Part shown: positions 1 to 64,000 of the stretch, one piece after another
How the letters are laid out: every line of letters starts with the position of its first letter
Position numbering within the stretch: position 1 is the first letter of the stretch
Source of the DNA: Campylobacterales bacterium
GTDB taxonomy: Bacteria > Campylobacterota > Campylobacteria > Campylobacterales > Sulfurimonadaceae
Direction of reading: 5' to 3'
Assembly: GCA_026390165.1 (NCBI GenBank)
Contig: JAPLGM010000012.1
Location: 1 to 64,000, forward strand
DNA: 64,000 bases
Notes under the pieces: model-generated
Seen by the model: the letters and a program-made list of their open reading frames with translations, nothing else
Databases searched by the model: none
Told to the model about the DNA's origin: nothing
Program-made: the position numbers and the translations under genes

Positions 1-2
1 AT

Positions 3-98
3 ATTGGTCGAAAAATGATTGATACAACTTATGATTTGGGTGAATCTTTAGTGCTATTTTCAATGGTGCGTTTGAAATATGGCATTGTTAAATGGTGA
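3..98 (+). CDS. Possible 3' end of a gene entering from the left edge
   Basis: An open frame runs in from the window edge for 31 codons to a TGA at 96-98 (ending ...KYGIVKW). It is too short to identify and has no start here. It could be the tail of a real plus-strand gene or chance; nothing downstream to about 240 looks coding on either strand. Confidence 0.25.
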   Translation: MGRKMIDTTYDLGESLVLFSMVRLKYGIVKW

Positions 99-263
99 TT
101 AGTATTGGAATGGGCTAACCATATTGCTACCCACGCAACTTTTTTACCCTAATTTATAGCCCTGAAATGTTCGGATATTTACGACTTTTTAAAATTGATC
201 GTGATAATGATTTTGTTTTTTATTGATATTTTAGGAGTGAATGAGGATAAAAAAAATGACAGC

Positions 264-288
264 ACGGGGGTGATTACTCCCCGTTTTT
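264..288. terminator. Bidirectional hairpin terminator behind the small hydrophobic ORF
   Basis: ACGGGG (264-269) pairs with CCCCGT (279-284) around a 9-base loop. T5 follows on the plus strand, and a run of eight A (a U tract on the minus strand) lies a few bases to the left at about 250-257. It sits 7 bases past the stop codon of the 20-codon minus-strand ORF, so it would end that transcript, and it could also stop anything entering from the left. Confidence 0.6.
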
Positions 289-290
289 GA

Positions 291-353
291 TTAATTCAAT
301 ACTGGTACGAATACCAACAAGATTAAAAATGCTATCAAAATAAAACGTGACAA
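291..353 (-). CDS. Small hydrophobic peptide (20 aa), candidate membrane-acting microprotein
   Basis: The minus strand reads TTG TCA CGT TTT... for 20 codons to TAA, giving a peptide beginning MSRFILIAFL and ending VFVPVLN: one Arg, otherwise almost entirely aliphatic/aromatic, long enough for a single membrane span. The TTG is preceded by a near-perfect Shine-Dalgarno AAAGGAGG with 8 bases between. A terminator follows at once, so the gene stands alone. The Shine-Dalgarno lies inside a hairpin (355-387) and another terminator-like hairpin precedes it. This architecture resembles type I toxin mRNAs (the AapA family is known in Campylobacterota) or small membrane peptides, but I see no homology, and function is inference. 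It is not followed by kdpA, which argues against KdpF. Confidence 0.5.
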   Translation of the reverse strand: MSRFILIAFLILLVFVPVLN

Positions 354-354
354 T

Positions 355-387
355 ATGGGTTCCTCCTTTCAAAGGATACCCACCCAT
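355..387 (-). promoter_or_regulatory. Hairpin masking the Shine-Dalgarno of the small peptide
   Basis: On the minus strand an outer stem ATGGGT/ACCCAT (387-382 with 360-355) encloses an inner stem TCCTT/AAGGA (376-372 with 368-364, loop TGA). The AAAGGAGG ribosome site (369-362) is partly paired in the inner stem. Translation would need opening of this fold, as in RNA thermometers or type I toxin mRNAs. Seen by hand pairing only; no energy calculation was possible. Confidence 0.5.
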
Positions 388-408
388 CCTACCTGCTAAA
401 AATTAGCC

Positions 409-440
409 AAAAAAAAAGGAGGGGTATTTCTACCACCTCC
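409..440 (-). terminator. Intrinsic terminator or attenuator in the leader of the small ORF
   Basis: Minus strand: GGAGG-(U)-GGUA pairs with UACC-CCUCC around a GAAA loop (440-418), followed by nine consecutive U (417-409). This is a textbook intrinsic terminator, placed between the putative promoter at about 500 and the peptide start at 353. It could end an independent RNA of about 80 nt or act as an attenuator. Confidence 0.65.
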
Positions 441-497
441 CTTTCTCTTCTATCCGTTAATCAGACGGAAAGAGGATCTCATATTGTTCACGTCGAA

Positions 498-507
498 ATT
501 GTACCAT
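498..507 (-). promoter_or_regulatory. Extended -10 promoter for the leader RNA or small ORF
   Basis: The minus strand reads TATGGTACAAT, an extended -10 (TACAAT at 503-498 preceded by TGG). The same TGGTACAAT string precedes the toxin-antitoxin genes at 62.4 kb, and a closely similar TGGTATAAT precedes the response regulator at 59.1 kb. No good -35 is visible, which is usual for Campylobacterota. A transcript would begin near 491. Confidence 0.45.
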
Positions 508-543
508 ATTATTTTTTAGATTGTATTACTTTCTTTTGGATGA

Positions 544-649
544 GGTGAGAGGCTATAAACCGTCAATGAGTAAGGATTCACCACCTAAAACCCGTTCGCC
601 CTTTGTGGACGCTGTGAGAGAGGGTTAAATCAATACTTCGCTCTTCACC
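544..649 (-). other. Gene-free stretch with a possible structured RNA
   Basis: The gap between the leader promoter and the c-di-GMP gene has no coding frame I believe. On the minus strand GGTGAAGAG (649-641) can pair with CTCTCACC (551-544), closing about 90 bases that also contain AACCC/GGGTT complementarity. One internal string, GAACGGGTTTTAG, resembles one in the foldable element at 63.9 kb. I cannot assign it to a known RNA class; it may be chance. Confidence 0.2.
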
Positions 650-720
650 TGAACAAAAGTCTTTACGTAAACGCTAGGTAATGATAATACGCCCATTAAA
701 GTAGTAAGTGCAACACATAG

Positions 721-3207
721 TTAAACTACCCATTCATGATCTTTCTCCCACTTCTGAGACCATTCAATCATTTTTTCTGGTGGCATTGGTCGAGAAATCC
801 CATATCCCTGTGCAAGGTCACATCCAAGTAAAAGGAGTTGTTTGCCATGTTCATGGGTTTCAACACCTTCAGCTATTACTTCTCGATTGAAAGCTTTAGC
901 TAAGCCAATAATCCCTTCTAATATTGCCAAATCATCACGATTATCAAGCATATTACGCACAAAGGTTTGATCAATTTTCAAAGTTCTAACAGAAAGTTGC
1001 CTTAGATAAGTAAGTGAGGAATATCCGGTACCAAAATCATCTAACGAGAAATGAATTCCTAATGTTTTGCACTTTTCAATAATTTGAGAAGCTTGATGGA
1101 TATCTTCTAAAGCACTTGTCTCAAGCATTTCAATTTCGAGTAATGAGGAATCTAAATTTTCATGTTTAGCAAGAATTAATCGAAGGCGTTCCGGAAAATC
1201 CCCTTGCAACAACTGTCTTGCTCCAACGTTAACACTGACCGGCAGATTTAGACCTTGCTCTTGCCATTGTTTGATTTGAGAAATAGCTTCATTGATCACC
1301 CATTCACCAACTTCGACGGCTAAAGGATGATTTTCGATAAGAGGGAGAAACTCAAGGGGCGGAATAAGCCCTTCTTCCGGGTGTAGCCAGCGTATCAGAG
1401 CTTCAGTACCGATAAGCTCACCCGTACGCATATTGATTTTAGGTTGATAGTAAAGAACAAACTCGTCATTTGCTAGGGCTTGGCGGATACGTTCTAAATT
1501 TTTATGTCTAGTGCGTATCGTACGATCGTGTTCTGGATCAAAAATATAGTAGCGATTTTTACCTGCTTGTTTAGCTTCATACATAGCTTGATCGGCTTGG
1601 CGGATCAACTGATCACCATCTACATCCTCAGATTGTGGATAAAATGTCACCCCTATACTGGCTGAAACTTGCACTAAAATATCATCTAACTCTATTGCTT
1701 GACTTACAGCATCTAAAAGTTTTTGTATAATGAGAGATGCTGTAGCAATATCAGCCATATTCCGAAGAATCACAACAAATTCGTCCCCACCTAATCGTGA
1801 GAGAGTATCACCCTCACGCAGAGCTTGTTTCATGCCTGATGAAAGTGCGATAAGAAGCTTATCCCCAATACTATGGCTATAGCGATCATTTACCTCTTTG
1901 AAACCATCCAGATCAAGATAAAGAATAGCTATTTTCTCATTCCGTCGCTGGGCTTGAATCATAGCTTGCCGTAGTCGGTCTGAATTTAAAACACGATTAG
2001 GCAAGCCTGTAAGTGTATCATAATGGGCGATGCGTTCAAGTTGTTGTTCTTGTTCTTTGTGGGCAGTTATATCAGAAAAAAGTCCCACATAATTTTGTAC
2101 ATTTCCTTTAGAATCTAGAATAGAACTGATCGTAAGCATCTCAGCATATAATTCGCCGTTCTTGCGTCGATTCCAAAGTTCGCCGTACCAATAACCTTTT
2201 TTACTTAAAGCATTCCACATAACAGAATAAAACTCTTTATTTTGCAGTTTAGAGCTTAAGATGCGTGGATTTTGACCAATAATTTCATCCCTTTGATACC
2301 CGGTAGTATGTGTGAAAGCATCATTAATATCAATGATCGTTCCATCAGGTGAAGTGATCATAATACCTTCATTGGCATGGGTAAATACATTTGCGGCAAG
2401 ATGAAGTTTCTCTTCAGAGTGTTTTCGTTCGGTAATATCGTGAATAGTTCCGACCATTTTTATTGGACTGCATATATCATCAAATTCAAGTTTACCTAAC
2501 CCATGGACCCAGTGCTCAGTTTGATCATTTTGGCGAATAATTCGATATTCACGATCAAACTTTTGATGCTGATTGATAATATTTTCCTGCATATAGGTAG
2601 ACATCATCTCACGATCATCAGGATGTATGAGGTTGACCCATCCGTTCAATGAGCGTTCATACTCAGAGTCAATACCAAATATTTCATCCAATGTATCGGA
2701 ACTTTTCCAGAACATCGTTGTCATATCTAAGCTATAGCTTCCGATACCTGCATTGCGTTGAGATTGTTTAAGAAACTGTTCACTCTCTTGCAATGCAACT
2801 TCCATATTTTTACGTTCAGTGATGTCACGCAGGAATGAGTAAAACCGTCCTCCCGCAATATCAAAGTAGGTAATACTGATTTCAACGTCCCACAATGATC
2901 CATCTTTACGACGATGTTTGGTTTCAAATTGAATGTGTTTTTGATCGATGATCATTTTTATACGTTCTTCGATCTTTAAGCTACTATCAATTGCATCGAG
3001 TTGGGATATTTGCATTGATAGAAGCTCTTCACGCGTGTAGCCAGACTGCTGGCAATACGTCAAATTGACATCAATCAAGTTGCCTTGATTATCGACACAC
3101 CAAAATCCATCGAGTGTTGTTTCAAGAATACTCTGAAGGATTTGTGAACTCTCACGGAGGTTCTCTTCTGCGCTCAAAGTTGCAGCATGTTCCGGTATGG
3201 TCGTCAT
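721..3207 (-). CDS. PAS-PAS-PAS-GGDEF-EAL c-di-GMP signalling protein
   Basis: An 828-residue cytoplasmic protein with no membrane segment. Three PAS/PAC sensor modules, each ending in a DITERK/DITAHK-type linker, occupy roughly residues 20-135, 145-265 and 270-390. A GGDEF diguanylate cyclase domain follows (intact GGDEF in RLGGDEFVVIL), then an EAL phosphodiesterase domain with EALIRW, the DDFGTGYSSL loop, a KID motif and EGVET. Both catalytic signatures are intact, so it could make and break c-di-GMP; in this family the EAL activity often dominates. The PAS input (oxygen, redox or ligand) cannot be told from sequence. Single gene, ATG start, with its own upstream region. Confidence 0.95.
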   Translation of the reverse strand: MTTIPEHAATLSAEENLRESSQILQSILETTLDGFWCVDNQGNLIDVNLTYCQQSGYTREELLSMQISQLDAIDSSLKIEERIKMIIDQKHIQFETKHRRKDGSLWDVEISITYFDIAGGRFYSFLRDITERKNMEVALQESEQFLKQSQRNAGIGSYSLDMTTMFWKSSDTLDEIFGIDSEYERSLNGWVNLIHPDDREMMSTYMQENIINQHQKFDREYRIIRQNDQTEHWVHGLGKLEFDDICSPIKMVGTIHDITERKHSEEKLHLAANVFTHANEGIMITSPDGTIIDINDAFTHTTGYQRDEIIGQNPRILSSKLQNKEFYSVMWNALSKKGYWYGELWNRRKNGELYAEMLTISSILDSKGNVQNYVGLFSDITAHKEQEQQLERIAHYDTLTGLPNRVLNSDRLRQAMIQAQRRNEKIAILYLDLDGFKEVNDRYSHSIGDKLLIALSSGMKQALREGDTLSRLGGDEFVVILRNMADIATASLIIQKLLDAVSQAIELDDILVQVSASIGVTFYPQSEDVDGDQLIRQADQAMYEAKQAGKNRYYIFDPEHDRTIRTRHKNLERIRQALANDEFVLYYQPKINMRTGELIGTEALIRWLHPEEGLIPPLEFLPLIENHPLAVEVGEWVINEAISQIKQWQEQGLNLPVSVNVGARQLLQGDFPERLRLILAKHENLDSSLLEIEMLETSALEDIHQASQIIEKCKTLGIHFSLDDFGTGYSSLTYLRQLSVRTLKIDQTFVRNMLDNRDDLAILEGIIGLAKAFNREVIAEGVETHEHGKQLLLLGCDLAQGYGISRPMPPEKMIEWSQKWEKDHEWVV

Positions 3208-3309
3208 TTCGATGCCTTAGGTAGAAATCATTACAATATGCTGTTATTTATAAAATAATATATCAGTTAATTCCTAAAATAATACTCTAAATACTAAAGT
3301 TAAACGAAT

Positions 3310-3513
3310 TTAATCTGGATTGGTTGTGTTATCAGGAAAGATACTAGCTCCAATGTTAATGCTAGTGTTATTTATGAAAAATTCTTCATTGAGTTTTTGG
3401 ATAATATTAGCTGCTATTTTTATTACATTGTTGATATCCTGCGCACCGCACAACAATACGATAAATTCATCACTGCCGAGTCTTGCGTTCGTTCTTTTAG
3501 GTGGCGAATTCAC
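3310..3513 (-). pseudogene. Fragment of a GGDEF domain gene
   Basis: A 67-residue open frame carries ARLGSDEFIVLLCGAQ, followed by the helix and INIGASIFPDNTTNPD seen in the second half of GGDEF domains, then stops before the usual AMYRAK helix. The first half of the domain and all sensory parts are missing upstream, and the signature has become GSDEF. This is a decayed remnant next to an intact GGDEF-EAL gene, probably the debris of a neighbouring or duplicated cyclase. Confidence 0.7.
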
Positions 3514-3603
3514 CTGCTTAAAAGATTATAAGCAAGATGAGATTTAATTTGTAAATTCGATGTTCTACTTTACCCCAAAAAATCAAATGAATACACTCTT
3601 TCC

Positions 3604-6222
3604 TTACTGCTGCAACGACCCCAATTGTGCCTCAATTTTAGAAATTTTATCCTCGGCATCGGCTAATCCGTTACGATTTTCAGTGATAACCGCTTCAGGG
3701 GCATTGGCTACAAAACGATCATTGGAAAGTATACCGCGTAATTTATCGGCTTCTTTTTGAAGTTTTTCTCGTTGTTTTGTTAATCTCTCAATAATTGGGG
3801 TCAAATCGATACTCTCAGTGGGGAGATAGACTTCGACCGATTCGCCGATGTCACTGATGGCATTGTCGATTTTACTTTCGGTAAAGTTCAACGCTTCCAC
3901 TTTTGCCAAACGAGCAATAAACGGTTCCATCATTGTGTGGTTTCCGCTGCATTTGACATAGGCGAGAGGAATTTTTTGGTTACCGCAATCCACGAGGGTT
4001 TTGGCACGACGGATAGTGATAATCGCATCCATAATAATGGCAAACTCGGCTTCAATCGTCTCATCAATATCGGTATTTTCAGGGTATGCCATCACCATAA
4101 TAGAGTTCCCCTCTTCGAGCGAGGTTCCTGAGAGCTCATGATAGAGATACTCAGTGATAAACGGCATAAACGGATGGAGGAGTTTCATAGACTCTTTGAA
4201 GATACTTCCCAGCTCATGTACGCTCTCTTTAGAGGCTTTCCCAAGTTCGATACCCCAGTCACAAAATTCATTCCACAAGAAGCGGTAGAGGGTTGTTGCT
4301 GCATCGTTGAATCGGTACTCATCCATAAAGGCGCGTGTTTCTGCTGTTGCACGTCGGAAGCGGCTGAGCATATAACGTCCCAATGGTGTGGTGATTGCTT
4401 GGCTGTCTAAATCGTTAAACGTCTCAACGTTCATTTGCAAAAACTTGGAAGCGTTGAAAAGTTTGTTAGTGAAGTTACGGCTTTGCTCCAGTTTCTCGGT
4501 GCTAAGACGAATATCCCGCCCTTGAGCTGCTAAAACGGCTAAGGTAAAACGGAGGGCATCGGCGCTGTAATTTTCGATCATATCGAGGGGATCGATGACA
4601 TTCCCTTTGGATTTTGACATTTTTTGACCGTTCTCGTCGCGTACGAGGGCATGGAGGTAGATATGTTTAAACGGTAACTCCCCTGTAAAACTCTCTCCCA
4701 TCATCATCATACGCGCAACCCAGAAAAAGAGGATATCGAATCCTGTGATAAGAAGGCTGTTTGGGTAGAATTTCGCCATATCTTCACTTTGGAATAATGA
4801 GTCAGCACTTACGTCACCATTTCCCCATCCTAGTGTTGAAAATGGCCACAATGCAGAACTAAACCACGTATCCAAAACATCAGGGTCTTGGGTAAAGCTC
4901 GTGCTGGCACAATGGGGACATGAGGAGGGTGTTTCCTCCAAGCTTGCCCACTCGTGATCGCAATCGTTACAGTAGAAGACAGGGATACGGTGTCCCCACC
5001 ACAATTGACGAGAGATACACCAGTCGCGCAGTTCCCCCATCCATGAGTTATAACTGTTGATCCAATGGGGTGGGAAAAATTGGGCTAATCCTTCATTGGT
5101 TTTATCAATAGAGTTTCGTGCGACCTCTTTACGGACAAACCATTGTTTGGAGATATACGGTTCAACGATATTTTTACAGCGATAACAATGTCCCACTTGG
5201 TGAACATGATCTTCAATTTTTTCGATAAAGCCCGCTTCATCCAGACGTTTTGTGATGATTTCACGTGCGGCAAGACGCTCTAATCCTTCAAATTCCCCTG
5301 CATGATGATTTAATATCCCTTTTTCGTCAAAAACGGTGATAAACTCTAAATCATGACGTTTTCCTACTTCATAGTCGTTGGTATCGTGTGCAGGGGTGAC
5401 TTTAACAACACCTGTTCCAAACTCCATATCTACATGACTGTCGGCAATGATGTTGATTTCACGGTTAATGAGAGGGAGGGTGATACTTTTGCCGATTAGA
5501 TGGGTATAACGTTCATCATCAGGATGAACCATGATGGCAGTGTCACCAAAATAGGTTTCAGGACGGGTTGTAGCAACGGTGATATGTCCGCTCCCGTCAC
5601 TAAAGGGATAGCGGATGTGGTAAAAGTGCCCTTGGTGTTCTTCATGCTCCACTTCGATGTCACTGAGGGCTCCATCGTGAGTACACCAGTTGACCATGTA
5701 GTTGCCGCGAACGATCAGATTTTGATTATAAAGGTGAACAAACGCCTCTTTAACAGAAGTTTTTAGCCCCTCATCCATGGTGAAACGCTCACGGCTCCAT
5801 GCGGGGGAGACACCGAGTTTACGAAGTTGCCCTACCATAATTCCGCCGCTCTCCTCTTTCCATGCCCAAACGCGCTCTAAAAACGCATCTCGACCAAGTT
5901 CCTCTTTCGTCGTCCCTTCAGCCAAAAGTTGTTTTTCCACGACGTTTTGGGTCGCAATACCCGCATGATCGGTTCCTGGTTGCCACAGTGTTGCGTATCC
6001 ATCCATCCGTTTGTAGCGGACAATGATGTCTTGAAGGGTGAATGTGAGGGCATGACCGATATGAAGCCGTCCTGTAACATTAGGAGGAGGCATCATAATG
6101 GCGAAGTGTTTATTGGGTTTGAGTATGGCGTTGTTACCATCGACCTCAAAAAGCCCGCGATTTTCCCAGAGCATATAATATGTTTTTTCAATTATTTTTG
6201 GGTTATAATGGGATGTGGACAT
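3604..6222 (-). CDS. valS: Valyl-tRNA synthetase
   Basis: A class I aminoacyl-tRNA synthetase charging tRNA-Val. The 872 residues match the usual bacterial length. HIGH is present in PPPNVTGRLHIGHAL near residue 55 and KMSKS in GQKMSKSKGNVIDP near 540. The CP1 editing domain lies between them, with a zinc-finger-like insert CNDC...CPHC near 420-440. The C-terminal 60 residues form the Val-type coiled-coil arm (LTKQREKLQKEADKLRG). It is transcribed away from fliW and has a good TATAAT promoter just upstream. Confidence 0.98.
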   Translation of the reverse strand: MSTSHYNPKIIEKTYYMLWENRGLFEVDGNNAILKPNKHFAIMMPPPNVTGRLHIGHALTFTLQDIIVRYKRMDGYATLWQPGTDHAGIATQNVVEKQLLAEGTTKEELGRDAFLERVWAWKEESGGIMVGQLRKLGVSPAWSRERFTMDEGLKTSVKEAFVHLYNQNLIVRGNYMVNWCTHDGALSDIEVEHEEHQGHFYHIRYPFSDGSGHITVATTRPETYFGDTAIMVHPDDERYTHLIGKSITLPLINREINIIADSHVDMEFGTGVVKVTPAHDTNDYEVGKRHDLEFITVFDEKGILNHHAGEFEGLERLAAREIITKRLDEAGFIEKIEDHVHQVGHCYRCKNIVEPYISKQWFVRKEVARNSIDKTNEGLAQFFPPHWINSYNSWMGELRDWCISRQLWWGHRIPVFYCNDCDHEWASLEETPSSCPHCASTSFTQDPDVLDTWFSSALWPFSTLGWGNGDVSADSLFQSEDMAKFYPNSLLITGFDILFFWVARMMMMGESFTGELPFKHIYLHALVRDENGQKMSKSKGNVIDPLDMIENYSADALRFTLAVLAAQGRDIRLSTEKLEQSRNFTNKLFNASKFLQMNVETFNDLDSQAITTPLGRYMLSRFRRATAETRAFMDEYRFNDAATTLYRFLWNEFCDWGIELGKASKESVHELGSIFKESMKLLHPFMPFITEYLYHELSGTSLEEGNSIMVMAYPENTDIDETIEAEFAIIMDAIITIRRAKTLVDCGNQKIPLAYVKCSGNHTMMEPFIARLAKVEALNFTESKIDNAISDIGESVEVYLPTESIDLTPIIERLTKQREKLQKEADKLRGILSNDRFVANAPEAVITENRNGLADAEDKISKIEAQLGSLQQ

Positions 6223-6254
6223 AGTGAAAGCCTTCGGTCTGAAAATAGGGTCGA

Positions 6255-6264
6255 ATTATACCAA
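6255..6264 (-). promoter_or_regulatory. Promoter of valS
   Basis: The minus strand reads TTGGTATAATTCG with a perfect TATAAT at 6260-6255, about 33 bases upstream of the valS ATG. It matches the extended -10 style seen elsewhere in the window. fliW is transcribed divergently from the same 97-bp gap. Confidence 0.55.
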
Positions 6265-6319
6265 TATTTTTTGGGAACACTATTTACCCATAAAAAATTA
6301 TTAAACAACAAGGACGATC

Positions 6320-6706
6320 ATGCAGTATGAAGTGAAATCGACAGTTTTAGGATTCGAACAGATGACTAAAGTAGAATTGACCCCAATTGATGAGTTATTC
6401 TCAACTCTCAAAAGTTGCGACGGAACGGATATTAGCTTTACCGTCCTTAATCCGTATGCCCTACGTGAATATTCGTTTGATGTCCCAACATCGGTACGCG
6501 TATTACTTGATATTGATGAAAACTCAAAGGTAGTGGTATATAATATCGTTGTTATTCAAAACCCAATCGATGAGTCTTGTATCAATTTCCTTGCTCCGCT
6601 TATTTTTAATCAAGATAATGCAACTATGGCTCAAGCTGTATTAAGTGCCAATGATTATCCCGATTTTGGTTTTGCAGAGACTATTAAGCATTTTAAGTCA
6701 GAATAG
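6320..6706 (+). CDS. fliW: Flagellar assembly factor FliW
   Basis: 128 residues with the family's layout: a beta-rich N-terminus (VKSTVLGFEQMTKVELTPID) and the conserved block INFLAPLIFNQDNATMAQAVL near the C-terminus, followed by DYPDFG. FliW antagonises the translational repressor CsrA and binds flagellin, linking flagellin synthesis to export. csrA itself is not in the window. The start ATG follows a purine-rich ACAAGGACG ribosome site. Confidence 0.93.
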   Translation: MQYEVKSTVLGFEQMTKVELTPIDELFSTLKSCDGTDISFTVLNPYALREYSFDVPTSVRVLLDIDENSKVVVYNIVVIQNPIDESCINFLAPLIFNQDNATMAQAVLSANDYPDFGFAETIKHFKSE

Positions 6707-6716
6707 CCTCTAAATG

Positions 6717-6732
6717 GGGCTTTAAGGAGCCC
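6717..6732 (+). promoter_or_regulatory. Hairpin carrying the ribosome site of the helicase gene
   Basis: GGGCT (6717-6721) pairs with AGCCC (6728-6732), leaving TTAAGG in the loop. The only Shine-Dalgarno candidate, AAGGAG (6724-6729), spans the loop and stem just before a TTG start. Together these suggest low translation of the helicase. Confidence 0.35.
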
Positions 6733-6733
6733 T

Positions 6734-8812
6734 TTGCCACTTTCACGCCTCAATGAGCAGCAATACACCGCTGCAACTGCTCCCTACGGTCATAATCTTA
6801 TTATTGCCTCCGCAGGGACAGGTAAAACGTCGACTATTGTTGGACGTATCGCCCATCTTCTCTCCCAAAATGTCAAGCCTGAAGAAATTTTATTACTCAC
6901 TTTTACCAACAAAGCAGCGCAAGAGATGGTGGAACGTGTTGCAGCCTTTTTCGGTCGTGAGATTGCTTCCAAAGTCGATGCGGGGACATTTCATGCGGTT
7001 AGTTACCGATGGCTTAAGCGTAAAGATGGAAAGGTGGTTTTAAAGCAGCCTCGTGAATTGAAAACTCTCTTTCGCAGTGTCTATGAGAAGAGGACATTTT
7101 CTCATCTCGACTGTGCTACCCCTGCGTATGGGGCGAATTATCTCTACGATGCCTACTCGTTTTATCAAAATACAGAGCTCAATGCTAATTTCGAAGAGTG
7201 GATTATGACTCGACAAGATGAGCACGCTGTCTATGCAATGATTTATGCGGATATAATCGATGAGTTTGAAGCACTTAAAAAAGAGTATGGTTTTGTCAAT
7301 TTTAATGATCTTCTCCTTCAAATGCGGGATATGGCATCTCAAAATGATTTGGGGTACAAAGAGGTTCTTATCGATGAGTATCAAGATACCAATGCTCTCC
7401 AAGGGACCCTTATTAATGCAATGCGTCCTCCATCGCTCTTTTGTGTAGGGGATTACGATCAGAGTATCTACGCTTTTAATGGTGCGGATATTTCGATTAT
7501 CGGGTCGTTTAGTACCAATTTTCCCGATGCGCAAGTCTATACCCTCAATAAAAATTATCGCTCTACCGTCCCGATCCTTTCGTTAGCCAATACGGTGATT
7601 GCCTATAATGAACGTATCTATCCCAAAGCATTGGAAGTGACTCGTACTGGGGAGGCAAAAGCTCCGGCACTTTTAATTTATGAGGAGTTATTTGAGCAGT
7701 ATCATGGTATTGCCCGCCTCATTGGTGAATCCCGTACTGAGAGGGATGAGATAGCGGTCATTTTTCGTAATAATGCTTCCGCCGATGGGATAGAAGCGAC
7801 GCTTCGAGAGATGGGGATTGCGTGTCGACGACGCGGGGGGACGAGTTTTTTTGACTCTAAAGAGATTAAAGCATTGCTGGATATTTACACACTCCTTGTT
7901 AACGAATCGGATATGATGGCGTTTATTCATCTCTTTGATTACGCCAAAGGGGTTGGAAGCGCAATAGCCAAAGAGTTGTTTGTAGCGTTGCAAAAACTGG
8001 GGAATGGGTCGTTTTTGAGAGGTCTTTATACCCCTGATCCCTCTATCACCAACCCCTTTGAAAAAAGGAAGCTCAACCACCAGCTAGGGTTATTCGATGA
8101 TTATGCGGAGCTAGGGAGTGCGGGGCGGTTTGCGAAACTGGGGATGGATCCGAACTTTATGGGCAATCCTATTTTAAAACACGCGAAACTGACCAAAGAT
8201 TCGGCGACGTTTTTACACGATCTTTTCAATCTCTTCCGACAGTTGCGCGATCTGAGAACACCCAAGGAGGCAGTGCAAAAAATTGCCCTCTCAAGCTTGT
8301 ACGGTCATGTTATTGAAACGTTGTCCCATAAGCGTGCCGTGACGGAGAACGGTTCAGTGGATGAGAAAGCTAAATCCGAGTCTCAGGAGAGAATTCGTCG
8401 AAAATGTACTATCCTTTTTGAACTCTCTCGCCCCTATAAAGAGCATGAACGGTTTTTAAATGCGATGGTATTGGGATCACAAGATTTAACTCAAGGGGAG
8501 GGGGTTCATCTGCTGAGTATTCATGCCTCCAAGGGGTTGGAATACAAAGAAGTATATGTTATTGATCTGATGGATGGGCGGTTTCCAAATCGAAAACTGA
8601 TGAGCCGCAGTGGAAGTATTGAGGAGGAACGGCGCCTTTTTTATGTCGCAGTAACACGTGCTAAAGATAGACTCTATTTGAGTTATGCTAAATACGATAA
8701 GATCAAAAAAGCAAACTTCGTCCCCTCTCAGTTTTTGTTTGAGACAGGGTTGATCCCAAAAGATGAAACCTATACAGCGTTGGTCGCCAAAGCTTCAACC
8801 CAAGAGGATTAA
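6734..8812 (+). CDS. UvrD/Rep/PcrA-family superfamily 1 DNA helicase
   Basis: A 3'-5' ATP-dependent DNA translocase of 692 residues. Motif I is ASAGTGKTS (about residues 25-33), motif II LIDEYQDTNALQ, motif III DYDQSIYAFNGA, motif IV NYRST, motif V LSIHASKGLEYKEVYV and motif VI EEERRLFYVAVTRAKDR, in order and intact. Likely role: repair, replication restart or displacement of proteins from DNA. TTG at 6734 is chosen because it follows AAGGAG and places NEQQ...SAGTGKT at the family's usual distance; no in-frame ATG is better placed. Its stop codon overlaps the stop of the convergent pilus gene by 3 bases. Confidence 0.93.
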   Translation: MPLSRLNEQQYTAATAPYGHNLIIASAGTGKTSTIVGRIAHLLSQNVKPEEILLLTFTNKAAQEMVERVAAFFGREIASKVDAGTFHAVSYRWLKRKDGKVVLKQPRELKTLFRSVYEKRTFSHLDCATPAYGANYLYDAYSFYQNTELNANFEEWIMTRQDEHAVYAMIYADIIDEFEALKKEYGFVNFNDLLLQMRDMASQNDLGYKEVLIDEYQDTNALQGTLINAMRPPSLFCVGDYDQSIYAFNGADISIIGSFSTNFPDAQVYTLNKNYRSTVPILSLANTVIAYNERIYPKALEVTRTGEAKAPALLIYEELFEQYHGIARLIGESRTERDEIAVIFRNNASADGIEATLREMGIACRRRGGTSFFDSKEIKALLDIYTLLVNESDMMAFIHLFDYAKGVGSAIAKELFVALQKLGNGSFLRGLYTPDPSITNPFEKRKLNHQLGLFDDYAELGSAGRFAKLGMDPNFMGNPILKHAKLTKDSATFLHDLFNLFRQLRDLRTPKEAVQKIALSSLYGHVIETLSHKRAVTENGSVDEKAKSESQERIRRKCTILFELSRPYKEHERFLNAMVLGSQDLTQGEGVHLLSIHASKGLEYKEVYVIDLMDGRFPNRKLMSRSGSIEEERRLFYVAVTRAKDRLYLSYAKYDKIKKANFVPSQFLFETGLIPKDETYTALVAKASTQED

Positions 8813-10056
8813 TGCCGCCCTTGAACGGCATCCCCCATGGACCACATTGGTAAGAAAATACCCAATGCCAGCATAATAACCATCCCCGCGATCATAAAGA
8901 GCATGATAGGCTCAACGGCTTCAGAGAGTCCATCAATAATTGCGTCAAAGCGCATTTTATAGTATTCCATAACTTTTTGTATCATTGAATCAAGCTGTCC
9001 GCTGGCTTCTCCGGCAGAGACCATTTGAATAATCATATTTTCAAAGAGGGCGGTCTCTTTAAGCCCCGTATGCAGCGCTCCTCCCCGCTCAACAGTAGTA
9101 CGAACGGCAAGGAGCCTCTCTTGAAGAGGAAGATTATCAATCATGGCTGTTGAGGTATCCAGTGCCTCTGCTATAGGGATACCCGCACGTATCAGCTCGG
9201 AAAAAACGAGGGTAAACCGGCTAAGGGTTGAGTACATAATAACATTCTTGATGAGGTAGGTTTTGAGTAAAAATTGATGCCATCGGTAACGGAACTCTTT
9301 GTTGTGGTTGAGGGTATATTTGAAAACAAACAAAAAGAGTGCGATACCTGCCAAAACGTACAACCCGTAGGTGTTAAAAAGGTGCTCTAAAAAGAGGAGA
9401 ATTTTCGTGGGCATAGGGAGTTCTGCCCCGAGTTGTTCAAATATAGTTTTAAATTGTGGAACAACATACGAGATAAGAATAGTAAAGGCAACCGCCATAG
9501 CGATCATAACGTTTCGAGGATAGGCCATCGCTTTTTTAAATTTAATAATATTACGACGAATCTCTTCGAGCATATCGGCAAGCTTATGGAGTGCTTCGGC
9601 CATATTTCCTGTTTTTTCACCCAGTTCAATCATTGCCAGCGAGAGTGTTCCCAGCTCATAGCTAAACTTACTGGCTGATTTAGAAAGGCTATGCCCTGCA
9701 TTAATATCTTCTGCCATAGTTCCTAAAACAATTTGGAGTGTTTTATCTGTAGTGGCATCGGCTATCTCTTTGAGGGAATCGTGAATAGAGATCCCTGCAT
9801 TTGCCATAACGGCAAGTTGTCGTATGGCGGCAATAAGGGAGTCTTGTTTGAGATGTCGTTTTCGAATATTGGTTAAAAAATTATCTTTAAATCGTTTAAA
9901 TTGATCTTCGAGAGGGGGGGATGATTCTATTGCTTTTAAAATCATCCCTGTGTATTTTATCTTGGCAAGAGATTGTGCCTCTTTTTTGTGCTCAGCATAC
10001 AATCCATAATCGGTTTTTTTCCCTTTATTGAGTACGGTTACGATAAAGTATTTCAT
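8809..10056 (-). CDS. mshG: Inner-membrane platform protein, GspF/PilC/MshG type
   Basis: 415 residues with two T2SSF domains (roughly 75-200 and 275-400), each followed by hydrophobic spans (MIAMAVAFTILISYVV, YVLAGIALFLFVFKYTL and the C-terminal MLFMIAGMVIMLALGIFLPM). This is the cytoplasmic-membrane platform on which the assembly ATPase acts in type IV pili and type II secretion. It overlaps the upstream ATPase gene by 4 bp and is last in the operon. It corresponds to MshG in Vibrio and CtsF in Campylobacter by order and family. Unlike Vibrio msh loci, no pilin genes follow. Confidence 0.92.
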   Translation of the reverse strand: MKYFIVTVLNKGKKTDYGLYAEHKKEAQSLAKIKYTGMILKAIESSPPLEDQFKRFKDNFLTNIRKRHLKQDSLIAAIRQLAVMANAGISIHDSLKEIADATTDKTLQIVLGTMAEDINAGHSLSKSASKFSYELGTLSLAMIELGEKTGNMAEALHKLADMLEEIRRNIIKFKKAMAYPRNVMIAMAVAFTILISYVVPQFKTIFEQLGAELPMPTKILLFLEHLFNTYGLYVLAGIALFLFVFKYTLNHNKEFRYRWHQFLLKTYLIKNVIMYSTLSRFTLVFSELIRAGIPIAEALDTSTAMIDNLPLQERLLAVRTTVERGGALHTGLKETALFENMIIQMVSAGEASGQLDSMIQKVMEYYKMRFDAIIDGLSEAVEPIMLFMIAGMVIMLALGIFLPMWSMGDAVQGRH

Positions 10057-11789
10057 CCTTTTGCTACCCTTAATATTTCATCTATGGTTGTTACACCATG
10101 AACAGCTTTTGCCATCCCATTTTCAAACATCCCAATAAAACCATCCTCTTTAGCTTGTTTGGTTAATTCATCCTTGGAACCACCTCGTGCAATTAAGCTA
10201 GAGAGTTCTTCACCAATAGGCAAGACTTCACAAATCATCTCTCGCCCCATATAACCAGATCCATTGCACTCCTTGCAACCACTCCCCTCATAGAAGATGG
10301 TGTCGTGAGGAATAAACGCTTTGTACTCTTCTCGTAACATTGTCGGTATATCGACCTCGTGTTTACAAAATTTACAAATCCGTCGAACCAGCCGTTGCGC
10401 TTGAATGGCAACGAGTGCTCCACTGATAAGATAGGGCTCGATACCCATATCTACCATACGGGGAATGGCACTGATGGCATCATTCGTGTGAAGGGTGGAG
10501 ATGACCAAGTGACCTGTTAATGCAGCTTTAACCGCAATTTCAAGGGTCTCTTGATCACGAATTTCCCCAATCATGATTTTGTCAGGGTCTTGGCGGAGGA
10601 TGGATCGCAGCGCATCGGCAAACGAGAGTCCCACTTTTGGATTGACTTGTACTTGCTGAATCAAATTCATCCGATACTCAACGGGATCTTCGACGGTGAT
10701 AACTTTGTCCTCAACGTTTCGAAGCTCATTAAGTGCACCGTAAAGGGTTGTTGTTTTTCCACTCCCCGTTGGTCCCGTGACGAGAATAATCCCGAAAGGG
10801 GCTTGCAGTGATTTAATGAGTTTTTGGTAACTGATCGAATCCATCCCCGATTGTTCCAGCTTGACAAGGGCTTTGGTCTTATCCAAAATACGCATAACAA
10901 TCGATTCGCCATAAATAATAGGGAGGGTAGAGATACGAAAATCAAACTCAGCCTCCATCACGACAGCAGAAAAACGGCCATCTTGAGGTTTGCGACGCTC
11001 TGCAATATCGAGGTTCGCCAGAAGTTTAATACGTGAAGCAAGAGGGGGATAAATATCCCGATCAAAGATAAATACTTCCGTTAATTTACCGTCAATTCGC
11101 CCTCGAACCACACAGTTCTTTTCAGTTGGTTCGATATGAATATCACTGGCCCGAGCCTTGATACACGCTTTGAGAATAACGTCAATGAGCTGTAGAATAG
11201 AGGATGCCTCTTGCTGCTCTTCGATTGTTCCGATATTACGAAGTTCGCTGCGGATATTATTGACCAACTCTTTGACGCTGTCTTTGAGCTCAATTTTAAA
11301 GAGATAGGCTTGAATTTGCTTTTCGGTGGAAATGGCAATTTTGAGGGATTTACGTGGGAAGATACGCTGTAGTGCCTCTTGTGCTTCAATATTGAGGGGA
11401 TCAGAAAAAGCAATGGTCACATACATGTCATCTTGAAAAATAGGGAGTGCATTGTACCGTTTTAGCTGTGCTGTAGGGATTTTTTCGACAAGGCGATAGT
11501 CCATATCAATGGAATCTAAATCTATATAAGGGAGTTCAAGCACTTCAGCAAGATAGTGTAAAATGGAGCCTTCATCGAGAAAATGGTAGTTTTTAATAAT
11601 GGAAAGCTCATACGCCCCCAGTCGAATTTGCTCAACAACAAACCGCTTAACAAAATTGATGGAAATAGCTCCTATTTTTGTTAATGTCTCGAGAATAGTA
11701 TCATCTTGCACCCCACGTGAGGTTAGACGATCAACTTGTTGTTGAGTGATATGGCGTTTTTCTAATAAATCATGCGTAATGCGATCCAT
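10053..11789 (-). CDS. mshE: Pilus/secretion assembly ATPase, GspE/PilB/MshE type
   Basis: A hexameric traffic ATPase of 578 residues. The N-terminal third is an MshEN/GspE-N type regulatory region, which in MshE proteins can bind c-di-GMP. The catalytic core has Walker A GPTGSGKTTTLYGAL near 345, an Asp box, MIGEIRDQETLEIA (Walker B) and the His box ISTLHTND. A zinc tetracysteine CKFC...CKEC lies near 480-510. Everything needed for polymerisation is present. A PAS-GGDEF-EAL gene lies nearby in the window, but a functional link is only a guess. Equivalent of CtsE. Confidence 0.95.
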   Translation of the reverse strand: MDRITHDLLEKRHITQQQVDRLTSRGVQDDTILETLTKIGAISINFVKRFVVEQIRLGAYELSIIKNYHFLDEGSILHYLAEVLELPYIDLDSIDMDYRLVEKIPTAQLKRYNALPIFQDDMYVTIAFSDPLNIEAQEALQRIFPRKSLKIAISTEKQIQAYLFKIELKDSVKELVNNIRSELRNIGTIEEQQEASSILQLIDVILKACIKARASDIHIEPTEKNCVVRGRIDGKLTEVFIFDRDIYPPLASRIKLLANLDIAERRKPQDGRFSAVVMEAEFDFRISTLPIIYGESIVMRILDKTKALVKLEQSGMDSISYQKLIKSLQAPFGIILVTGPTGSGKTTTLYGALNELRNVEDKVITVEDPVEYRMNLIQQVQVNPKVGLSFADALRSILRQDPDKIMIGEIRDQETLEIAVKAALTGHLVISTLHTNDAISAIPRMVDMGIEPYLISGALVAIQAQRLVRRICKFCKHEVDIPTMLREEYKAFIPHDTIFYEGSGCKECNGSGYMGREMICEVLPIGEELSSLIARGGSKDELTKQAKEDGFIGMFENGMAKAVHGVTTIDEILRVAKG

Positions 11790-11804
11790 ATCGTCCCCCT
11801 TTTG

Positions 11805-12572
11805 TCATTTTTCATCCTCTTTTGTAAGATTATTAAGTAAGCTTTTAGCCCCTTCAGAATTAGATTGGGAAATATAAAGTTGAAGCGTTTTTTTGGCCTG
11901 CTCTGTTCTTCCAAGTTTCACCAACGATTTGGCAAAAATAAGCCAACTCTCTTCAAGTGTGTTATTAATTGCATTCGTTTTTAGAGCGTAATTGTACGCC
12001 TCACTATAGTTACCATTGTCATAGTGGTAACGGGCGATATAAAGTCCTAAATGAGGATTTGAGTTATTTTTAAAACGATCTTCAATCTCATGAATATCAA
12101 ATGTAGTTGAATTTTGTTTGATTGATATGGGTTTATTTTGACTATTAGGAGGGACGACTACGGGAGTCGAAAATGTTGCTGAAACAGCGACTAACGGCGT
12201 ATTTTTGGGTATAGATAATGGTACAGGTATATTTTCTTTGGGTGAGGGTAACGCTTTAGGTTTCCATGCTACCGATGTCTCAGCTGGAGTGGGACGAGCA
12301 ACAGCTATAGGGGCAGCGACAGCCCTAGGTTGTTGGAGTGTTGGAGGGGGCACTATTGCTATAACTTCCTCTGCTATGTCTGGTTTTGGAGTGATTTTTA
12401 CGAGAGGGATCTCCTGCTTGATTGGCGGCGGCGGTGTCACATCATTTTGATTGACACTGTACAAAAGAGTGATTAAACCAGCACCTATTCCGAGAATAGC
12501 AACGACATAAGGGATCAAGCGTTTGATTTTATATTTAATCCATCGTCGCTCAAGTAAGTGTATATCAATCAC
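11805..12572 (-). CDS. mshN: TPR-containing membrane-anchored pilus protein, MshN/CtsX position
   Basis: 255 residues: a short basic cytoplasmic start, one membrane span (about 20-40, LIPYVVAILGIGAGLITLLY), a long Pro/Ala/Val-rich periplasmic linker (about 50-140) and a C-terminal TPR-like region (YHYDNGNYSEAYNYALK, LVKLGRTEQAKKTL). The layout and place between the AAA ATPase and the E ATPase match MshN in Vibrio and CtsX in Campylobacter. It overlaps the upstream AAA gene by 8 bp. Exact role unknown; probably a bridge across the periplasm. Confidence 0.75.
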   Translation of the reverse strand: MIDIHLLERRWIKYKIKRLIPYVVAILGIGAGLITLLYSVNQNDVTPPPPIKQEIPLVKITPKPDIAEEVIAIVPPPTLQQPRAVAAPIAVARPTPAETSVAWKPKALPSPKENIPVPLSIPKNTPLVAVSATFSTPVVVPPNSQNKPISIKQNSTTFDIHEIEDRFKNNSNPHLGLYIARYHYDNGNYSEAYNYALKTNAINNTLEESWLIFAKSLVKLGRTEQAKKTLQLYISQSNSEGAKSLLNNLTKEDEK

Positions 12573-13374
12573 GAAGAAGTCCTGTCTGTATGCCAGCCAT
12601 CTCTATGTATTTGGGTTTAAGGGCATTGTACTTTATTTTTGAAGGGGTATTTTTTTCATACCACGTGTAGAGACTAAAAAGGGAGAAGAGCAACTTATTG
12701 GTTTCACGATAATTCCCTTTGGTGAGTTTACTGATAAGTTTGATATTCTTCTCATTAAACATATTAGCAACATCAAAACAGTTTGCTTTTAACAGTTTCT
12801 TTTGAATATAGATCTTAAGCTCTTCACAAGAGGCATTTTGAAGCTCAATGCTTTCCCAAATACGGGTTTGAAAATGTTCTTTGGCAATGATATCTTCATC
12901 CTCTGTTTTATGGAGGGTAATGACAAATTTTAACGCACGTGCATCTGAAATAAGACGAATTTTTTCCATCAAAAGGGCGCTATACAATTGTGCTTCATCT
13001 AGTAGGACAATAGGAGATTGTGGATAATTGACAGCTGTTGAGAGTTCTAAAAAATCAGTGAGGGTAATGGCCTCTCGGTTAACATAGCCATAAATCTTTT
13101 GGGCTAATACCCGCAAAAAATCCCCCTCATCAATAATAGGGATGTCGATCATAAAAACTTTTTGATGCTTTGAGAGATCATGATGAAGCTTGTGCAGTAA
13201 CATGCTTTTGCCCGTTCCCGGTTTTCCATACAGCAAAATCATTTTAAGGGGCTTTTGCACTGACGCTTTTAGATTCTGATACATATGCGATACGCTATCA
13301 ATTTGAACATAATCACGAGGATTGACAATATCCAAAAAAAGATCCCGTGGTTTGGAAAAAAGAGAATGATCCAT
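12565..13374 (-). CDS. mshM: AAA ATPase, ExeA/MshM/CtsP-like
   Basis: 269 residues with Walker A LLYGKPGTGKSMLL near 45 and Walker B PIVLLDEAQLYS near 120, followed by sensor-type helices. ExeA-like ATPases help place the secretin or pilus machine in the envelope. No membrane segment is obvious here. It sits between the secretin and the TPR protein, as mshM does and as ctsP does in C. jejuni. It begins only 3 bases after the secretin stop. Confidence 0.85.
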   Translation of the reverse strand: MDHSLFSKPRDLFLDIVNPRDYVQIDSVSHMYQNLKASVQKPLKMILLYGKPGTGKSMLLHKLHHDLSKHQKVFMIDIPIIDEGDFLRVLAQKIYGYVNREAITLTDFLELSTAVNYPQSPIVLLDEAQLYSALLMEKIRLISDARALKFVITLHKTEDEDIIAKEHFQTRIWESIELQNASCEELKIYIQKKLLKANCFDVANMFNEKNIKLISKLTKGNYRETNKLLFSLFSLYTWYEKNTPSKIKYNALKPKYIEMAGIQTGLLRD

Positions 13375-13377
13375 GGG

Positions 13378-15162
13378 TTACTTCGTATCCGCTTTGGTTG
13401 TTTTGATGTTTTCGAGATCTGTTTTTACTTGGTTAGATTGTTTAATTTGATCTTTTTGCATCGCTGGAGAAAGGCGACTGTACCCAAGATCAGAGAGACC
13501 AATATTGGAACCATCTTTTTTGACAATATGGGGTTCAATAATAATAACAAGCTCTTCCACTTTTTCGCTTAACCCCTCTTGTTTAAAGAGGTAACCTAGG
13601 ACGGGGATATCACCAAGCAATGGTACCTTGGTTGTTGTATTGGTCGATTTACGGTTAATTAATCCCCCTAATACGATACGACTTCCATCTTGAACGGAGA
13701 CAACCGAAGATATTTGGCGACGACTTAAATCGGGTGGCATGGTGCGTAAGGTATTGTCAGCGGAAAGGGTACTCGCGGTTTCGGAGACAGAAGGGTTTAT
13801 ACGCAATGTTATCATCCCATCTTTTGAAATCTCAGGGGTAATATCCAGCAAGACACCAGAGAAGACGGAACTGACGACTTCCGATGAGGATTGTGTTCCC
13901 GTTGCCCCCCCTGCCAGTGTTGAGGTGGTTAAGGTTTTATAAAAGAGTTCTGTCCCTGCGGTGATAAGGGCTGGCTGATTATTGAGGGTCATGATTTTAG
14001 GATTAGAGATGGCGTAAACATCCCCTTGGGTTTTTAAGAACATGAGAAGATTGTTGATACTGATACTGTTGCTCAGGGTGAAGAGTTTGGAAACGGCACT
14101 CACGGGTGCACGGACACCTGCTAGATCCACAAGCCCATAGGTTGGGGCAGCTGGCGTTCCCCCTGTTATCGCGGTTGTTTGAACTTTGTCCCCCTCGTAT
14201 GCCGTGTCAAATGTCCCCCCTGTAACATTGGTTCGATCTGCTGAGTTAAATCCTACCTTGAAGTTTTGGAGGCTATAGATTTGTGACCAGTCTATACCGG
14301 TAGTTGAACCATCGGTAAATACGACACTGTACATTTTCACATCGATCATCACTTGCGTTTGCATTTTTTTCTCTAAATCGTCAATGTAGGTATCAAGGCG
14401 TTTAATTTGCTTCCCTGTTCCCGTTACCGTAATCAATCCCGCACTTTTATTGATAAAAATATTATGCCGATCTTCCTCTTCTCCTGTGCTATCTTTTGAA
14501 TCTGGAGTGAGGGTTGATTTAGATTGTTTATATTGGTCTTCCGGACGACTGAGGATACTTCTCACCTCTTGCTCTAGGGTATCCCAAAATTTCACTTGAT
14601 CGAGTGTCGAGATATTAGTTCCTGACTCGGAAGAGGCTCCACTATTTGCTTTTGAAGCACCTCCAGCAAGAGATGCGACTCCCACTGGCGCGGCTACCGC
14701 AGGTGTGCTACTCCCTACTGAGGATGAACCAGCCATAGCCCCCGAGTTAGAACTCAAGCGAATATTGGTTGTCCCTTTTCCGATACGCTCGGTCGTAATA
14801 TAGTCAATATTATACGTTTTTGTTGTGAGATAAGAGATTTTTAAAACATTATTTTGCAAGGTATATTGCAAATCATTTTCTTTGATAATTAAGTCCAGAA
14901 CCTCATTAATCGTCAAATTTTTCAGGTACGTTTTATTCATCTTCTTTTTAAGGATATTTTCGGCTTCCGTATCTCCTACGATGACACTCATGCCACACTC
15001 ATCGCTTATTTGATCGACAAATTCACCAACGGTTGTCCCCTTGATAGAGGAGATATTGAACAGTTCATAGGTGCAATCTGCATTAAGAGAGGTTGCGAGT
15101 AAAGCTGCCGTGGCTACCGAGAGTAAAAATGCGCGCGTATAGGGGTTAAATACTGATCTCAT
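13378..15162 (-). CDS. mshL: Outer-membrane secretin, MshL/CtsD-like
   Basis: 594 residues with a signal peptide (AFLLSVATAALLATSLNA), an STN-like N domain (IKGTTVGEFVDQISDECGMSVIVG), a Ser/Gly/Ala-rich low-complexity stretch near 135-185, an N1/KH-like domain (ITVTGTGKQIKRLDTYIDDLEKK) and the C-terminal secretin barrel signature VPLLGDIPVLGYLFKQE near 525. It forms the gated ring through which a pilus or pseudopilus, or incoming DNA, would pass. The best-conserved gene of the operon and the anchor for its identification. Confidence 0.93.
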   Translation of the reverse strand: MRSVFNPYTRAFLLSVATAALLATSLNADCTYELFNISSIKGTTVGEFVDQISDECGMSVIVGDTEAENILKKKMNKTYLKNLTINEVLDLIIKENDLQYTLQNNVLKISYLTTKTYNIDYITTERIGKGTTNIRLSSNSGAMAGSSSVGSSTPAVAAPVGVASLAGGASKANSGASSESGTNISTLDQVKFWDTLEQEVRSILSRPEDQYKQSKSTLTPDSKDSTGEEEDRHNIFINKSAGLITVTGTGKQIKRLDTYIDDLEKKMQTQVMIDVKMYSVVFTDGSTTGIDWSQIYSLQNFKVGFNSADRTNVTGGTFDTAYEGDKVQTTAITGGTPAAPTYGLVDLAGVRAPVSAVSKLFTLSNSISINNLLMFLKTQGDVYAISNPKIMTLNNQPALITAGTELFYKTLTTSTLAGGATGTQSSSEVVSSVFSGVLLDITPEISKDGMITLRINPSVSETASTLSADNTLRTMPPDLSRRQISSVVSVQDGSRIVLGGLINRKSTNTTTKVPLLGDIPVLGYLFKQEGLSEKVEELVIIIEPHIVKKDGSNIGLSDLGYSRLSPAMQKDQIKQSNQVKTDLENIKTTKADTK

Positions 15163-15171
15163 GTTGCTTTC

Positions 15172-15717
15172 CTATTTTGTATTTATTTGGATATTGCTGT
15201 TTGTTTTATTGAGGAATAAAATCAGAGGTTGCCCTTTTGACCCCTGTAATAAAATTGAGTTTTGTTTTATCTCTACTAGCGTATACATTCGTACGGTGTC
15301 GTTGATCTTGTACCATTTTCCATTAACAAGCGCGGATCTATTCATCAGGGCCTGCAAACGTAACGGTTCTTCTACAATTTTTACAACACTAGGGATGACA
15401 GATAAGGGGCCAAGTTTTGGTGGAGCCAAAAGAGTTGTTTTCGGAGCATTGAGCAAGGGTGGTGGGACACTTGGCGTACGTACGGCAACGGTATGTTTGA
15501 TTGGGTCAATCAGAGAATTAATAAAAGCAGGTGAAACCCCTACTCGCTGAGGTTTGATCGCTTGAATTTGTTCATCGACCCATGCCAGTTCTTTATCACT
15601 TTTGGGTGTAACGACAGTAATAGTACCTATGGCTGGAATCACCATGGGAGTATTGATACTGTTAGCCGCTTGAAGAACTGCACAAAAAAGAAAGGAGGTA
15701 AGTGCAAGTATTTTCAT
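15172..15717 (-). CDS. mshK: Secretin-associated periplasmic protein, MshK/CtsR position
   Basis: 181 residues with a signal peptide (MKILALTSFLFCAVLQAANS), a Pro-rich middle (about 100-130) and a small beta domain ending in RSALVNGKWYKINDTVRMYTLVEIKQNSILLQ, the pattern of MshK/PilP-like secretin partners. The ATG at 15717 overlaps the upstream PilO-like stop by 4 bp; the longer frame would start six codons earlier without a signal peptide. It lies immediately upstream of the secretin, as MshK and CtsR do. Confidence 0.7.
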   Translation of the reverse strand: MKILALTSFLFCAVLQAANSINTPMVIPAIGTITVVTPKSDKELAWVDEQIQAIKPQRVGVSPAFINSLIDPIKHTVAVRTPSVPPPLLNAPKTTLLAPPKLGPLSVIPSVVKIVEEPLRLQALMNRSALVNGKWYKINDTVRMYTLVEIKQNSILLQGSKGQPLILFLNKTNSNIQINTK

Positions 15718-16352
15718 TGTCGTACAATCCCCCATACTGAAATCTTAAGATCACTTTTCAGTTTTGTATCTGCGAACATATTGATAGTGTGAAGATCAAT
15801 AACAAGATCGCTTTGTTCGAGTGCATTGATAAACTTGAGGGTATTTTTAAAATCGCCATCCGATGAGAGTGCAATATCCAATACATGTCCAAAGGAATTA
15901 TTATTATCGGCACTGGGTGCATTACCAAATTGGTTCAATTTCACATTATAAGCCCGTGCATAGTTAGAGATGGAGGCTAAACAAGCTCCTCGGATAGATT
16001 CGTCATAATAAAGATAGGAGACTTGTTCCAATTGATTTTTGATATAGGTGTTATAGCCAATATAGTTCTGGTGCTCCAATTCAATCTTTTTGGTCTCTTC
16101 TTCGATTTGCGTTATCTTCTCAGGGGGATTAGCCTCTAAGTACTGCTTGTCATTATTGAGGGCAGTATCCATGGCAACGGCTTTTTCGTGAGATACCTTG
16201 AAATCAGATTCTGCTCCTTCCCATAGAAGCAAATAAGAAAAGACAAATAACCCTGCAAAGATCATCCCAAAGAGCATATTTTTGTCACGGTCACTTTTTA
16301 GTGCAAGAGATTGATCCATGGCATAGAGGTAATTTTCACCATTAAATTTCAT
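15714..16352 (-). CDS. mshJ: PilO/MshJ-like pilus assembly protein
   Basis: 212 residues: a short cytoplasmic head, one membrane span (about 29-47, LFGMIFAGLFVFSYLLLW), a coiled coil (about 85-115) and a C-terminal ferredoxin-like fold (VLDIALSSDGDFKNTLKFINALEQS), the PilO/GspM plan. It aligns the inner-membrane ring with the secretin. Start overlaps the previous gene by 4 bp. The name rests on topology and order rather than on strong motifs. Confidence 0.7.
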   Translation of the reverse strand: MKFNGENYLYAMDQSLALKSDRDKNMLFGMIFAGLFVFSYLLLWEGAESDFKVSHEKAVAMDTALNNDKQYLEANPPEKITQIEEETKKIELEHQNYIGYNTYIKNQLEQVSYLYYDESIRGACLASISNYARAYNVKLNQFGNAPSADNNNSFGHVLDIALSSDGDFKNTLKFINALEQSDLVIDLHTINMFADTKLKSDLKISVWGIVRQ

Positions 16353-18040
16353 TTAAGTACCGCCTTGAGTTCACTAAGGTATGAGGAACTGTTGCTATCG
16401 TAGCTAACCAAATGCAAAGAAAAATTGTATTTATCATTTTTAGTGGTTGTCAAATTCTTTAACAACTCCGTAATGGACTGTATTTTTGGAGCACTTAAAA
16501 TGAAAGTAAACGCTTTGGGAAAGAGATTCCCCTCTTTGGCATAGTAATCAAGTTTTTTAAGATCAGCATACGATTGATTAAAGTCCTCTTTCCCGATTGG
16601 CACAAGAGCATTCGTTGAGTGTTCAGTATCATTAAACGGTCCGTGATATTGTTTCAGGGAGCTGTTTTCATCTGTTGATGTAAGATTGTCCTCTCGATAA
16701 GAGAGCGATATCAGCTTAACACCATACTGATTGAAACTATGGGTGAAATCCGCAAGAATTTTTGCCTTCATCGGATAATTCTCTTTTTTATCGTGAATTT
16801 GAATGAGGCTCTCTTGTTTTTGTTTGTAAGCTGTTGTTTGCTCATCCAAAAGGGCTTGCGCGGCATTTTTATTCGCAAGCTTCAAATTAACGGTTGCTTC
16901 ACGTGTTGTTTTTTCAATATGAACATGCTCATACTCTTGGTTCATGAGTTCGTAGTGAAACGCTTCAATATAGGAGAGAGCCCAATACGTCCCAGGATAG
17001 AGAAGTGCTACGACCAACGCTGCGACTGTAACAAGGATCAACTTTCCGCTATCACGTTTAGCGAAAGGTGGGGGCCTGTGAAAGAGGGTGAAATTAGACT
17101 CATAACGCTCATCGGACTCAAGTCGTGCATATAGATGCATCAGTTGATGAATCTGATCAATATTTTCCCCATTCGTTTTGAAGCCATAATCGAAATCGAA
17201 AGGTTGTGATTTAAGTCCTAGATAGGTTTGAGCGTATTCCTCTAATCCGGCAATGAATCCACTGGATGCTCCAATGTAAATTGTCTCAAATTGTTTGATT
17301 TCGAAAGCACGCTTGGTGTAGGTGATAACATCACTAATATGAAGAAAAATTTCCCCAAAAAGCTTAAGAAGAGCTCTTTGATACTCGGGATTACTGGAAT
17401 GAAGCCCCTGAGAGGTAAGCGTTGTTTTGAAAGTATTAAATTCTACTGGTTCGCCTAAGAGTTCACAAAAACGTTCGTGTATTTGTTTAAGTGAGTATTT
17501 AAGCGATTTCGTATAAATAAATTCTTGTTCATTGTAAACCGTAAAAAAAGCATCATTTTCTTGAAAATAAATAAATCCGTGAGCATTGCTAGAAGGAATT
17601 ATCTCTTTGCTGTAGAGAGACTTAAGTAACAAAGGGATAGGGATAATGTGATCAATATATTTGATGGATTCAATGACGGAAGTAAATTCTTGTTCCAGCG
17701 TGAGGGGATCAACGACAAAAACATGAAAAAATCGCTCACTTTCACTCACATGGTTGACTGCTTCTATGTATTGGATCGTATAGTCAACTGCCATATCAAG
17801 GGCAAGTTCTTCGTATACTTTATTTTCTAATGCGTCATGAATATCATCATCGGGTACATTTTTACTAATACCAATAAGGGCAGAGATAAATCCCTTGGTA
17901 TTTAAAAAAGAGATTGCATACTGCTCTTTTGAAAATGAGGGAGAATCAATAGATGCGAGACTATTCAACGAACTCACATAAAAGTTCTTCTGATAGGGAT
18001 CGGCGGATATGATGGTTGAAAATGTAAATTGTTTGCTCAT
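16349..18040 (-). CDS. mshI: PilM/PilN fusion-like pilus assembly protein, MshI position
   Basis: 563 residues. The first about 320 look like a cytoplasmic actin-like PilM/GspL domain (QFTFSTIISAD..., later YIGASSGFIAGLEEY). A single membrane span follows (about 335-355, LILVTVAALVVALLYPGTYWALSY), then a coiled coil and a periplasmic PilN-like domain (FTFILSAPKIQSITELLKNL). First gene of the eight-gene operon; ATG at 18040. The approximately 215-bp gap upstream should hold the operon promoter, but no clear -10 stands out. Confidence 0.7.
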   Translation of the reverse strand: MSKQFTFSTIISADPYQKNFYVSSLNSLASIDSPSFSKEQYAISFLNTKGFISALIGISKNVPDDDIHDALENKVYEELALDMAVDYTIQYIEAVNHVSESERFFHVFVVDPLTLEQEFTSVIESIKYIDHIIPIPLLLKSLYSKEIIPSSNAHGFIYFQENDAFFTVYNEQEFIYTKSLKYSLKQIHERFCELLGEPVEFNTFKTTLTSQGLHSSNPEYQRALLKLFGEIFLHISDVITYTKRAFEIKQFETIYIGASSGFIAGLEEYAQTYLGLKSQPFDFDYGFKTNGENIDQIHQLMHLYARLESDERYESNFTLFHRPPPFAKRDSGKLILVTVAALVVALLYPGTYWALSYIEAFHYELMNQEYEHVHIEKTTREATVNLKLANKNAAQALLDEQTTAYKQKQESLIQIHDKKENYPMKAKILADFTHSFNQYGVKLISLSYREDNLTSTDENSSLKQYHGPFNDTEHSTNALVPIGKEDFNQSYADLKKLDYYAKEGNLFPKAFTFILSAPKIQSITELLKNLTTTKNDKYNFSLHLVSYDSNSSSYLSELKAVLK

Positions 18041-18210
18041 CCTGTGTCCTAATAGTTAATGTGTGAGAATCATCCCATAAAATTGGATATCCTTCTAAAA
18101 ATCCAACTTTTTGATCAATTATGACCCAAAATCGACACATAGAAATTTTTTTGTAACATAAAGAGATTATTTTTTTGATTGTAACAAAATGACACTTAAA
18201 CAATTTCTTT

Positions 18211-18236
18211 TATCCCCAAAAACTCAGGGGATATTG
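18211..18236. terminator. Hairpin between the pilus operon and era
   Basis: ATCCCC and GGGGAT pair around about 9 bases (AAAAACTCA on the plus strand), lying just past the era stop codon as read on the minus strand. The U tract is poor, so it may be a weak terminator or a transcript-stabilising stem. Confidence 0.35.
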
Positions 18237-18256
18237 GAATTCAGGAGAGTTCTTGA

Positions 18257-19132
18257 TTATTCGTACCCGAGGTCACTTAAAAACTTTTTATCGGTAGTCC
18301 ACCCTTTTTTAACGGAGACAAAAAGTTCAAGGTAAACTGGTTTGGAGGCAAGACGTTCAATTTTTTCTCGGGCATTTTTGCCAATTCGCTTGATAGCGGC
18401 TCCCCCTTTACCAATGATAATCCCTTTTTGGGAATCTTTTTCGACAATGATGGTAGCTCGAATATGTTCCGTCGGAGAATCTTCATCAATTTTGTCAATG
18501 AGAACATCCGATTCGTAGGGTATTTCATCGCTGATATTATCGAAAATGGCTTCACGGATGAACTCTTTGTAGATCGTACGGATCATCTCTGTGGTGATGT
18601 TTTCGGGATCGTATAGATAAGGAGATTCATCTAAATATTTTACGATGGTATCCAGAAGATCATTTTTTCCAACATTCTTCGTAACAGACATAGGGATTAA
18701 TGCTAGGAATTTGTCGCTGTATTGGTTGTATTCACCGATTTTTTTGAGTAATTCCCCTTGAGAAATCTGATCGATTTTACTTAAAACGATGATATGTTTA
18801 CGCTTTTGATGATTAAGCTCTAAAAATTTTTCGTAATGAACCGTTTTATCCGAAGCAGGAGCAAGATAGACGACGATATCACAATCTCCAATCGCTTTGA
18901 GTGCCTCTTCAAGCATGTATTGGTTGAGGAGTTTTTCGGCATGATGAAGCCCAGGGGTATCGACAAAAATAATTTGGTCATCATGGTGCATTACGATGGC
19001 ATTGGAGCGTTTACGCGTTGCATTTGCTTTTTGGCTGACCAAAGCAATTTTTTCACCCAATATCCAGTTCATCATCGTACTTTTACCCGCATTAGGTCGC
19101 CCTACAAGAGCGACAAATCCTGCTTTGCTCAC
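18257..19132 (-). CDS. era: GTPase Era
   Basis: Ribosome-associated GTPase for 30S maturation, 291 residues, normal length. G1 GRPNAGKST (about 10-18), switch region NATRKRSNAIV, G3 DTPGLHH, G4 LSKIDQIS, and a C-terminal KH RNA-binding domain with the GKGG loop (IIIGKGGAAIKRIGKNAR) that binds the 3' end of 16S rRNA. It overlaps the rplI stop by 4 bp, so the two are translationally coupled. Confidence 0.97.
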   Translation of the reverse strand: MSKAGFVALVGRPNAGKSTMMNWILGEKIALVSQKANATRKRSNAIVMHHDDQIIFVDTPGLHHAEKLLNQYMLEEALKAIGDCDIVVYLAPASDKTVHYEKFLELNHQKRKHIIVLSKIDQISQGELLKKIGEYNQYSDKFLALIPMSVTKNVGKNDLLDTIVKYLDESPYLYDPENITTEMIRTIYKEFIREAIFDNISDEIPYESDVLIDKIDEDSPTEHIRATIIVEKDSQKGIIIGKGGAAIKRIGKNAREKIERLASKPVYLELFVSVKKGWTTDKKFLSDLGYE

Positions 19133-19578
19133 GAGAGACCTTGTATTTCTACGCGTAATATGGCGTGGAGTCCGTGACCGAGTTTGAGATCCAAATCGTG
19201 CAAACCGACAGTTTTGATCCCGTGTTTTGCGTCAAGCTCTTTTTTATCGATTTCGATACCGTGCTGCTCTTGAAGCGCATGGGCAATCTCATCTTTGGTT
19301 ACGGATCCAAAAAGATGTCCTGTATCTCCCAGTTTTTTACGAATGAGCACTTTGACTTCTGCAAGAGTCGCTTTGATGGTGTTTAGACGTGCAATCTCTG
19401 CTGCGTCATGAGCAGTTTTTTTGCGTTGATCCGATTCGTATTTTTTCATCACTTCGTGGGTAGCCAAAAGTGCCAGCCCTTTGCCGATGAGAAAATTTTT
19501 ACCGTAACCATCCGCTACTTCTTTGATTTCGCCGGCTTTCCCGACCCCTTTAACCTCTTTGGTTAATAATACTTTCAT
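19129..19578 (-). CDS. rplI: 50S ribosomal protein L9
   Basis: 149 residues starting MKVLLTKEVKGVGKAGEIKEVADGYGKNFLI, the L9 N-terminal rRNA-binding domain, followed by the long helix (about 40-75) and the C-terminal domain (GSVTKDEIAHALQ). The start at 19578 follows AAGGAAAAAG; an open frame runs 38 codons further upstream into the previous gene but is not L9. rplI next to era is not the classical rpsF-rpsR-rplI arrangement. Confidence 0.97.
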   Translation of the reverse strand: MKVLLTKEVKGVGKAGEIKEVADGYGKNFLIGKGLALLATHEVMKKYESDQRKKTAHDAAEIARLNTIKATLAEVKVLIRKKLGDTGHLFGSVTKDEIAHALQEQHGIEIDKKELDAKHGIKTVGLHDLDLKLGHGLHAILRVEIQGLS

Positions 19579-19591
19579 CTTTTTCCTTAAA

Positions 19592-20323
19592 TTATCCGCG
19601 AACAATTTTGCCGTTATATCCGACAATACCGTGAGCGAGGTTGGATACTTTTGTGAAGCCCATATCGGTAAGAATACGTTGACAATGGGCACTTCGGCTT
19701 CCTACATGACAGTAAACAATAATATTATCACTATTTTGCAAGCCCACTTCATTAAGTGTTTGGAAGAAGCTACTCGTAGGAACGAGCACATCAACACCCT
19801 CGATACGACCTGATTTCCACTCCATCCATTCACGAACATCCACCAATTTGAAAGTGACCATTCCGAGCTCACGTGCTTCAAAGAGTGCTGCTAATTCATC
19901 GGCGTCTATATTGTTTTTTTGAAGTAAGAATTCACACTCTTCGGTAGAAAGCCCACGTGAATGTTGATGAACGACTGCTTCAATCTCTTCAGTTTTCGCT
20001 TGTGAAGCTGCGTACTCAGGGGTACAGAAAATTTGACAATGACATACACCATCTTCAGGAATTTCATGTTCAATAGCAGGTTTACAAGGGCAAATACGAT
20101 CTTCTTCTTTGTTTCCCGTGATAAAGAAACAGGGGCAATACCGTTTGCCGTGCATTAGTTTATTACGAGTTAGACCAAATTGAATCCCTTGATTGATTTC
20201 CATGTCAGGATTATAGGCAAAGCCAAACTGGCTACATACCTTATCAGTAAATTTAATCGTTTTTTCGAGTTCTGTTTTAAATTCGGGTGATTCAGGGTCG
20301 ATTTTTGTAATGGTTGTGCTCAT
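19592..20323 (-). CDS. Ferredoxin-thioredoxin reductase catalytic domain fused to rhodanese
   Basis: 243 residues in two parts. Residues about 20-110 carry GKRYCPCFF, RICPCKPAIEHE and GVCHCQIFC, the cysteine set of the FtrB catalytic subunit that binds a [4Fe-4S] cluster and passes ferredoxin electrons to a disulfide. Residues about 140-240 form a rhodanese/sulfurtransferase domain with active-site Cys in IIVYCHVGSRSAH. The fusion joins ferredoxin-driven thiol reduction to sulfane-sulfur transfer, plausible for a sulfur-oxidising or reducing organism. The substrate is unknown. It lies between argG and rplI with 14-15 bp gaps, probably one transcript. Confidence 0.88.
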   Translation of the reverse strand: MSTTITKIDPESPEFKTELEKTIKFTDKVCSQFGFAYNPDMEINQGIQFGLTRNKLMHGKRYCPCFFITGNKEEDRICPCKPAIEHEIPEDGVCHCQIFCTPEYAASQAKTEEIEAVVHQHSRGLSTEECEFLLQKNNIDADELAALFEARELGMVTFKLVDVREWMEWKSGRIEGVDVLVPTSSFFQTLNEVGLQNSDNIIVYCHVGSRSAHCQRILTDMGFTKVSNLAHGIVGYNGKIVRG

Positions 20324-20337
20324 AGTATTCCCTTCAA

Positions 20338-21555
20338 TTATTTATTTTTTCTGGCTTTACCGGCAATGATAAAGCGTAATGCGTTGAGTTTGATAAATCC
20401 GCCCGCGTCTTTTTGATCGTAGACAGAATCTTCTTCAAAGGTACAATATTCGGGATTGAATAGTGAAAGATCAGAGCTACGTCCGACAACCATCACACTT
20501 CCTTTATAAAGTTTCAAGCGGACACTTCCACGAACATTTTGTTGGGTTTTGTCGATAGCGGCTTGAAGCATTTCACGTTCAGGGGCAAACCAAAATCCAT
20601 TATAGATAAGCTTCGCGTAACGTGGCATTAGCTCATCCTTGAGATGTGCTTCTTCTCGGTCTAATGTTAATGATTCGATAGCACGGTGGGCTTTGAGCAT
20701 TACAGTTCCCCCTGGCGTTTCATAACATCCACGGCTTTTCATCCCGACAAAGCGGTTTTCAACAATATCAGCACGCCCGATACCGTGGCGACCCGCGATA
20801 AGGTTAAGTTGTTCAAGCATTGTAGCAGGAGAGAGGAGTTTGCCGTTTAAGCTGATCGGATCACCCTTTTCGTACCCTATTTCAATATACTCTGCTTCAT
20901 TAGGGGCATCTTGCGCAGATACGGTCCATCTCCACATACTCTCTTCAGGCTCGGCGGCTGGATCTTCAAGAATCCCCCCCTCATACGAAATATGCAAGAG
21001 ATTGGCGTCCATAGAATAGGGTGATTTTTTCCCGCTCATTTCGATTTTAATACCGTGCTCTGCCGCGTAAGCGAGAAGTTTTTCTCTCGAGTTTAGATCC
21101 CATTCGCGCCATGGAGCGATGATTGTAAGGGTACTGTCTTGACCTAAATACCCCATTTCAAAACGTACTTGGTCATTGCCTTTTCCTGTTGCACCGTGGC
21201 TGACAGCATCGGCACCCGTGATACGGGCAATTTCTGATTGCCGTTTAGCAATCAATGGGCGTGCAATAGACGTTCCCAAAAGATATTCACCCTCATAGAT
21301 GGCATTGGCACGGAACATAGGAAATACGTAATCGCGAACGAACTCTTCACGGAGATCTTCAATGTAAATATTTTCAGGTTTGATCCCTAAGCTAATCGCT
21401 TTTGCACGAGCAGGTTCAACCTCTTCACCTTGACCGATATCGGCTGTAAACGTAACAACCTCACATTTATATTCATCTTGAAGCCATTTAAGAATAACGC
21501 TAGTATCAAGTCCGCCTGAATAGGCAAGTACGACTTTTTTAACCTCTTTTTTCAT
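20338..21555 (-). CDS. argG: Argininosuccinate synthase
   Basis: 405 residues, typical length. The N-terminal ATP-pyrophosphatase loop [15 protein letters not shown] (about 10-24) and the citrulline/aspartate-binding region [15 protein letters not shown] are intact. It joins citrulline and aspartate in arginine biosynthesis. First gene of the argG - FTR/rhodanese - rplI - era run. ATG at 21555. Confidence 0.98.
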
Positions 21556-21633
21556 AACCGTCCTTACTGTATGTATTTCCCACTCCCGTGGGGTAAATGG
21601 AATAATTCTAGCAAAAAAAGTATGAGGGCGAGG

Positions 21634-21888
21634 TTAAAGTTTGATATTGATCGTTGGGGAAATGCTGTTTTCAGTCGCTTTGAGAAAATCGAGGGTATTT
21701 TTAAGTTGTTGCATAGCACGAAGCGTCGCCACTTGTTCACTTTCTATAAGCACTCGTGCATTTTGGAAAAGGTAAGATGCCTCTTCCATCTGTGCTAACG
21801 ATTCCATGGATGGCATTTGATCAATCAAACTATCCAATGTATCAAAATCTTTGAGAATAAGGGCTTTTTTAAACTCTTTAAGCCACAT
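21634..21888 (-). CDS. Small helical protein downstream of fliS, possible FliT-like chaperone
   Basis: 84 residues, predicted mostly helical (MWLKEFKKALILKDFDTLDSLIDQMP...), overlapping the fliS stop by 11 bp. Its position directly after fliS is where many bacteria encode FliT or another flagellar chaperone. No diagnostic motif, so the FliT suggestion rests on size, helicity and location. Confidence 0.65.
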   Translation of the reverse strand: MWLKEFKKALILKDFDTLDSLIDQMPSMESLAQMEEASYLFQNARVLIESEQVATLRAMQQLKNTLDFLKATENSISPTINIKL

Positions 21889-22252
21889 TACTACTCTCCC
21901 TCCATGCTTCTAATAGCCCTTTTATGACGAGATTGACTTTATCAAGCTTCTCAGAACTGTTGTCCATATTGGCTTCCGTAAGAAGAACTAATTGGTGTTG
22001 ATAAAGCCCTGCAAGATAATGGGCTACATCTCCTTGCGTGTAATCCAAAATGGCAAGTAATTCAATAATTATGGCACTTGAACGATTAATCCAATAGGTA
22101 CGTTGTTCAATATTTCCATCATTAATAGAACGTTTGGCTTGCATATTAAAACGTAAAATACCCTCGTACATCATCTGTATCAATTTTTCAGGGGAATCCA
22201 CTCCGACATTATTCTGGGTATACGTACTGTACGCCATACTGTGATTATACAT
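21878..22252 (-). CDS. fliS: Flagellin export chaperone FliS
   Basis: 124 residues with the FliS signature AYSTYTQNNVGVDSPEKLIQMMYEGILRFN near the start and a four-helix-bundle pattern after it. FliS caps the C-terminus of unpolymerised flagellin until export. It follows flaG after 48 bp. The usual fliD between flaG and fliS is absent here. Confidence 0.93.
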   Translation of the reverse strand: MYNHSMAYSTYTQNNVGVDSPEKLIQMMYEGILRFNMQAKRSINDGNIEQRTYWINRSSAIIIELLAILDYTQGDVAHYLAGLYQHQLVLLTEANMDNSSEKLDKVNLVIKGLLEAWRESSNVA

Positions 22253-22300
22253 AGATTAACTCCTCTAATTTTGGATTATACACTATTATTGTGTTACTTA

Positions 22301-22690
22301 TTACCCCTTGTCATCAAAAAGGGCTCCTTCTGCAGCTTGCATTTTTGGTAATAATTGTTCTGCTTGCTCTTGCGGAAAACGTCGTATGATACGCTCACTT
22401 TTGGTATCAATAACGGATACGTAAAAAACATCGGATTTGTTGTCAAAACCAAAGCGAAGCGACGTATTTAAAGGTTCTAACGAGTGATTAAGCTGTTTGA
22501 CTAACTGATCCATCTGCTCTTGTGACCCTATTTTTTCCGTTTTACTATTAGGTTCATTTTGGACAAGTTTTTCTTGATTAATATCCGCCTTCTCCATCTC
22601 TTGAATACTTCGTGTCGGTACCGCTTGCTCTGTTTTATTAACACCCATTTGCGATTGTTGCATTTTTGCAGTTGATTGTAAAATTTCCAT
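22301..22690 (-). CDS. flaG: FlaG family flagellar protein
   Basis: 129 residues: a polar variable N-terminal half and the conserved FlaG C-terminus VKQLNHSLEPLNTSLRFGFDNKSDVFYVSVIDTKSERIIRRFPQEQ. FlaG limits filament length in relatives. ATG at 22690 is preferred (AAAAGG eight bases upstream) over a GTG three codons earlier. A sigma-28-like promoter lies upstream, consistent with late flagellar expression. Confidence 0.9.
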   Translation of the reverse strand: MEILQSTAKMQQSQMGVNKTEQAVPTRSIQEMEKADINQEKLVQNEPNSKTEKIGSQEQMDQLVKQLNHSLEPLNTSLRFGFDNKSDVFYVSVIDTKSERIIRRFPQEQAEQLLPKMQAAEGALFDDKG

Positions 22691-22735
22691 ACTAAACACC
22701 TTTTCACACTGTAATGAACTTTTTCGATAATAACT

Positions 22736-22762
22736 AAATCGCCTGAAAAAATAAAAACTTTA
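22736..22762 (-). promoter_or_regulatory. Sigma-28 (FliA) promoter of flaG-fliS
   Basis: On the minus strand TAAAGTTT (22762-22755), 11 bases, then GGCGATTT (22743-22736). This closely matches the FliA consensus TAAAGTTT-N11-GCCGATAA. It lies 45 bases upstream of the flaG start. Confidence 0.7.
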
Positions 22763-22798
22763 ATCTCGAATGAATTTACATACGGTACTATCACGCTC

Positions 22799-24010
22799 AT
22801 GAAACGTTATTGGACCCTTTTACGCCGTGAACCTCTTTTACGGCAGCTCTCCCTTATTCAGCTTATCGCCTATTTTGGTGCGTGGTTTAGCAATGTTGCT
22901 ATTTATACGTTGCTGATTCAAATGGGAGCTAGCTCTTCTACGATAGCTTTTGTTGCGGCACTTCATTTTTTTTCCGGAGTATTGCAAGCTCCTCTGAGCG
23001 GAGTGATTATAGACCGTTTCTCTCCTAAAAAGTTGATGATTGTTTTGGCAATTACTGAAATCCTCTGTACCCTCTCCTTGATTGGGGTGCGTGATATTTC
23101 ATTGTTGCCATGGTTGTATCTTTTGGTATTTGTCCGAATGGGGGCGGCTAGTTTTCAGTTTACGGTTGAAATGTCATTATTGCCAAAGTTTTTGGAGGGG
23201 AAAGCGTTGCAATATGCGAATGAAATTCATTCGATTATTTGGTCGGTTTCCTATACTATGGGGATGGCATTGGGTGGTTTGCTTGTCTATACTATCGGAA
23301 CAACTTCGGCATTTTTAGTGGATGCTTTTCTCTTTTTAATCGTTTTATTATTGGTAAGTGCCCTCAAAATTAATATTGAAATCAACCGCCGTACGGAGCG
23401 TTTTTTGACAATGATGGGGGATGCGTTTTGTTATATTAAGGGCGAGCGCGTCGTCTTGCATCTGATGCTTTTCCATTCCGTAGTTGGGTTTACGGCATTT
23501 GATGCATTAGTGGTTCTGAGTGTAAAACAATATTATCTGGATATTGTTGCCGTATCATTGGGGATTGGATTGGTACATGCTTCACGGGCGGTGGGGCTTG
23601 CGATTGGTCCGTTGTTTTTGGGTGAGTGGGTCAATTTACGACGACTTGAACTATTATTGGTCGCTGAAGCGGTTGCGATAACGTTGTGGGGTGTTGTTAT
23701 GGAACATTTTTTCCTCTCTTTGATTGCATCTGTAATGGTTGGCTTTGTCACCACAACGTTGTGGTCCTATACCTATACCCTCTTGCAACAGCATACCCAT
23801 TACGATTATTATGGTCGGGTTGTTGCCTATAATGATATGATTTTTTTGGTAACAGGGGGGATGGTTTCACTTCTCATTGGATTTTTGGTTGATCAGAAGG
23901 TCTCTCTTGGGATGATCGCGGCTGTATTAGGGAGTGCTTTTATCGTAGCCGCATTTTATTATCGTTGGATTCGTTCCCGTTATGATTTAAAAGAAATTGG
24001 AGGAGAATAA
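22799..24010 (+). CDS. Major facilitator superfamily transporter
   Basis: 403 residues with about 12 hydrophobic spans; the cytoplasmic loop-2 signature is a variant (DRFSPKKL). Resembles the MFS_3/enterobactin-exporter-like group (start RREPLLRQLSLIQLIAYFGAWFSNVAIYTLLIQMG). Substrate unknown. Divergent from flaG, and its stop abuts the next gene's ATG, so the two are probably co-transcribed. Confidence 0.88.
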   Translation: MKRYWTLLRREPLLRQLSLIQLIAYFGAWFSNVAIYTLLIQMGASSSTIAFVAALHFFSGVLQAPLSGVIIDRFSPKKLMIVLAITEILCTLSLIGVRDISLLPWLYLLVFVRMGAASFQFTVEMSLLPKFLEGKALQYANEIHSIIWSVSYTMGMALGGLLVYTIGTTSAFLVDAFLFLIVLLLVSALKINIEINRRTERFLTMMGDAFCYIKGERVVLHLMLFHSVVGFTAFDALVVLSVKQYYLDIVAVSLGIGLVHASRAVGLAIGPLFLGEWVNLRRLELLLVAEAVAITLWGVVMEHFFLSLIASVMVGFVTTTLWSYTYTLLQQHTHYDYYGRVVAYNDMIFLVTGGMVSLLIGFLVDQKVSLGMIAAVLGSAFIVAAFYYRWIRSRYDLKEIGGE

Positions 24011-24283
24011 ATGATTTATGTCTATAAAGGGGTTGAGGTGGATCTATCTAAAGTGACACGCCTTTATCCTGCGGCACTCATTAGTGCTGGGGGAGAGTCG
24101 GCCTCGGTATCTCTGGAGTGGGCGGAGTTGAAAAAAGAGCAAATTACACTCGAAGCTTACGTATTGATTTGTGACTTTGATCCCGTAGGGGATGCTCCGA
24201 TCAATCGTATAGAGTTGCGATTTGAGACGAAAGAAGACCTTTTTAATTCTATGAATGAGATAGCAACTTTACTTAAGAATTAA
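24011..24283 (+). CDS. Conserved hypothetical protein (90 aa)
   Basis: A small acidic soluble protein (MIYVYKGVEVDLSKVTRLYPAA...) with mixed alpha/beta content and no signal peptide or recognised motif. It starts immediately after the MFS stop, so the two are one transcript. The stop overlaps the end of the convergent PAS gene by 4 bp. I do not recognise a function. Confidence 0.75.
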   Translation: MIYVYKGVEVDLSKVTRLYPAALISAGGESASVSLEWAELKKEQITLEAYVLICDFDPVGDAPINRIELRFETKEDLFNSMNEIATLLKN

Positions 24284-24702
24284 CTGTTTTTTTCTTCTTC
24301 AATCATTGCCTTGTACTGACTGATTATGCTTGGAAGACGAGTTCGATCGGGCATTTTACGGGATGCAATGTATCCGATAATTTCCCCGTGTGGATCAAGT
24401 TTTGGGATGATATTGACAACGACCCAATAATACTTTCCATCTTTTCGGAGGTTTTTAACGTATCCTTCCCAGGTCTTTCCTGTTTGAATAATGTCCCACA
24501 TCCCTGCAAACGCTGCTTTGGGCATATCAGGATGGCGGAGTATGCTGTGAGGTTGACCAATGGCTTCGTCTTTGGTATAGAGGGTCATTTCGGTAAATTT
24601 ACGGTTTATAAAGGTAATGATCCCTTTTGTATCGGTTTCGGAAATGAGACTGCGCCCATCAAAAAGAATTTCTTTATCAACTGGGGTAGGGCGCTTCATC
24701 AT
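24280..24702 (-). CDS. Single PAS-domain sensor protein, Aer-like
   Basis: 140 residues, essentially one PAS/PAC domain: LISETDTKGIITFINRKFTEMTLYTKDEAIGQPHSILRHPDMPKAAFAGMWDIIQTGKTWEGYVKNLRKDGKYYWV. The HPDMPKAAFAGMW block is typical of FAD-binding PAS domains of Aer-type energy-taxis receptors, and Campylobacter has a comparable stand-alone PAS protein, CetB, that works with CetA. No output domain, so a partner is expected elsewhere. Monocistronic. Confidence 0.88.
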   Translation of the reverse strand: MMKRPTPVDKEILFDGRSLISETDTKGIITFINRKFTEMTLYTKDEAIGQPHSILRHPDMPKAAFAGMWDIIQTGKTWEGYVKNLRKDGKYYWVVVNIIPKLDPHGEIIGYIASRKMPDRTRLPSIISQYKAMIEEEKNS

Positions 24703-24849
24703 TAGACTATCCTATATTAAATTTAAATTTATATGCGTATATTGTATCAGATGATTTATAAAAACAAAAGAGAATCCAAAGGCAAAATCAATGGGTTGCT
24801 GATTATAATGACACTTTTTCTTAACCGTAAAGCGATAGAAGGTATAAAT

Positions 24850-25944
24850 ATGAATGTATTAGAATTATTACAAAAAATGATTGAATCAAAAAGTCAAACA
24901 CCAGAAGATGGAGGATTACTCGATTTCATTGCGGAGTATCTTCCAGGGTTTACAGCACTTCGTATCGATAAAGAAGGGGTGAAAAATCTTTTTGCCTATC
25001 GCTGCTTTGGAGAGGGGGAACATCTCTGTTTTGCAGGGCATGTCGATGTCGTCCCTGCAGGAGAGGGATGGAGTACAGATCCTTTTGTAGCAACGGTAAA
25101 AGAGGGGTATATTTATGGACGTGGTGCGCAGGATATGAAAAGCGGGGTGAGTGCTTTTACCCAAGCGCTCAAAGATACTGAGCATTTCAGTGGGACACTT
25201 TCACTGCTACTAACATCCGATGAGGAGGGACCTGCGAAGTTTGGAACCGTTGAGGTACTCAAATATCTTCAAGAGCAACATCTTCTTCCCGATGCTGTGG
25301 TGGTAGCCGAACCGACGTGTGAGAAAATGTTTGGCGATGCGATCAAGGTGGGTCGCCGTGGTTCAATCAATGGCGTGTTAGAAGTGTTTGGAAAACAAGG
25401 TCATGCGGCATATCCTGAAAAAGCAATTAACCCTATCCATCAGATGGCATCTGTTTTACCAAGCATTGCAGGGGCATTTTTGGATGAGGGGGACCTCTAT
25501 TTTGCCCCCTCTCAGGTGGTGATTACTGATATCCGTTCAGGGATAGAGACGACCAATGTTTCCCCTGGAAAGCTGAAAATGATGTTTAATGTCCGAAATT
25601 CGACGGCAACAACCAAAGAGTCTATTGAATTGTTTATTGCGAAGCAGTGCTCTGGGATTGAGTATACGTTAACGTTAGACCAAAGTGCAAAACCGTTTGT
25701 GACTGATGCACATACTCGGATCGTTCAACTGCTGAGTGATGCTATTGGTGAAGTTGCTTCTATTGTCCCTAAGCGCTCTACGGCAGGGGGAACGTCCGAT
25801 GCTCGTTTTATTGCTGAGTATGGAATCGATGTGATCGAGTTTGGGGTGATTAATGATACGATACACGCCCCCAATGAGCGGACTTCTATTGCTGAAGTGG
25901 AAAGCTTATATAAAGTTTTCAGTACGTTAATACAACGATTTTGA
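24850..25944 (+). CDS. dapE: Succinyl-diaminopimelate desuccinylase
   Basis: M20 zinc peptidase of 364 residues cleaving N-succinyl-LL-diaminopimelate in lysine and peptidoglycan synthesis. Metal and catalytic motifs are GHVDVVPAGEGW (about 63-74), GRGAQDMKSG (about 95-104), TSDEEGPA with the catalytic Glu, and GGTSDAR near the end. The ATG at 24850 follows AGAAGG and begins the family's N-terminus (MNVLELLQKMIESKSQTPEDGG); the open frame upstream of it is not conserved in character. Confidence 0.95.
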   Translation: MNVLELLQKMIESKSQTPEDGGLLDFIAEYLPGFTALRIDKEGVKNLFAYRCFGEGEHLCFAGHVDVVPAGEGWSTDPFVATVKEGYIYGRGAQDMKSGVSAFTQALKDTEHFSGTLSLLLTSDEEGPAKFGTVEVLKYLQEQHLLPDAVVVAEPTCEKMFGDAIKVGRRGSINGVLEVFGKQGHAAYPEKAINPIHQMASVLPSIAGAFLDEGDLYFAPSQVVITDIRSGIETTNVSPGKLKMMFNVRNSTATTKESIELFIAKQCSGIEYTLTLDQSAKPFVTDAHTRIVQLLSDAIGEVASIVPKRSTAGGTSDARFIAEYGIDVIEFGVINDTIHAPNERTSIAEVESLYKVFSTLIQRF

Positions 25945-25970
25945 TAGAATTACTTTTTTAAGGAGTTGGA

Positions 25971-26369
25971 ATGAAAAAATTAGTAGTAGCGTTGTTATTG
26001 ACACTCAGTGCTTGTGGTAGTGAAGTGATGTGGAATAGTGGCTACGATCAAGCGCTTGCAAAAGCCAAAAAAGAGAATAAGCCGTTGATGGTACTGATAA
26101 CAAGTGAAGAGTGCCGTTGGTGTCGTAAGCTTGAAGCGACAACGTTGCAAAATGATGAAATCGTATCCCGTATCAATACATCATTTGAAGCGGTGAATGT
26201 AACCAAAGAAAAAAGTATTTACCCTAAGACTTTGACGGCTAAAATGGTTCCTATGAGCTATTTTATTGATCCTCGCAACGGCAAGGTACTCTATTCTATT
26301 CCTGGGTATTGGGAAGCTGAAGATTACAGCTCGGTACTCGATGATGCCCTACGAAAATACAAAAAATAA
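25971..26369 (+). CDS. Thioredoxin-fold lipoprotein
   Basis: 132 residues. A lipoprotein signal (MKKLVVALLLTLSAC with the lipobox Cys at 15) is followed by a thioredoxin-like fold with redox motif CRWC in TSEECRWCRKLE and the cis-Pro region MVPMSYF. A periplasmic disulfide or thiol role is likely. It follows dapE by 26 bp and precedes ridA by 14 bp. Confidence 0.85.
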   Translation: MKKLVVALLLTLSACGSEVMWNSGYDQALAKAKKENKPLMVLITSEECRWCRKLEATTLQNDEIVSRINTSFEAVNVTKEKSIYPKTLTAKMVPMSYFIDPRNGKVLYSIPGYWEAEDYSSVLDDALRKYKK

Positions 26370-26383
26370 CTAAAGGATAATGA

Positions 26384-26755
26384 ATGACAATCGTACAAAC
26401 CCCTAATGCCCCTGCTGCTATTGGCCCTTACTCTCAAGCGATGATCGCCAATGGGATGGTATTTACATCAGGTCAAATTGCCCTTACACCGCTTGGTGAA
26501 ATGCTCACAGGTGATGTAAGCGTGCAGTGTGTGCAAGTATTGGCAAATCTCAAAGCGGTTTTAGAAGCGGCGGGAAGTTCATTGGATAAAGTGATTAAAA
26601 CAACTATTTTCTTGAATAATATGGATGATTTTGGTGCTGTCAATGAACTCTACGCGAAAGCGTTTGGAGATCATAAGCCAGCACGCTCTACGGTTGCCGT
26701 GAAAACGTTACCGAAGAATGCGTTGGTGGAGATTGATGCGGTTGCGATGATCTAA
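26384..26755 (+). CDS. ridA: RidA family enamine/imine deaminase
   Basis: 123 residues, the family's standard size. IGPYSQAMIANGMVFTSGQIAL at the start and PARSTVAVKTLPKNALVEIDAVA at the end hold the conserved Arg and Glu that bind the imine acid. RidA removes reactive 2-aminoacrylate from PLP enzymes. Confidence 0.95.
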   Translation: MTIVQTPNAPAAIGPYSQAMIANGMVFTSGQIALTPLGEMLTGDVSVQCVQVLANLKAVLEAAGSSLDKVIKTTIFLNNMDDFGAVNELYAKAFGDHKPARSTVAVKTLPKNALVEIDAVAMI

Positions 26756-26763
26756 GGGCGTAA

Positions 26764-27639
26764 TTACTGTTGGCTTCCTCTTAACTTCTCAATGATATTT
26801 ATATCAAGAGCTGTAATGAATGCTATTGTGTCATTTTCCAGCCCTTGGAGAATGGCATTTTTGGCAATTTCCAGTTTTCCCTGTTCGATACCTTGTTCTA
26901 TCCCCTTCTCCAAACCTTTTTCCAAACCTTTTCTCTCAGCTGTTTTTAGAGCATTGATTTCATCCCACGCTTTCATGGTCATATAGTCATAAATCTCCAG
27001 CTCTTTGATATCCCAATCGTATTGAGTTGCTATTTTAAACGCCTCTTCAAACTCTTTTGAATTTTCAAACTCTTTGGGGATCATCGTCAGATTGTTCGCA
27101 TTTTTAATAAAATAAACCCATTTCTCCAATACCGTTGACAGCTCACCAAGCTCCTTATGAAACTTCCCCAGTTCCACAAAGGTAAATTCAAAATCCTGAA
27201 GCTCTTGCTTTAAGGTCTCTTTATTGAGAATGAGATGTCTGCTGATGAAACTCTCCCCCTCAAACATCGTAAAATCAACGATACCGATAAAATAAACTTT
27301 ACTTAGATTGCTGTAATCTTTTCCCTTGCCAAGCTGTGAGACATACGCTTTGCTCGTATAGTAGAGGCTTCGTTTTGAGAAATCACCCAAATCCTTTTTT
27401 TGCATCTCTACGATAAACTCTTCGCCTTCTTTATTCTTGGCTTTGATGTCGAGTATCGTCTCTTTGAGATCGGCTATTTTTGGAACTTGGTAGGGATTAA
27501 CCAAATGAACGTCTACAATGATTTTTGACCCCGTAAAATCCAGTACCGCATTGAGCAAGGAGATCAAAATCTCTTTTTTATGCTCATCACCAAATATCTT
27601 TTTAAACGCTAAATCATTTTTGGGGTCCACGAATTGCAT
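26764..27639 (-). CDS. Rpn family recombination-promoting nuclease/putative transposase
   Basis: 291 residues. The N-terminus (MQFVDPKNDLAFKKIFGDEHKKEILISLLNAVLD) and PD-(D/E)XK-like block (TILDIKAKNKEGEEFIVEMQKK) identify the RpnA/PDDEXK transposase family. The C-terminus has a tandem GLEKGLEKGIEQGIEQGK repeat common in these proteins. Such genes are numerous and variable in genomes and have been linked to RecA-independent recombination and defence. Convergent to ridA with 8 bp between. Confidence 0.88.
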   Translation of the reverse strand: MQFVDPKNDLAFKKIFGDEHKKEILISLLNAVLDFTGSKIIVDVHLVNPYQVPKIADLKETILDIKAKNKEGEEFIVEMQKKDLGDFSKRSLYYTSKAYVSQLGKGKDYSNLSKVYFIGIVDFTMFEGESFISRHLILNKETLKQELQDFEFTFVELGKFHKELGELSTVLEKWVYFIKNANNLTMIPKEFENSKEFEEAFKIATQYDWDIKELEIYDYMTMKAWDEINALKTAERKGLEKGLEKGIEQGIEQGKLEIAKNAILQGLENDTIAFITALDINIIEKLRGSQQ

Positions 27640-27690
27640 TGGGGTTCCTTGCCATTTTAAGAAGGTATTGTAACGTAAAAAGTTCTTAGC

Positions 27691-29139
27691 CTACCTCCCC
27701 GAGGGAAGCAGACTCAGTTTTGGGAGGGCATTATCACTTGAATCCCATCCTCCGCCCAATGCTTTATAAAGATTAATAGTGGCTATAAGGGCATTTTGTT
27801 TGGCGATTTGGGTGCTTTGCGATACTTGCAGCCATTGTTGTTGAACTAAAAGGAGATCGCTGTAGGCAATTGTTCCCACTTTATAGCGTAGCTTGGCTTG
27901 TTCAAATGCTTTTTGGATTGCTTTTTGGCTGGCAATTTGGAAATTCAATTGCTCTTGGGCTTTGCTGTTTTGACCAATAGCCGTATCGGTATCGTTAAAT
28001 GCGGTAACAATGGCTTTTTGGTATTGCAAAAGAGTCTTATGCTGTTCTGCTTCGGCGATTTTAATTCCCCCCTCTATGAGTCCTGCGGAAAAGATAGGGA
28101 TACTGACCGATGGGGTGAGTTCCCAAATTTTAGCGGGGTTGGCGATGAAGTTACTCAGCTCCAAACTTTGGATTCCCAACATCCCTGTGAGTTTGATACT
28201 GGGATAATAAGCAGCGCGGGCAATTCCTATTTGAGCGTTGGCTGAGATGAGGTTTTGTTCGGCTACGGCAATATCCGGACGGTGTGCTAGCAGTGTACTT
28301 GGTAATGCCGCAGGGACTGCAGGGAGATGAATCGACTCTAGTGAAGTTGTTTTAACTGTTTGCGGATTGCGTCCTAATAGGAGATTGAATCGTCCCTCTT
28401 CGGCAATTTTGACGGCTTGGAGCTGTGATAATGTTGCTTTTGCGCTCTGCGCCGCCGATTGGGCTTGGAGATAGATGCTTTCATTGATGGAACCATAACG
28501 GTATTTTAGGGCACTTTGCTCTTCGATAGACGCAGATGCTTGGAAATTTTCTTGAGCTAAGGCAATTTGTCCCTCCAGTGAAGCGAGGGTGATATACGAA
28601 GCAGCAACACTGGATGCAATAGAGAGTCGTAGTGTTTGGCGGGCATATTCACTTGAGAGTAACAACGCACGTGCCGCTTCATTGGCACGACGTACTTTTC
28701 CGAAGAGATCGATTTCGTAGCTGACGAGTGAGAGGGATGCCGCATAGGTGGAGGTGACCCCTTCACGAAGTTGTGCTCCCCCTGTGGAAGCATTATCAAC
28801 TCCTTTGCGATTTAGTGAACCATTGCCATTAATTTGGGGGTAGAGGTACGATTTGGCTTGATCAAATTTACCCAAGAGTGAATCGACGGAGGCTCCAGCG
28901 GTTTGTAGATCTTGATTATTGAGAAGAGCTTGTTCGATGGTTTCGGATAGGTGTGCATCACCGAAGCTTTTCCACCACTCTTTATCGACTGCTTGTTGTC
29001 CGCTGTTGTTGGTATCGTTAGAGCGGAAGTTCTCGGGAACTTGGGTTGTGGGTTTGGTATAGTCAGGACCAATAGCCGAACATCCACCTATCAAGAGGGC
29101 AAGGGCTAGTGAGCCATAGAGTTGTGAGTATTTATTCAT
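27691..29139 (-). CDS. RND efflux outer-membrane lipoprotein (NodT/OprM type)
   Basis: 482 residues from the ATG at 29139, which has AAGGAG upstream and begins a lipoprotein signal (LALALLIGGCSAIGPDY). Two OEP repeats (about 60-265 and 285-465) give the TolC-like trimer channel. Its start overlaps the RND pump's end by 8 bp. Third structural gene of the operon; substrates unknown. Confidence 0.94.
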   Translation of the reverse strand: MNKYSQLYGSLALALLIGGCSAIGPDYTKPTTQVPENFRSNDTNNSGQQAVDKEWWKSFGDAHLSETIEQALLNNQDLQTAGASVDSLLGKFDQAKSYLYPQINGNGSLNRKGVDNASTGGAQLREGVTSTYAASLSLVSYEIDLFGKVRRANEAARALLLSSEYARQTLRLSIASSVAASYITLASLEGQIALAQENFQASASIEEQSALKYRYGSINESIYLQAQSAAQSAKATLSQLQAVKIAEEGRFNLLLGRNPQTVKTTSLESIHLPAVPAALPSTLLAHRPDIAVAEQNLISANAQIGIARAAYYPSIKLTGMLGIQSLELSNFIANPAKIWELTPSVSIPIFSAGLIEGGIKIAEAEQHKTLLQYQKAIVTAFNDTDTAIGQNSKAQEQLNFQIASQKAIQKAFEQAKLRYKVGTIAYSDLLLVQQQWLQVSQSTQIAKQNALIATINLYKALGGGWDSSDNALPKLSLLPSGR

Positions 29140-32100
29140 TGATAACTCCTTTTTCGGGGGCAATTTTCTCTTTGAGGGTTGAGACCCAATAATACAAGAA
29201 CGGAATGAAGTACCGTTCGATAAAGGTTGCGGCTAACATTCCCCCAAACATTGCGACACCGATAGAGAATCGCCCCATAGCACCTGCGCCTGAGCTGAAG
29301 ATAAGAGGTAACATCCCTGCCAAGAACGCGAAGGAGGTCATCATCATTGGGCGATACCGAAGACGTGCCGCTTCCATCGCCGCATCGTAGATACTTTTGC
29401 CTCCATGACGCTGTTCCTCCGCAAACTCAACGACCAAAATGGCATTTTTCGCTGAGAGGGCGATAAGGGTGAGGAGCCCAATTTGAAAAAAGACATTGTT
29501 GTTCAACCATGGGATCACCCAAACAATAGCATACGCGCCCATGATCCCATACGGAACCGCCAACATAATCGAGATAGGAAGTGTCCATCGTTCATAGAGA
29601 GCCGCTAAAATCAAATAGACCATAATAAGGGCAAATGCCATAATAATAAGTGCTTTGGAGCCGACGAGTTTTTCTTGGAGATACAAACCATCCCAATCGT
29701 AGGCAGCACTGGTAGGTAAGAGGGTATCTCCCGCATTTTCAACGATTTTAATAATCTCTCCCGAGCTGTGCCCCGGTGCAGGTGCGCCCATGATCGTCGT
29801 ACTCAAAACACCATTGAAATGTTCAATGGAACTGGGGGCGCTGGACATCGTGACCTTAATAACACTGGAGAGGGGGATGAGTTTTCCCGTATTAGAGCGT
29901 ACCCATCCACGTCCAATGTCTTCAGGTTTACTGCGATACTCAGCATCGGACTGCATCTGAACCCAATAGGTTTTACCGTTTTTATCAAATTGGTTGATGT
30001 ACATCGTTCCGATGGTTGCTTGGAGGGTTTGGAAAATCTCCGCTACGGAGAGTCCCAACATTTTTGCTTTTTCACGATCAACTTCGACCGAGAGGGTCGG
30101 AGTCGTGATGTTCATCGTACTAAAAGCATTTTTGATACTTGATTCATGGCTCAATTGTCCTACAAAAGCAGTCGTTGTTTCGGCAAGGCGGCTGACATTG
30201 TTATCTCCCGGTTGAAGAAGTCGGAGGCTGAACATATCCGATGGTCCCATTCCGCGAATCGGAGGAGGGGGCATTGCAAAAACTTTTGCTTCTTTGATAG
30301 AGCCTAGTTTGGGTCCAAGTGACCCCAAAATACCAAAAACTTTGAGCTCTTTGGTAGTGCGTTCATCCCATGGTTTGAGACGGGTAAAGATAACTGCTGC
30401 ATTGGGCTCTTGGGAGAAAGTGAGGACATTAAGTCCTGTGATAGCCGTGTATTTGGCAACTCCCTCTTGGGTGCTTAGAATTTTCTCCACCTGTTTGACA
30501 ACTTCCAGTGTACGGTTGGCTGTTGCCCCATCGGGAAGATTGATTGCGGTGATAAAATATCCCTGATCTTCCATCGGTAAAAAAGCACTGGGGAGTGTTT
30601 TGTGAAAAAAGGCGATAAAGAAGTAGGTAGAGAGGTAGATGAGTAAAAAGATGAACGATTTACGGATCATCCATCCTGAACGGCGAACATAGTTGTCGGT
30701 CATTTTCCCGAAAACACGGTTAAACCAGCGGAAAAATCGGGCAGGCTCCCCCTCATGATGTTTGAGGATCAGTGCACCAATTGCAGGGGCGAATGTCAAT
30801 GCCATAAAGCCTGAAAAGACGACGGAGATAGCAATGGTTGCGGCAAATTGTTTATAAAGCTGTCCTGTCATCCCCCCCATAAAGGTCGCAGGGATGAAAA
30901 CGGCACACATAACCAAAACGATAGCGACGACAGGCCCTGATATTTGAGACATCGCTTTAATCGCCGCTTCTCGTGGGGAGAGTTTCTCATGTTGGAGTAT
31001 CCGCTCCATATTCTCAATAACAACAATTGCATCATCGACAACGATACCGATGGCGAGCACCAGTCCAAAAAGGGTGAGGGTGTTAATCGAATATCCCAGT
31101 AAGTACATCCCGATAAATGCCCCTGTAAGGGAGATCGGGATGGAGAGGATGGGGATCAATGCCGCACGAGAACTTTGTAAAAAGAGGTAGATAACCAAGC
31201 TTACCAAAATAATAGAAGCCAAGAGGGTAAAGAGAACCTCTTCGATGGAGATTTTCACAAAATCGGTCGTATCGTAGGGGATCGAATACTCTATCCCTTT
31301 GGGGAATTTTTTCGCGAGCTGCTCCATTTTAGCAGCAATGGCGGCGGAGGTATCGAGGGCATTGGCATTGGTATCGGCGAAAATACCGATCATTGCAGCG
31401 GGTTTGCCGTTAACGCGACCGAAGAATTCATAGTTTTGGCTTCCCAGTTCGACACGTGCAACATCTTTGAGGCGCAACGCTGAACCATCTGGTTTGGAGC
31501 GGATAATTATGTTCTGAAACTCTTCGGGGGTGGAAAATCGCCCTTTAGAGGTGAGTTGCATCGTCCACATTTGCTCACCATTAGTAGGACCTTGCCCCAA
31601 ACGCCCTGGAGAGACTTGGAGATTTTGGTCTTTGATGGCGGCTGCAACCTCCGTTGAACTCACCCCTAATGATCCCATTTTGTCAGGATTCAGCCATACC
31701 CGCATTGAATAATCGCGCTGACCGAAGATTTGAGAGCGTCCTGCCCCTGGGATCTTTTTGATCTCATCGAGAAGCGTTGCGGAGATGTAGTTGCTGATTT
31801 GTGTTGAATCAAAACTCTCATCGGGTGAGGTGACGGCGACGAGCAAGAGAATATCAGAGGTCTTTTTCTGTACAGAGACTCCAAGATCACGAGTGCTTTG
31901 AGGAAGCTGTGCAATTACTGAGTTAATACGGTTTTGGACATCTACGGCGGCAAGATCCTGATTGACACCGATGTTAAAGGTACACGTAATCGTGGCACTC
32001 CCCGGAAGCGCCGCAGCTTTGGAACTCATATACATCAGCCCATCAGCTCCAGAGATTTGAGACTCCAGCGGTGTGAGGATGGTATTGGCGATGGTTTGAG

Positions 32101-32263
32101 CATCGGCACCCGGATATTGGGCACTGACGACAACCGTCGGAGGGGTAATATTGGGCAGTTGTGAGATAGGGAGACTTTTAATCGCCGCAAACCCCAAGAT
32201 CACAATCATCAAGGCAATAACAGCCGATAAAACAGGTCGGTTAATGAAATATTTACTAAACAT
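29132..32263 (-). CDS. RND multidrug efflux pump, HAE1/AcrB type
   Basis: 1043 residues with the AcrB layout: TM1 (FINRPVLSAVIALMIVILGFAAI), large periplasmic loops after TM1 and TM7, and 12 spans. The proton-relay residues are present: the Asp pair in GIVVDDAIVVIENMER near 407 and Lys in LSAKNAILVVEFA near 940. Proton-driven export of hydrophobic compounds through the OprM-type channel. It starts directly at the adaptor stop. Confidence 0.96.
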   Translation of the reverse strand: MFSKYFINRPVLSAVIALMIVILGFAAIKSLPISQLPNITPPTVVVSAQYPGADAQTIANTILTPLESQISGADGLMYMSSKAAALPGSATITCTFNIGVNQDLAAVDVQNRINSVIAQLPQSTRDLGVSVQKKTSDILLLVAVTSPDESFDSTQISNYISATLLDEIKKIPGAGRSQIFGQRDYSMRVWLNPDKMGSLGVSSTEVAAAIKDQNLQVSPGRLGQGPTNGEQMWTMQLTSKGRFSTPEEFQNIIIRSKPDGSALRLKDVARVELGSQNYEFFGRVNGKPAAMIGIFADTNANALDTSAAIAAKMEQLAKKFPKGIEYSIPYDTTDFVKISIEEVLFTLLASIILVSLVIYLFLQSSRAALIPILSIPISLTGAFIGMYLLGYSINTLTLFGLVLAIGIVVDDAIVVIENMERILQHEKLSPREAAIKAMSQISGPVVAIVLVMCAVFIPATFMGGMTGQLYKQFAATIAISVVFSGFMALTFAPAIGALILKHHEGEPARFFRWFNRVFGKMTDNYVRRSGWMIRKSFIFLLIYLSTYFFIAFFHKTLPSAFLPMEDQGYFITAINLPDGATANRTLEVVKQVEKILSTQEGVAKYTAITGLNVLTFSQEPNAAVIFTRLKPWDERTTKELKVFGILGSLGPKLGSIKEAKVFAMPPPPIRGMGPSDMFSLRLLQPGDNNVSRLAETTTAFVGQLSHESSIKNAFSTMNITTPTLSVEVDREKAKMLGLSVAEIFQTLQATIGTMYINQFDKNGKTYWVQMQSDAEYRSKPEDIGRGWVRSNTGKLIPLSSVIKVTMSSAPSSIEHFNGVLSTTIMGAPAPGHSSGEIIKIVENAGDTLLPTSAAYDWDGLYLQEKLVGSKALIIMAFALIMVYLILAALYERWTLPISIMLAVPYGIMGAYAIVWVIPWLNNNVFFQIGLLTLIALSAKNAILVVEFAEEQRHGGKSIYDAAMEAARLRYRPMMMTSFAFLAGMLPLIFSSGAGAMGRFSIGVAMFGGMLAATFIERYFIPFLYYWVSTLKEKIAPEKGVINE

Positions 32264-33396
32264 TATTTTTGTCCATGGGGAATAATATCCGCACCCGGTC
32301 GAAGTTTAGCTAATCCATCGGCAGCAATTTTATCCCCGACAGCTACACCGCTTTCGATCAGGACATTTTCACCGCTCCATTGGGATGCGACAACCGGTTT
32401 TGCCGTGACGGTATTATTCGCTTCGATGGCATAGACAAATTTTCCCTTTTCTCCCGTCATAAGGATTTTTTGAGGAACATAGAGGGCATCTTTGTATTCC
32501 ATCCCTTTGACTTTGACGTGGACGAATTGCCCTGGAAGGAGTTTGTGATCGCTGTTGTCGATGATGGCACGGTAGCTGATCGTCCCTGTTGTTGAATCAA
32601 TAAACGGAGCAACAAAATTGATTTTCCCTTTGCGTACTAACGTTGTTCCATCCCCCAAGGTGAGTTCAACCTCATACTCTCCATTTTTAGGGGCGATAAG
32701 TTTACCGCTGGCGAGTGCATTCTGACGAGCAATTTTCTCATTTTCGCTAAAGGTAAAATTCACATAAATCGGATCATTTTGGTACATCGTAGTTAGGAGA
32801 CTGTTCGCCCCTGCTGCGATATAAGTTCCGATGTCTATTTTCGATTTATCAACGAATCCACTAATAGGGGCTTTAATGGTCGTATAGCTAAGGTTAAGTT
32901 TCGCTTGTTCCAACAATGCTTTCGCCCCCAAAAGAGCTGCCGCGCTGTTACGCTCATTGGCAACGGCGCCATCAAGGTCTTGCGCGCTTGCGGCGTTTGC
33001 TTGCGCTAATGGCTTGATACGGTTGAGTACGGCTTGCGCATTGATATGGTTTGCATTCGCCACTTCATACCCTGCTTTGGCACTCTCCAACGCATTTTTC
33101 AAATCAGATGGGTCGATCGTAAAGAGGGTTTGCCCTTTGGTGACAAACTGCCCTTCCGTATAGGCACGTTTTTGTAAAAATCCCGATACACGCGCATAGA
33201 CTTGTACGGTATAAAACGCTTGCGTTTGCCCTGTTGCTTCGAGGATGGCAGGGAAATCTCCTGATTTTACTTCCGTAACGGTGACAGGAACAGGACCTTC
33301 GGGCGGTTTTTCCATCCCTTTGGCTTTAGGACGTTCACACCCTGCGAGTACGAAAAGCAGTGCAGTGGAGAGGGTGAGGGCTGAGAGGGGTTTCAT
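32263..33396 (-). CDS. RND efflux periplasmic adaptor (AcrA/MexA type)
   Basis: 377 residues, lipoprotein signal (LLFVLAGCERPKA), biotinyl-lipoyl-like halves (VQVYARVSGFLQKRAYTEGQFVTKGQTLF and TTIKAPISGFVDKSKIDIGTYI), an alpha hairpin between them, then beta-barrel and membrane-proximal domains. It couples the pump to the outer-membrane channel. Overlaps marR by 4 bp and ends at the pump's ATG. Confidence 0.95.
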   Translation of the reverse strand: MKPLSALTLSTALLFVLAGCERPKAKGMEKPPEGPVPVTVTEVKSGDFPAILEATGQTQAFYTVQVYARVSGFLQKRAYTEGQFVTKGQTLFTIDPSDLKNALESAKAGYEVANANHINAQAVLNRIKPLAQANAASAQDLDGAVANERNSAAALLGAKALLEQAKLNLSYTTIKAPISGFVDKSKIDIGTYIAAGANSLLTTMYQNDPIYVNFTFSENEKIARQNALASGKLIAPKNGEYEVELTLGDGTTLVRKGKINFVAPFIDSTTGTISYRAIIDNSDHKLLPGQFVHVKVKGMEYKDALYVPQKILMTGEKGKFVYAIEANNTVTAKPVVASQWSGENVLIESGVAVGDKIAADGLAKLRPGADIIPHGQK

Positions 33397-33863
33397 TCGG
33401 ATTCCTTTGATGAGGTTTGGGGAGTATTAAGGGTTTGGCACATATAGGTTAAAACACGCATCGTAATTTCAAGTTCTTGGGGATCAATACCGTGGTGAAG
33501 AAATGCAATGGCTTCATTGAGGACTTTCATTGTGGGGTTTTCGAGGGCTTCCCCTTGAGAGGTAAGGGTGACAAGATTGCACCGTTTATCTTTTTTATCG
33601 GTATTGCGGGCAATAAGGGAACGTTTTTCCAGACCCGCGATGAGACGAGTAACGCTGGCTTTGTCTTTACCGACAAAGTCGGCAATGCTTTGCTGTGTCG
33701 AGCTTTTCTCTTTCCACAATACAACCATCACTTTAAACTGCTCAATTGTCATATCAATACCATGCAGTTCAAGACGACGGGAAAAAAAGGTGCGTGCAGT
33801 AATGGCAGCTTGATTGGTTAAGCATCCCAACGAGTGTCCGATTGGGCATTCACATCGATTCAT
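33393..33863 (-). CDS. MarR family regulator of the efflux operon
   Basis: 156 residues with a winged helix-turn-helix (STQQSIADFVGKDKASVTRLIAGLEKRSLIARNTDKKDKRC). An unusual N-terminus with three Cys (MNRCECPIGHSLGCL) precedes the DNA-binding domain, so thiol-based or metal sensing is possible but unproven. First gene of the marR-adaptor-pump-channel operon, downstream of a perfect inverted repeat that is its probable operator; autorepression relieved by substrate is the likely logic. Confidence 0.92.
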   Translation of the reverse strand: MNRCECPIGHSLGCLTNQAAITARTFFSRRLELHGIDMTIEQFKVMVVLWKEKSSTQQSIADFVGKDKASVTRLIAGLEKRSLIARNTDKKDKRCNLVTLTSQGEALENPTMKVLNEAIAFLHHGIDPQELEITMRVLTYMCQTLNTPQTSSKESE

Positions 33864-33874
33864 ATTATCTCCTA

Positions 33875-33892
33875 TAGTTGACTATGCAACTA
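33875..33892 (-). promoter_or_regulatory. Probable MarR operator of the efflux operon
   Basis: A perfect inverted repeat with 6-bp arms TAGTTG/CAACTA spaced by 6 bases, ending 11 bases before the marR ATG. On the minus strand it is followed by TATAGGAGATAAT, so bound repressor would cover the promoter -10 or the ribosome site. Confidence 0.6.
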
Positions 33893-33982
33893 ATTGATCG
33901 AATTGTAGCTTTGAGGGGGAAAAATGTCAAGGTGCACTTTGCTAGATTTTTTGGGGTAGTCCCACATCTCATTAAGGGAAAA

Positions 33983-35518
33983 TTAGATTATTTTCTCCCA
34001 TTCCACTAAACTAACATTACGGTTCTCTTTGTCAAACGCAATCCCCAGCAAATAGAGCTCTCTCTTTTCACGGAGATATTTTTCGTGATAGTTCATTGTT
34101 TTGATTTGGTTTAACGCATTTTCTTTCCCATCAACTTTGAATTCAATAACATAAATAGCGCCGTTAGGAATTTTAATCGTCAGATCTATCCGCCCTTTAT
34201 TCGTCACATCTTCCCCGATCAGTTCAATACCGAATGCTTTGAAGTAGGCATAAAAAACAGAAACATAATACCCCTCATACTCATAAAGCTTCACCCCTGT
34301 GAAATTATTGTACGGAATAGCGGCGAAGAGGGACTTAAGGTATTTTTCAAAAGAGGGAAAATCGGCTTCTATTAGGGCGATTAAAATACCATTCGTCGTT
34401 GCAGTAGGGCTATGAATTTTAGACATAAAATCTGCCACACTTCCCAAGAGTGAACTTCGAACCTCTTTGTTGGGAATCGTCAAATAATAAGAAATAGTAT
34501 CCAATATCGTTTCCGTCCGATCAATCGTCAAATACCCCGTCTGCCACATCAGCGTTTCGAGTTCAATATAATCCACATCGAAACTGTTCAGCATCCTTTC
34601 ATCTTTGACAATGTTTTCCAAATCGGGGAGAAAATAATTATTTTTCTCGATCAGCTTAAGGAGGAATGTCGGGGTTGCGGTGCTAAACCAGTAATTTCGA
34701 TATTCATAATTTTTTTGGATAAAGAGGAGGATATCAAACGGATTATAAACCCCTTCTCCTAGCCATTTATATCCGTTGTACCACAGCTTGATCTTCTCAA
34801 AGTCTTGCCCTTTTAAGTGTTGGGCAAAAACGGTTTCTACATCATTTTGAGTATAGCCACAGATGGTGGAGTAGCTGCTGTCGAGGGTGATATCATTGAT
34901 ATTATTCAGTCCTGAAAAGAGAGAGACTTTTGAAAATTTACTGACCCCTGTAATAAATACGAATTTGAGGTATTCATCCGCACCTTTGATAACTGAATAG
35001 AAGTTTTTGAGTTCTTCTCGCATAAGGGTGGCAATTTCTCTATTTTCAATATTATCCAAAATCGGTTTATCGTATTCATCAACCAAAATAACGACTTTTT
35101 GGTTGTATTTTTCATACGCTTTTAGGATAAGTTGCTCAAAACAGCCAGAGCTTGATAAATCGGTATCACACGTTACTCCTAAATCTTTTTGATTTATTTT
35201 AAGTATTTCATAAATTCTTTGATTAAACTCTTCTCTGGAGGTAAATCGCCCACTATTAAAACTAATTCGAACAACGGGATATTGCTTAAAATCCCATTTT
35301 TCATAAATATAAAGCCCTTGGAAAACTTCCTTTTCTCCATTAAAAATAGTTCTAAGGGTATCCAAAAAAAGTGATTTACCGAAACGGCGTGGACGACTCA
35401 GGAAATAATATTTGCCATTTTCGATTAAGTCTAACGCTATTTTCGTCTTATCCACATAGAGGTAATTCTCTTCAATAATCTCTTTGAGGGTTGATATTCC
35501 GATGGGGAGTTTTTTCAT
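33983..35518 (-). CDS. AAA-ATPase-like protein with C-terminal PD-(D/E)XK nuclease domain
   Basis: 511 residues of the widespread AAA-ATPase_like plus PDDEXK_9 (DUF1703) family: MKKLPIGISTLKEIIEENYLYVDKT at the start, P-loop SRPRRFGKSLFLDTL near 45, Walker B VILVDEYDKPIL near 145, and near the end NKGRIDLTIKIPNGAIYVIEFKV with nuclease-type Asp and Glu-x-Lys. These genes multiply and vanish quickly in genomes, and a defence or selfish role is suspected but unproven. Monocistronic. Confidence 0.9.
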   Translation of the reverse strand: MKKLPIGISTLKEIIEENYLYVDKTKIALDLIENGKYYFLSRPRRFGKSLFLDTLRTIFNGEKEVFQGLYIYEKWDFKQYPVVRISFNSGRFTSREEFNQRIYEILKINQKDLGVTCDTDLSSSGCFEQLILKAYEKYNQKVVILVDEYDKPILDNIENREIATLMREELKNFYSVIKGADEYLKFVFITGVSKFSKVSLFSGLNNINDITLDSSYSTICGYTQNDVETVFAQHLKGQDFEKIKLWYNGYKWLGEGVYNPFDILLFIQKNYEYRNYWFSTATPTFLLKLIEKNNYFLPDLENIVKDERMLNSFDVDYIELETLMWQTGYLTIDRTETILDTISYYLTIPNKEVRSSLLGSVADFMSKIHSPTATTNGILIALIEADFPSFEKYLKSLFAAIPYNNFTGVKLYEYEGYYVSVFYAYFKAFGIELIGEDVTNKGRIDLTIKIPNGAIYVIEFKVDGKENALNQIKTMNYHEKYLREKRELYLLGIAFDKENRNVSLVEWEKII

Positions 35519-35633
35519 CTTTCGGCTCTTTTTTGGATCAATTATTTATTAGTATTATAGCCTCAAAAGAATCACAAATACGTTTCCATACTAATTTCCT
35601 TAAGCATTAAAGCAAGAGCAACTCAAAGAACAA

Positions 35634-35720
35634 ATGAAGCGTGCATCCCTAAAAGTTCGAAATCACTCATTGTCGATGGCGCAAGATTTTGATGATACTC
35701 TCAGCGATGGATTAGAATGA
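35634..35720 (+). pseudogene. C-terminal remnant of the antitoxin partner of mazF
   Basis: An open frame (stop-free from 35604) encodes KRASLKVRNHSLSMAQDFDD...SDGLE and ends in TGA overlapping the mazF ATG (ATGA). This is the placement of an antitoxin. The first ATG gives only 28 residues and there is no DNA-binding N-terminus, so the front was probably lost. It might still act as a short toxin-binding peptide. Confidence 0.55.
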
Positions 35721-36061
35721 AGCGGGGTGAAATTTATCTCGCCAGTCTCAATCCTAAAAAAGGGGACGAAATAGGAAAAATTCGCCCCGTGCTTATCTAT
35801 CAAAGTGATATGCTCAATAGCGTAGGTCATACAACTACGGTAGTGATCCCATTATCAACAAAATTGATTGATGATGCCTATCCTCTGCGCTATCGGATCG
35901 AGAAGCGACAGGCTTTAGACCATGATTCTGATATTGTTGTCGATCAAATATGTTCAATTGATAATCAACGTTTAACTTCCAATGTAATTGCTTCATTACA
36001 CCCCTATGAAATGGATGACATTGATAGTATGGTGAGCATCGTGCTTGGTATCAAAAAATAA
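35717..36061 (+). CDS. mazF: MazF/PemK family endoribonuclease toxin
   Basis: 114 residues with the MazF core RGEIYLASLNPKKGDEIGKIRPVLIYQSD, then TTVVIPLSTKL and the catalytic-fold strand DSDIVVDQICSIDNQRL. It cleaves RNA at short sequences in this family. The reading frame is intact although its antitoxin appears truncated, so it should be silent, attenuated or held by an antitoxin from elsewhere. Confidence 0.92.
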   Translation: MKRGEIYLASLNPKKGDEIGKIRPVLIYQSDMLNSVGHTTTVVIPLSTKLIDDAYPLRYRIEKRQALDHDSDIVVDQICSIDNQRLTSNVIASLHPYEMDDIDSMVSIVLGIKK

Positions 36062-36194
36062 GAATAAAATATTTTCAGAAATTCAACACGAATATTCATA
36101 TCCCAATCATGACGTAAGCCCGTTAAATTTAGTACCTATTCAACCTCCAAAAGCTTGTCATTGCAAAGGACTTTTTTTGAAACAATTTTGCCGT

Positions 36195-36398
36195 CTAATG
36201 ATTCGGTAAATACGACAACTCTCCTATTTTGAGACGATAATAACTCTTGTACCCTTTGAGCTTTTTGATGTTTTGCATATTTGTTAAATCGGTCTGTTCT
36301 TCGAATTCCAAGAGCTTTGCTTTTAATTTGATTACGGTATTTTTATCGCTGAGCTTTTCGATGTCCTTTAAAAAACTTTTTTCAAACCCTACTTTTAT
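36195..36398 (-). pseudogene. Truncated RelE-family toxin
   Basis: The minus strand reads KVGFEKSFLKDIEKLSDKN, NIKKLKGYKSYYRLKIGE, typical of RelE toxins, then leaves frame where GDYRIG... is expected and stops. The start codon is ATA instead of ATG. It overlaps the end of the antitoxin remnant by 4 bp. Dead toxin. Confidence 0.7.
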
Positions 36399-36601
36399 GC
36401 GATGGAGTCAAGGGCTTTAAAAATCTCTTCTTTAGATACGTGGTCTTTTTTTTCAGACTCTTCGAGGATGTTGGCAAAGGTTCTATTTTCCAAATTTTCG
36501 CTGATAAGTGCGTAAAAATACTCTTTTATTTTTTCGGGCGTTTTAAACTGAGAAAATAGAGTTTGTTCCAACTCTTGGTTATCGATTTACAATGCTAACA
36601 T
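36395..36601 (-). pseudogene. Antitoxin gene with early nonsense codon
   Basis: From an ATG at 36601 with AAGGAG upstream the frame reads MLAL-stop-IDNQELEQTLFSQF...LEESEKKDHVSKEEIFKALDSIA. The fifth codon is TAA, and the remaining 63 codons are clean and antitoxin-like. It is the partner of the RelE remnant; both members of the pair are inactivated. The 181 bases between it and the next gene show nothing but AT-rich promoter-like sequence. Confidence 0.7.
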
Positions 36602-36782
36602 TTTGACTCCTTTTTATTATTTTATCATAGTTAGACAAACTTCTGCTGAAGCAGTGCTTTTTTGAACTGCTTGGAAGCATCGATTGATATAAGTTAGCTA
36701 AATGAGTATAAACTTTGAATAATTTTTTTTATGCCAAAGATTATGATAATATTGTGATAGTTTTATTGAGCGAGGGAAGAGA

Positions 36783-37175
36783 GTGATTAAATTTGTCTTT
36801 TTAGTAGGTATGATTGTTTTAAGTCTGGGTGCCGCTCCGATCCAAAATGACGATCAGTTTAAAGCAGCGGTTACGTCGATGGGTTCAGATAATAAATTGG
36901 TGCTCATGATTTACACGACTTCGGATTGTCCTGAATGTGCCTATATGAAGCAAAAAGTGTTTCACGATAAAGCGGTGGAGCCGTATTTGAATCGTAATTT
37001 TGTGGTTATCGAGAAAAATGTTCATACGAGCCAACTTCCTGACGGATATGATTTTTTCGGGATTCCGACGATGTTTTTTATCGACAAAGCGGGAAATAAA
37101 AAAGAGACGATTGTCGGGAGTAAACGTCCCCAACCGTTTTTGGCGGATCTTCGCCGTATCCGAGGGATCAAATGA
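36783..37175 (+). CDS. Secreted thioredoxin-fold protein (CPEC)
   Basis: 130 residues, GTG start, signal peptide (FVFLVGMIVLSLGAAP), thioredoxin fold with CPEC in TTSDCPECAYMKQKVF and cis-Pro FGIPTMFFI. Probably a periplasmic disulfide reductase or SoxW-like protein. It overlaps the pentapeptide gene by 4 bp and appears to head the Bat operon. Confidence 0.85.
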   Translation: MIKFVFLVGMIVLSLGAAPIQNDDQFKAAVTSMGSDNKLVLMIYTTSDCPECAYMKQKVFHDKAVEPYLNRNFVVIEKNVHTSQLPDGYDFFGIPTMFFIDKAGNKKETIVGSKRPQPFLADLRRIRGIK

Positions 37176-37768
37176 GAACTCTTTTTTTGACGATAGTTTT
37201 AGGGGTGGCTTTAAGTGCGTACGATGCGGCGCATTTGAAAAAAGCATTGGAAGAGAAAGAGTGTATCGGGTGTGATCTTCGGGGGGCAAACCTTAGTAAA
37301 ATGGATTTTAGCGGCGGTGATTTCCACGGGAGTGATCTCAGCGGAGCTTCTTTGGAAGAGAGTCTCTTCGAGATGGTTGATTTTAACGACTGCAATCTCA
37401 GCGGTGTAAATGCGCAAAAAGCTCTTTTTTGGAAAGGGACGATGAAACGCTCCGATCTGACCCATATCCATGCACGAGGGGCAAACTTCAAGGGGGCGCA
37501 TTTGGAACAGAGCAATTTGAGTTTTGCGGATCTTCGTGAGACGAAGAGTTGGAAAATCAATTTTACCGATGCACTTTTGATAAAAACCGATTTTACGAAT
37601 GCGGAGCTTGGGGATTCACAATTTATCCGAAACGATCTACGGACAGCAAAATTCAAACAAAGCTTATTGTGGCAAACCCATTTTAGTGGTGTTGTCATGA
37701 CAAAAACACAATGCTCTCATGCAAAAAAAGAAGAGGCGATTTTAGACGCAAATGTGACGTGTCGCTAA
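37172..37768 (+). CDS. Exported pentapeptide-repeat protein
   Basis: 198 residues: a signal-like N-terminus (MRTLFLTIVLGVALSAYDA), then A(D/N)LXX repeats (DLRGANLSKMDFSGGDFHGSDLSGASLEES...) forming a right-handed quadrilateral helix to about residue 185, closed by two Cys. Function unknown; probably a periplasmic scaffold. Coupled to the thioredoxin-like gene and 16 bp ahead of BatA. Confidence 0.85.
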   Translation: MRTLFLTIVLGVALSAYDAAHLKKALEEKECIGCDLRGANLSKMDFSGGDFHGSDLSGASLEESLFEMVDFNDCNLSGVNAQKALFWKGTMKRSDLTHIHARGANFKGAHLEQSNLSFADLRETKSWKINFTDALLIKTDFTNAELGDSQFIRNDLRTAKFKQSLLWQTHFSGVVMTKTQCSHAKKEEAILDANVTCR

Positions 37769-37784
37769 GGGTTATGATTATTAT

Positions 37785-38693
37785 ATGAATATTTGGCAAT
37801 TTGATTATCTGTGGGTGTGGTTGATTGTACCACCGATTTTGTTCTGTCTTTACCGTTGTAAAACGGTTGCGCGATTGAAAATATTTCCCCATTTGCTTTT
37901 TTTTGGAAACGTAAGTAAATGGCGCAATCGTGAGTGGCTGTTAAAACTTCTCGCACTCCTCTTGATGGTGGGTGCTTTGGCAACTCCTGTTGTCATCGAT
38001 TATGCCGATCCACGTAACCGTAATGGGATTGACATTGTCCTCTCAATCGATGGGAGCGGATCGATGAATGCGTCGGGATTTGATGTGAAGAATGAACGTC
38101 TTAGCCGTTTTGAGATTGTTCAGAAAATTGCCAGTGATTTTATCCTCAATCGGCGTGAAGATAATATTGGAGTCGTCCTTTTCGGAGATTTTGCTTTTAT
38201 TGCAACCCCCGTGACGTATGAAAAAGAGATTATTGTCCAGATGATTGGGTATCTAAGCCATGGGATGGCGGGACAAAATACGGCTATCGGGGAGGGGATT
38301 GCGCAAGGGGTACGTGCTTTGCGAGATTCAAAAGCCAAAAGCAAAGTGATAATTCTCCTCACCGATGGAGAACATAATAGCGGAACGATCTCCCCCAAAG
38401 AGGCGGTCAAAAAAGTTCAACAAAGCGGCATTAAACTCTATACGATAGGGATAGGAAAAAAAGGGGAGTTTGATAACGCTCTTCTTGAGCAACTGGCGCA
38501 CGATGGGGGTGGAACATTCTTTACGGCTACCAATGCGACAGAACTGCAAGCGGTCTATGATGAAATTGATACCCTAGAACGCTCCTCGATTAAAAGCGAA
38601 AAGCACACGTTTAAAGAGCACTATTATCAGTGGTTACTTGCGGGAGCGTTTGGAATATTACTTATATTGATGTGGAAACGGAGAATTTTATGA
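37785..38693 (+). CDS. batA: BatA-like VWA-domain membrane protein
   Basis: 302 residues: N-terminal spans (about 5-25 and 45-65), a von Willebrand A domain with intact MIDAS (SIDGSGSM near 87, TGQN-type loop AGQNTAIG, LTDGEH near 185), and a C-terminal span (WLLAGAFGILLILMW). BatA proteins are linked to aerotolerance and MoxR/Bat chaperone-like systems of the envelope. Metal binding should work. Ends ATGA with the next gene. Confidence 0.88.
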   Translation: MNIWQFDYLWVWLIVPPILFCLYRCKTVARLKIFPHLLFFGNVSKWRNREWLLKLLALLLMVGALATPVVIDYADPRNRNGIDIVLSIDGSGSMNASGFDVKNERLSRFEIVQKIASDFILNRREDNIGVVLFGDFAFIATPVTYEKEIIVQMIGYLSHGMAGQNTAIGEGIAQGVRALRDSKAKSKVIILLTDGEHNSGTISPKEAVKKVQQSGIKLYTIGIGKKGEFDNALLEQLAHDGGGTFFTATNATELQAVYDEIDTLERSSIKSEKHTFKEHYYQWLLAGAFGILLILMWKRRIL

Positions 38694-40222
38694 TCGTATA
38701 CAATCCCGTTTGGCTCATAGCTTTTATTCTTATTCCTCTCTATTTTCTCGTAGGCAAGCGTCAATCGTGGCGAATGGATGTTTCTCAAAAGTGGTTGATC
38801 CTCTCTCTCGTGTTTATCATCGTAGCCCTTGCCCGCCCCATCATCCCTCAAAAACCGACAACCGTTGAAGAAGCAGGACAGGATGTGATACTAGCACTTG
38901 ATCTCTCCTACTCGATGCGTGGGACGGATGTGGCTCCCAGTCGGTTGGAAGCGGCGAAAAAGATACTTATTGAGACGGTACGAAGTCATCCTCACGATCG
39001 CTTTGGAGTGATCGGATTTACAACCAGTGCTATCGTCCTCTCTCCTCTCACGAAAGATACCCAGCTTTTGGAACATCTCTTCGGGGCATTGGATGAGACG
39101 CAGATTATTACCAAGGGGACAAGCGTGATGGGTGCGTTGGAACTCTCTAGACAAATGTCACAAGCACACCATCCTCTCGTAATTCTCCTTACCGACGGGG
39201 GAGATGAGGTTTCGTATCAAAAAGAGGCTCAGTTCGCTGTGGAGTATAATCTACGGGTGAATATCGTGATGTTAGCTTCACGCAATGGAAGCACGTTACT
39301 CGTTGAGGGGGGGAATACTCTCAAAGATGAGAACGGGCACATCGTCGTGAGTGCGAGTAATGATGCAATCCGTGAAATAGCCAAGGCAACCGAGGGGAAA
39401 GTCGTTGAGGATGTGGGGGGATTACGGGATGTAATCAATAAATCGCGCATCGATGATTTTTCAGGAAACGGCAGTGTGAGTGACAATAAAGAACTTTTTC
39501 TCTACCCTTTGAGTCTGGCGTTGATCGCATTTGTGTTGGCAATGACGACGTTGGGGGAATCAATTTCTCGAAAAATTATGGTTATTTTAGCCTTTATCGG
39601 ACTTTCGGCGAATGCGGGGGTATTGGATTTTACCTATTTGTATTGGGCATCGAACCATTATCACCAAAAAAACTATGAAGAATCGGCGCATTGGTATGGA
39701 CGTGTAGAGAGTAAAGAAGCCCATTATAATAGGGGGAATGCCCTCTATAAAGGGGGAAAATACCAAGATGCGCTGATGCAATACCAACAGATACAATCCA
39801 ATAATCCGAAATTTAAATCGCAACTTTATTATAATATGGGCAATTGCTTCGTTCGTCTAGGTGAGTTTGAAAACGGCCGTAATGCTTTTTTGAAATCATT
39901 GACACTGCACTATACGAAAGAGGCGGATGAGAATCTCCGTTTTATTGCCGAGGTGAAAGAGAAAAAATCGCTCAATGTACGCAAAGAGAAAAAAGATCAA
40001 TTCTCAAAAGATGAAAACGCCCCCACGGGTGAGAAAAAAGAGGCGAAGTCAGGGGGCGGCAGTAATATGAAAAGTGATATGGCTTCAGGCGGAGGGGGAG
40101 ATGAGGGGAAAAAAGTTGAAAGCGATCCACGTCTCTCCATGTCTCAGGGAAAAGCCAAACTCAGTTCCCGTCAATATGAGCTAATTAATGCGAGGAGTGT
40201 CCATGAAACGAAACCTTGGTAA
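38690..40222 (+). CDS. batB: BatB/BatC fusion: VWA domain plus TPR protein
   Basis: 510 residues from the ATG at 38690 (overlapping the BatA stop, GGAG upstream). Two N-terminal spans, a VWA domain with LDLSYSMRGTD and LTDGGDE (MIDAS intact), a span near 270-290, then TPR repeats (HYNRGNALYKGGKYQDALMQY, YYNMGNCFVRLGEFENGRNAF) and a charged low-complexity tail rich in Lys, Gly and Ser. It combines what are BatB and BatC in other bacteria. Confidence 0.88.
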   Translation: MIVYNPVWLIAFILIPLYFLVGKRQSWRMDVSQKWLILSLVFIIVALARPIIPQKPTTVEEAGQDVILALDLSYSMRGTDVAPSRLEAAKKILIETVRSHPHDRFGVIGFTTSAIVLSPLTKDTQLLEHLFGALDETQIITKGTSVMGALELSRQMSQAHHPLVILLTDGGDEVSYQKEAQFAVEYNLRVNIVMLASRNGSTLLVEGGNTLKDENGHIVVSASNDAIREIAKATEGKVVEDVGGLRDVINKSRIDDFSGNGSVSDNKELFLYPLSLALIAFVLAMTTLGESISRKIMVILAFIGLSANAGVLDFTYLYWASNHYHQKNYEESAHWYGRVESKEAHYNRGNALYKGGKYQDALMQYQQIQSNNPKFKSQLYYNMGNCFVRLGEFENGRNAFLKSLTLHYTKEADENLRFIAEVKEKKSLNVRKEKKDQFSKDENAPTGEKKEAKSGGGSNMKSDMASGGGGDEGKKVESDPRLSMSQGKAKLSSRQYELINARSVHETKPW

Positions 40223-41306
40223 AATAGTATTTTTATGGTTTATCAATACCACCTTGGCGTGGGGAACAACGTATCAATGGAGTGTTCTTGAGCAGCCTAC
40301 ATCATTACGTGTCAATCAAAGCGGTATGGTGCGCTATGCGTGTACGTACGATGGGAGTGCCTCTGAATATTCGATTAAGATGCAGTTCGTGGAGAATAGC
40401 AACTACACTGCGTCGATTCTTTCTCAAGAGGATAAAATCATTCATGGAAAGCGGATGCAAACCGTTAATGTCCTTATTACCCCAAAAGTAGCAGGAGATT
40501 TTGACCTCAAGGCAAATGCCATCGTCAGTTTCACCTCTTTGGGTGCTATTGAGAATACGGTGTTGGGGCGTGATAATGTTGGGAAAAATGATGTTGTCGA
40601 AACTAAAGTTGCTTTACCTAGTGTGAAAATACATGCAGATGAAAACAGCATGGCATTGACGGGAAAGATGAGCCTTGAAGCACACGTCGATCAACCAAGT
40701 GTTCGGGGATATGAACCACTGCATCTTACGATCAGGGTTAAGGGTTCTGGAAATTTGGATCAATTTATCCCCTACGAACTGAACATCAGCGGTGTAAAAG
40801 TTTTCGCCGAATTGCCCCAAAAGTCGATCTCTCCCTCCTCTGTAGGGTATGAGGGGGAAATTGTCCAAGAGTTTGCCCTTGTCGCACGGGAGTCGTATAC
40901 GATCCCCCCGTTTTCGTTGAGTTTTTTTGATACGGACAAAAAACAAGTTGTGAAGCTCCAAACTAAACAAATTGGCGTTGAAGTGGGTGAGTCTTATGAC
41001 CCATCATCACTCCTTGATAGGCCAAAAGTGGGTGACACTACTGCCTTAAAACAGTATGGAATTTATGTGGTATTAGTCGTTTTTGGGATTCTTTTGGGAG
41101 AGATGGCGAGGAGACTATGGAAACACCGACCGAGACGAAAGATAAAGCACTTTTGGGACAGCGCGAAGAGTACGAAAGAATTGATAATGCTCCTTTCCCT
41201 TTCGGGGGAGAAGCGTTTTGATGAGGTGATTGCCGCATTGGAAGAGGGGACGATGAGTTTAGGGGAAGGGAAGAGGAGATTAAAAGAGTTGCAAGATGGG
41301 AGATAA
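40203..41306 (+). CDS. batD: BatD-like protein
   Basis: 367 residues from ATG 40203 (GAGGAG upstream): signal peptide (IVFLWFINTTLAWG), beta-sandwich repeats of the BatD/oxygen-tolerance type (EQPTSLRVNQSGMV..., MSLEAHVDQPSVRGYEPLHLTIRVKGSGNLDQF) and one C-terminal span (YGIYVVLVVFGILLGEM) with a basic cytoplasmic tail. Overlaps BatB by 20 bp. The operon ends here, and accessory DNA begins directly after. Confidence 0.85.
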   Translation: MKRNLGKIVFLWFINTTLAWGTTYQWSVLEQPTSLRVNQSGMVRYACTYDGSASEYSIKMQFVENSNYTASILSQEDKIIHGKRMQTVNVLITPKVAGDFDLKANAIVSFTSLGAIENTVLGRDNVGKNDVVETKVALPSVKIHADENSMALTGKMSLEAHVDQPSVRGYEPLHLTIRVKGSGNLDQFIPYELNISGVKVFAELPQKSISPSSVGYEGEIVQEFALVARESYTIPPFSLSFFDTDKKQVVKLQTKQIGVEVGESYDPSSLLDRPKVGDTTALKQYGIYVVLVVFGILLGEMARRLWKHRPRRKIKHFWDSAKSTKELIMLLSLSGEKRFDEVIAALEEGTMSLGEGKRRLKELQDGR

Positions 41307-41345
41307 ACTCAAAGTGCATAAATTACGGAAAAAGTGTTTAAAGTT

Positions 41346-41441
41346 TTATCCAAATAAATCAGAGTGGCTGCCGACTTCGACAAGAGCAAGTTCCAGTACC
41401 CCTTTTTTGAACGATGCCGTCCGAAAAATATCGTATTTCAC
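41346..41441 (-). pseudogene. Internally deleted YafQ/RelE-type toxin
   Basis: A GTG overlapping the antitoxin stop opens KYDIFRTASFKKGVLELALVEVGSHSDLFG. The first half is the normal start of a YafQ-family toxin and VEVGSHSDLF is its normal C-terminus; roughly 60 central residues, including the catalytic region, are missing without a frame change. An in-frame deletion allele, presumably non-toxic. Confidence 0.7.
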
Positions 41442-41689
41442 GAGAGCAAGTCTCGTTTTAACGCTTCCATAGAGGTGAATTTTTCACCTTTGCGCTCTTC
41501 GAGTTCTTGGAGGGCTATTTTCATCCGCTCTCTTGGAACTTTGAGTTCAAACGGGATGGAGTGAGTGAGAGCGACTTGTTTACAAAAGAGGTTGATACCG
41601 TCGCTGAGACTCATGCCGTATTGTTTTAAAACAGCCGTAGCGATCTCTTTGGCATCGTTGTCGATTCGGATGCTGGTACTAGTACGCAT
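41438..41689 (-). CDS. RelB/DinJ family antitoxin
   Basis: 83 residues starting MRTSTSIRIDNDAKEIATAVLKQYGMSLSDGINLFCKQVAL, the ribbon-helix-helix of RelB/DinJ proteins, followed by a toxin-binding helix. ATG at 41689 is preferred over one 14 codons upstream. Its toxin gene, immediately downstream, is reduced to the two ends, so this is now an orphan antitoxin or self-regulator. Confidence 0.88.
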   Translation of the reverse strand: MRTSTSIRIDNDAKEIATAVLKQYGMSLSDGINLFCKQVALTHSIPFELKVPRERMKIALQELEERKGEKFTSMEALKRDLLS

Positions 41690-41799
41690 GGCAAACTCTT
41701 TTTTTATTATTGTACCACAAACGGGGTGCATAAATGATTTGCAAATTAATATTTAGTTCATAGAAGATAAAATAATAGTCAAATTATAGAGGGATAAAA

Positions 41800-42465
41800 A
41801 TGGTAAAAATATCAAATCGTATATTTGCTTTGTATTGCTTTTTGATAGTAACAACAATATCTGTATATGCTGAGTGTTTGGTAACGACAAATGAAGAGAT
41901 AGCCGATAAGATTGCACACGGACATGCGTGGACAAATCATAGTAGTGAGTTTGCAGAAAAAAAGAGAATAGCGAATATAGAAATGCCTGATGAGCAAAAA
42001 ATCGCTACTACTGAAGAGTTTCAAAAGCATATTGCCACGATTATTACAACCAATACCCCTAAAATTATCCCAGGTAATCGTAAAGTTTATTGGGATGCTC
42101 ATACGGGAACAATCGTTTTTTATGATCCATACAGTAATGATTGCGGGACAGCTTTTCGTCCCAATGATGGAAAAGAGTATTACGAGCGAGTTTTAGCGAG
42201 AAAAGAACCGGATAAAGATCGCTCAAAAATGGAAACTCATCAAAATCGCACTTTCGAACAACACAAAAATCAAAAATATCAAACATCTGTAAATACAACG
42301 ACACCTCAGGTGAGAGAAACGAGTAGATTTCAATGCGATGGAAGAACCCTCTGCTCTCAAATGAAATCATGCGAAGAAGCGACATTTTTTCTCAATAATT
42401 GCCCGAATACAAAAATGGATGGGAATGGGGATGGCGTTCCGTGTGAGAGTCAGTGGTGTCGTTAA
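41800..42465 (+). CDS. Secreted protein with C-terminal Excalibur domain
   Basis: 221 residues, signal peptide (IFALYCFLIVTTISVYAEC), an unassigned middle (about 25-140), a polar linker and a C-terminal Excalibur motif with paired Cys and the Ca-binding-like loop MDGNGDGVPCESQWC. Excalibur domains often accompany secreted nucleases, but no nuclease motif is visible. An Excalibur tail of the same kind reappears alone at 43173-43223. Confidence 0.75.
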   Translation: MVKISNRIFALYCFLIVTTISVYAECLVTTNEEIADKIAHGHAWTNHSSEFAEKKRIANIEMPDEQKIATTEEFQKHIATIITTNTPKIIPGNRKVYWDAHTGTIVFYDPYSNDCGTAFRPNDGKEYYERVLARKEPDKDRSKMETHQNRTFEQHKNQKYQTSVNTTTPQVRETSRFQCDGRTLCSQMKSCEEATFFLNNCPNTKMDGNGDGVPCESQWCR

Positions 42466-42498
42466 AAAAGTGGAAGCTAAATTTTAAAATCAAGATGG

Positions 42499-42519
42499 AT
42501 CCCGTATCAAGTACGGGAT
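42499..42519. repeat. Dispersed palindromic repeat, family A
   Basis: ATCCCGTA pairs with TACGGGAT around TCAAG. The surrounding AGATGG(A)T-CCGT-TCA-GTACGG pattern recurs in diverged form at 62301-62328. It is like the small GATCCCGNN...CGGGATGAC repeats known in several bacteria. It lies in the 220-bp gap between the Excalibur gene and the toxin-antitoxin promoter. Confidence 0.55.
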
Positions 42520-42626
42520 GACAAGATGAGAAGTATAATTCATATTTAAGCCTGAAAAGTCTATTGTCAGAAATATATTTCTGATTAGGATGAATCTTGA
42601 CATTGGAGGGGGAGATTAAAAGGTTC

Positions 42627-42655
42627 TTGACACCCTCTTACTAATACACTACAAT
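42627..42655 (+). promoter_or_regulatory. Sigma-70 promoter and operator of the RHH/RelE pair
   Basis: A textbook promoter: TTGACA (42627-42632), 17-bp spacer, TACAAT (42650-42655). The -10 is part of the palindrome TACAATTGTA, a likely ribbon-helix-helix antitoxin operator, so the pair would repress itself. AAGAGG precedes the ATGs. A near copy of this whole 57-bp segment, inverted and without its genes, lies at 63700-63756. Confidence 0.8.
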
Positions 42656-42685
42656 TGTATCTACAAATTTAATCAAAAGAGGTCG

Positions 42686-42919
42686 ATGATGAAGCAAGCA
42701 ATTAATATTCGTCTCGAAAAAGAGATCATCGAAACATTGGATGAGTATGCGTCTGAGCTGAATAAGACACGTACAGGACTGATTGAAAAAGCGATAGAAC
42801 TCTATTTTGATACTTTGGATGAAATGGTGGCAGATAAGCGCATTGATAACCTCAAAAGTGGAAAATCATCTCTTGTCTCTCTTGAAGAAGTATTTAAATC
42901 AGCTGGAATAAATGTTTAA
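42686..42919 (+). CDS. Ribbon-helix-helix (CopG-type) antitoxin
   Basis: 77 residues: an N-terminal RHH (KQAINIRLEKEIIETLDEYASELNKTRTGLIEKAIELYFD) for DNA binding and a C-terminal toxin-neutralising tail. Two adjacent ATGs (42686, 42689) both suit the AAGAGG ribosome site. Overlaps the toxin by 8 bp, behind a strong self-regulated promoter. Confidence 0.92.
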   Translation: MMKQAINIRLEKEIIETLDEYASELNKTRTGLIEKAIELYFDTLDEMVADKRIDNLKSGKSSLVSLEEVFKSAGINV

Positions 42920-43163
42920 AGTCGCATTTGATAAAGAGGCACAAAAAGAGTTTTTAAAATTTAATGATGAGGCAAAAAATCTCATTGCTCGTAAAATTTT
43001 AGACCTCCAATCAGGTAATTTCACAGGAGACAAAGCCCTCAAAGGAAAGCACAAAGGGAAATTTTGTAAACGTGCTGGAGATTATCGAGTGATTTATCTT
43101 CGTGAAAACGAGTTTTTACTGATTGCAATCATTCGTGTGGCACACCGCAAAGAGGTGTATTAA
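42912..43163 (+). CDS. RelE/ParE superfamily toxin
   Basis: 83 residues with the RelE fold and conserved basic pattern (FDKEAQKEFLKF, KALKGKHKGKFCKRAGDYRVIYLRE, IIRVAHRKEVY). Full length and intact, probably a ribosome-dependent mRNA endonuclease. Forms an apparently functional pair with the upstream antitoxin, the only complete RelE pair in the 41-46 kb stretch. Confidence 0.92.
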   Translation: MFKVAFDKEAQKEFLKFNDEAKNLIARKILDLQSGNFTGDKALKGKHKGKFCKRAGDYRVIYLRENEFLLIAIIRVAHRKEVY

Positions 43164-43172
43164 CTTTTTCTC

Positions 43173-43223
43173 GCAAATGGAAATCATGATGGTGTTGCAT
43201 GTGAGACCCAATGGTGCAAATAA
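43173..43223 (+). pseudogene. Detached Excalibur-domain tail
   Basis: The frame reads ANGNHDGVACETQWCK-stop, matching the end of the Excalibur protein at 42465 (DGNGDGVPCESQWC). Only the last 16 or so codons survive, immediately after the toxin gene. A second related gene once ended here and lost its body, apparently when the toxin-antitoxin segment arrived or recombined. Confidence 0.6.
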
Positions 43224-43292
43224 TGGTAAAATAAGTTCAAATTGTGAAATTTTTAGAAACACTGGGTGAATGTTGGATGGAGAGTCTCTAGC

Positions 43293-43307
43293 GTGAAGCT
43301 AAAAAGA
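43293..43307. repeat. 15-bp direct repeat, left copy, flanking dinD
   Basis: GTGAAGCTAAAAAGA is identical to 44276-44290; the two copies bracket dinD. In each case the codons read (G/R)EAKK within what looks like a gene tail, so these may be remnants of two related genes rather than integration repeats. Confidence 0.45.
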
Positions 43308-43346
43308 AAAGTGAAATTAAATTAAAAACATTACAATCTGCCATAC

Positions 43347-43368
43347 TTTTTAGTAACTGTACTAAAAA
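43347..43368 (+). promoter_or_regulatory. Inverted repeat upstream of dinD, possible SOS-type operator
   Basis: Perfect 9-bp arms TTTTTAGTA and TACTAAAAA separated by ACTG, 35 bases before the dinD ATG. The core TTAGTA-N4-TACTAA resembles LexA-like boxes of the TTAGTA/TACTAA kind known in Xanthomonads. Most Campylobacterota lack LexA, so the binder may be another repressor. Confidence 0.5.
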
Positions 43369-43403
43369 CTGATAGTATCAAAAAAAAGGTTATTGAGGCA
43401 CAA

Positions 43404-44243
43404 ATGAAAGTTATAACATCGTATGAAAGCCATCAAACATTTGAAGATATAAAACAAGTAGATAGTAATGGAACTGAATTCTGGTATGCAAGAGCACTGG
43501 CAAAGGTACTTGAATATAGTGATTTTAGAAACTTTATAAAGGTAATAGACAAAGCAAAAGAAGCGTGTGTAAATAGCGGCTTTGAAGTAGCAGATCACAT
43601 CGTTGAAGTCAACGAGGAGATAGAACACGGAAAAGGTGCAAAAAACAGTTATCCATCTTTTGCTCTCTCGCGGTATGCTTGTTACCTAATCGTACAAAAT
43701 GCAGATCCGAGTAAAAGAGTTGTTGCCAATGGACAAACTTATTTTGCACTTCAAACAAGAAGAGTAGAACTCCAAGACGATGAAAAGTTTGCACAGTTAA
43801 AAGAGGAAGAAAAAAGGTTATTTTTACGAAATGAGCTAAAAGAACATAACAAACAGCTAGTAGAAGCAGCTTACAATGCAGGGGTAGAGTCAAATCTTGA
43901 TTTTGCAATCTTTCAAAATCATGGGTACAAAGGGTTGTACGGAGGGCTTGATGCCAAAGATATTCATACAAAAAAAGGGCTCAAAAAATCCCAAAAGATT
44001 TTAGATCACATGGGAAGCACAGAACTTGCCGCCAATCTCTTTCGCGCGACACAAGCAGAGGAAAAACTCAAACGAGACAACATTCAAGGTAAAGATAAAG
44101 CCAACCAAACACACCATGAAGTGGGACAAAAAATCAGACAAACCATCAAAGAATTAGGTGGAGAGATGCCTGAAAATTTGCCAAGCCCGCAAAAGAGTGT
44201 AAAGAGCATAGAAAAAGAGCAAGTAAAGATAGAGAAAAAATGA
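43404..44243 (+). CDS. dinD: DNA-damage-inducible protein D (DinD)
   Basis: 279 residues with the DinD/BRO-N-like N-terminus (QTFEDIKQVDSNGTEFWYARALAKVLEYSDFRNFIKVIDKAKEAC), the central PSFALSRYACYLIVQNADPSKRVVANGQTYFA and the C-terminal TELAANLFRATQAEEKL. E. coli DinD inhibits RecA strand exchange. Often seen in accessory regions beside restriction genes. A palindrome upstream suggests damage-responsive or repressor control; a 15-bp repeat flanks it. Confidence 0.93.
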   Translation: MKVITSYESHQTFEDIKQVDSNGTEFWYARALAKVLEYSDFRNFIKVIDKAKEACVNSGFEVADHIVEVNEEIEHGKGAKNSYPSFALSRYACYLIVQNADPSKRVVANGQTYFALQTRRVELQDDEKFAQLKEEEKRLFLRNELKEHNKQLVEAAYNAGVESNLDFAIFQNHGYKGLYGGLDAKDIHTKKGLKKSQKILDHMGSTELAANLFRATQAEEKLKRDNIQGKDKANQTHHEVGQKIRQTIKELGGEMPENLPSPQKSVKSIEKEQVKIEKK

Positions 44244-44275
44244 GAGTGATGATGAATCTGCGACGGTCTTATTAG

Positions 44276-44290
44276 GTGAAGCTAAAAAGA
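44276..44290. repeat. 15-bp direct repeat, right copy, flanking dinD
   Basis: Identical to 43293-43307. It lies in a short open frame reading DDESATVLLGEAKKRLEVDQN-stop, which looks like the C-terminal tail of a lost gene. Nothing else is recognised between dinD and 44372. Confidence 0.45.
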
Positions 44291-44371
44291 GGTTGGAAGT
44301 TGATCAGAATTAAGCGCACAAAAGATACCATAATGCATTGTATAGTGATAAGTTAGTATCAGGGAGAATAG

Positions 44372-44431
44372 ATGGAATTAGTCTATTTATGGGTTGCAAG
44401 TAGAAAATATGTCAATAAAGGGTTACAATGA
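44372..44431 (+). CDS. Short leader ORF coupled to parA, probable gene remnant
   Basis: Nineteen codons, MELVYLWVASRKYVNKGLQ, with GGGAG upstream; its TGA overlaps the parA-like ATG (ATGA). MELVYLWV plus a following Tyr/Asn/Lys/Gly pattern resembles, from memory, the start of OLD/SMC-like AAA ATPases (MELVYLWVE.YKNI...GFNF), so this may be the cut-off 5' end of such a gene now serving as a translational lead-in. It may equally be chance. Confidence 0.35.
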   Translation: MELVYLWVASRKYVNKGLQ

Positions 44432-45552
44432 AAATTATTTCCATTTTCAACAATAAGGGTGGGGTTGGAAAATCTACATTAGGTTTTCACTTAGCTTTTG
44501 CATTAAGTGAATTGGGTAAAAAAACGTTAATGATAGATTTAGATCCTCAATGTAATTTAACAATATGTGGAATTGAAACCGAAGCTTTACATAAAATATG
44601 GGCAGAAGAAGACGATTATATTGATGATTTTGAGAGTGCTTCTGTAAAAGATTCTACCAAAATTCTTGAAACTCCTAGAAGTATTCACTTCCTTTTAAAG
44701 CCAACAGAAGATGGTTTAAGTGATTTAGACATACTACCACCTACAGTAAAGCTCGATACATACTTAGATTTAATTCCAGGACGATTATCTATACACAAAT
44801 TTGAAAACAAACTGGCAGAAAGATGGACTGGAGCATATCAAGGGGATAGTTTAGCCATTCGTACGATTACTAAAATCAGAGAGATTTGTAATTTATATGC
44901 AGAAAAAGGCGGTTATGAATATATTATTATTGATACATCCCCTAGTTTAGGGATTCTCAACAAAACAATCATTTCAACCGTTGATGGCTTTTTTATCCCA
45001 GCACAACCGGATATGTTTAGTCTATATGGTATTAGAAATATTGGGAACTCTTTGGATATATGGAAAAAAGATTTTGATACAATTTATAATTTAATATCGA
45101 CAACAAAAAGAGATAAGTTTCCTAAAGATTTTGTTCAGTTTTTAGGATTTACTATTTACAATGCAAAACCTTATGGTGAATCTAATGAATATCATTTGGC
45201 ACAAGCACATTATTCATATGTTCAGCAAATCCCTAATGTAATTCAAGACTTTATTAAAAAATCCAATAGAATATATTTAACGGATGAACAATTAAGAACA
45301 CCTATTGGGAAAACTGCCGTAATTCATACGCATAATACATTTCCAGCAGTGTCACAAGCTTTACATTGCCCAATGTGGAAAGTTCCTGAAAAATATTCAG
45401 AACTTCAAAAAACAAATTCTACTTGGCTTGCAGAACATAAGATCGAAGTAAATCATGGCAATTTTGGGAAATATAAAAAAACTCTTGAACAATACAAAGA
45501 ATTTGCAAATGACTTACTATCAAGAATAGAAAATTTAGATGGCAATGACTAA
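44428..45552 (+). CDS. ParA/Soj-family ATPase, partner of a RelA/SpoT-domain protein
   Basis: 374 residues, AT-rich. Deviant Walker A NNKGGVGKST (about 8-17), A' motif LMIDLDPQCNLT, Walker B-like YIIIDTSPSLGILNK near 170 and FIPAQPDMFSLYGIRN mark a ParA-type P-loop ATPase (AAA_31). It is longer than partition ParA, with an insert near 45-120 (DDYIDDFESASVKDSTKILE) and a C-terminal extension of about 80 residues. No ParB gene or parS-like repeats are near; instead a RelA/SpoT-type gene follows after 3 bp. Role with that partner unknown: a sensor or regulator of nucleotide alarm synthesis, or part of a defence module, are possible. Confidence 0.9.
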   Translation: MKIISIFNNKGGVGKSTLGFHLAFALSELGKKTLMIDLDPQCNLTICGIETEALHKIWAEEDDYIDDFESASVKDSTKILETPRSIHFLLKPTEDGLSDLDILPPTVKLDTYLDLIPGRLSIHKFENKLAERWTGAYQGDSLAIRTITKIREICNLYAEKGGYEYIIIDTSPSLGILNKTIISTVDGFFIPAQPDMFSLYGIRNIGNSLDIWKKDFDTIYNLISTTKRDKFPKDFVQFLGFTIYNAKPYGESNEYHLAQAHYSYVQQIPNVIQDFIKKSNRIYLTDEQLRTPIGKTAVIHTHNTFPAVSQALHCPMWKVPEKYSELQKTNSTWLAEHKIEVNHGNFGKYKKTLEQYKEFANDLLSRIENLDGND

Positions 45553-45555
45553 CCA

Positions 45556-46248
45556 ATGGAAGAAGCTGAAATTGTAGAAATAATTGAGGAATATAGTAAT
45601 AAACAATTTGAATTTGAACAGTTTTTAGCAAGTGTTTTAATTTTTTTTGAAAAATATCCTGATTTAAATCAAAAACATTTCCCCATAATTCATTCACTTA
45701 AATCAAGGATGAAGGATCCAGCACATCTAAAAGATAAATTGGAAAGAAAAAATGTGGATGGTAAAGTGATAACGAAAGAAACTTTGTTTTCTGAGATAAC
45801 AGATTTAATCGGGGTAAGGATATTGCACCTTCATCAAGAACAATTTAAAGAAATCAATGAAGCTATCCAAAAAAAAGTTTCTGATGGCGATTGGATTTTT
45901 AAAGAAGAACCAAAAGCATTAACTTGGGATCCTGAATCAAAAGTATTTTACGAAAAATTAGGTATAACAACAGAGCTAAGAGAAACTTTATACACTAGTA
46001 TTCATTATGTGATTCAACCAAATAATCCAAAAGCATTTGTTACATGTGAAATTCAAGTACGGACTCTTTTTGAAGAAATTTGGGGGGAAATTGACCATGC
46101 AATTAATTATCCGCACAAAACAGAGAGTGTCGCATGTAAAGAGCAATTAAGAGTTCTAGCGAAGCTCGCTTCCACTGGAACTAGGCTTGCAGACTCTATT
46201 TTTAGAAGCCACCAAGAATATTTAAGTCATCAACAATATGTGAAATGA
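45556..46248 (+). CDS. RelA/SpoT-domain nucleotide pyrophosphokinase-like protein
   Basis: 230 residues with only a synthetase-type domain: SRMKDPAHLKDKLERK (substrate-binding basic stretch), ITDLIGVRILHL with the metal-binding Asp, YTSIHYVIQP (the Tyr stacking on GTP), and CEIQVRTLFEEIWGEIDHAINY with the catalytic Glu. No HD hydrolase, TGS or ACT domain. Its substrate could be GTP/GDP, ATP (as in toxic small alarmone synthetases) or tRNA CCA ends (as in some toxSAS). Paired with the ParA-like gene and embedded in a toxin-rich island, which favours a toxic or defensive role. Confidence 0.9.
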   Translation: MEEAEIVEIIEEYSNKQFEFEQFLASVLIFFEKYPDLNQKHFPIIHSLKSRMKDPAHLKDKLERKNVDGKVITKETLFSEITDLIGVRILHLHQEQFKEINEAIQKKVSDGDWIFKEEPKALTWDPESKVFYEKLGITTELRETLYTSIHYVIQPNNPKAFVTCEIQVRTLFEEIWGEIDHAINYPHKTESVACKEQLRVLAKLASTGTRLADSIFRSHQEYLSHQQYVK

Positions 46249-46261
46249 TTTTATTGCTACG

Positions 46262-46498
46262 ATGAGTAAAGACTTAAAAGCAGAATTCCCGAATATGCAA
46301 GGGTTTTCAGATAGAAATATTAGGTATATGCGGTAATGGTATCTGTTTTGGAGTAATGAAGTTTTAATTGGGCAACAAGCTGTTGCACAAATAGAAAATG
46401 AAAAAAGCCAATAACCTTTTGAGCAATTATTCCAAATACCGTGGAGACATAATGTGATTGAAGAGATAGAAGCAGAGTTAGGGAGAGTCAATGTATAA
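46262..46498 (+). pseudogene. Remnant of a DUF1016/YhcG PD-(D/E)XK nuclease gene
   Basis: One frame reads MSKDLKAEFPNMQGFSDRNIRYMR-stop-WYLFWSNE...IGQQAVAQIE...-stop-PFEQLFQIPWRHNVI. These are the N-terminal DUF1016 landmarks (LSAEFP.M.GFS..N..YMR.FY.FW, LFQIPWGHN) with two in-frame stops and the catalytic C-terminal half missing. Dead gene at the right edge of the island, ahead of moxR. Confidence 0.75.
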
Positions 46499-46528
46499 AA
46501 GTTATAAGCTTAAAAACGAGGAAAAACA

Positions 46529-47476
46529 ATGATACAAACAATTAACGCAATCCGTACTGAAATCGCAAAAGTCGTCGTCGGGCAAGAGAAAATGATCGAT
46601 GGATTATTGATCGGGTTATTGTGTGACGGGCATATTTTGATCGAGGGGATTCCCGGATTGGCGAAAACGACGACGGTAAAAGCTCTCTCGCAAACGTTGG
46701 GATTAGGATTTAAGCGGGTGCAGTTTACCCCTGATTTATTGCCGAGTGATATTTTGGGCTCAGAGGTGTATGATCCGAAAAATAATGGATTTAAGATCAA
46801 GAAAGGGCCGATTTTTACAAACTTGCTTCTCGCCGATGAGATCAATCGCGCCCCTGCAAAAGTGCAATCCGCATTGTTGGAAGTGATGCAAGAGCACCAA
46901 GTGACATTGGGGGATGAGAGTTTTAAACTCCAGCGTCCTTTCTTGGTATTGGCAACGCAAAATCCGATCGAAAATGAGGGGGTTTATCCCCTTCCTGAGG
47001 CGCAATTGGATCGTTTTATGATGAAACTTCGAGTCGGATACAACACGGCGGAAGAGGAACTCTCTATTGCCCGTCGTATTGCGTCTGCCACGTCTGAGGA
47101 GATACACGCCGTTATTGATAGGGATATGCTAGAAAAGCTCAAAGAGAGGGTGATGGCGATTCACATTGATGAAGAGGTAGAGCGTTATATTATCGCACTG
47201 GTACAGGCGACGCGCCATCCTGAGCAGTTTGGAGTAAGTGACATTAAAAAATATATTCAATTTGGAGCAAGTCCCCGTGTGAGTATTGATCTTTTCAAAG
47301 CGTGCAAAGCGGTGGCGTTTTTGCGTGGACGTGAGTTTGTGACCCCAAGCGATATACTGAGTATTCTCAAAGATAGTATGCGTCACCGTATCGTTTTGAG
47401 CTATGAAGCTGAGGCGGAGAATATTGATGTGGATACACTCATTGAGCAGATAGTTAAAGCGGTTCCGGTACCGTAA
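46529..47476 (+). CDS. moxR: MoxR-family AAA ATPase
   Basis: 315 residues. Walker A IEGIPGLAKTTTVKAL (about 37-52), Walker B LLLADEINRAPAKVQSALLEVMQEHQVT, sensor 1 VLATQNPIENEGVYPLPEAQLDRF and the C-terminal MoxR lid domain. MoxR ATPases act with VWA proteins as chaperone-like maturation systems. It heads the second half of the Bat locus and reads into DUF58 with 1 bp between. Confidence 0.96.
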   Translation: MIQTINAIRTEIAKVVVGQEKMIDGLLIGLLCDGHILIEGIPGLAKTTTVKALSQTLGLGFKRVQFTPDLLPSDILGSEVYDPKNNGFKIKKGPIFTNLLLADEINRAPAKVQSALLEVMQEHQVTLGDESFKLQRPFLVLATQNPIENEGVYPLPEAQLDRFMMKLRVGYNTAEEELSIARRIASATSEEIHAVIDRDMLEKLKERVMAIHIDEEVERYIIALVQATRHPEQFGVSDIKKYIQFGASPRVSIDLFKACKAVAFLRGREFVTPSDILSILKDSMRHRIVLSYEAEAENIDVDTLIEQIVKAVPVP

Positions 47477-47477
47477 T

Positions 47478-48311
47478 ATGAAAACCTCCCGTGAAATTCT
47501 CATCCGTGCCCGTCGCCAAATCGTAGGGGATCGTATTGGTAATAACCCTTCACTATTTCGGGGTGAGGGGTATGATTTTATTGAACTTCGTGAATACATC
47601 AGCGGAGATGATACGCGCCATATTGATTGGAATATCACGGCAAAAATGCAACGTCCCTATGTAAAAGTGTTTCGGGAAGAGCGGGAACTCTCCATCGTCA
47701 CGGTGGCGATGTTGGGGGGTGCTCTTCATTTTGGGCGAGATCGTTTTAAAATCGAGAGCGTGGCGGAGGCGGTAGCGTTGGTGGGGTATTCGGCGATTGG
47801 AAATGGGGATGTATTCTCCCATTATAATTTTCGTGAGGATTTGGTTGATGAGGTGCGCGGATCGAAAAAACGGTTTGCGGTGGCGGTGAGCGTTGAGAGT
47901 GTCATGCGAGCAGAGCTTATAGGGCATAAAGCCGATTATAATGCGATGGCGGCGACGTTAATGAAGCGGTTAAAACGTAAATCGCTGATCGTCCTTATCG
48001 GCGATTTTTTCGAGATACCTAATTTGCGCTTATTAGCGAAAAAACACGAAGTCGTCGCGGTGGTCGTGCGAGATCGGCTAGAAGAGAATCCTGAACCAAT
48101 GGGGTTTAGTGCGTTGAGTGATCCTGAAAGCGGAGCGATACTGGAGGGGGATTTTAACGCTTCCAGTGTGAAAAAATATGCCCAAAAGGTACGTGAGCAT
48201 GATGTCGCGTTGTTTGACACGTTTCGTACCTCTGGGATTCGTGCTGTGAAGCTCTACACCGATGCGAATGCTTCGGTTGTGTTGCGGCGACTATTTGAGG
48301 GGCGTGTATGA
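47478..48311 (+). CDS. DUF58 family protein
   Basis: 277 residues with the DUF58 signature LFRGEGYDFIELREYISGDDTRHIDWNITAKMQRPYVKVFREERE near 30-75 and a degenerate VWA-like fold after it. No membrane span. DUF58 proteins always accompany MoxR and are thought to be its substrate or adaptor. Overlaps the next gene by 4 bp. Confidence 0.93.
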   Translation: MKTSREILIRARRQIVGDRIGNNPSLFRGEGYDFIELREYISGDDTRHIDWNITAKMQRPYVKVFREERELSIVTVAMLGGALHFGRDRFKIESVAEAVALVGYSAIGNGDVFSHYNFREDLVDEVRGSKKRFAVAVSVESVMRAELIGHKADYNAMAATLMKRLKRKSLIVLIGDFFEIPNLRLLAKKHEVVAVVVRDRLEENPEPMGFSALSDPESGAILEGDFNASSVKKYAQKVREHDVALFDTFRTSGIRAVKLYTDANASVVLRRLFEGRV

Positions 48312-48706
48312 GTCAATCGGTTGATATTCCACTCCATGATATTATGCCTTTGGTAGAAGTTCCTGATACCTCAATTTATTGGTTTGGTGCACTGGTGATT
48401 GCTGGTTTAATTGTTGTATCGCTTATTGTTTTTGCGTGGTTAAAATACAAACGGGGTCGAAAAATCAACGAACGACAGCTTCATTTCGAGGCACTGAAAA
48501 ATATTAATCTAAAGAATCCAAAAGAGAGTGCTTACACTATCAGCCGTGAGGGGTATTTCTTCGCCCACGACAATGAGCGGACGTTGGGGACGTACCAAAA
48601 TCTTTTCACCCGTTTAGAACCCTATAAATACGCCCCTACCGTTGTTAAGATTGATGAGGAGACGTTGGGATATTATCATTTGTATCTTGAGATGATCGAT
48701 GTTTGA
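48308..48706 (+). CDS. Small membrane protein of the MoxR operon, DUF4381-like
   Basis: 132 residues: one span (about 25-45, FGALVIAGLIVVSLIVFAWL), then a basic cytoplasmic domain ending LGYYHLYLEMIDV. The leading segment (IPLHDIMPLVEVPDTSIYWF) and position between DUF58 and a VWA-type gene fit DUF4381 proteins of Bat loci. Overlaps the following gene by 8 bp. Confidence 0.7.
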   Translation: MSQSVDIPLHDIMPLVEVPDTSIYWFGALVIAGLIVVSLIVFAWLKYKRGRKINERQLHFEALKNINLKNPKESAYTISREGYFFAHDNERTLGTYQNLFTRLEPYKYAPTVVKIDEETLGYYHLYLEMIDV

Positions 48707-49427
48707 GGGGGTTTACTTCGAATTTCCCAAACTTAGCTTTTTACTGTTCGTTTTTTTAGCTTGCGAAAATTTGTGCCCTCTTCGGATACCCATGCTCTAT
48801 TTTCCCCATATTGAGCGTTTTGCGGGGGTGGGGGTCAAATCACCTGCGTGGATGTGGATCTCTAAATGGCTGATGATTGCTTTTTTGATCGTCGCATTGA
48901 TGTCTCCCGTCAAAGAGATTCCGCAAATGCCGCACTTTGAGGGGTACGCTACCTTGATTGTTGTTGATAGGGTAGATGAGGATGTGAGACAAAATATTAA
49001 GAGTTTCATCGAACTGCGCCCACACGATAAAATTTCCCTCTATCTCCCTAATAATATCAAAATCCCCCTCACCACTGATCATAAGGTACTGTTGGCAATG
49101 GTGGATCAATTGCCTGATACTTCTACCTCTCCAAGCGTTGATTACACCATCAAGCGTTTTTTAATGAGCGAAAAATATCCGTGGATTGTTATTTTTTCAC
49201 CCCGTCCAAAAGCGTTTGTTCACTCTCTCCCTCCCCAAATCGAAACCTCAATCGTTCCTCAAAAAGGGTGGAAAAAATGGATGAAGATTCAAAATGAATA
49301 CCATAAACCTCTCCCCATCCTTTTACTACGCCCCGAGGTTAAGTATTTTTATTTTATCCCCCTCTTTTTAGCCTTTTTAGCGATGATGGTCTATCTCTAC
49401 GGGCGCAATCAAAAAGGGGTAGTATGA
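48699..49427 (+). CDS. BatA-like membrane protein lacking a metal site
   Basis: 242 residues: N-terminal spans (about 10-25 and 55-70), a VWA-sized middle domain and a C-terminal span (YFYFIPLFLAFLAMMVYLY). The place of the MIDAS DxSxS is occupied by LIVVDRVDEDVRQ and no TDG loop follows, so metal-dependent ligand binding seems lost. Probably a structural paralogue of BatA. Confidence 0.7.
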   Translation: MFEGVYFEFPKLSFLLFVFLACENLCPLRIPMLYFPHIERFAGVGVKSPAWMWISKWLMIAFLIVALMSPVKEIPQMPHFEGYATLIVVDRVDEDVRQNIKSFIELRPHDKISLYLPNNIKIPLTTDHKVLLAMVDQLPDTSTSPSVDYTIKRFLMSEKYPWIVIFSPRPKAFVHSLPPQIETSIVPQKGWKKWMKIQNEYHKPLPILLLRPEVKYFYFIPLFLAFLAMMVYLYGRNQKGVV

Positions 49428-50509
49428 GTTTCGCTCACCCTGAATTTTTCCTTTGGATGACCCCTTTTGTCCTTCTCCTCTTTTATTTTTGGTTGACCCA
49501 AAAAACTCAAGAGGAGGACGTTTTTACCCAAGATGCATTGGATAAACTTCGCGTTGAGGATCAAACGATGGGGCTAAAAGGGCGGAATAGTCTCTTTTTA
49601 AGTGCGTCGCTTCTCATTATTACGGCATTGGCACAACCCGTTGCACGCGGTGAGCGTCTCCCTGATTCTCCCAAAACCATTATGATAGCACTTGATATTT
49701 CGAAACGCTCTTTGGGTGAATTTGAAGCGATGAAGCAGAATGCAATACGTCTTATAACTATTACCGAAGGGGCGATTGAGATAATCGCTTTCAACGAAAA
49801 GCTCTACCGTATCGCCCCACGAAGTGAGGATAAAACAACACTCAAAGAACTAGTTGCTAATCTTTCACCCCGTGTGATGAATTCGTCAATTGCAGATGAA
49901 AATGGAATGCGAAAGAGGTGTAATCCACCAGTTTTGGTGGTTGTTTCAGGAGAGAAGATTAGACGTGATTTAGTGGATGATGAGAGCGAGAAATGGGAGG
50001 CTATTCCGTTATTCTATGTACCTCTTGGGCTAGCGATACTTTTGATCGCTATTGCCCTCTCCTCCATGTCCAAACGTGAAAGTGTTTCATTAGCGATGTT
50101 GGCACTCCTTTGTATGGGGGAAAAAAATTTGAATGCGGGGGTGTTAGATTTTACGATTTTGAATCATGCCTATAGTGCATACGAAGCGGGTGAGTATGCT
50201 AAAAGCGCCCAATACTTCAAGCAATACCAACAGCTTCATGACAGCCCCCAAGTGCGCTATAACTACGCCAATGCTCTTTTTAAAGCCGGTGATTATGAGA
50301 GGGCACGGTATTGGTATGAACATAGTACCGCAACGGATCCGCAGTTAGTAAAGTGGGTAGCGTTTAATAGGAAAAAATTGTCAATAGAAGAGGAGATGGC
50401 ACCTCAAAGTATAGTGAATAATAAAGTGAGCGGTAATGCAAAAAAAGAGGGTATAAAAGTCAAAAATAGTATTCAAATTGGGAAGGGTACGGTATTATTT
50501 GGGTATTAA
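49424..50509 (+). CDS. BatB/C-like protein with degenerate VWA domain and TPRs
   Basis: 361 residues: two N-terminal spans, a shortened VWA domain where DxSxS has become DISKRS and the later Asp loop reads VVSGEK, a span near 205-220, the same NAGVLDFT junction seen in BatB at 38690-40222, then TPR-like repeats (AYEAGEYAKSAQYFKQY, RYNYANALFKAGDYERARYWYEH). Clearly a decayed paralogue of that BatB/C fusion. Its stop overlaps convergent tyrA by 4 bp. Confidence 0.75.
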   Translation: MSFAHPEFFLWMTPFVLLLFYFWLTQKTQEEDVFTQDALDKLRVEDQTMGLKGRNSLFLSASLLIITALAQPVARGERLPDSPKTIMIALDISKRSLGEFEAMKQNAIRLITITEGAIEIIAFNEKLYRIAPRSEDKTTLKELVANLSPRVMNSSIADENGMRKRCNPPVLVVVSGEKIRRDLVDDESEKWEAIPLFYVPLGLAILLIAIALSSMSKRESVSLAMLALLCMGEKNLNAGVLDFTILNHAYSAYEAGEYAKSAQYFKQYQQLHDSPQVRYNYANALFKAGDYERARYWYEHSTATDPQLVKWVAFNRKKLSIEEEMAPQSIVNNKVSGNAKKEGIKVKNSIQIGKGTVLFGY

Positions 50510-51342
50510 GTGAAAATCTCCGAAAGCTTGTTCGCATCTTTCATCTCTTTGTGCAAGCGGGTGTAATCCTTCTCTTCTAATGCCTCTTTAAAGGTAGTAA
50601 GTTCCGCTTCGAATAGCTCTATCGCTTGAAGAACATTATCACGGTTTTGGCGAAAAATATCTTCCCACATTGAGGGGGAACTTTTGGCCAGACGGCTCAT
50701 AGAACGAAATCCCCCTGCTGCAAGGGTGAGGATATTCTCTTTTTCCTCTTGGGCTAACACCGTATTGGCGAGGGCGTAGGAGATGATATGGGGCATGTGA
50801 CTGATAAACGCTGCATGGCGGTCGTGCTGTTGCGCTCCCATTGTCTGTATTTGCATCCCGATAGCGCGAAAGAGTTGGAGTGCAATAGAACGCTGTTCTT
50901 CGCCGCTGTGTTCGAGGTCACAAAGGACAACGACTTTGTCGGTATAAAGCCCTTCTATCGCTGCATTGGGGCCAAAATGTTCTGTCCCCGTCATCGGGTG
51001 GGCAGCCACGAAATTTTGACGAATAGAGGGGGGGACAGCATCGACGATAAGTGCCTTGGTGCTTCCTAAATCGATAAGGGTTTTGCCACTTCCTGCCAAA
51101 TCGATGGAGTTATTTAAAAGGGCAATCACTCCATCCACAGGAACAGCGAAAAAGAGGACATCACACCGCTTTTTGAGCGTTTCAAAAGGGACAATAGCGT
51201 GTACAAGACCCAGCTCCAATGCAATTCTTTGATGCTCTAGGTTATGATCGCTACCGACGACGGAGGTGACAAAGGGGAGCTTTTTGAGCGAGAGGGCGAG
51301 AGAACCCCCCATGAGTCCTAGTCCGACGATTCCTATCTCCAT
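50506..51342 (-). CDS. tyrA: Prephenate dehydrogenase
   Basis: 278 residues. Rossmann motif GIVGLGLMGGSLALSL at the start, AHPMTGTEHFGPNAA with the catalytic His region near 115, and the helical dimerisation domain with ISHMPHIISYALA. Oxidises prephenate to 4-hydroxyphenylpyruvate for tyrosine. No chorismate mutase or ACT domain. Monocistronic here. Confidence 0.93.
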   Translation of the reverse strand: MEIGIVGLGLMGGSLALSLKKLPFVTSVVGSDHNLEHQRIALELGLVHAIVPFETLKKRCDVLFFAVPVDGVIALLNNSIDLAGSGKTLIDLGSTKALIVDAVPPSIRQNFVAAHPMTGTEHFGPNAAIEGLYTDKVVVLCDLEHSGEEQRSIALQLFRAIGMQIQTMGAQQHDRHAAFISHMPHIISYALANTVLAQEEKENILTLAAGGFRSMSRLAKSSPSMWEDIFRQNRDNVLQAIELFEAELTTFKEALEEKDYTRLHKEMKDANKLSEIFT

Positions 51343-51436
51343 GCCTGCCCCTCTAATTTACTTGTTGAGCCGTATTCTAGCAGATTTACGGGAATATTAA
51401 CCATTACAGTGGTAAAATAAGAGCTAATTTAACCTA

Positions 51437-53692
51437 ATGGACCTTCAATTGAAAAAAACTACCCTCTCTCTATTGCTCTCTTCACTCGTCCTTAGTGCCT
51501 CATCCCTTAAGGTTGAGTCGATACACTATGAGGGGATGGTTCATATATCCGAAGCAGTCGCTAAGCAACTTAACGAGGTAAAAATCGGTGAACCGCTTGA
51601 CCCCGTTGTGGTAGATAAGACGGTCAAAGCATTTTTTGATCAGGGATATTTTGATGATGTATGGGTAGAAGAAGCGGCGGGCGTTGTCACCTTCCATTTC
51701 AGAGAGAAGCCGGTTATCTCGAAAATAGAGCTCAAGGGGTACAAAGAGAATGATGAAGAGGCAAAGAAAAAGCTTCTTCAAATCGAAAAAGGGTCCTTAT
51801 ACGATCCGCGACGCATTGAGAGTGCCCGTAAGCGGATTGTTGAGACATTAAGCCAAGACGGGAAGATTGATTCAGTTGTTGAAGTAGAGACCGAAAAACT
51901 CGATAATGGCAGTATAAAGGTAAAATTTATCGCCAATGAGGGCGAAGAGATTATCATCAAAGAGGTGAAGTATAACGGCGTTTCTGGTGTTAATCCTGAT
52001 GCGTTTGATGCAACGATTGCGAACAAAGAGGAAGACTCTTTCGGATGGTTTTGGGGCCGTAATAATGGAAAAATGAAATTGGCGGAATTGCAATACGATC
52101 CGATGCGTATTCGTGATTATTATATGCAAAACGGCTATTTGGATGCCAAAGTAGACAATCCTTTTGTGGCGGTTGATTTTAACCATTATCAAGCCTCCAT
52201 GAACTACAGCATCTTCGAAGGGGATATTTTTCGTGTTAGCGACATCCTCATTTTCCAAGATACTGAGGTCATTGAGGATAAGGAGCTTCTCAAAGTTATT
52301 GCCTTGGAAAAAAACAAGCCGTTCAATATTAAAACATTCCGAGATGATGCCGAACGGATCAAAACGAAAATTGCCGATTTAGGATACGCATACGTCCAAG
52401 TTCAGCCAGATTTGAAAAAAGATAAAGAGACGAAGAGCGTTGACGTTGTTTATCGTATCATCCCCGGTAAAAAAGTTCGAATTCACAATGTTATCGTTTC
52501 AGGGAATAACCGTACATTGGATCGTGTCGTACGGCGGGAACTGTTCCTTGCTCCGGGAGATTTATACAGCTTGAGTAATCTCAAAGATTCACGTAATGCC
52601 CTTGGACGAACGGGATATTTTGAGAGTACCACCATCGAAGAGAAGCGTCTAAATGATGAGACGATGGATCTGATCGTTCAGACGAAAGAGGCGGCAACGG
52701 GGAACATTCAGTTGGGTGGAGGATACGGAAGTTTCGGCGGTATTATGCTCAGTGTCGCTGTGAACGACCGTAATATTTTTGGTTCAGGGATCAATACGGG
52801 TATCCATTTAGAACGCTCCGTTCGGACGAAAAACTACTCCTTTAATGTCTCCAATCCACGCCTCAATGATAGTGACTTTAGCGGTAATTTTTCCGTTTTT
52901 AACAGTGCAACAATGTACACAAGTTATACGGTTGCATCGACCGGTTTGAGCTTTGGGACGGGGCACCGTTTTAGTCGATATGTAAATGGCTACGTAGGGT
53001 ATAACTACTCTAAAAATGCGTACAGTAATTTCGACCTTAATACGACACTAACCCTTGATCCACGTTATTACACCAATTATGATAAAAGCTCGGTGATCGT
53101 GTCAGCAACATTTGACAATACCGATGATTATTATATCCCGCGTGAGGGGATGAACTTCTCGCAGAGTTTTGAAAAATCAGGATTGGGTGGAAGTTCCGAT
53201 TTTTGGAAAAGTCGCAGTACGTTTGGTGCCTATAAGGGACTTCAAAAGCTGACCGATATGGATTTGATTGTCCGCTATAAAGCACGCTTTAACTATGCGC
53301 AAGAGACAGGGTATCTTCCTATCGCTGAAAAGTTTTATATGGGGGGGATCGGATCGGTTCGCGGCTTTAGAAGCTACTCTATCTCTCCTGTAGGAACGCC
53401 AGAATATATTAATGGAGTTTTACAGCGTATTGGGGGGTCTCAGACGTTCTCAAACAGCTTTGAACTGAGCGTCCCTTTGGTCCCTGAAGCGAAAATGCGG
53501 GCAACAGCATTTGTCGATTACGGTTGGATTGGAGATTCGTCACTGACTGAAATAGCGCGTGGAGGTTATGGAATTGGATTGGAGTGGTTCTCGCCTGTTG
53601 GACCTTTGCAACTTGTATTTGCTAACCCTATTGGTGCTACAGAAAAAGATAATATCGCTCACTTCGAATTTACGATTGGACAGAGGTTTTAA
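51437..53692 (+). CDS. bamA: Outer-membrane protein assembly factor BamA
   Basis: 751 residues: signal peptide (TTLSLLLSSLVLSASS), five POTRA domains (about 25-345; the last IHNVIVSGNNRTLDRVVRRELFLAPGDLYSLSNL) and a 16-strand barrel with the conserved VRGF (GGIGSVRGFRSY) of the lid loop and a terminal Phe (FTIGQRF). Inserts beta-barrel proteins into the outer membrane. ATG at 51437 has a poor ribosome site; a TTG four codons later (MKKTTLSLL) is an alternative start. Confidence 0.96.
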   Translation: MDLQLKKTTLSLLLSSLVLSASSLKVESIHYEGMVHISEAVAKQLNEVKIGEPLDPVVVDKTVKAFFDQGYFDDVWVEEAAGVVTFHFREKPVISKIELKGYKENDEEAKKKLLQIEKGSLYDPRRIESARKRIVETLSQDGKIDSVVEVETEKLDNGSIKVKFIANEGEEIIIKEVKYNGVSGVNPDAFDATIANKEEDSFGWFWGRNNGKMKLAELQYDPMRIRDYYMQNGYLDAKVDNPFVAVDFNHYQASMNYSIFEGDIFRVSDILIFQDTEVIEDKELLKVIALEKNKPFNIKTFRDDAERIKTKIADLGYAYVQVQPDLKKDKETKSVDVVYRIIPGKKVRIHNVIVSGNNRTLDRVVRRELFLAPGDLYSLSNLKDSRNALGRTGYFESTTIEEKRLNDETMDLIVQTKEAATGNIQLGGGYGSFGGIMLSVAVNDRNIFGSGINTGIHLERSVRTKNYSFNVSNPRLNDSDFSGNFSVFNSATMYTSYTVASTGLSFGTGHRFSRYVNGYVGYNYSKNAYSNFDLNTTLTLDPRYYTNYDKSSVIVSATFDNTDDYYIPREGMNFSQSFEKSGLGGSSDFWKSRSTFGAYKGLQKLTDMDLIVRYKARFNYAQETGYLPIAEKFYMGGIGSVRGFRSYSISPVGTPEYINGVLQRIGGSQTFSNSFELSVPLVPEAKMRATAFVDYGWIGDSSLTEIARGGYGIGLEWFSPVGPLQLVFANPIGATEKDNIAHFEFTIGQRF

Positions 53693-53715
53693 CGAGAGGC
53701 TCTATTGAGCTTCTT

Positions 53716-55182
53716 TTAATCGTGAAGGGTAATTTTTAGCCCCTTCGGCAAAACAACATTCTTAAGCTGTTCCCGTGCTAAATAGAGATGTTTCCCCTCA
53801 ACCACCACTCCATCACTATCTTTATAAAGTGTAAGGGTCGCAGCATTGACACGTGATGCTAAAAGAATATGGGAGAGGCGTAAAATAGCGCTTAAGACAT
53901 CAAGGGTAAAGTTATCGGGGAGGAGTGACCCATAGCTGGCTTTCGGGATAAGATCGGATGCGCTATTGCCTTTTTTAAATAACAAAAGATGAGAGATTAA
54001 AGCAATCTGCGGATGACTCAGGGCATAATCGAGTGCACTTATCGCCAAATAGTGGCTATGGCGTTGATATTCGTAATAGCGGACACCAACGCCAATAGAG
54101 AGAAGTTTAGCTGCGATGATGAGCTCGTGCTGATACTTAGGGTTGATTCCAAGAGAAGGTTGCAAAAGTTCAAAAAGTCGTTTGGATAGATGGGCGCATT
54201 GTTGTGCATGATCGCTATGGACGGCGTAGGTGTCAAGCAAATAACGGACACTTGGGTTATAGTTGGCAGGAAATGTATCCCCTGAGTTGCGAAGCAGATC
54301 ACTTAAGAATACCCCTTCGCGTACCCCAACACCACTGCAGATAAGTGTTTTTGCTTGAATATGCTTAAGTATCCGCTCTAAAATTAGGGTGCCTGGTTTG
54401 ATGGTATCAAAACGGTCAGGTTTGATGAAGAGTGAACGGAGTTTTTTTGGACTAGCATTTAGTATTTGATCGGTAAAACGTAAAAAAGAGATATCGTTTG
54501 TAGTAAATGCATGAAGTTTTTTGAGGGGGTACTCCTCTTTTTTCATGAGAGCACGGGCGAGCGCACGAAAGGTTCCACCGATTCCAATAAGGGTATTGGT
54601 ATCAAACGGGGGGAGTTGCTTTAATGTTTCGTCGATATAAGCGATAGCTCCAGCACTGTCATCGCGATCAAAAAAGAGTTCCTTGATTCGAACTGTACCA
54701 ATATTGAGAGAAAAGAGTTGTTCAACTTTGCCGTTTTGTACTACGGTAAATTCACTGGATCCCCCTCCAACATCGACAGTGATTGCTGTGGAAATTGCAG
54801 GAAGGAGATTGGCACACGCCATACCCCCAAAATAAGCCTCTTTCTCCCCTGAGATAACTTTGATAGAGAGATTATGTTCAGCTCTTATTCGGGAGAGAAA
54901 AACAGTTGCATTCGGGGCATCACGCAGTGCGGAGGTTGCGACGCATAAAATTTTTCGAGTGCCAAAAGAGTGGGCAATTGATAAAAACTCCCCGATTGCT
55001 TGGGCAGTACGTCTCATTGCATCCTCTTGAAGATGTCCTCCATTTTTATAAGCATTCTCACTTATACGAACAGAACTCTTAACCTCATGGAGAATATGAA
55101 ATGCAAAACGGCTGGTTTTTTGAAATACCGCCATTCGCATGGAATTACTTCCGATGTCGATAACGGCGGTACACTTCGCCAT
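53716..55182 (-). CDS. ppx: Ppx/GppA exopolyphosphatase/pppGpp phosphatase
   Basis: 488 residues: AVIDIGSNSMRMAVF (phosphate-1), VDVGGGSSEFTVV (phosphate-2), GIGGTFRALAR, and a C-terminal HD-like helical region (about 320-488). The family hydrolyses polyphosphate and/or pppGpp, so it may affect alarmone levels. Its start touches the ferredoxin stop. Confidence 0.93.
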   Translation of the reverse strand: MAKCTAVIDIGSNSMRMAVFQKTSRFAFHILHEVKSSVRISENAYKNGGHLQEDAMRRTAQAIGEFLSIAHSFGTRKILCVATSALRDAPNATVFLSRIRAEHNLSIKVISGEKEAYFGGMACANLLPAISTAITVDVGGGSSEFTVVQNGKVEQLFSLNIGTVRIKELFFDRDDSAGAIAYIDETLKQLPPFDTNTLIGIGGTFRALARALMKKEEYPLKKLHAFTTNDISFLRFTDQILNASPKKLRSLFIKPDRFDTIKPGTLILERILKHIQAKTLICSGVGVREGVFLSDLLRNSGDTFPANYNPSVRYLLDTYAVHSDHAQQCAHLSKRLFELLQPSLGINPKYQHELIIAAKLLSIGVGVRYYEYQRHSHYLAISALDYALSHPQIALISHLLLFKKGNSASDLIPKASYGSLLPDNFTLDVLSAILRLSHILLASRVNAATLTLYKDSDGVVVEGKHLYLAREQLKNVVLPKGLKITLHD

Positions 55183-55437
55183 TTATTGCTCTTCTTCGAT
55201 CAACTGCTTATGTTTATAAAGAAGTTCTTGCATCGTTTCGACATTGTCTTTGTCTGGGATGATACAATCAACGGGGCACACGGCTATACAGGCAGGTTCA
55301 TCGTACGTTCCCACGCACTCCGTACAACGATCTGGATCGATGATATAAATCGGATCACCCTCTTCAATCGCATCCATTGGACACTCTTCGCGACACGCGT
55401 CGCACGCTATACAATCATCGAGTATTATTAACGGCAT
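55183..55437 (-). CDS. 2[4Fe-4S] ferredoxin
   Basis: 84 residues with CIACDACREECPMDAI and the longer second motif CTECVGTYDEPACIAVCPVDCI, binding two [4Fe-4S] clusters, as in the YfhL/Allochromatium type with an insertion between Cys residues. Electron carrier, possibly for ferredoxin-dependent thiol reduction or the reductive TCA cycle. Co-transcribed with ppx. Confidence 0.95.
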   Translation of the reverse strand: MPLIILDDCIACDACREECPMDAIEEGDPIYIIDPDRCTECVGTYDEPACIAVCPVDCIIPDKDNVETMQELLYKHKQLIEEEQ

Positions 55438-55509
55438 TTGGCAACCTTAATTTAGTAAAGAGATAATGGGCGATTTATAGCAAAAGGTAGCTTAAGGGGA
55501 GGTTTTGTA

Positions 55510-56811
55510 TTATCGTTGGGGTAATAAACAATAGAGTTTTGAGGGGAGAACGAGTCGTGCAACTGTCCCATCTACCCCATCCGTACGGTTCGTGATACTA
55601 ATATGGGCTCCGATCGCTTCTGCGGCACTTTTGGCGAGAAATAAACCTAACCCCACACCCGATTTATTTCCTTGCCGTTTAAAAGGGGCGAAGAGATCGA
55701 CACTGTCATCAATTCCGCACCCTTCGTCGATTACTTCAATGATAATATCGGTAGTATCAAGGTGACTTTGAAAACGAATAGTTCGTCCATCTGGGGTGAA
55801 TTTAAGGGCATTTTGGAGAAAATTTTGGATAATTTGGTTGAGTAAAGTGATTTGAAGAACGGCCTGAAAACTCTCTGGCTCAAAGTTGGTTATCAGTGTT
55901 TTATTTTCACTATGGGCAAGAAGAGCAAAGTCCCCCTCCCACTTTTTGAGGATTTTGATAATATCTGCCTCTACGGGCATTTCCAACTGAGCCCCCTCTT
56001 GACGACCGATATTGAGGATGTTGGCAACGATTTTATTCATTTCATCCACACTTTGATTGGTGATTCGGATCGCTTCGATGTACTCTTCTGGGGAGCGTTT
56101 TTTGATAAGGGTTACTTGATTTTTGAGTTTGATAACAGCGAGCGGTGTTTTGAGCTCATGGGCGGCACCGATAAAGAGCTCTTTTTGGTATTTGACGAAA
56201 TTCTGAATACGTCCCATAAGACGGTTTAGGGTCTCACCAAGAGGCTCAAACTCTTCAGGAAGATTTTCAACTTGAATAGGGCGTAAAAGATGTTCATTCA
56301 TATTGGCAAGCCGACGGGTTAGTGCGCTGACAGGTGCAATCAGCATCTTAGAAAAGGCAATGGCGTAGAGGATAATAACAATAAATCCAAAGGCATTGAT
56401 GAGAAAGATGGAGCGGAGAATTTTTTGGAGTAAGTGTTTGGTTGGGGTGATGTCACGGCTTACTTTGAGATAGGTAGAGTGTTCAAAATCAAAGGGGTAG
56501 ATCAAGATTAATGAGGTTCTTTTATCGGCGTGTGATGTTTCATAAAATTCGAGAAGATTTTCCTCTTTTTGAAGCGTGATAAGCTCAACATTGAGCCCAC
56601 TTAAAAGATCAGAAGCATTTTGTTTGGCGGTTATGAGTGAATCCGAAGCGCAAATATTTTGGGCAGTGTTGATGAGTTCAGTTTGTTTTTCATCGTAAAT
56701 AGATTGTTGTATAAAAAGGTACAGAAAAGAGGAAAAGAGGAGAACAAGTGCTGCCGAAGCGACAATCAGTTGTAGTAAAAAACGGCGTCTTATACTTCTT
56801 TTGGAAAACAT
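55510..56811 (-). CDS. Sensor histidine kinase, presumed partner of the CosR/HsrA-like regulator
   Basis: 433 residues from ATG 56811 (GAGAGGG nine bases upstream). One span (about 12-35, LLQLIVASAALVLLFSSFLYLF), a periplasmic sensor of about 110 residues, a second span near 140-160, HAMP (MLIAPVSALTRRLANMNEH), H-box AAHELKTPLAV, N-box QNFLQNALKFT, DEGCGI and GVGLGLFLAK. Complete kinase. Its first codons lie in a 21-bp segment duplicated at the end of the response regulator gene 1.6 kb away, implying the two genes once overlapped. Confidence 0.93.
   Translation of the reverse strand: MFSKRSIRRRFLLQLIVASAALVLLFSSFLYLFIQQSIYDEKQTELINTAQNICASDSLITAKQNASDLLSGLNVELITLQKEENLLEFYETSHADKRTSLILIYPFDFEHSTYLKVSRDITPTKHLLQKILRSIFLINAFGFIVIILYAIAFSKMLIAPVSALTRRLANMNEHLLRPIQVENLPEEFEPLGETLNRLMGRIQNFVKYQKELFIGAAHELKTPLAVIKLKNQVTLIKKRSPEEYIEAIRITNQSVDEMNKIVANILNIGRQEGAQLEMPVEADIIKILKKWEGDFALLAHSENKTLITNFEPESFQAVLQITLLNQIIQNFLQNALKFTPDGRTIRFQSHLDTTDIIIEVIDEGCGIDDSVDLFAPFKRQGNKSGVGLGLFLAKSAAEAIGAHISITNRTDGVDGTVARLVLPSKLYCLLPQR
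56790..56810. repeat. 21-bp direct repeat, kinase side
   Basis: Identical over 21 bp to 58434-58454. Here, read on the minus strand, it supplies TG of the kinase start codon and the codons for FSKRSI. The flanking bases differ from the other copy on both sides. The two copies bracket the marR-pirin cassette. Confidence 0.9.
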
Positions 56812-57004
56812 AATCATTATCCCTCTCTGCTTTCGCCTATTTATCGCATTTGTGCGGTTTAAGTTTAGTAAGTTATATATTTCAGACCAAAGCAAATTAA
56901 TTTATGCTAGATAGTTTTACATTTGTATGATTATACACGATTTTGTACCCAGAAATAGATTAAAAGGTCTCTAATAACTCACCTCATTTAATCTATTTGT
57001 TGAC

Positions 57005-57026
57005 AATAGTACTAATTAGTAGTATT
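57005..57026 (+). promoter_or_regulatory. MarR operator 1, overlapping the marR promoter
   Basis: Arms AATAGTACTAA and TTAGTAGTATT form a 22-bp inverted repeat with one mismatch. It starts just after a TTGACA (57000-57005), so bound protein would block the promoter. Core AGTACTAATTAGTA is shared with operator 2 at 57521. Confidence 0.65.
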
Positions 57027-57056
57027 GTTCTTTTATTTCATATTGGGAGGTTTATT

Positions 57057-57506
57057 ACGAAACGTGTAAAAAGTTATGGTAAGCATGAGGATATAGTTTT
57101 ACGTACCCATATTGAGCTTTCCCGTTCACTTACGAAAATTCGCGCTAAAGAAACGACCTGGCTAGCCGATCGTGATCTGACTTTAGCTCAATTTGGCATA
57201 TTGGAATCATTGTACCATCTAGGAAAACTTACCGTCGGTCAAATCACGACATTGACACTCAGTACACCTGGCAATATCACGGTAGTGATTAAAAACCTTC
57301 AATCCAAGGGGCTGATTGATGCAATAGCTTCAGAGGAAGATCGACGTAGCAAAATTCTTGAAATAACGGATGAGGGGAGAAAAATCATGCAATCAATATT
57401 TCAAACGCATGTTGAAAACCTAAGTTGCTGGTATGATAAAGGACTCAACGAAGAGGAAATTCAGACACTTTCTCATTTACTGCGTAAACTAGAAAAGGGA
57501 CAATAA
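57057..57506 (+). CDS. MarR family regulator with apparent ACG start
   Basis: 149 residues with winged helix LTVGQITTLTLSTPGNITVVIKNLQSKGLIDAIASEEDRRSKILEITDEG. The conserved protein begins at about KRVKSYGKHEDIVLRTHIELSRSL. Directly in front of it, six bases after a strong GGGAGG, stands ACG rather than ATG. The upstream TTG at 56997 would place the coding region across promoter and operator and is unlikely. Either ACG or the ATT before it is used, or the start was lost by an ATG to ACG change. Regulates itself and pirin through two matching operators. Confidence 0.85.
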   Translation, partial: TKRVKSYGKHEDIVLRTHIELSRSLTKIRAKETTWLADRDLTLAQFGILESLYHLGKLTVGQITTLTLSTPGNITVVIKNLQSKGLIDAIASEEDRRSKILEITDEGRKIMQSIFQTHVENLSCWYDKGLNEEEIQTLSHLLRKLEKGQ

Positions 57507-57520
57507 AAAATTTAACGATA

Positions 57521-57538
57521 AAGTACTAATGAGTACTT
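57521..57538 (+). promoter_or_regulatory. MarR operator 2, upstream of pirin
   Basis: Perfect arms AAGTACT and AGTACTT around AATG, sharing AGTACTAAT-AGTA with operator 1. It lies 16 bases before the pirin ATG, ahead of AAAAGGAG, so it could control a second promoter or block read-through. Confidence 0.65.
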
Positions 57539-57554
57539 ACAAAAGGAGATTACC

Positions 57555-58265
57555 ATGTCACTCACACTTCATCACGCACAAGAGCGCGGCGTAGCCGAAC
57601 ACGGTTGGCTTCATAGCCGATTTAGCTTTTCCTTTGCCGAATATCATAATCCGGCACGGATGGGATTTGGAGCCTTACGAGTTATCAACGATGACATCGT
57701 CGAAGCGGGGAGGGGGTTTGGAATGCATCCCCACAAAAATATGGAGATTATCTCAATCGTGACAAAAGGTTCACTGGAGCACAAAGATTCAGAGGGGAAT
57801 CACGGGATTATTAATGCAGGCGAAATTCAATATATGAGTGCCGGATCAGGTGTATTTCATTCCGAATATGCGACGGACAATTCGGATGCTGCACTTTTTC
57901 AAATCTGGATCCATCCCAATGAAAATGGAGGAGTTCCTCGCTACGATCAACGCAGTTTTATTCATCATGATAAAACAGATAAATGGATTACTCTCATCAG
58001 CGGTGATGGACGTAATAATTCGATCACGATTAAACAAGATGCCGCTATTTGTTCGGCTGAAATATCGGAAGGGACAACTATTTCAATCCCTCCCGTCAAA
58101 TCAGGGCATGGACGATTGCTCTTTGTTATCGACGGAAAAGTAGACATCAACGGTCATATTCTTAATGAGAGAGATGAACTCCAAATCACCGACGAGAAGG
58201 AATACGCTCTTTTAGCCCTAAGCGAGGCAAATGTCTTATTATTTGACGTGCCGATGGACTTATGA
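57555..58265 (+). CDS. Pirin family protein (YhhW-like)
   Basis: 236 residues of double cupin. Metal ligands are visible in GFGMHPHKNMEIISIV (two His), and the block GSLEHKDSEGNHGIINAGEIQYMSAGSGVFHSEY supplies the third His and Glu. YhhW-type pirins can be quercetin dioxygenases and are often induced by electrophile or redox-sensing MarR regulators. Part of the cassette inserted between the regulator and kinase genes. Confidence 0.93.
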   Translation: MSLTLHHAQERGVAEHGWLHSRFSFSFAEYHNPARMGFGALRVINDDIVEAGRGFGMHPHKNMEIISIVTKGSLEHKDSEGNHGIINAGEIQYMSAGSGVFHSEYATDNSDAALFQIWIHPNENGGVPRYDQRSFIHHDKTDKWITLISGDGRNNSITIKQDAAICSAEISEGTTISIPPVKSGHGRLLFVIDGKVDINGHILNERDELQITDEKEYALLALSEANVLLFDVPMDL

Positions 58266-58397
58266 ACCGTCGTCATTTTTCTGAGAGAAGTTGGCAGGTC
58301 AGTGAAGAACTATAGACAAACCTTTAAAAAGTTATGTATGAAGTTGTGTACAATTTGGTCAATTAAGAGCTGATTAGAAGGGAGCTTTATACAGTGG

Positions 58398-58418
58398 AAA
58401 CCCCTAGATTAGGGGTTT
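58398..58418. terminator. Terminator after pirin
   Basis: AAACCCCTA pairs with TAGGGGTTT around GAT; T4 on the plus side and A-rich flanks make it usable in both directions. It ends the marR-pirin transcript and would also insulate the response regulator gene from the kinase gene on the minus strand. Confidence 0.75.
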
Positions 58419-58433
58419 TAAAAGATTTGTGCT

Positions 58434-58454
58434 TTATACTTCTTTTGGAAAACA
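58434..58454. repeat. 21-bp direct repeat, response-regulator side
   Basis: Second copy of 56790-56810. On the minus strand it encodes the last six residues CFPKEV and the TAA stop of the response regulator. The repeat boundary coincides exactly with the stop codon. Confidence 0.9.
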
Positions 58455-59105
58455 AAAGCGGTATCCTCGGCGACGCACGGTTTCAATCGTAGTGATCCCG
58501 AGCGGTTTGTCCATTTTTTGACGAATTTGGTTGATCGCAACCTCGATAACATTTGGAGTAACGAGCTCAGGCTCTTCCCAAATTGCATCGAGAAGCTGCT
58601 CTTTTGAGACGATTTGGTCACGGTGACGTGCAAGGTGAGTCAATACTTCGAAAGGCTTCCCTTTGAGTTCGATCTCTTTGCCTTTGTAGATGATTTTTTC
58701 CTCTTCAGGATTAATAATCAAATCATCAATTTCGATGATATTACTACCACCAAAACGTAAACGCGCTTCAATACGTGCGATTAGTACGTCAAAATCGAAT
58801 GGTTTACGGATATAGTCATCAGCACCGGCGCGAAGTGCTTCAATTTCACTCTCATTATCATCACGAGCAGAGAGAACGACTATCATTGTTTTAGGAGTAT
58901 TACGCTTAATGTCAGGGATAATATCAATACTGTTTCCATCTGGAAGCATCCAATCCATTAGGATTAGGTCATAGTTACGGATATCGAGATAATACTCACC
59001 GTCTTTTAATGTCTCAACGACATCACTTTGATAACCAAACTCTTTTAGACCTTCTGCAAGGGTTTTGTTAAGGGTTACTTCATCTTCAATGATCAGAATA
59101 CGCAT
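58434..59105 (-). CDS. cosR: OmpR-family response regulator, CosR/HsrA orthologue
   Basis: 223 residues. Receiver with acidic pair ED (7-8), Asp51 in LILMDWMLPDG, Ser79 and Lys101 (IRKPF), so phosphorylation is possible. The C-terminal winged helix (IIEIDDLIINPEEEKIIYKGKEIELKGKPFEVLTHLARHRDQIVSKEQLLDAIWEEPELVTPNVIEVAINQIRQKM) is nearly identical, from memory, to H. pylori HsrA (HP1043) and Campylobacter CosR, essential oxidative-stress and homeostasis regulators that lack the phospho-acceptor and act as orphans. Here Asp is present and a kinase gene lies just downstream. Confidence 0.93.
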   Translation of the reverse strand: MRILIIEDEVTLNKTLAEGLKEFGYQSDVVETLKDGEYYLDIRNYDLILMDWMLPDGNSIDIIPDIKRNTPKTMIVVLSARDDNESEIEALRAGADDYIRKPFDFDVLIARIEARLRFGGSNIIEIDDLIINPEEEKIIYKGKEIELKGKPFEVLTHLARHRDQIVSKEQLLDAIWEEPELVTPNVIEVAINQIRQKMDKPLGITTIETVRRRGYRFCFPKEV

Positions 59106-59135
59106 TCACATTCCTCGGGGCGAAATTTTCCTGAA

Positions 59136-59183
59136 ATTATACCATACTTTTAGAAAATTTTAAACTCTTTTTAAACTCTTTTT
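59136..59183 (-). promoter_or_regulatory. Promoter of the response regulator with tandem 11-bp repeats
   Basis: Minus strand: extended -10 TATGGTATAAT (TATAAT at 59141-59136), about 30 bases before the ATG. Twenty bases upstream of the -10 are two perfect tandem copies of AAAAAGAGTTT (59183-59173 and 59172-59162), one helical turn apart, the spacing OmpR-type dimers use. A likely autoregulatory site. Confidence 0.6.
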
Positions 59184-59508
59184 AAAAAATAAAATGGTTT
59201 TGAACACCAACGGTGCAATTCAAGAGAATATTTGGTTTACGAATAGTGAGTGAAAGTTCTGTTATTAGCGGAAAAAAGGTTTTTAAGGAGAGGCTTAGCA
59301 CTTTTAGAGCCGTTTCAATTAATTCAAACTTTTCACGCTGCATTGTAGTCTCAATATGGGCGACAACGTCAGCGTAGTTGATAAAATGATTCTTAGTGTA
59401 GATATAATCGATTATACAATCAATCTCTACTTTTTGAGGGTTTAGTCGTTCAAAATCGAGAATCCCAATAATCGTTTCAAACGTTAAATGCTCGATTAGA
59501 ATTTTCAT
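59182..59508 (-). CDS. folB: Dihydroneopterin aldolase
   Basis: 108 residues: MKILIEHLTFETIIGILDFERLNPQKVEIDC (substrate Glu region near 18-20), INYADVVAHIE, and FELIETALKVLS with the conserved Glu. A small beta-alpha tunnel-fold enzyme of folate synthesis, slightly shorter than usual (about 115-120). Overlaps plsY by 4 bp. Confidence 0.85.
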   Translation of the reverse strand: MKILIEHLTFETIIGILDFERLNPQKVEIDCIIDYIYTKNHFINYADVVAHIETTMQREKFELIETALKVLSLSLKTFFPLITELSLTIRKPNILLNCTVGVQNHFIF

Positions 59509-60119
59509 GCGACTTGTTTCTCTTCCCCTTGAAATAATCGGACAAAGTTAGGGATATGTTTGTAGAAAAGGATAAAGGCGATGAAGACAACGGGGGCATG
59601 AAAAAGATCAGGTTTCAGTACGAATGATGCTATGACGAGGGCTGCGAGACCTAGCATTGATGAGAGTGAAGAGATACGAATTGTTTTTGCCGCAACTCCC
59701 CACACAACAAGGGCAATAGCCGTAGGGATAGGAAGCATCACAGCCATAACACCCATTCCCGTTGCGACCCCTTTGCCCCCCTCGAACCACAAATAAGGGC
59801 TGAAACAGTGTCCCATAACGGCGAGTACGGCAACCATCCATTGAACCGATTCGCTCATCTCGAAGTATTGTGCCGCAAGGACAACGAGTATCCCTTTGAG
59901 GGCATCGAGGGCGAGGGTGGCAGCTCCCAATTTTTTAGCGAGAGAAGGGTTGGTTTCCTTGACGACCCGCAACACATTGGTCGCACCGATACTTCCTGAG
60001 CCTGATGCCGTGATATTGACCCCTGCAAACACTTTTGCAAGGATAAGCCCGAAAGGGATACCCCCTAAGAGATAGGCTAGGAGATAAAACTGTACGTTGT
60101 GGTTGAATAAAAATTCCAT
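59505..60119 (-). CDS. plsY: Glycerol-3-phosphate acyltransferase PlsY
   Basis: 204 residues, about five spans. Motif 1 SGSIGATNVLR, motif 2 GHCFSPYLWFEGGKGVATGMG and motif 3 HIPNFVRLFQGEE near the end are intact. Transfers acyl from acyl-phosphate to glycerol-3-phosphate, first step of phospholipid synthesis. ATG 60119 with GGAAG upstream is chosen; the longer frame adds a non-conserved leader. Confidence 0.95.
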   Translation of the reverse strand: MEFLFNHNVQFYLLAYLLGGIPFGLILAKVFAGVNITASGSGSIGATNVLRVVKETNPSLAKKLGAATLALDALKGILVVLAAQYFEMSESVQWMVAVLAVMGHCFSPYLWFEGGKGVATGMGVMAVMLPIPTAIALVVWGVAAKTIRISSLSSMLGLAALVIASFVLKPDLFHAPVVFIAFILFYKHIPNFVRLFQGEEKQVA

Positions 60120-60262
60120 GTTGGTAACTTCCATATTTTGATTTTGGTGCGCTATTATAGTTGAACTATCGTAACAGAAAAATAAATAGCACTTTTCAAG
60201 AGAGTAAAAAGTCAACTTCGCTATCATAACGATCTAATGAATGATCAAGGAAAATGCTAATT

Positions 60263-61255
60263 ATGACGACTGAAGAGTACAAACAAAAAATTATTGATCT
60301 AAAAAGCCGTCTGAGTGTTACGGTTGTGGCGCACTTTTATCAGCGTGATGAAGTGTTTGAGATGGGGGATATTACGGGAGATTCCTTGGAATTGGCGAAA
60401 CGAGCCATGGCAGATGATAAAGAGTTTGTTGTCTTTTGCGGTGTTGGATTTATGGGGCAAAGTCTTAAAATCCTTAGCCCCGAAAAACGGGTAGTGATGC
60501 CAAAAGTGGCGTGCTGTGCGATGGCGCGGATGATTGACGGCCTTTATTTTGATCAGTCGATTGAGAAGCTGGAGCAAAGCGGAATCAAGGCTGAGGATAT
60601 TTTGCCGATTACCTATATCAACTCCGATGCTGCCGTCAAAGCGCGTGTGGGAAAAATGGGCGGTATGGTCTGCACCAGTGCGAATGCTGCTATGATTATT
60701 GAAAAAGCACTTGCGCAGGGGAAAAAGATCCTCTTCGTCCCTGACCGTTGTTTAGGACAAAATATTGCCAACATGATGGGATTAAAATCGTGTGTCATCG
60801 GGGATAGAAACGATCCCAAAGAAGCGGACATTATCTGTTACGACGGTTTTTGCTCCGTTCATCAGCTCTTTAGCGTCGATGACATCGAGTTTTATCGCAA
60901 CAAATATCCGGGCATTTTGATCGCCGTTCACCCTGAATGTGATCCTGCTATCTGCGACCGTGCCGATTTTGTCGGATCAACGTCACAACTCATCAAATAC
61001 ATCAAAGAGCTTCCGGAAGATCAAAAAGTCGCCGTAGGGACAGAGTTTAATATGGTCAACCGTTTGCGAGAGAAAAATACCTATATCCTTTCAAGTACGA
61101 AACCCGAATGTCCGACGATGAATGAAACGACATTGGAAGATTTGTATAACACCCTAAAAGCGATTGAAGACGGCGCGCCGATCAATGAGATCGAAGTGGA
61201 TGAAGATACGGCATATTGGGCGAGAATTGCGTTGGAGAGGATGATGGCGTTGTGA
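60263..61255 (+). CDS. nadA: Quinolinate synthase
   Basis: 330 residues from ATG 60263 (MTTEEYKQKI; AAGGAA ten bases upstream; another ATG three codons earlier is too close to it). [4Fe-4S]-ligating Cys lie in VVFCGVGFM, GGMVCTSANA and STKPECPTMNET; HFYQRDEVFEMGD is the substrate site. Condenses iminoaspartate with DHAP for NAD. nadB and nadC are not adjacent. Confidence 0.96.
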   Translation: MTTEEYKQKIIDLKSRLSVTVVAHFYQRDEVFEMGDITGDSLELAKRAMADDKEFVVFCGVGFMGQSLKILSPEKRVVMPKVACCAMARMIDGLYFDQSIEKLEQSGIKAEDILPITYINSDAAVKARVGKMGGMVCTSANAAMIIEKALAQGKKILFVPDRCLGQNIANMMGLKSCVIGDRNDPKEADIICYDGFCSVHQLFSVDDIEFYRNKYPGILIAVHPECDPAICDRADFVGSTSQLIKYIKELPEDQKVAVGTEFNMVNRLREKNTYILSSTKPECPTMNETTLEDLYNTLKAIEDGAPINEIEVDEDTAYWARIALERMMAL

Positions 61256-61306
61256 TTGAACGATTTATCTTCTTCACAACGTCCTCGATGGAAATGCTGA
61301 CTAAGT

Positions 61307-61344
61307 GTTATGCACTACCAAGCTTCAGCTTGAGAGCGAGAAAG
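61307..61344. repeat. Dispersed repeat, family B, degenerate copy
   Basis: GTTATGCACTACCAAGCTTC continues to a GCTTGAGAGCGAGAAAG ending, a diverged copy of the elements at 62840 and 63786. Otherwise the 262-bp gap between nadA and 61518 is AT-rich with nothing recognised. Confidence 0.45.
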
Positions 61345-61517
61345 AATTAATTATTGGCGTAATAATTCCAATAAAATTGAAACGTCTTAATAAGTAATAT
61401 TGGAATTGAACGAATTAATAGAAGAAAAGAAATATAACAAATCTTTGGAGTCAATAAATTATCATGCGGGCAATTTATTAACTCATTTTAACGTTATATG
61501 ATAAAAGGATATATTCA

Positions 61518-62288
61518 ATGAATACTACTTTAAATGATGATGAAGCAAAGTATCTTCTTGCATATATCAACGATGTATTAATTCCATCTTCAGAAGAGTT
61601 TATGAAACTACTAGCAAATAATCAAGTTATGCTACATCATGCATTTTCTTTTAATGCAATTCTAGCTCATGCTATCGATTATATGGTTTTTTTAGCAAAA
61701 AAAATGGGAGCTGCCACAAGAATAGCATATATTAAGGAATTTGATGAAAAATATAACGTATCTGGTGCTATTCATATTAGTAATAAGTTCAGATTGCTAG
61801 ATGCCATAAATAATTCGTTTAAACATGTGGAATTAGACAAGAATACATCTAGATATAAAGATTTAATTGAAACATATGGAGAGCTAACTTTTCATAGTCT
61901 TAAAAGTAATAATGGTAAAGTTTATTTTGAAATGCCTACTTATAAATTTGATTATGGGCGAGTTATTTTGCGACCTATTGCAGTTATTTTTGATTGTCAA
62001 TTACAATCAACGAAAGATGTAATTGATTTTATAAAAGGCAATCGAAAAGGTTCTTTTTGCTATGAAAGTTTTGACAATTTATACGAATATGAACCATGGG
62101 ATGCTATTGACAGAATGATAGATTATTGTAATCCTCAGTGTATGAATTGTGGTGAGTATCAAAACTGTGAATGTTCAAGTTATAACTATGCTTCAATAAA
62201 AGGAGAAAGTAAACCAAACACTGATCCTAAGTTTGAGTTTAAGAGTGTAATGTCAGAAATTAGTGGCACAAGAGAATGGAGTACCTAA
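61518..62288 (+). CDS. Unknown AT-rich protein with C-terminal Cys cluster
   Basis: 256 residues, soluble. The N-terminal half is helical (MLHHAFSFNAILAHAIDYMVFLAKK...FRLLDAINNSFKHVELD), recalling HEPN/Cthe-type helical bundles but without a clear RxxxxH. The C-terminus has CNPQCMNCGEYQNCECSS, a possible metal knuckle. Base composition is clearly lower in GC than nadA next door, and AAAAGGAT precedes the ATG. I do not recognise the family; acquired by transfer, perhaps part of a defence-type locus. Confidence 0.75.
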   Translation: MNTTLNDDEAKYLLAYINDVLIPSSEEFMKLLANNQVMLHHAFSFNAILAHAIDYMVFLAKKMGAATRIAYIKEFDEKYNVSGAIHISNKFRLLDAINNSFKHVELDKNTSRYKDLIETYGELTFHSLKSNNGKVYFEMPTYKFDYGRVILRPIAVIFDCQLQSTKDVIDFIKGNRKGSFCYESFDNLYEYEPWDAIDRMIDYCNPQCMNCGEYQNCECSSYNYASIKGESKPNTDPKFEFKSVMSEISGTREWST

Positions 62289-62300
62289 CATGTAAAATAC

Positions 62301-62328
62301 AGATGGGTACCGTGTCAGGTACGGTATC
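62301..62328. repeat. Dispersed palindromic repeat, family A, diverged copy
   Basis: TACCGT and ACGGTA pair around GTCAGGT; the flanks AGATGG...GTCAGGTACGG match the element at 42.5 kb with substitutions that keep the stem paired. Confidence 0.45.
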
Positions 62329-62396
62329 TATTTTAAACTCCAATTTTGGCAATTGGAACAAACGTATTCGCTGGCATCCTGAGGGCAAAAAAATGG

Positions 62397-62402
62397 TACA
62401 AT
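62397..62402 (+). promoter_or_regulatory. -10 element of the 62.4 kb toxin-antitoxin pair
   Basis: TACAAT preceded by ATGG, the same extended -10 used by the 0.5 kb small-ORF unit. It lies 24 bases before the antitoxin ATG, with GAGGAG as ribosome site. Confidence 0.5.
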
Positions 62403-62425
62403 AAAGCAAAATTACATGAGGAGTT

Positions 62426-62647
62426 ATGATGTTGTCAATACAGTTAAATAATCCCGAACTCGAAAGCTTTATACAAGATGAATATCGAGGTGATGAAAAT
62501 ACTCTCATGCGCCAGTTTGTAGAATTTTTGCAATTTCAAAAAATTAAGAGTGAAGTGAAAACATCCATTGAAGAATTGGATCGTGATGAGTTTATAGGAA
62601 TTGACGAAGCATTTGAGATGGCTACGGCAAAGTATGCTAAACATTAA
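62426..62647 (+). CDS. Antitoxin-like protein of a ParE-type pair
   Basis: 73 residues (LSIQLNNPELESFIQDEYRGDENTLMRQFVEFLQFQKIK...DEAFEMATAKYAKH), small, acidic and helical, with a strong GAGGAG ribosome site before tandem ATGs at 62426 and 62429. It overlaps a ParE-like toxin start by 14 bp, which identifies it by context. Family of short Campylobacterota/gamma antitoxins; no RHH motif visible. Confidence 0.75.
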   Translation: MMLSIQLNNPELESFIQDEYRGDENTLMRQFVEFLQFQKIKSEVKTSIEELDRDEFIGIDEAFEMATAKYAKH

Positions 62648-62921
62648 AAGCATCGTATTTTCTAAAAAAGCTACCCATAGATTGACTAAAATAACGGATT
62701 ATATTTACAATCAAAGCCGATCAGATACAATTACCCTTGCCTATATGGTGAGATTAAAACAATACATCTTCAACATTCTCACACAATTTACTAGATACTG
62801 TCATTGCGTAGTTTCCCTCGTTGGGAATGCAGAATCGGTGGTATACGCTACCAAGCTGGAGCTTGGTAGCGAGAAGTGGTATCACATCAGGCGTGATCGT
62901 TATCTTTCAAGTGCAATATGA
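62634..62921 (+). pseudogene. ParE-family toxin with C-terminus replaced by a dispersed repeat
   Basis: From the ATG at 62634 (within the antitoxin's end) the protein begins LNIKSIVFSKKATHRLTKITDYIYNQSRSDTITLAYMVRLKQYIFNILTQF, a normal ParE N-terminal half with its two helices. From about 62795 the DNA is repeat family B, partly inverted and partly direct, and the frame runs through it for about 25 codons before ending RRDRYLSSAI. The ParE C-terminal strands and the basic-loop residues are lost. Probably inactive, but the frame is still open for 95 codons. Confidence 0.7.
62817..62876. repeat. Composite family B repeat inside the ParE gene
   Basis: 62840-62876 is a full copy (GGTATACGCTACCAAGCTGG... 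then AGCTTGGTAGCGAGAAG) with a CTACCAAGCT/AGCTTGGTAG stem. Just before it, 62817-62833 (CTCGTTGGGAATGC) is an inverted copy lacking the stem core. This suggests two insertion or rearrangement events. Confidence 0.6.
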
Positions 62922-62958
62922 GTTATAATCATTAAAATATAAAAATCGAGGCTTTAAA

Positions 62959-63387
62959 ATGGTTGATAAAAGTGAAGACATTAGATGGAAGCAACGATTT
63001 TCAAATTACACTAATGCCTTTGAACAACTACAAGAAGCTGTTGAACTTTCTCAAGAACGAGAACTTTCTATGCTCGAAAAACAGGGGCTGATTCAAGCAT
63101 TTGAATACACCCATGAATTAGCTTGGAATGTCATGAAAGATTTTTTAGAATATCAAGGAAATCAAAACGTCAAAGGCTCTCGTGATGCTATTAGAGAAGC
63201 ATTTAAAGTGGCTCTCATAGACGATGGTGAGACATGGATGGAAACCATCCAAACCCGAAATGCAACCTTACACGGATATAACAAAGAAATGGCGAAAGAG
63301 GTGGTCAATACTATCATAAACGATTATATGGAGATCTTCTCAAAATTTGAAAATGAGATGTTGCTTCTTTTGGATCGAGAGAGCTGA
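62959..63387 (+). CDS. HEPN-domain nucleotidyltransferase partner (HI0074/HepT-like)
   Basis: 142 residues, all helical: RWKQRFSNYTNAFEQLQEAVELS, LIQAFEYTHELAWNVMKDFLEYQG and the HEPN motif RNATLHGYN (Arg-x4-His, 114-119 region). NTase_sub_bind family. HEPN proteins in these pairs can be RNases held in check, or modified, by the adjacent minimal nucleotidyltransferase. Followed after 1 bp by that gene. Confidence 0.9.
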   Translation: MVDKSEDIRWKQRFSNYTNAFEQLQEAVELSQERELSMLEKQGLIQAFEYTHELAWNVMKDFLEYQGNQNVKGSRDAIREAFKVALIDDGETWMETIQTRNATLHGYNKEMAKEVVNTIINDYMEIFSKFENEMLLLLDRES

Positions 63388-63388
63388 T

Positions 63389-63691
63389 ATGCAAGAGCTT
63401 TACGGGTTACGCGTTGATATTATTGAAAAAATAGTACGAACTATTAAAAAAAATTTGAAAATACAAAAAATTATCCTCTTTGGTTCACGAGCGAAAGAGT
63501 CCTATAAAAAGGGTTCCGACATCGATATATCGATCGTTTCAGAGGATTTAAGCCTAAAAGAATTAAATCACATAAAAGTGATGCTGGATGATTTAATGCT
63601 CCCCTACAAAATAGACTTATTAGATTATGGACGTATTTCCAATAATGATTTAAAAGAGCATATTAATAGAGTGGGAAAAATTTTGGCTTAG
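63389..63691 (+). CDS. Minimal nucleotidyltransferase (MNT) antitoxin
   Basis: 100 residues from ATG 63389. Active-site signature FGSRAKESYKKGSDIDISIV (GS-x10-DxD) and a third acidic residue in KIDLLDYG. In HEPN/MNT modules the MNT adds nucleotides to the HEPN toxin to silence it. The ATG sits just after the HEPN stop; an open frame upstream overlaps the HEPN gene and is ignored. Confidence 0.9.
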   Translation: MQELYGLRVDIIEKIVRTIKKNLKIQKIILFGSRAKESYKKGSDIDISIVSEDLSLKELNHIKVMLDDLMLPYKIDLLDYGRISNNDLKEHINRVGKILA

Positions 63692-63699
63692 ATTTTTGG

Positions 63700-63756
63700 C
63701 CTCTTTTGATTATTTTGTAGATACATTTGTAGTGTTTTAGAGGAGGGGTGTCAAGG
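63700..63756 (-). promoter_or_regulatory. Relic toxin-antitoxin promoter without genes
   Basis: On the minus strand: TTGACA (63754-63749), 17 bp, TACAAA (63731-63726), then TGTATCTACAAA and AATCAAAAGAGG. This aligns over 56-57 bp with the promoter, operator and ribosome site of the pair at 42627-42683, at roughly 85 percent identity by eye. It points left into the 3' end of the MNT gene, and no antitoxin frame follows the ribosome site. Confidence 0.75.
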
Positions 63757-63785
63757 TTTTGCTATTATTGGATGATTGCGACTGA

Positions 63786-63822
63786 GGTATGCATTCCCAA
63801 GCTGGAGCTTGGGAACGAGAAA
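63786..63822. repeat. Dispersed palindromic repeat, family B
   Basis: GGTATGCATTCCCAAGCTGG runs on to AGCTTGGGAACGAGAAA, with TTCCCAAGCT/AGCTTGGGAA able to form a stem. Same family as the copies at 62840 and 61307. Similar TGGAGC-GGGAACGAG repeats are scattered in many bacterial genomes. Confidence 0.6.
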
Positions 63823-63883
63823 AACGGTTGAAGAAAAAAGTGGAAAAGAAAAAAGCTGTTTTGATTTTTGGGAGTTTGTGAAG

Positions 63884-63972
63884 CCAGAAGGCGAAGGACT
63901 CTCATCCCCTTCTAAGACCCGTTCCTAATTAAAGGCGGTACGGCCGAGAGATTCACCGCGTCTTCCTTCTGG
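63884..63972. other. Unidentified foldable element at the right edge
   Basis: CCAGAAGG (63884-63891) and CCTTCTGG (63965-63972) form a perfect 8-bp closing stem; inside, GCGGT/ACCGC and, on the minus strand, AAGAC/GTCTT also pair. It could be a structured RNA on either strand. On the minus strand a GGAA...GGTGAA string hints at a cobalamin riboswitch, but the rest does not fit and no minus-strand gene follows. A gene starting beyond 64000 on the plus strand is another possibility. Confidence 0.3.
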
Positions 63973-64000
63973 TAACGGTAAAATTGTACTGCTTATAAAA

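Follow-up and report, generated by a model that had tools for sequence, protein, structure and literature searches.

The window analysed here, 64,000 nt in length, is the beginning of contig C22 of its genome, and at 291–507 it holds a reading frame for a very short hydrophobic peptide behind a leader with a strong terminator. The locus raises the question of what such a peptide does and how it is controlled. A type I toxin, a peptide controlled by an RNA thermometer and a microprotein regulated by a riboswitch had been put forward in the original prediction. The TTG-started open reading frame (ORF), the Shine-Dalgarno (SD) sequence, the nine-T run and the TG-extended -10 element named there were all recovered, and all lie on the minus strand (Table 1). 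The entire module occupies that strand, in the order promoter, leader, T9, hairpin, G-rich stretch, SD, ORF, 3′ hairpin and T8. From the comparison of its copies, we consider it probable that this is a toxin-antitoxin (TA) module with a tandem, same-strand RNA antitoxin, joining a type I mechanism to a type III layout. The arrangement looks like a previously undescribed layout for RNA-controlled TA systems.

Layout of the locus and its copies

Table 1. Positions of the module elements in the window.
Feature	Position	Strand	Basis
-10 of the leader promoter, TACAAT (498–503), TG-extended (TGGTACAAT)	498–506	−	sequence
Predicted RNA start	near 491	−	sequence
Leader RNA, proposed antitoxin, about 83 nt if the T-run is its end	409–491	−	conserved promoter and terminator
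Interaction 1, antisense segment; partner is the SD and start region	467–491	−	own-copy pairing, 65 copies
Hairpin 1; loop CTGATTA (458–464) partners the 3′ hairpin loop	453–469	−	loop-loop covariation
Linker (interaction 3), complement of the pre-SD segment in most copies; weak in the window copy	440–452	−	covariation
Intrinsic terminator, GC-rich hairpin and exactly nine T (409–417), between leader and toxin	409–441	−	T9 conservation
Post-terminator hairpin, stem GCTAA/TTAGC; the toxin mRNA may begin here	395–407	−	stem kept via base changes
Conserved G-rich motif GGTAGGATGGGTGGGTA	377–393	−	alignment of copies
Shine-Dalgarno AAAGGAGG	362–369	−	sequence
Interaction 1, target (SD, spacer, TTG start)	347–369	−	pairing with leader 5′ end
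TTG-started ORF, 20-aa hydrophobic peptide MSRFILIAFLILLVFVPVLN, proposed toxin	291–353	−	coding signature, 47 copies
TGATAGC; partner is GCTGTCA (257–263)	331–337	−	both sides changed in relatives
ORF-internal hairpin GGTATTCGTACC	304–315	−	stem variants in relatives
3′ hairpin; loop TAATCA (271–276) partners the hairpin 1 loop	264–284	−	terminator scan, loop-loop covariation
GCTGTCA (257–263), then T8 (249–256); probable toxin mRNA end in the window copy	249–263	−	sequence

The RNA of the locus folded at -82.1 kcal/mol, compared with -57.3 ± 5.2 kcal/mol for shuffled sequences (z = -4.75), and a search of the window against Rfam 15 at the gathering threshold gave 0 matches. In the alignment of relatives, the post-terminator stem is kept as GCCAA/TTGGC or GCCGA/TCGGC, the ORF-internal stem occurs as GGTA/TACC, GGTG/CACC and GGCG/CGCC, and the pairing TGATAGC/GCTGTCA has changed on both sides (for example GGATAGT/ACTATCC in copy L014). 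The hairpin closed by ATGGGT/ACCCAT, previously thought to enclose the SD, exists in the window copy (382–387/355–360) without being conserved among the aligned relatives; ATGGGT is part of the constant G-rich motif, and ACCCAT belongs to a variable stretch, the partner of the leader 5′ end. A terminator immediately after the stop codon had also been claimed. A hairpin is present there, but the consensus scan calls it a terminator on the plus strand only; on the toxin strand, T8 comes after the second pairing, TGATAGC/GCTGTCA, and is not kept in the aligned relatives. The G-rich motif was seen in all copies, between the post-terminator hairpin and the SD. A G-quadruplex at this motif would be plausible for many copies, but others contain just two G-runs, and it is not claimed.

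According to a BLAST search with the module, its own genome has four copies: the window copy, a complete copy on C11, one on C14 lacking the SD and start region, and a leader without a toxin on C12. Copies of the module are dispersed, and in this genome their flanks are partly duplicated along with them. With a covariance model of the leader (R1), copies were detected in 14 of the 41 genomes of the genus and in 69 of the 228 genomes of the family, and sequence inspection placed R1 copies in a further three families of the same order (f2, f7 and f11). Loci of the window's genus have identical named records from Sulfuricurvum, and loci of genus g16 have them from Sulfurimonas. With these copy counts, the observation is beyond chance. 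About 90 copies, from Sulfuricurvum, Sulfurimonas and other Campylobacterales, were read; 89 were extracted, 73 had a recognisable peptide and 65 were non-redundant. Wide pattern scans gave several matches outside Campylobacterota, the viral ones being due to chance except for copies on two IMG/VR contigs (L238 and L243). L013, L016 and L020, which come from three genomes of the genus, share a similar element, TGTCGGTAAACTTTTGATAATTTGACAAGGGCGC, in the upstream flank, possibly a sign of a mobile or cassette context. The module is apparently a member of a large, so far undescribed family; no description of it was found among open-access papers.

Plasmids and prophages also carry the module; no mobile context came to light for the window copy itself. 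A complete copy (L248, peptide MSHLLMVFLVLMVLAPALH), missed by annotation, runs across the record start of pSULKU04, a 3,421-bp plasmid of Sulfuricurvum kujiense DSM 16994 that has three annotated genes and is typed as mobilizable. Blastn of one Sulfurimonas module against plasmids and phages gave no match, nor did tblastn of a class I peptide against plasmids. The order promoter, leader, T9, G-rich stretch, GGAG, ORF and 3′ hairpin recurs in a second class of toxin, represented in C. jejuni and C. coli by MELFNLFIAVIAVVITLFREEIRKIFFKPKK. This class II module sits on conjugative plasmids of the two species, between trbF/virB8 and trbL and on the opposite strand, and 30 plasmid records match it, 18 of them over at least 80%. 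Some plasmids, such as CP132134, cover only 69% of it. Class II relatives were found in family f2, in Helicobacter prophages and on one plasmid of C. fetus. The copies on C. jejuni/C. coli plasmids (L261, L262, L264 and L265) and on the C. fetus plasmid (L263) are mostly unannotated, and those of f2 genome G409 (L252) and Helicobacter prophage BK070149 (L266) adjoin phage tail genes.

The peptide, the promoter and the terminator

The short hydrophobic ORF is genuinely coding. Over the last 15 codons of 47 distinct main-class copies, the mean number of differences was 5.0, 1.6 and 5.8 at first, second and third codon positions, and pN/pS was 0.38 in the peptide frame versus 0.52 and 1.61 in the shifted frames. 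L, V, I, M and F replaced one another, whereas a Pro close to the end was retained. The 65 copies start with TTG (45), ATG (15) or GTG (5), and ORF length ranges across copies from about 18 to 26 aa. Peptides of further classes, in modules of identical layout, end in ...FAPMLR, ...FWFPTPLY, ...GYFTKLF and ...RLY. Scans of five representative peptides against Pfam and NCBIfam gave nothing significant, such short peptides giving these scans little power. In a divergent subclass of the same genus (L039, L040 and L050; peptide MDKLILALLLMCIFAPMLR), the hairpin 1 loop apparently pairs with the segment right after the terminator (CATACGGT/ACCGTATG).

The peptide is probably the toxin of the module. 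The earlier suggestion of a type I toxin-like hydrophobic peptide whose ribosome site is hidden in the mRNA is well supported, as the peptide is conserved, its start is predicted to be covered, and the module is multicopy and plasmid-borne. Alternatively, the product could be a regulated small membrane protein, that is, a beneficial peptide whose antisense-like leader senses a condition. Many small membrane proteins are regulators, and toxicity of the peptide is a proposal; however, the patchy, multicopy, plasmid- and prophage-borne spread, and the presence of several unrelated-looking hydrophobic peptides behind one RNA device, fit toxins better, making a beneficial peptide quite unlikely.

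A -10 element of at least 5/6 was found ahead of the leader in 64 of the 65 copies, with the TG extension in 55, and none of the 65 has a -10 of at least 5/6 between the terminator and the SD, where a toxin-specific promoter would lie. Because of this distribution, the toxin mRNA most likely arises by read-through of the terminator. The T-run is exactly nine in 64 of the 65 copies; for comparison, the 64-kb window contains 38, 10 and 1 T or A runs of 7, 8 and 9. Searches with the toxin part alone, in the same genus and in Sulfurimonas, found no intact toxin without a leader. All 13 copies found in the genus lay at loci already found by the leader model. In Sulfurimonas, the 19 intact copies with upstream sequence, found without the leader model, all had T9 and a leader (19/19), the remaining hits being one copy at a contig edge and four partial or chance matches.

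The leader itself consists of hairpin 1, linker and terminator as one unit, without tandem repeats. Leaders lacking a toxin exist (L004, L056, L098, L103 and others) and are possibly anti-addiction RNAs or decaying remnants. Solo leaders were also seen at L012 1388–1490, L066 1408–1488 and L055 1173–1272, and some are in tandem, directly upstream of a complete module. In AapA/IsoA, the antisense RNA is encoded opposite the gene. No excess of -10 elements was found on the opposite strand (47 of 65 copies versus 53.7 ± 2.9 in shuffles), which argues against an IsoA-like RNA there. We propose that the antisense RNA is the leader with the U9 terminator that the original prediction had itself described, upstream and on the same strand.

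Predicted pairing between the leader and the proposed toxin mRNA

Three stretches of the leader are complementary to the toxin mRNA of the same copy, and all three covary copy by copy. Interaction 1 joins the leader 5′ end to the SD and start codon. Among the 65 copies, own partners paired at -21.1 kcal/mol versus -11.5 kcal/mol for exchanged partners, and 0/10000 permutations reached the observed mean, near-identical copies having been removed from this and the other permutation sets and the remaining kinship among copies being uncorrected. The own partner was the best of 65 in 39 copies, and the duplex of the window copy has -23.9 kcal/mol. For interactions 2 and 3 the test segments were refined after a first look, since the first, wider ones took in the GC-rich terminator, and their signals were weak (permutations as good: 474/10000 and 18/10000). 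In the refined segments, interaction 2, between the loops of hairpin 1 and the 3′ hairpin, scored 13.39 for own and 10.66 for exchanged partners, the best of 20,000 permutations reaching 11.91; the loop pairs include TGATTA/TAATCA, TGACTA/TAGTCA, TGATGA/TCATCA, TTACTA/TAGTAA and the self-complementary TAGCTA. Interaction 3, between the linker that separates hairpin 1 from the terminator and the pre-SD segment, scored 16.56 versus 10.61 in the refined segments (0/20,000 permutations). Crossed controls for interactions 2 and 3 were not significant. In two Campylobacter plasmid lineages with modules about 91% identical, the leader and the pre-SD target have changed jointly (CCTGTTTATTTGGTTT with GAAACCAAATAAGTAGG versus CCTGTTTATAATGTGTTT with GAAACACTTTATTTTACAGG).

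On the transcribed strand, G-U pairs exceeded A-C mismatches (51:29 and 28:7; 37 versus 13 copies, p = 0.0009), as selection acting on RNA, and not on DNA repeats, would predict. A mobile repeat or cassette at the level of DNA, with inverted repeats that merely mimic RNA pairing, would agree with the dispersed copies and the partly duplicated flanks in the window's genome, but it does not account for this strand-specific excess or for the conserved promoter, terminator and reading frame, and we regard it as very improbable. We give hardly any weight to a riboswitch or RNA thermometer controlling a microprotein. The window copy does have a local SD hairpin (TCCTTT/AAAGGA) and an upstream terminator; however, the hairpin 1 loop, the linker and the SD surroundings vary freely yet jointly with their partners, the bases around the SD being rewritten copy by copy with the leader, the ATGGGT/ACCCAT stem is not kept among relatives, and no Rfam family matches the window. 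These two options of the original prediction are not supported.

The two complete copies of the window's genome self-pair at -26.4 and -19.2 and cross-pair poorly, at -12.4 and -13.4. The solo leader on C12 fits best (-23.6) the start region of L015, from another genome of the genus, and not the copies of its own genome. Since the codes have diverged within one genome, action in trans without cross-silencing is the easiest reading. Because the same complementarity also forms in cis, trans action of the leader is something that we infer. The mean unpaired probability of the start region was predicted to be 0.25 with the leader in cis, 0.39 without the leader and 0.25 with the terminated leader in trans.

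The main rival explanation is a lock that works in cis only. The leader would then be a 5′ UTR covering its own start region and never acting in trans, the terminator would merely lower expression, and release of the peptide would require processing or a structural switch. Interactions 1 and 3 do nest perfectly in cis, and predicted start accessibility is lower in the full-length RNA. However, such a lock has no need of an invariant T9 or of a free-standing promoter-leader-terminator unit, nor does it require matched codes that diverge between the copies of one genome, and solo leaders exist. We judge a cis-only lock to be unlikely.

Proposed mechanism and comparison with known systems

With a tandem RNA antitoxin, the module could work as follows. 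Most transcripts would end at the T9 terminator, freeing the leader as the antitoxin RNA, and rare read-through would yield the toxin mRNA. On this longer RNA, the SD and start codon would be covered in cis by the leader folding back, and the mRNA would be silent from birth. Once its leader part has been cleaved away, the mRNA would be translatable unless a free leader pairs with it in trans; the hairpin right after the T-run may shield the 5′ end of this processed mRNA. If the locus were lost and the short RNA decayed first, the peptide would be made and would damage the inner membrane. The copy-specific pairing code would prevent cross-silencing between copies.

A broader reading can be offered tentatively, with somewhat less than even confidence. 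The modules may form a distinct, phylum-wide RNA TA system in which the promoter and the nine-T terminator give both a free, copy-specific antitoxin and a self-locked read-through mRNA. The nine-U junction and its hairpin would set the toxin:antitoxin ratio, acting as a site of programmed read-through or processing, the three-point code would be a recognition system evolving between rival plasmids, prophages and host copies, and the solo leaders would be anti-addiction RNAs.

If true, this would be a new gene order for RNA-controlled TA systems, in which a single strand carries an antisense antitoxin, a terminator and the toxin in tandem, an order that escapes annotation pipelines and searches for opposite-strand antitoxins. 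The family offers about 65 matched RNA lock-and-key pairs, a natural library for the divergence of RNA recognition codes. The modules are largely unannotated on Campylobacterota plasmids, including conjugative ones of C. jejuni and C. coli, and may matter for plasmid stability. The cultured type strain Sulfuricurvum kujiense, which has a copy on a 3.4-kb plasmid, makes the system directly testable.

In gene order, the family resembles type III systems. In toxI/toxN, a promoter, the antitoxin RNA, a Rho-independent terminator and the toxin gene follow one another on one strand; about 90% of transcripts stop at the terminator between antitoxin RNA and toxin, and the toxin is made by read-through (PMC4147584). 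The window family has the same order of antitoxin RNA, terminator and toxin on one strand. However, ToxI is a repeat RNA bound to the toxin protein, whereas the leader in the window is repeat-free and antisense to the mRNA, and the type III toxin is an RNase, whereas the window product is a hydrophobic peptide of about 20 aa and not of endoribonuclease size.

In mechanism, the family would be closer to type I. The proposed antitoxin is complementary to the toxin mRNA at three covarying sites, and the toxin candidate is short, hydrophobic and coding. In AapA/IsoA of Helicobacter pylori, the full-length mRNA is locked by a long-distance 5′-3′ interaction that hides the SD and is undone by 3′ trimming, and IsoA comes from the opposite strand (PMC6733600); AapA1 is a 30-aa peptide (PMC8309996). 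The window family likewise has a short membrane peptide, is multicopy in Campylobacterota and has a predicted sequestered SD (0.25 with versus 0.39 without the leader), but its lock is an upstream same-strand leader, and no opposite-strand promoter excess is seen. The likeness of the window peptide to Ibs is physicochemical only. In E. coli, Sib is encoded opposite ibs. Ibs is a very hydrophobic 19-aa peptide, and its antitoxin uses two target-recognition domains on the mRNA (PMC8309996). As in TisB/IstR-1, ShoB/OhsC, Zor/Orz and DinQ/AgrB, the antitoxin RNA would lie beside, not opposite, a short hydrophobic toxin gene. The antitoxins of these four systems, like known type I antitoxins not encoded opposite the toxin in general, are transcribed divergently and do not overlap the translation start, leaving the start site uncovered (PMC4147584). 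Unlike them, the window family is tandem and on the same strand, with the start region covered.
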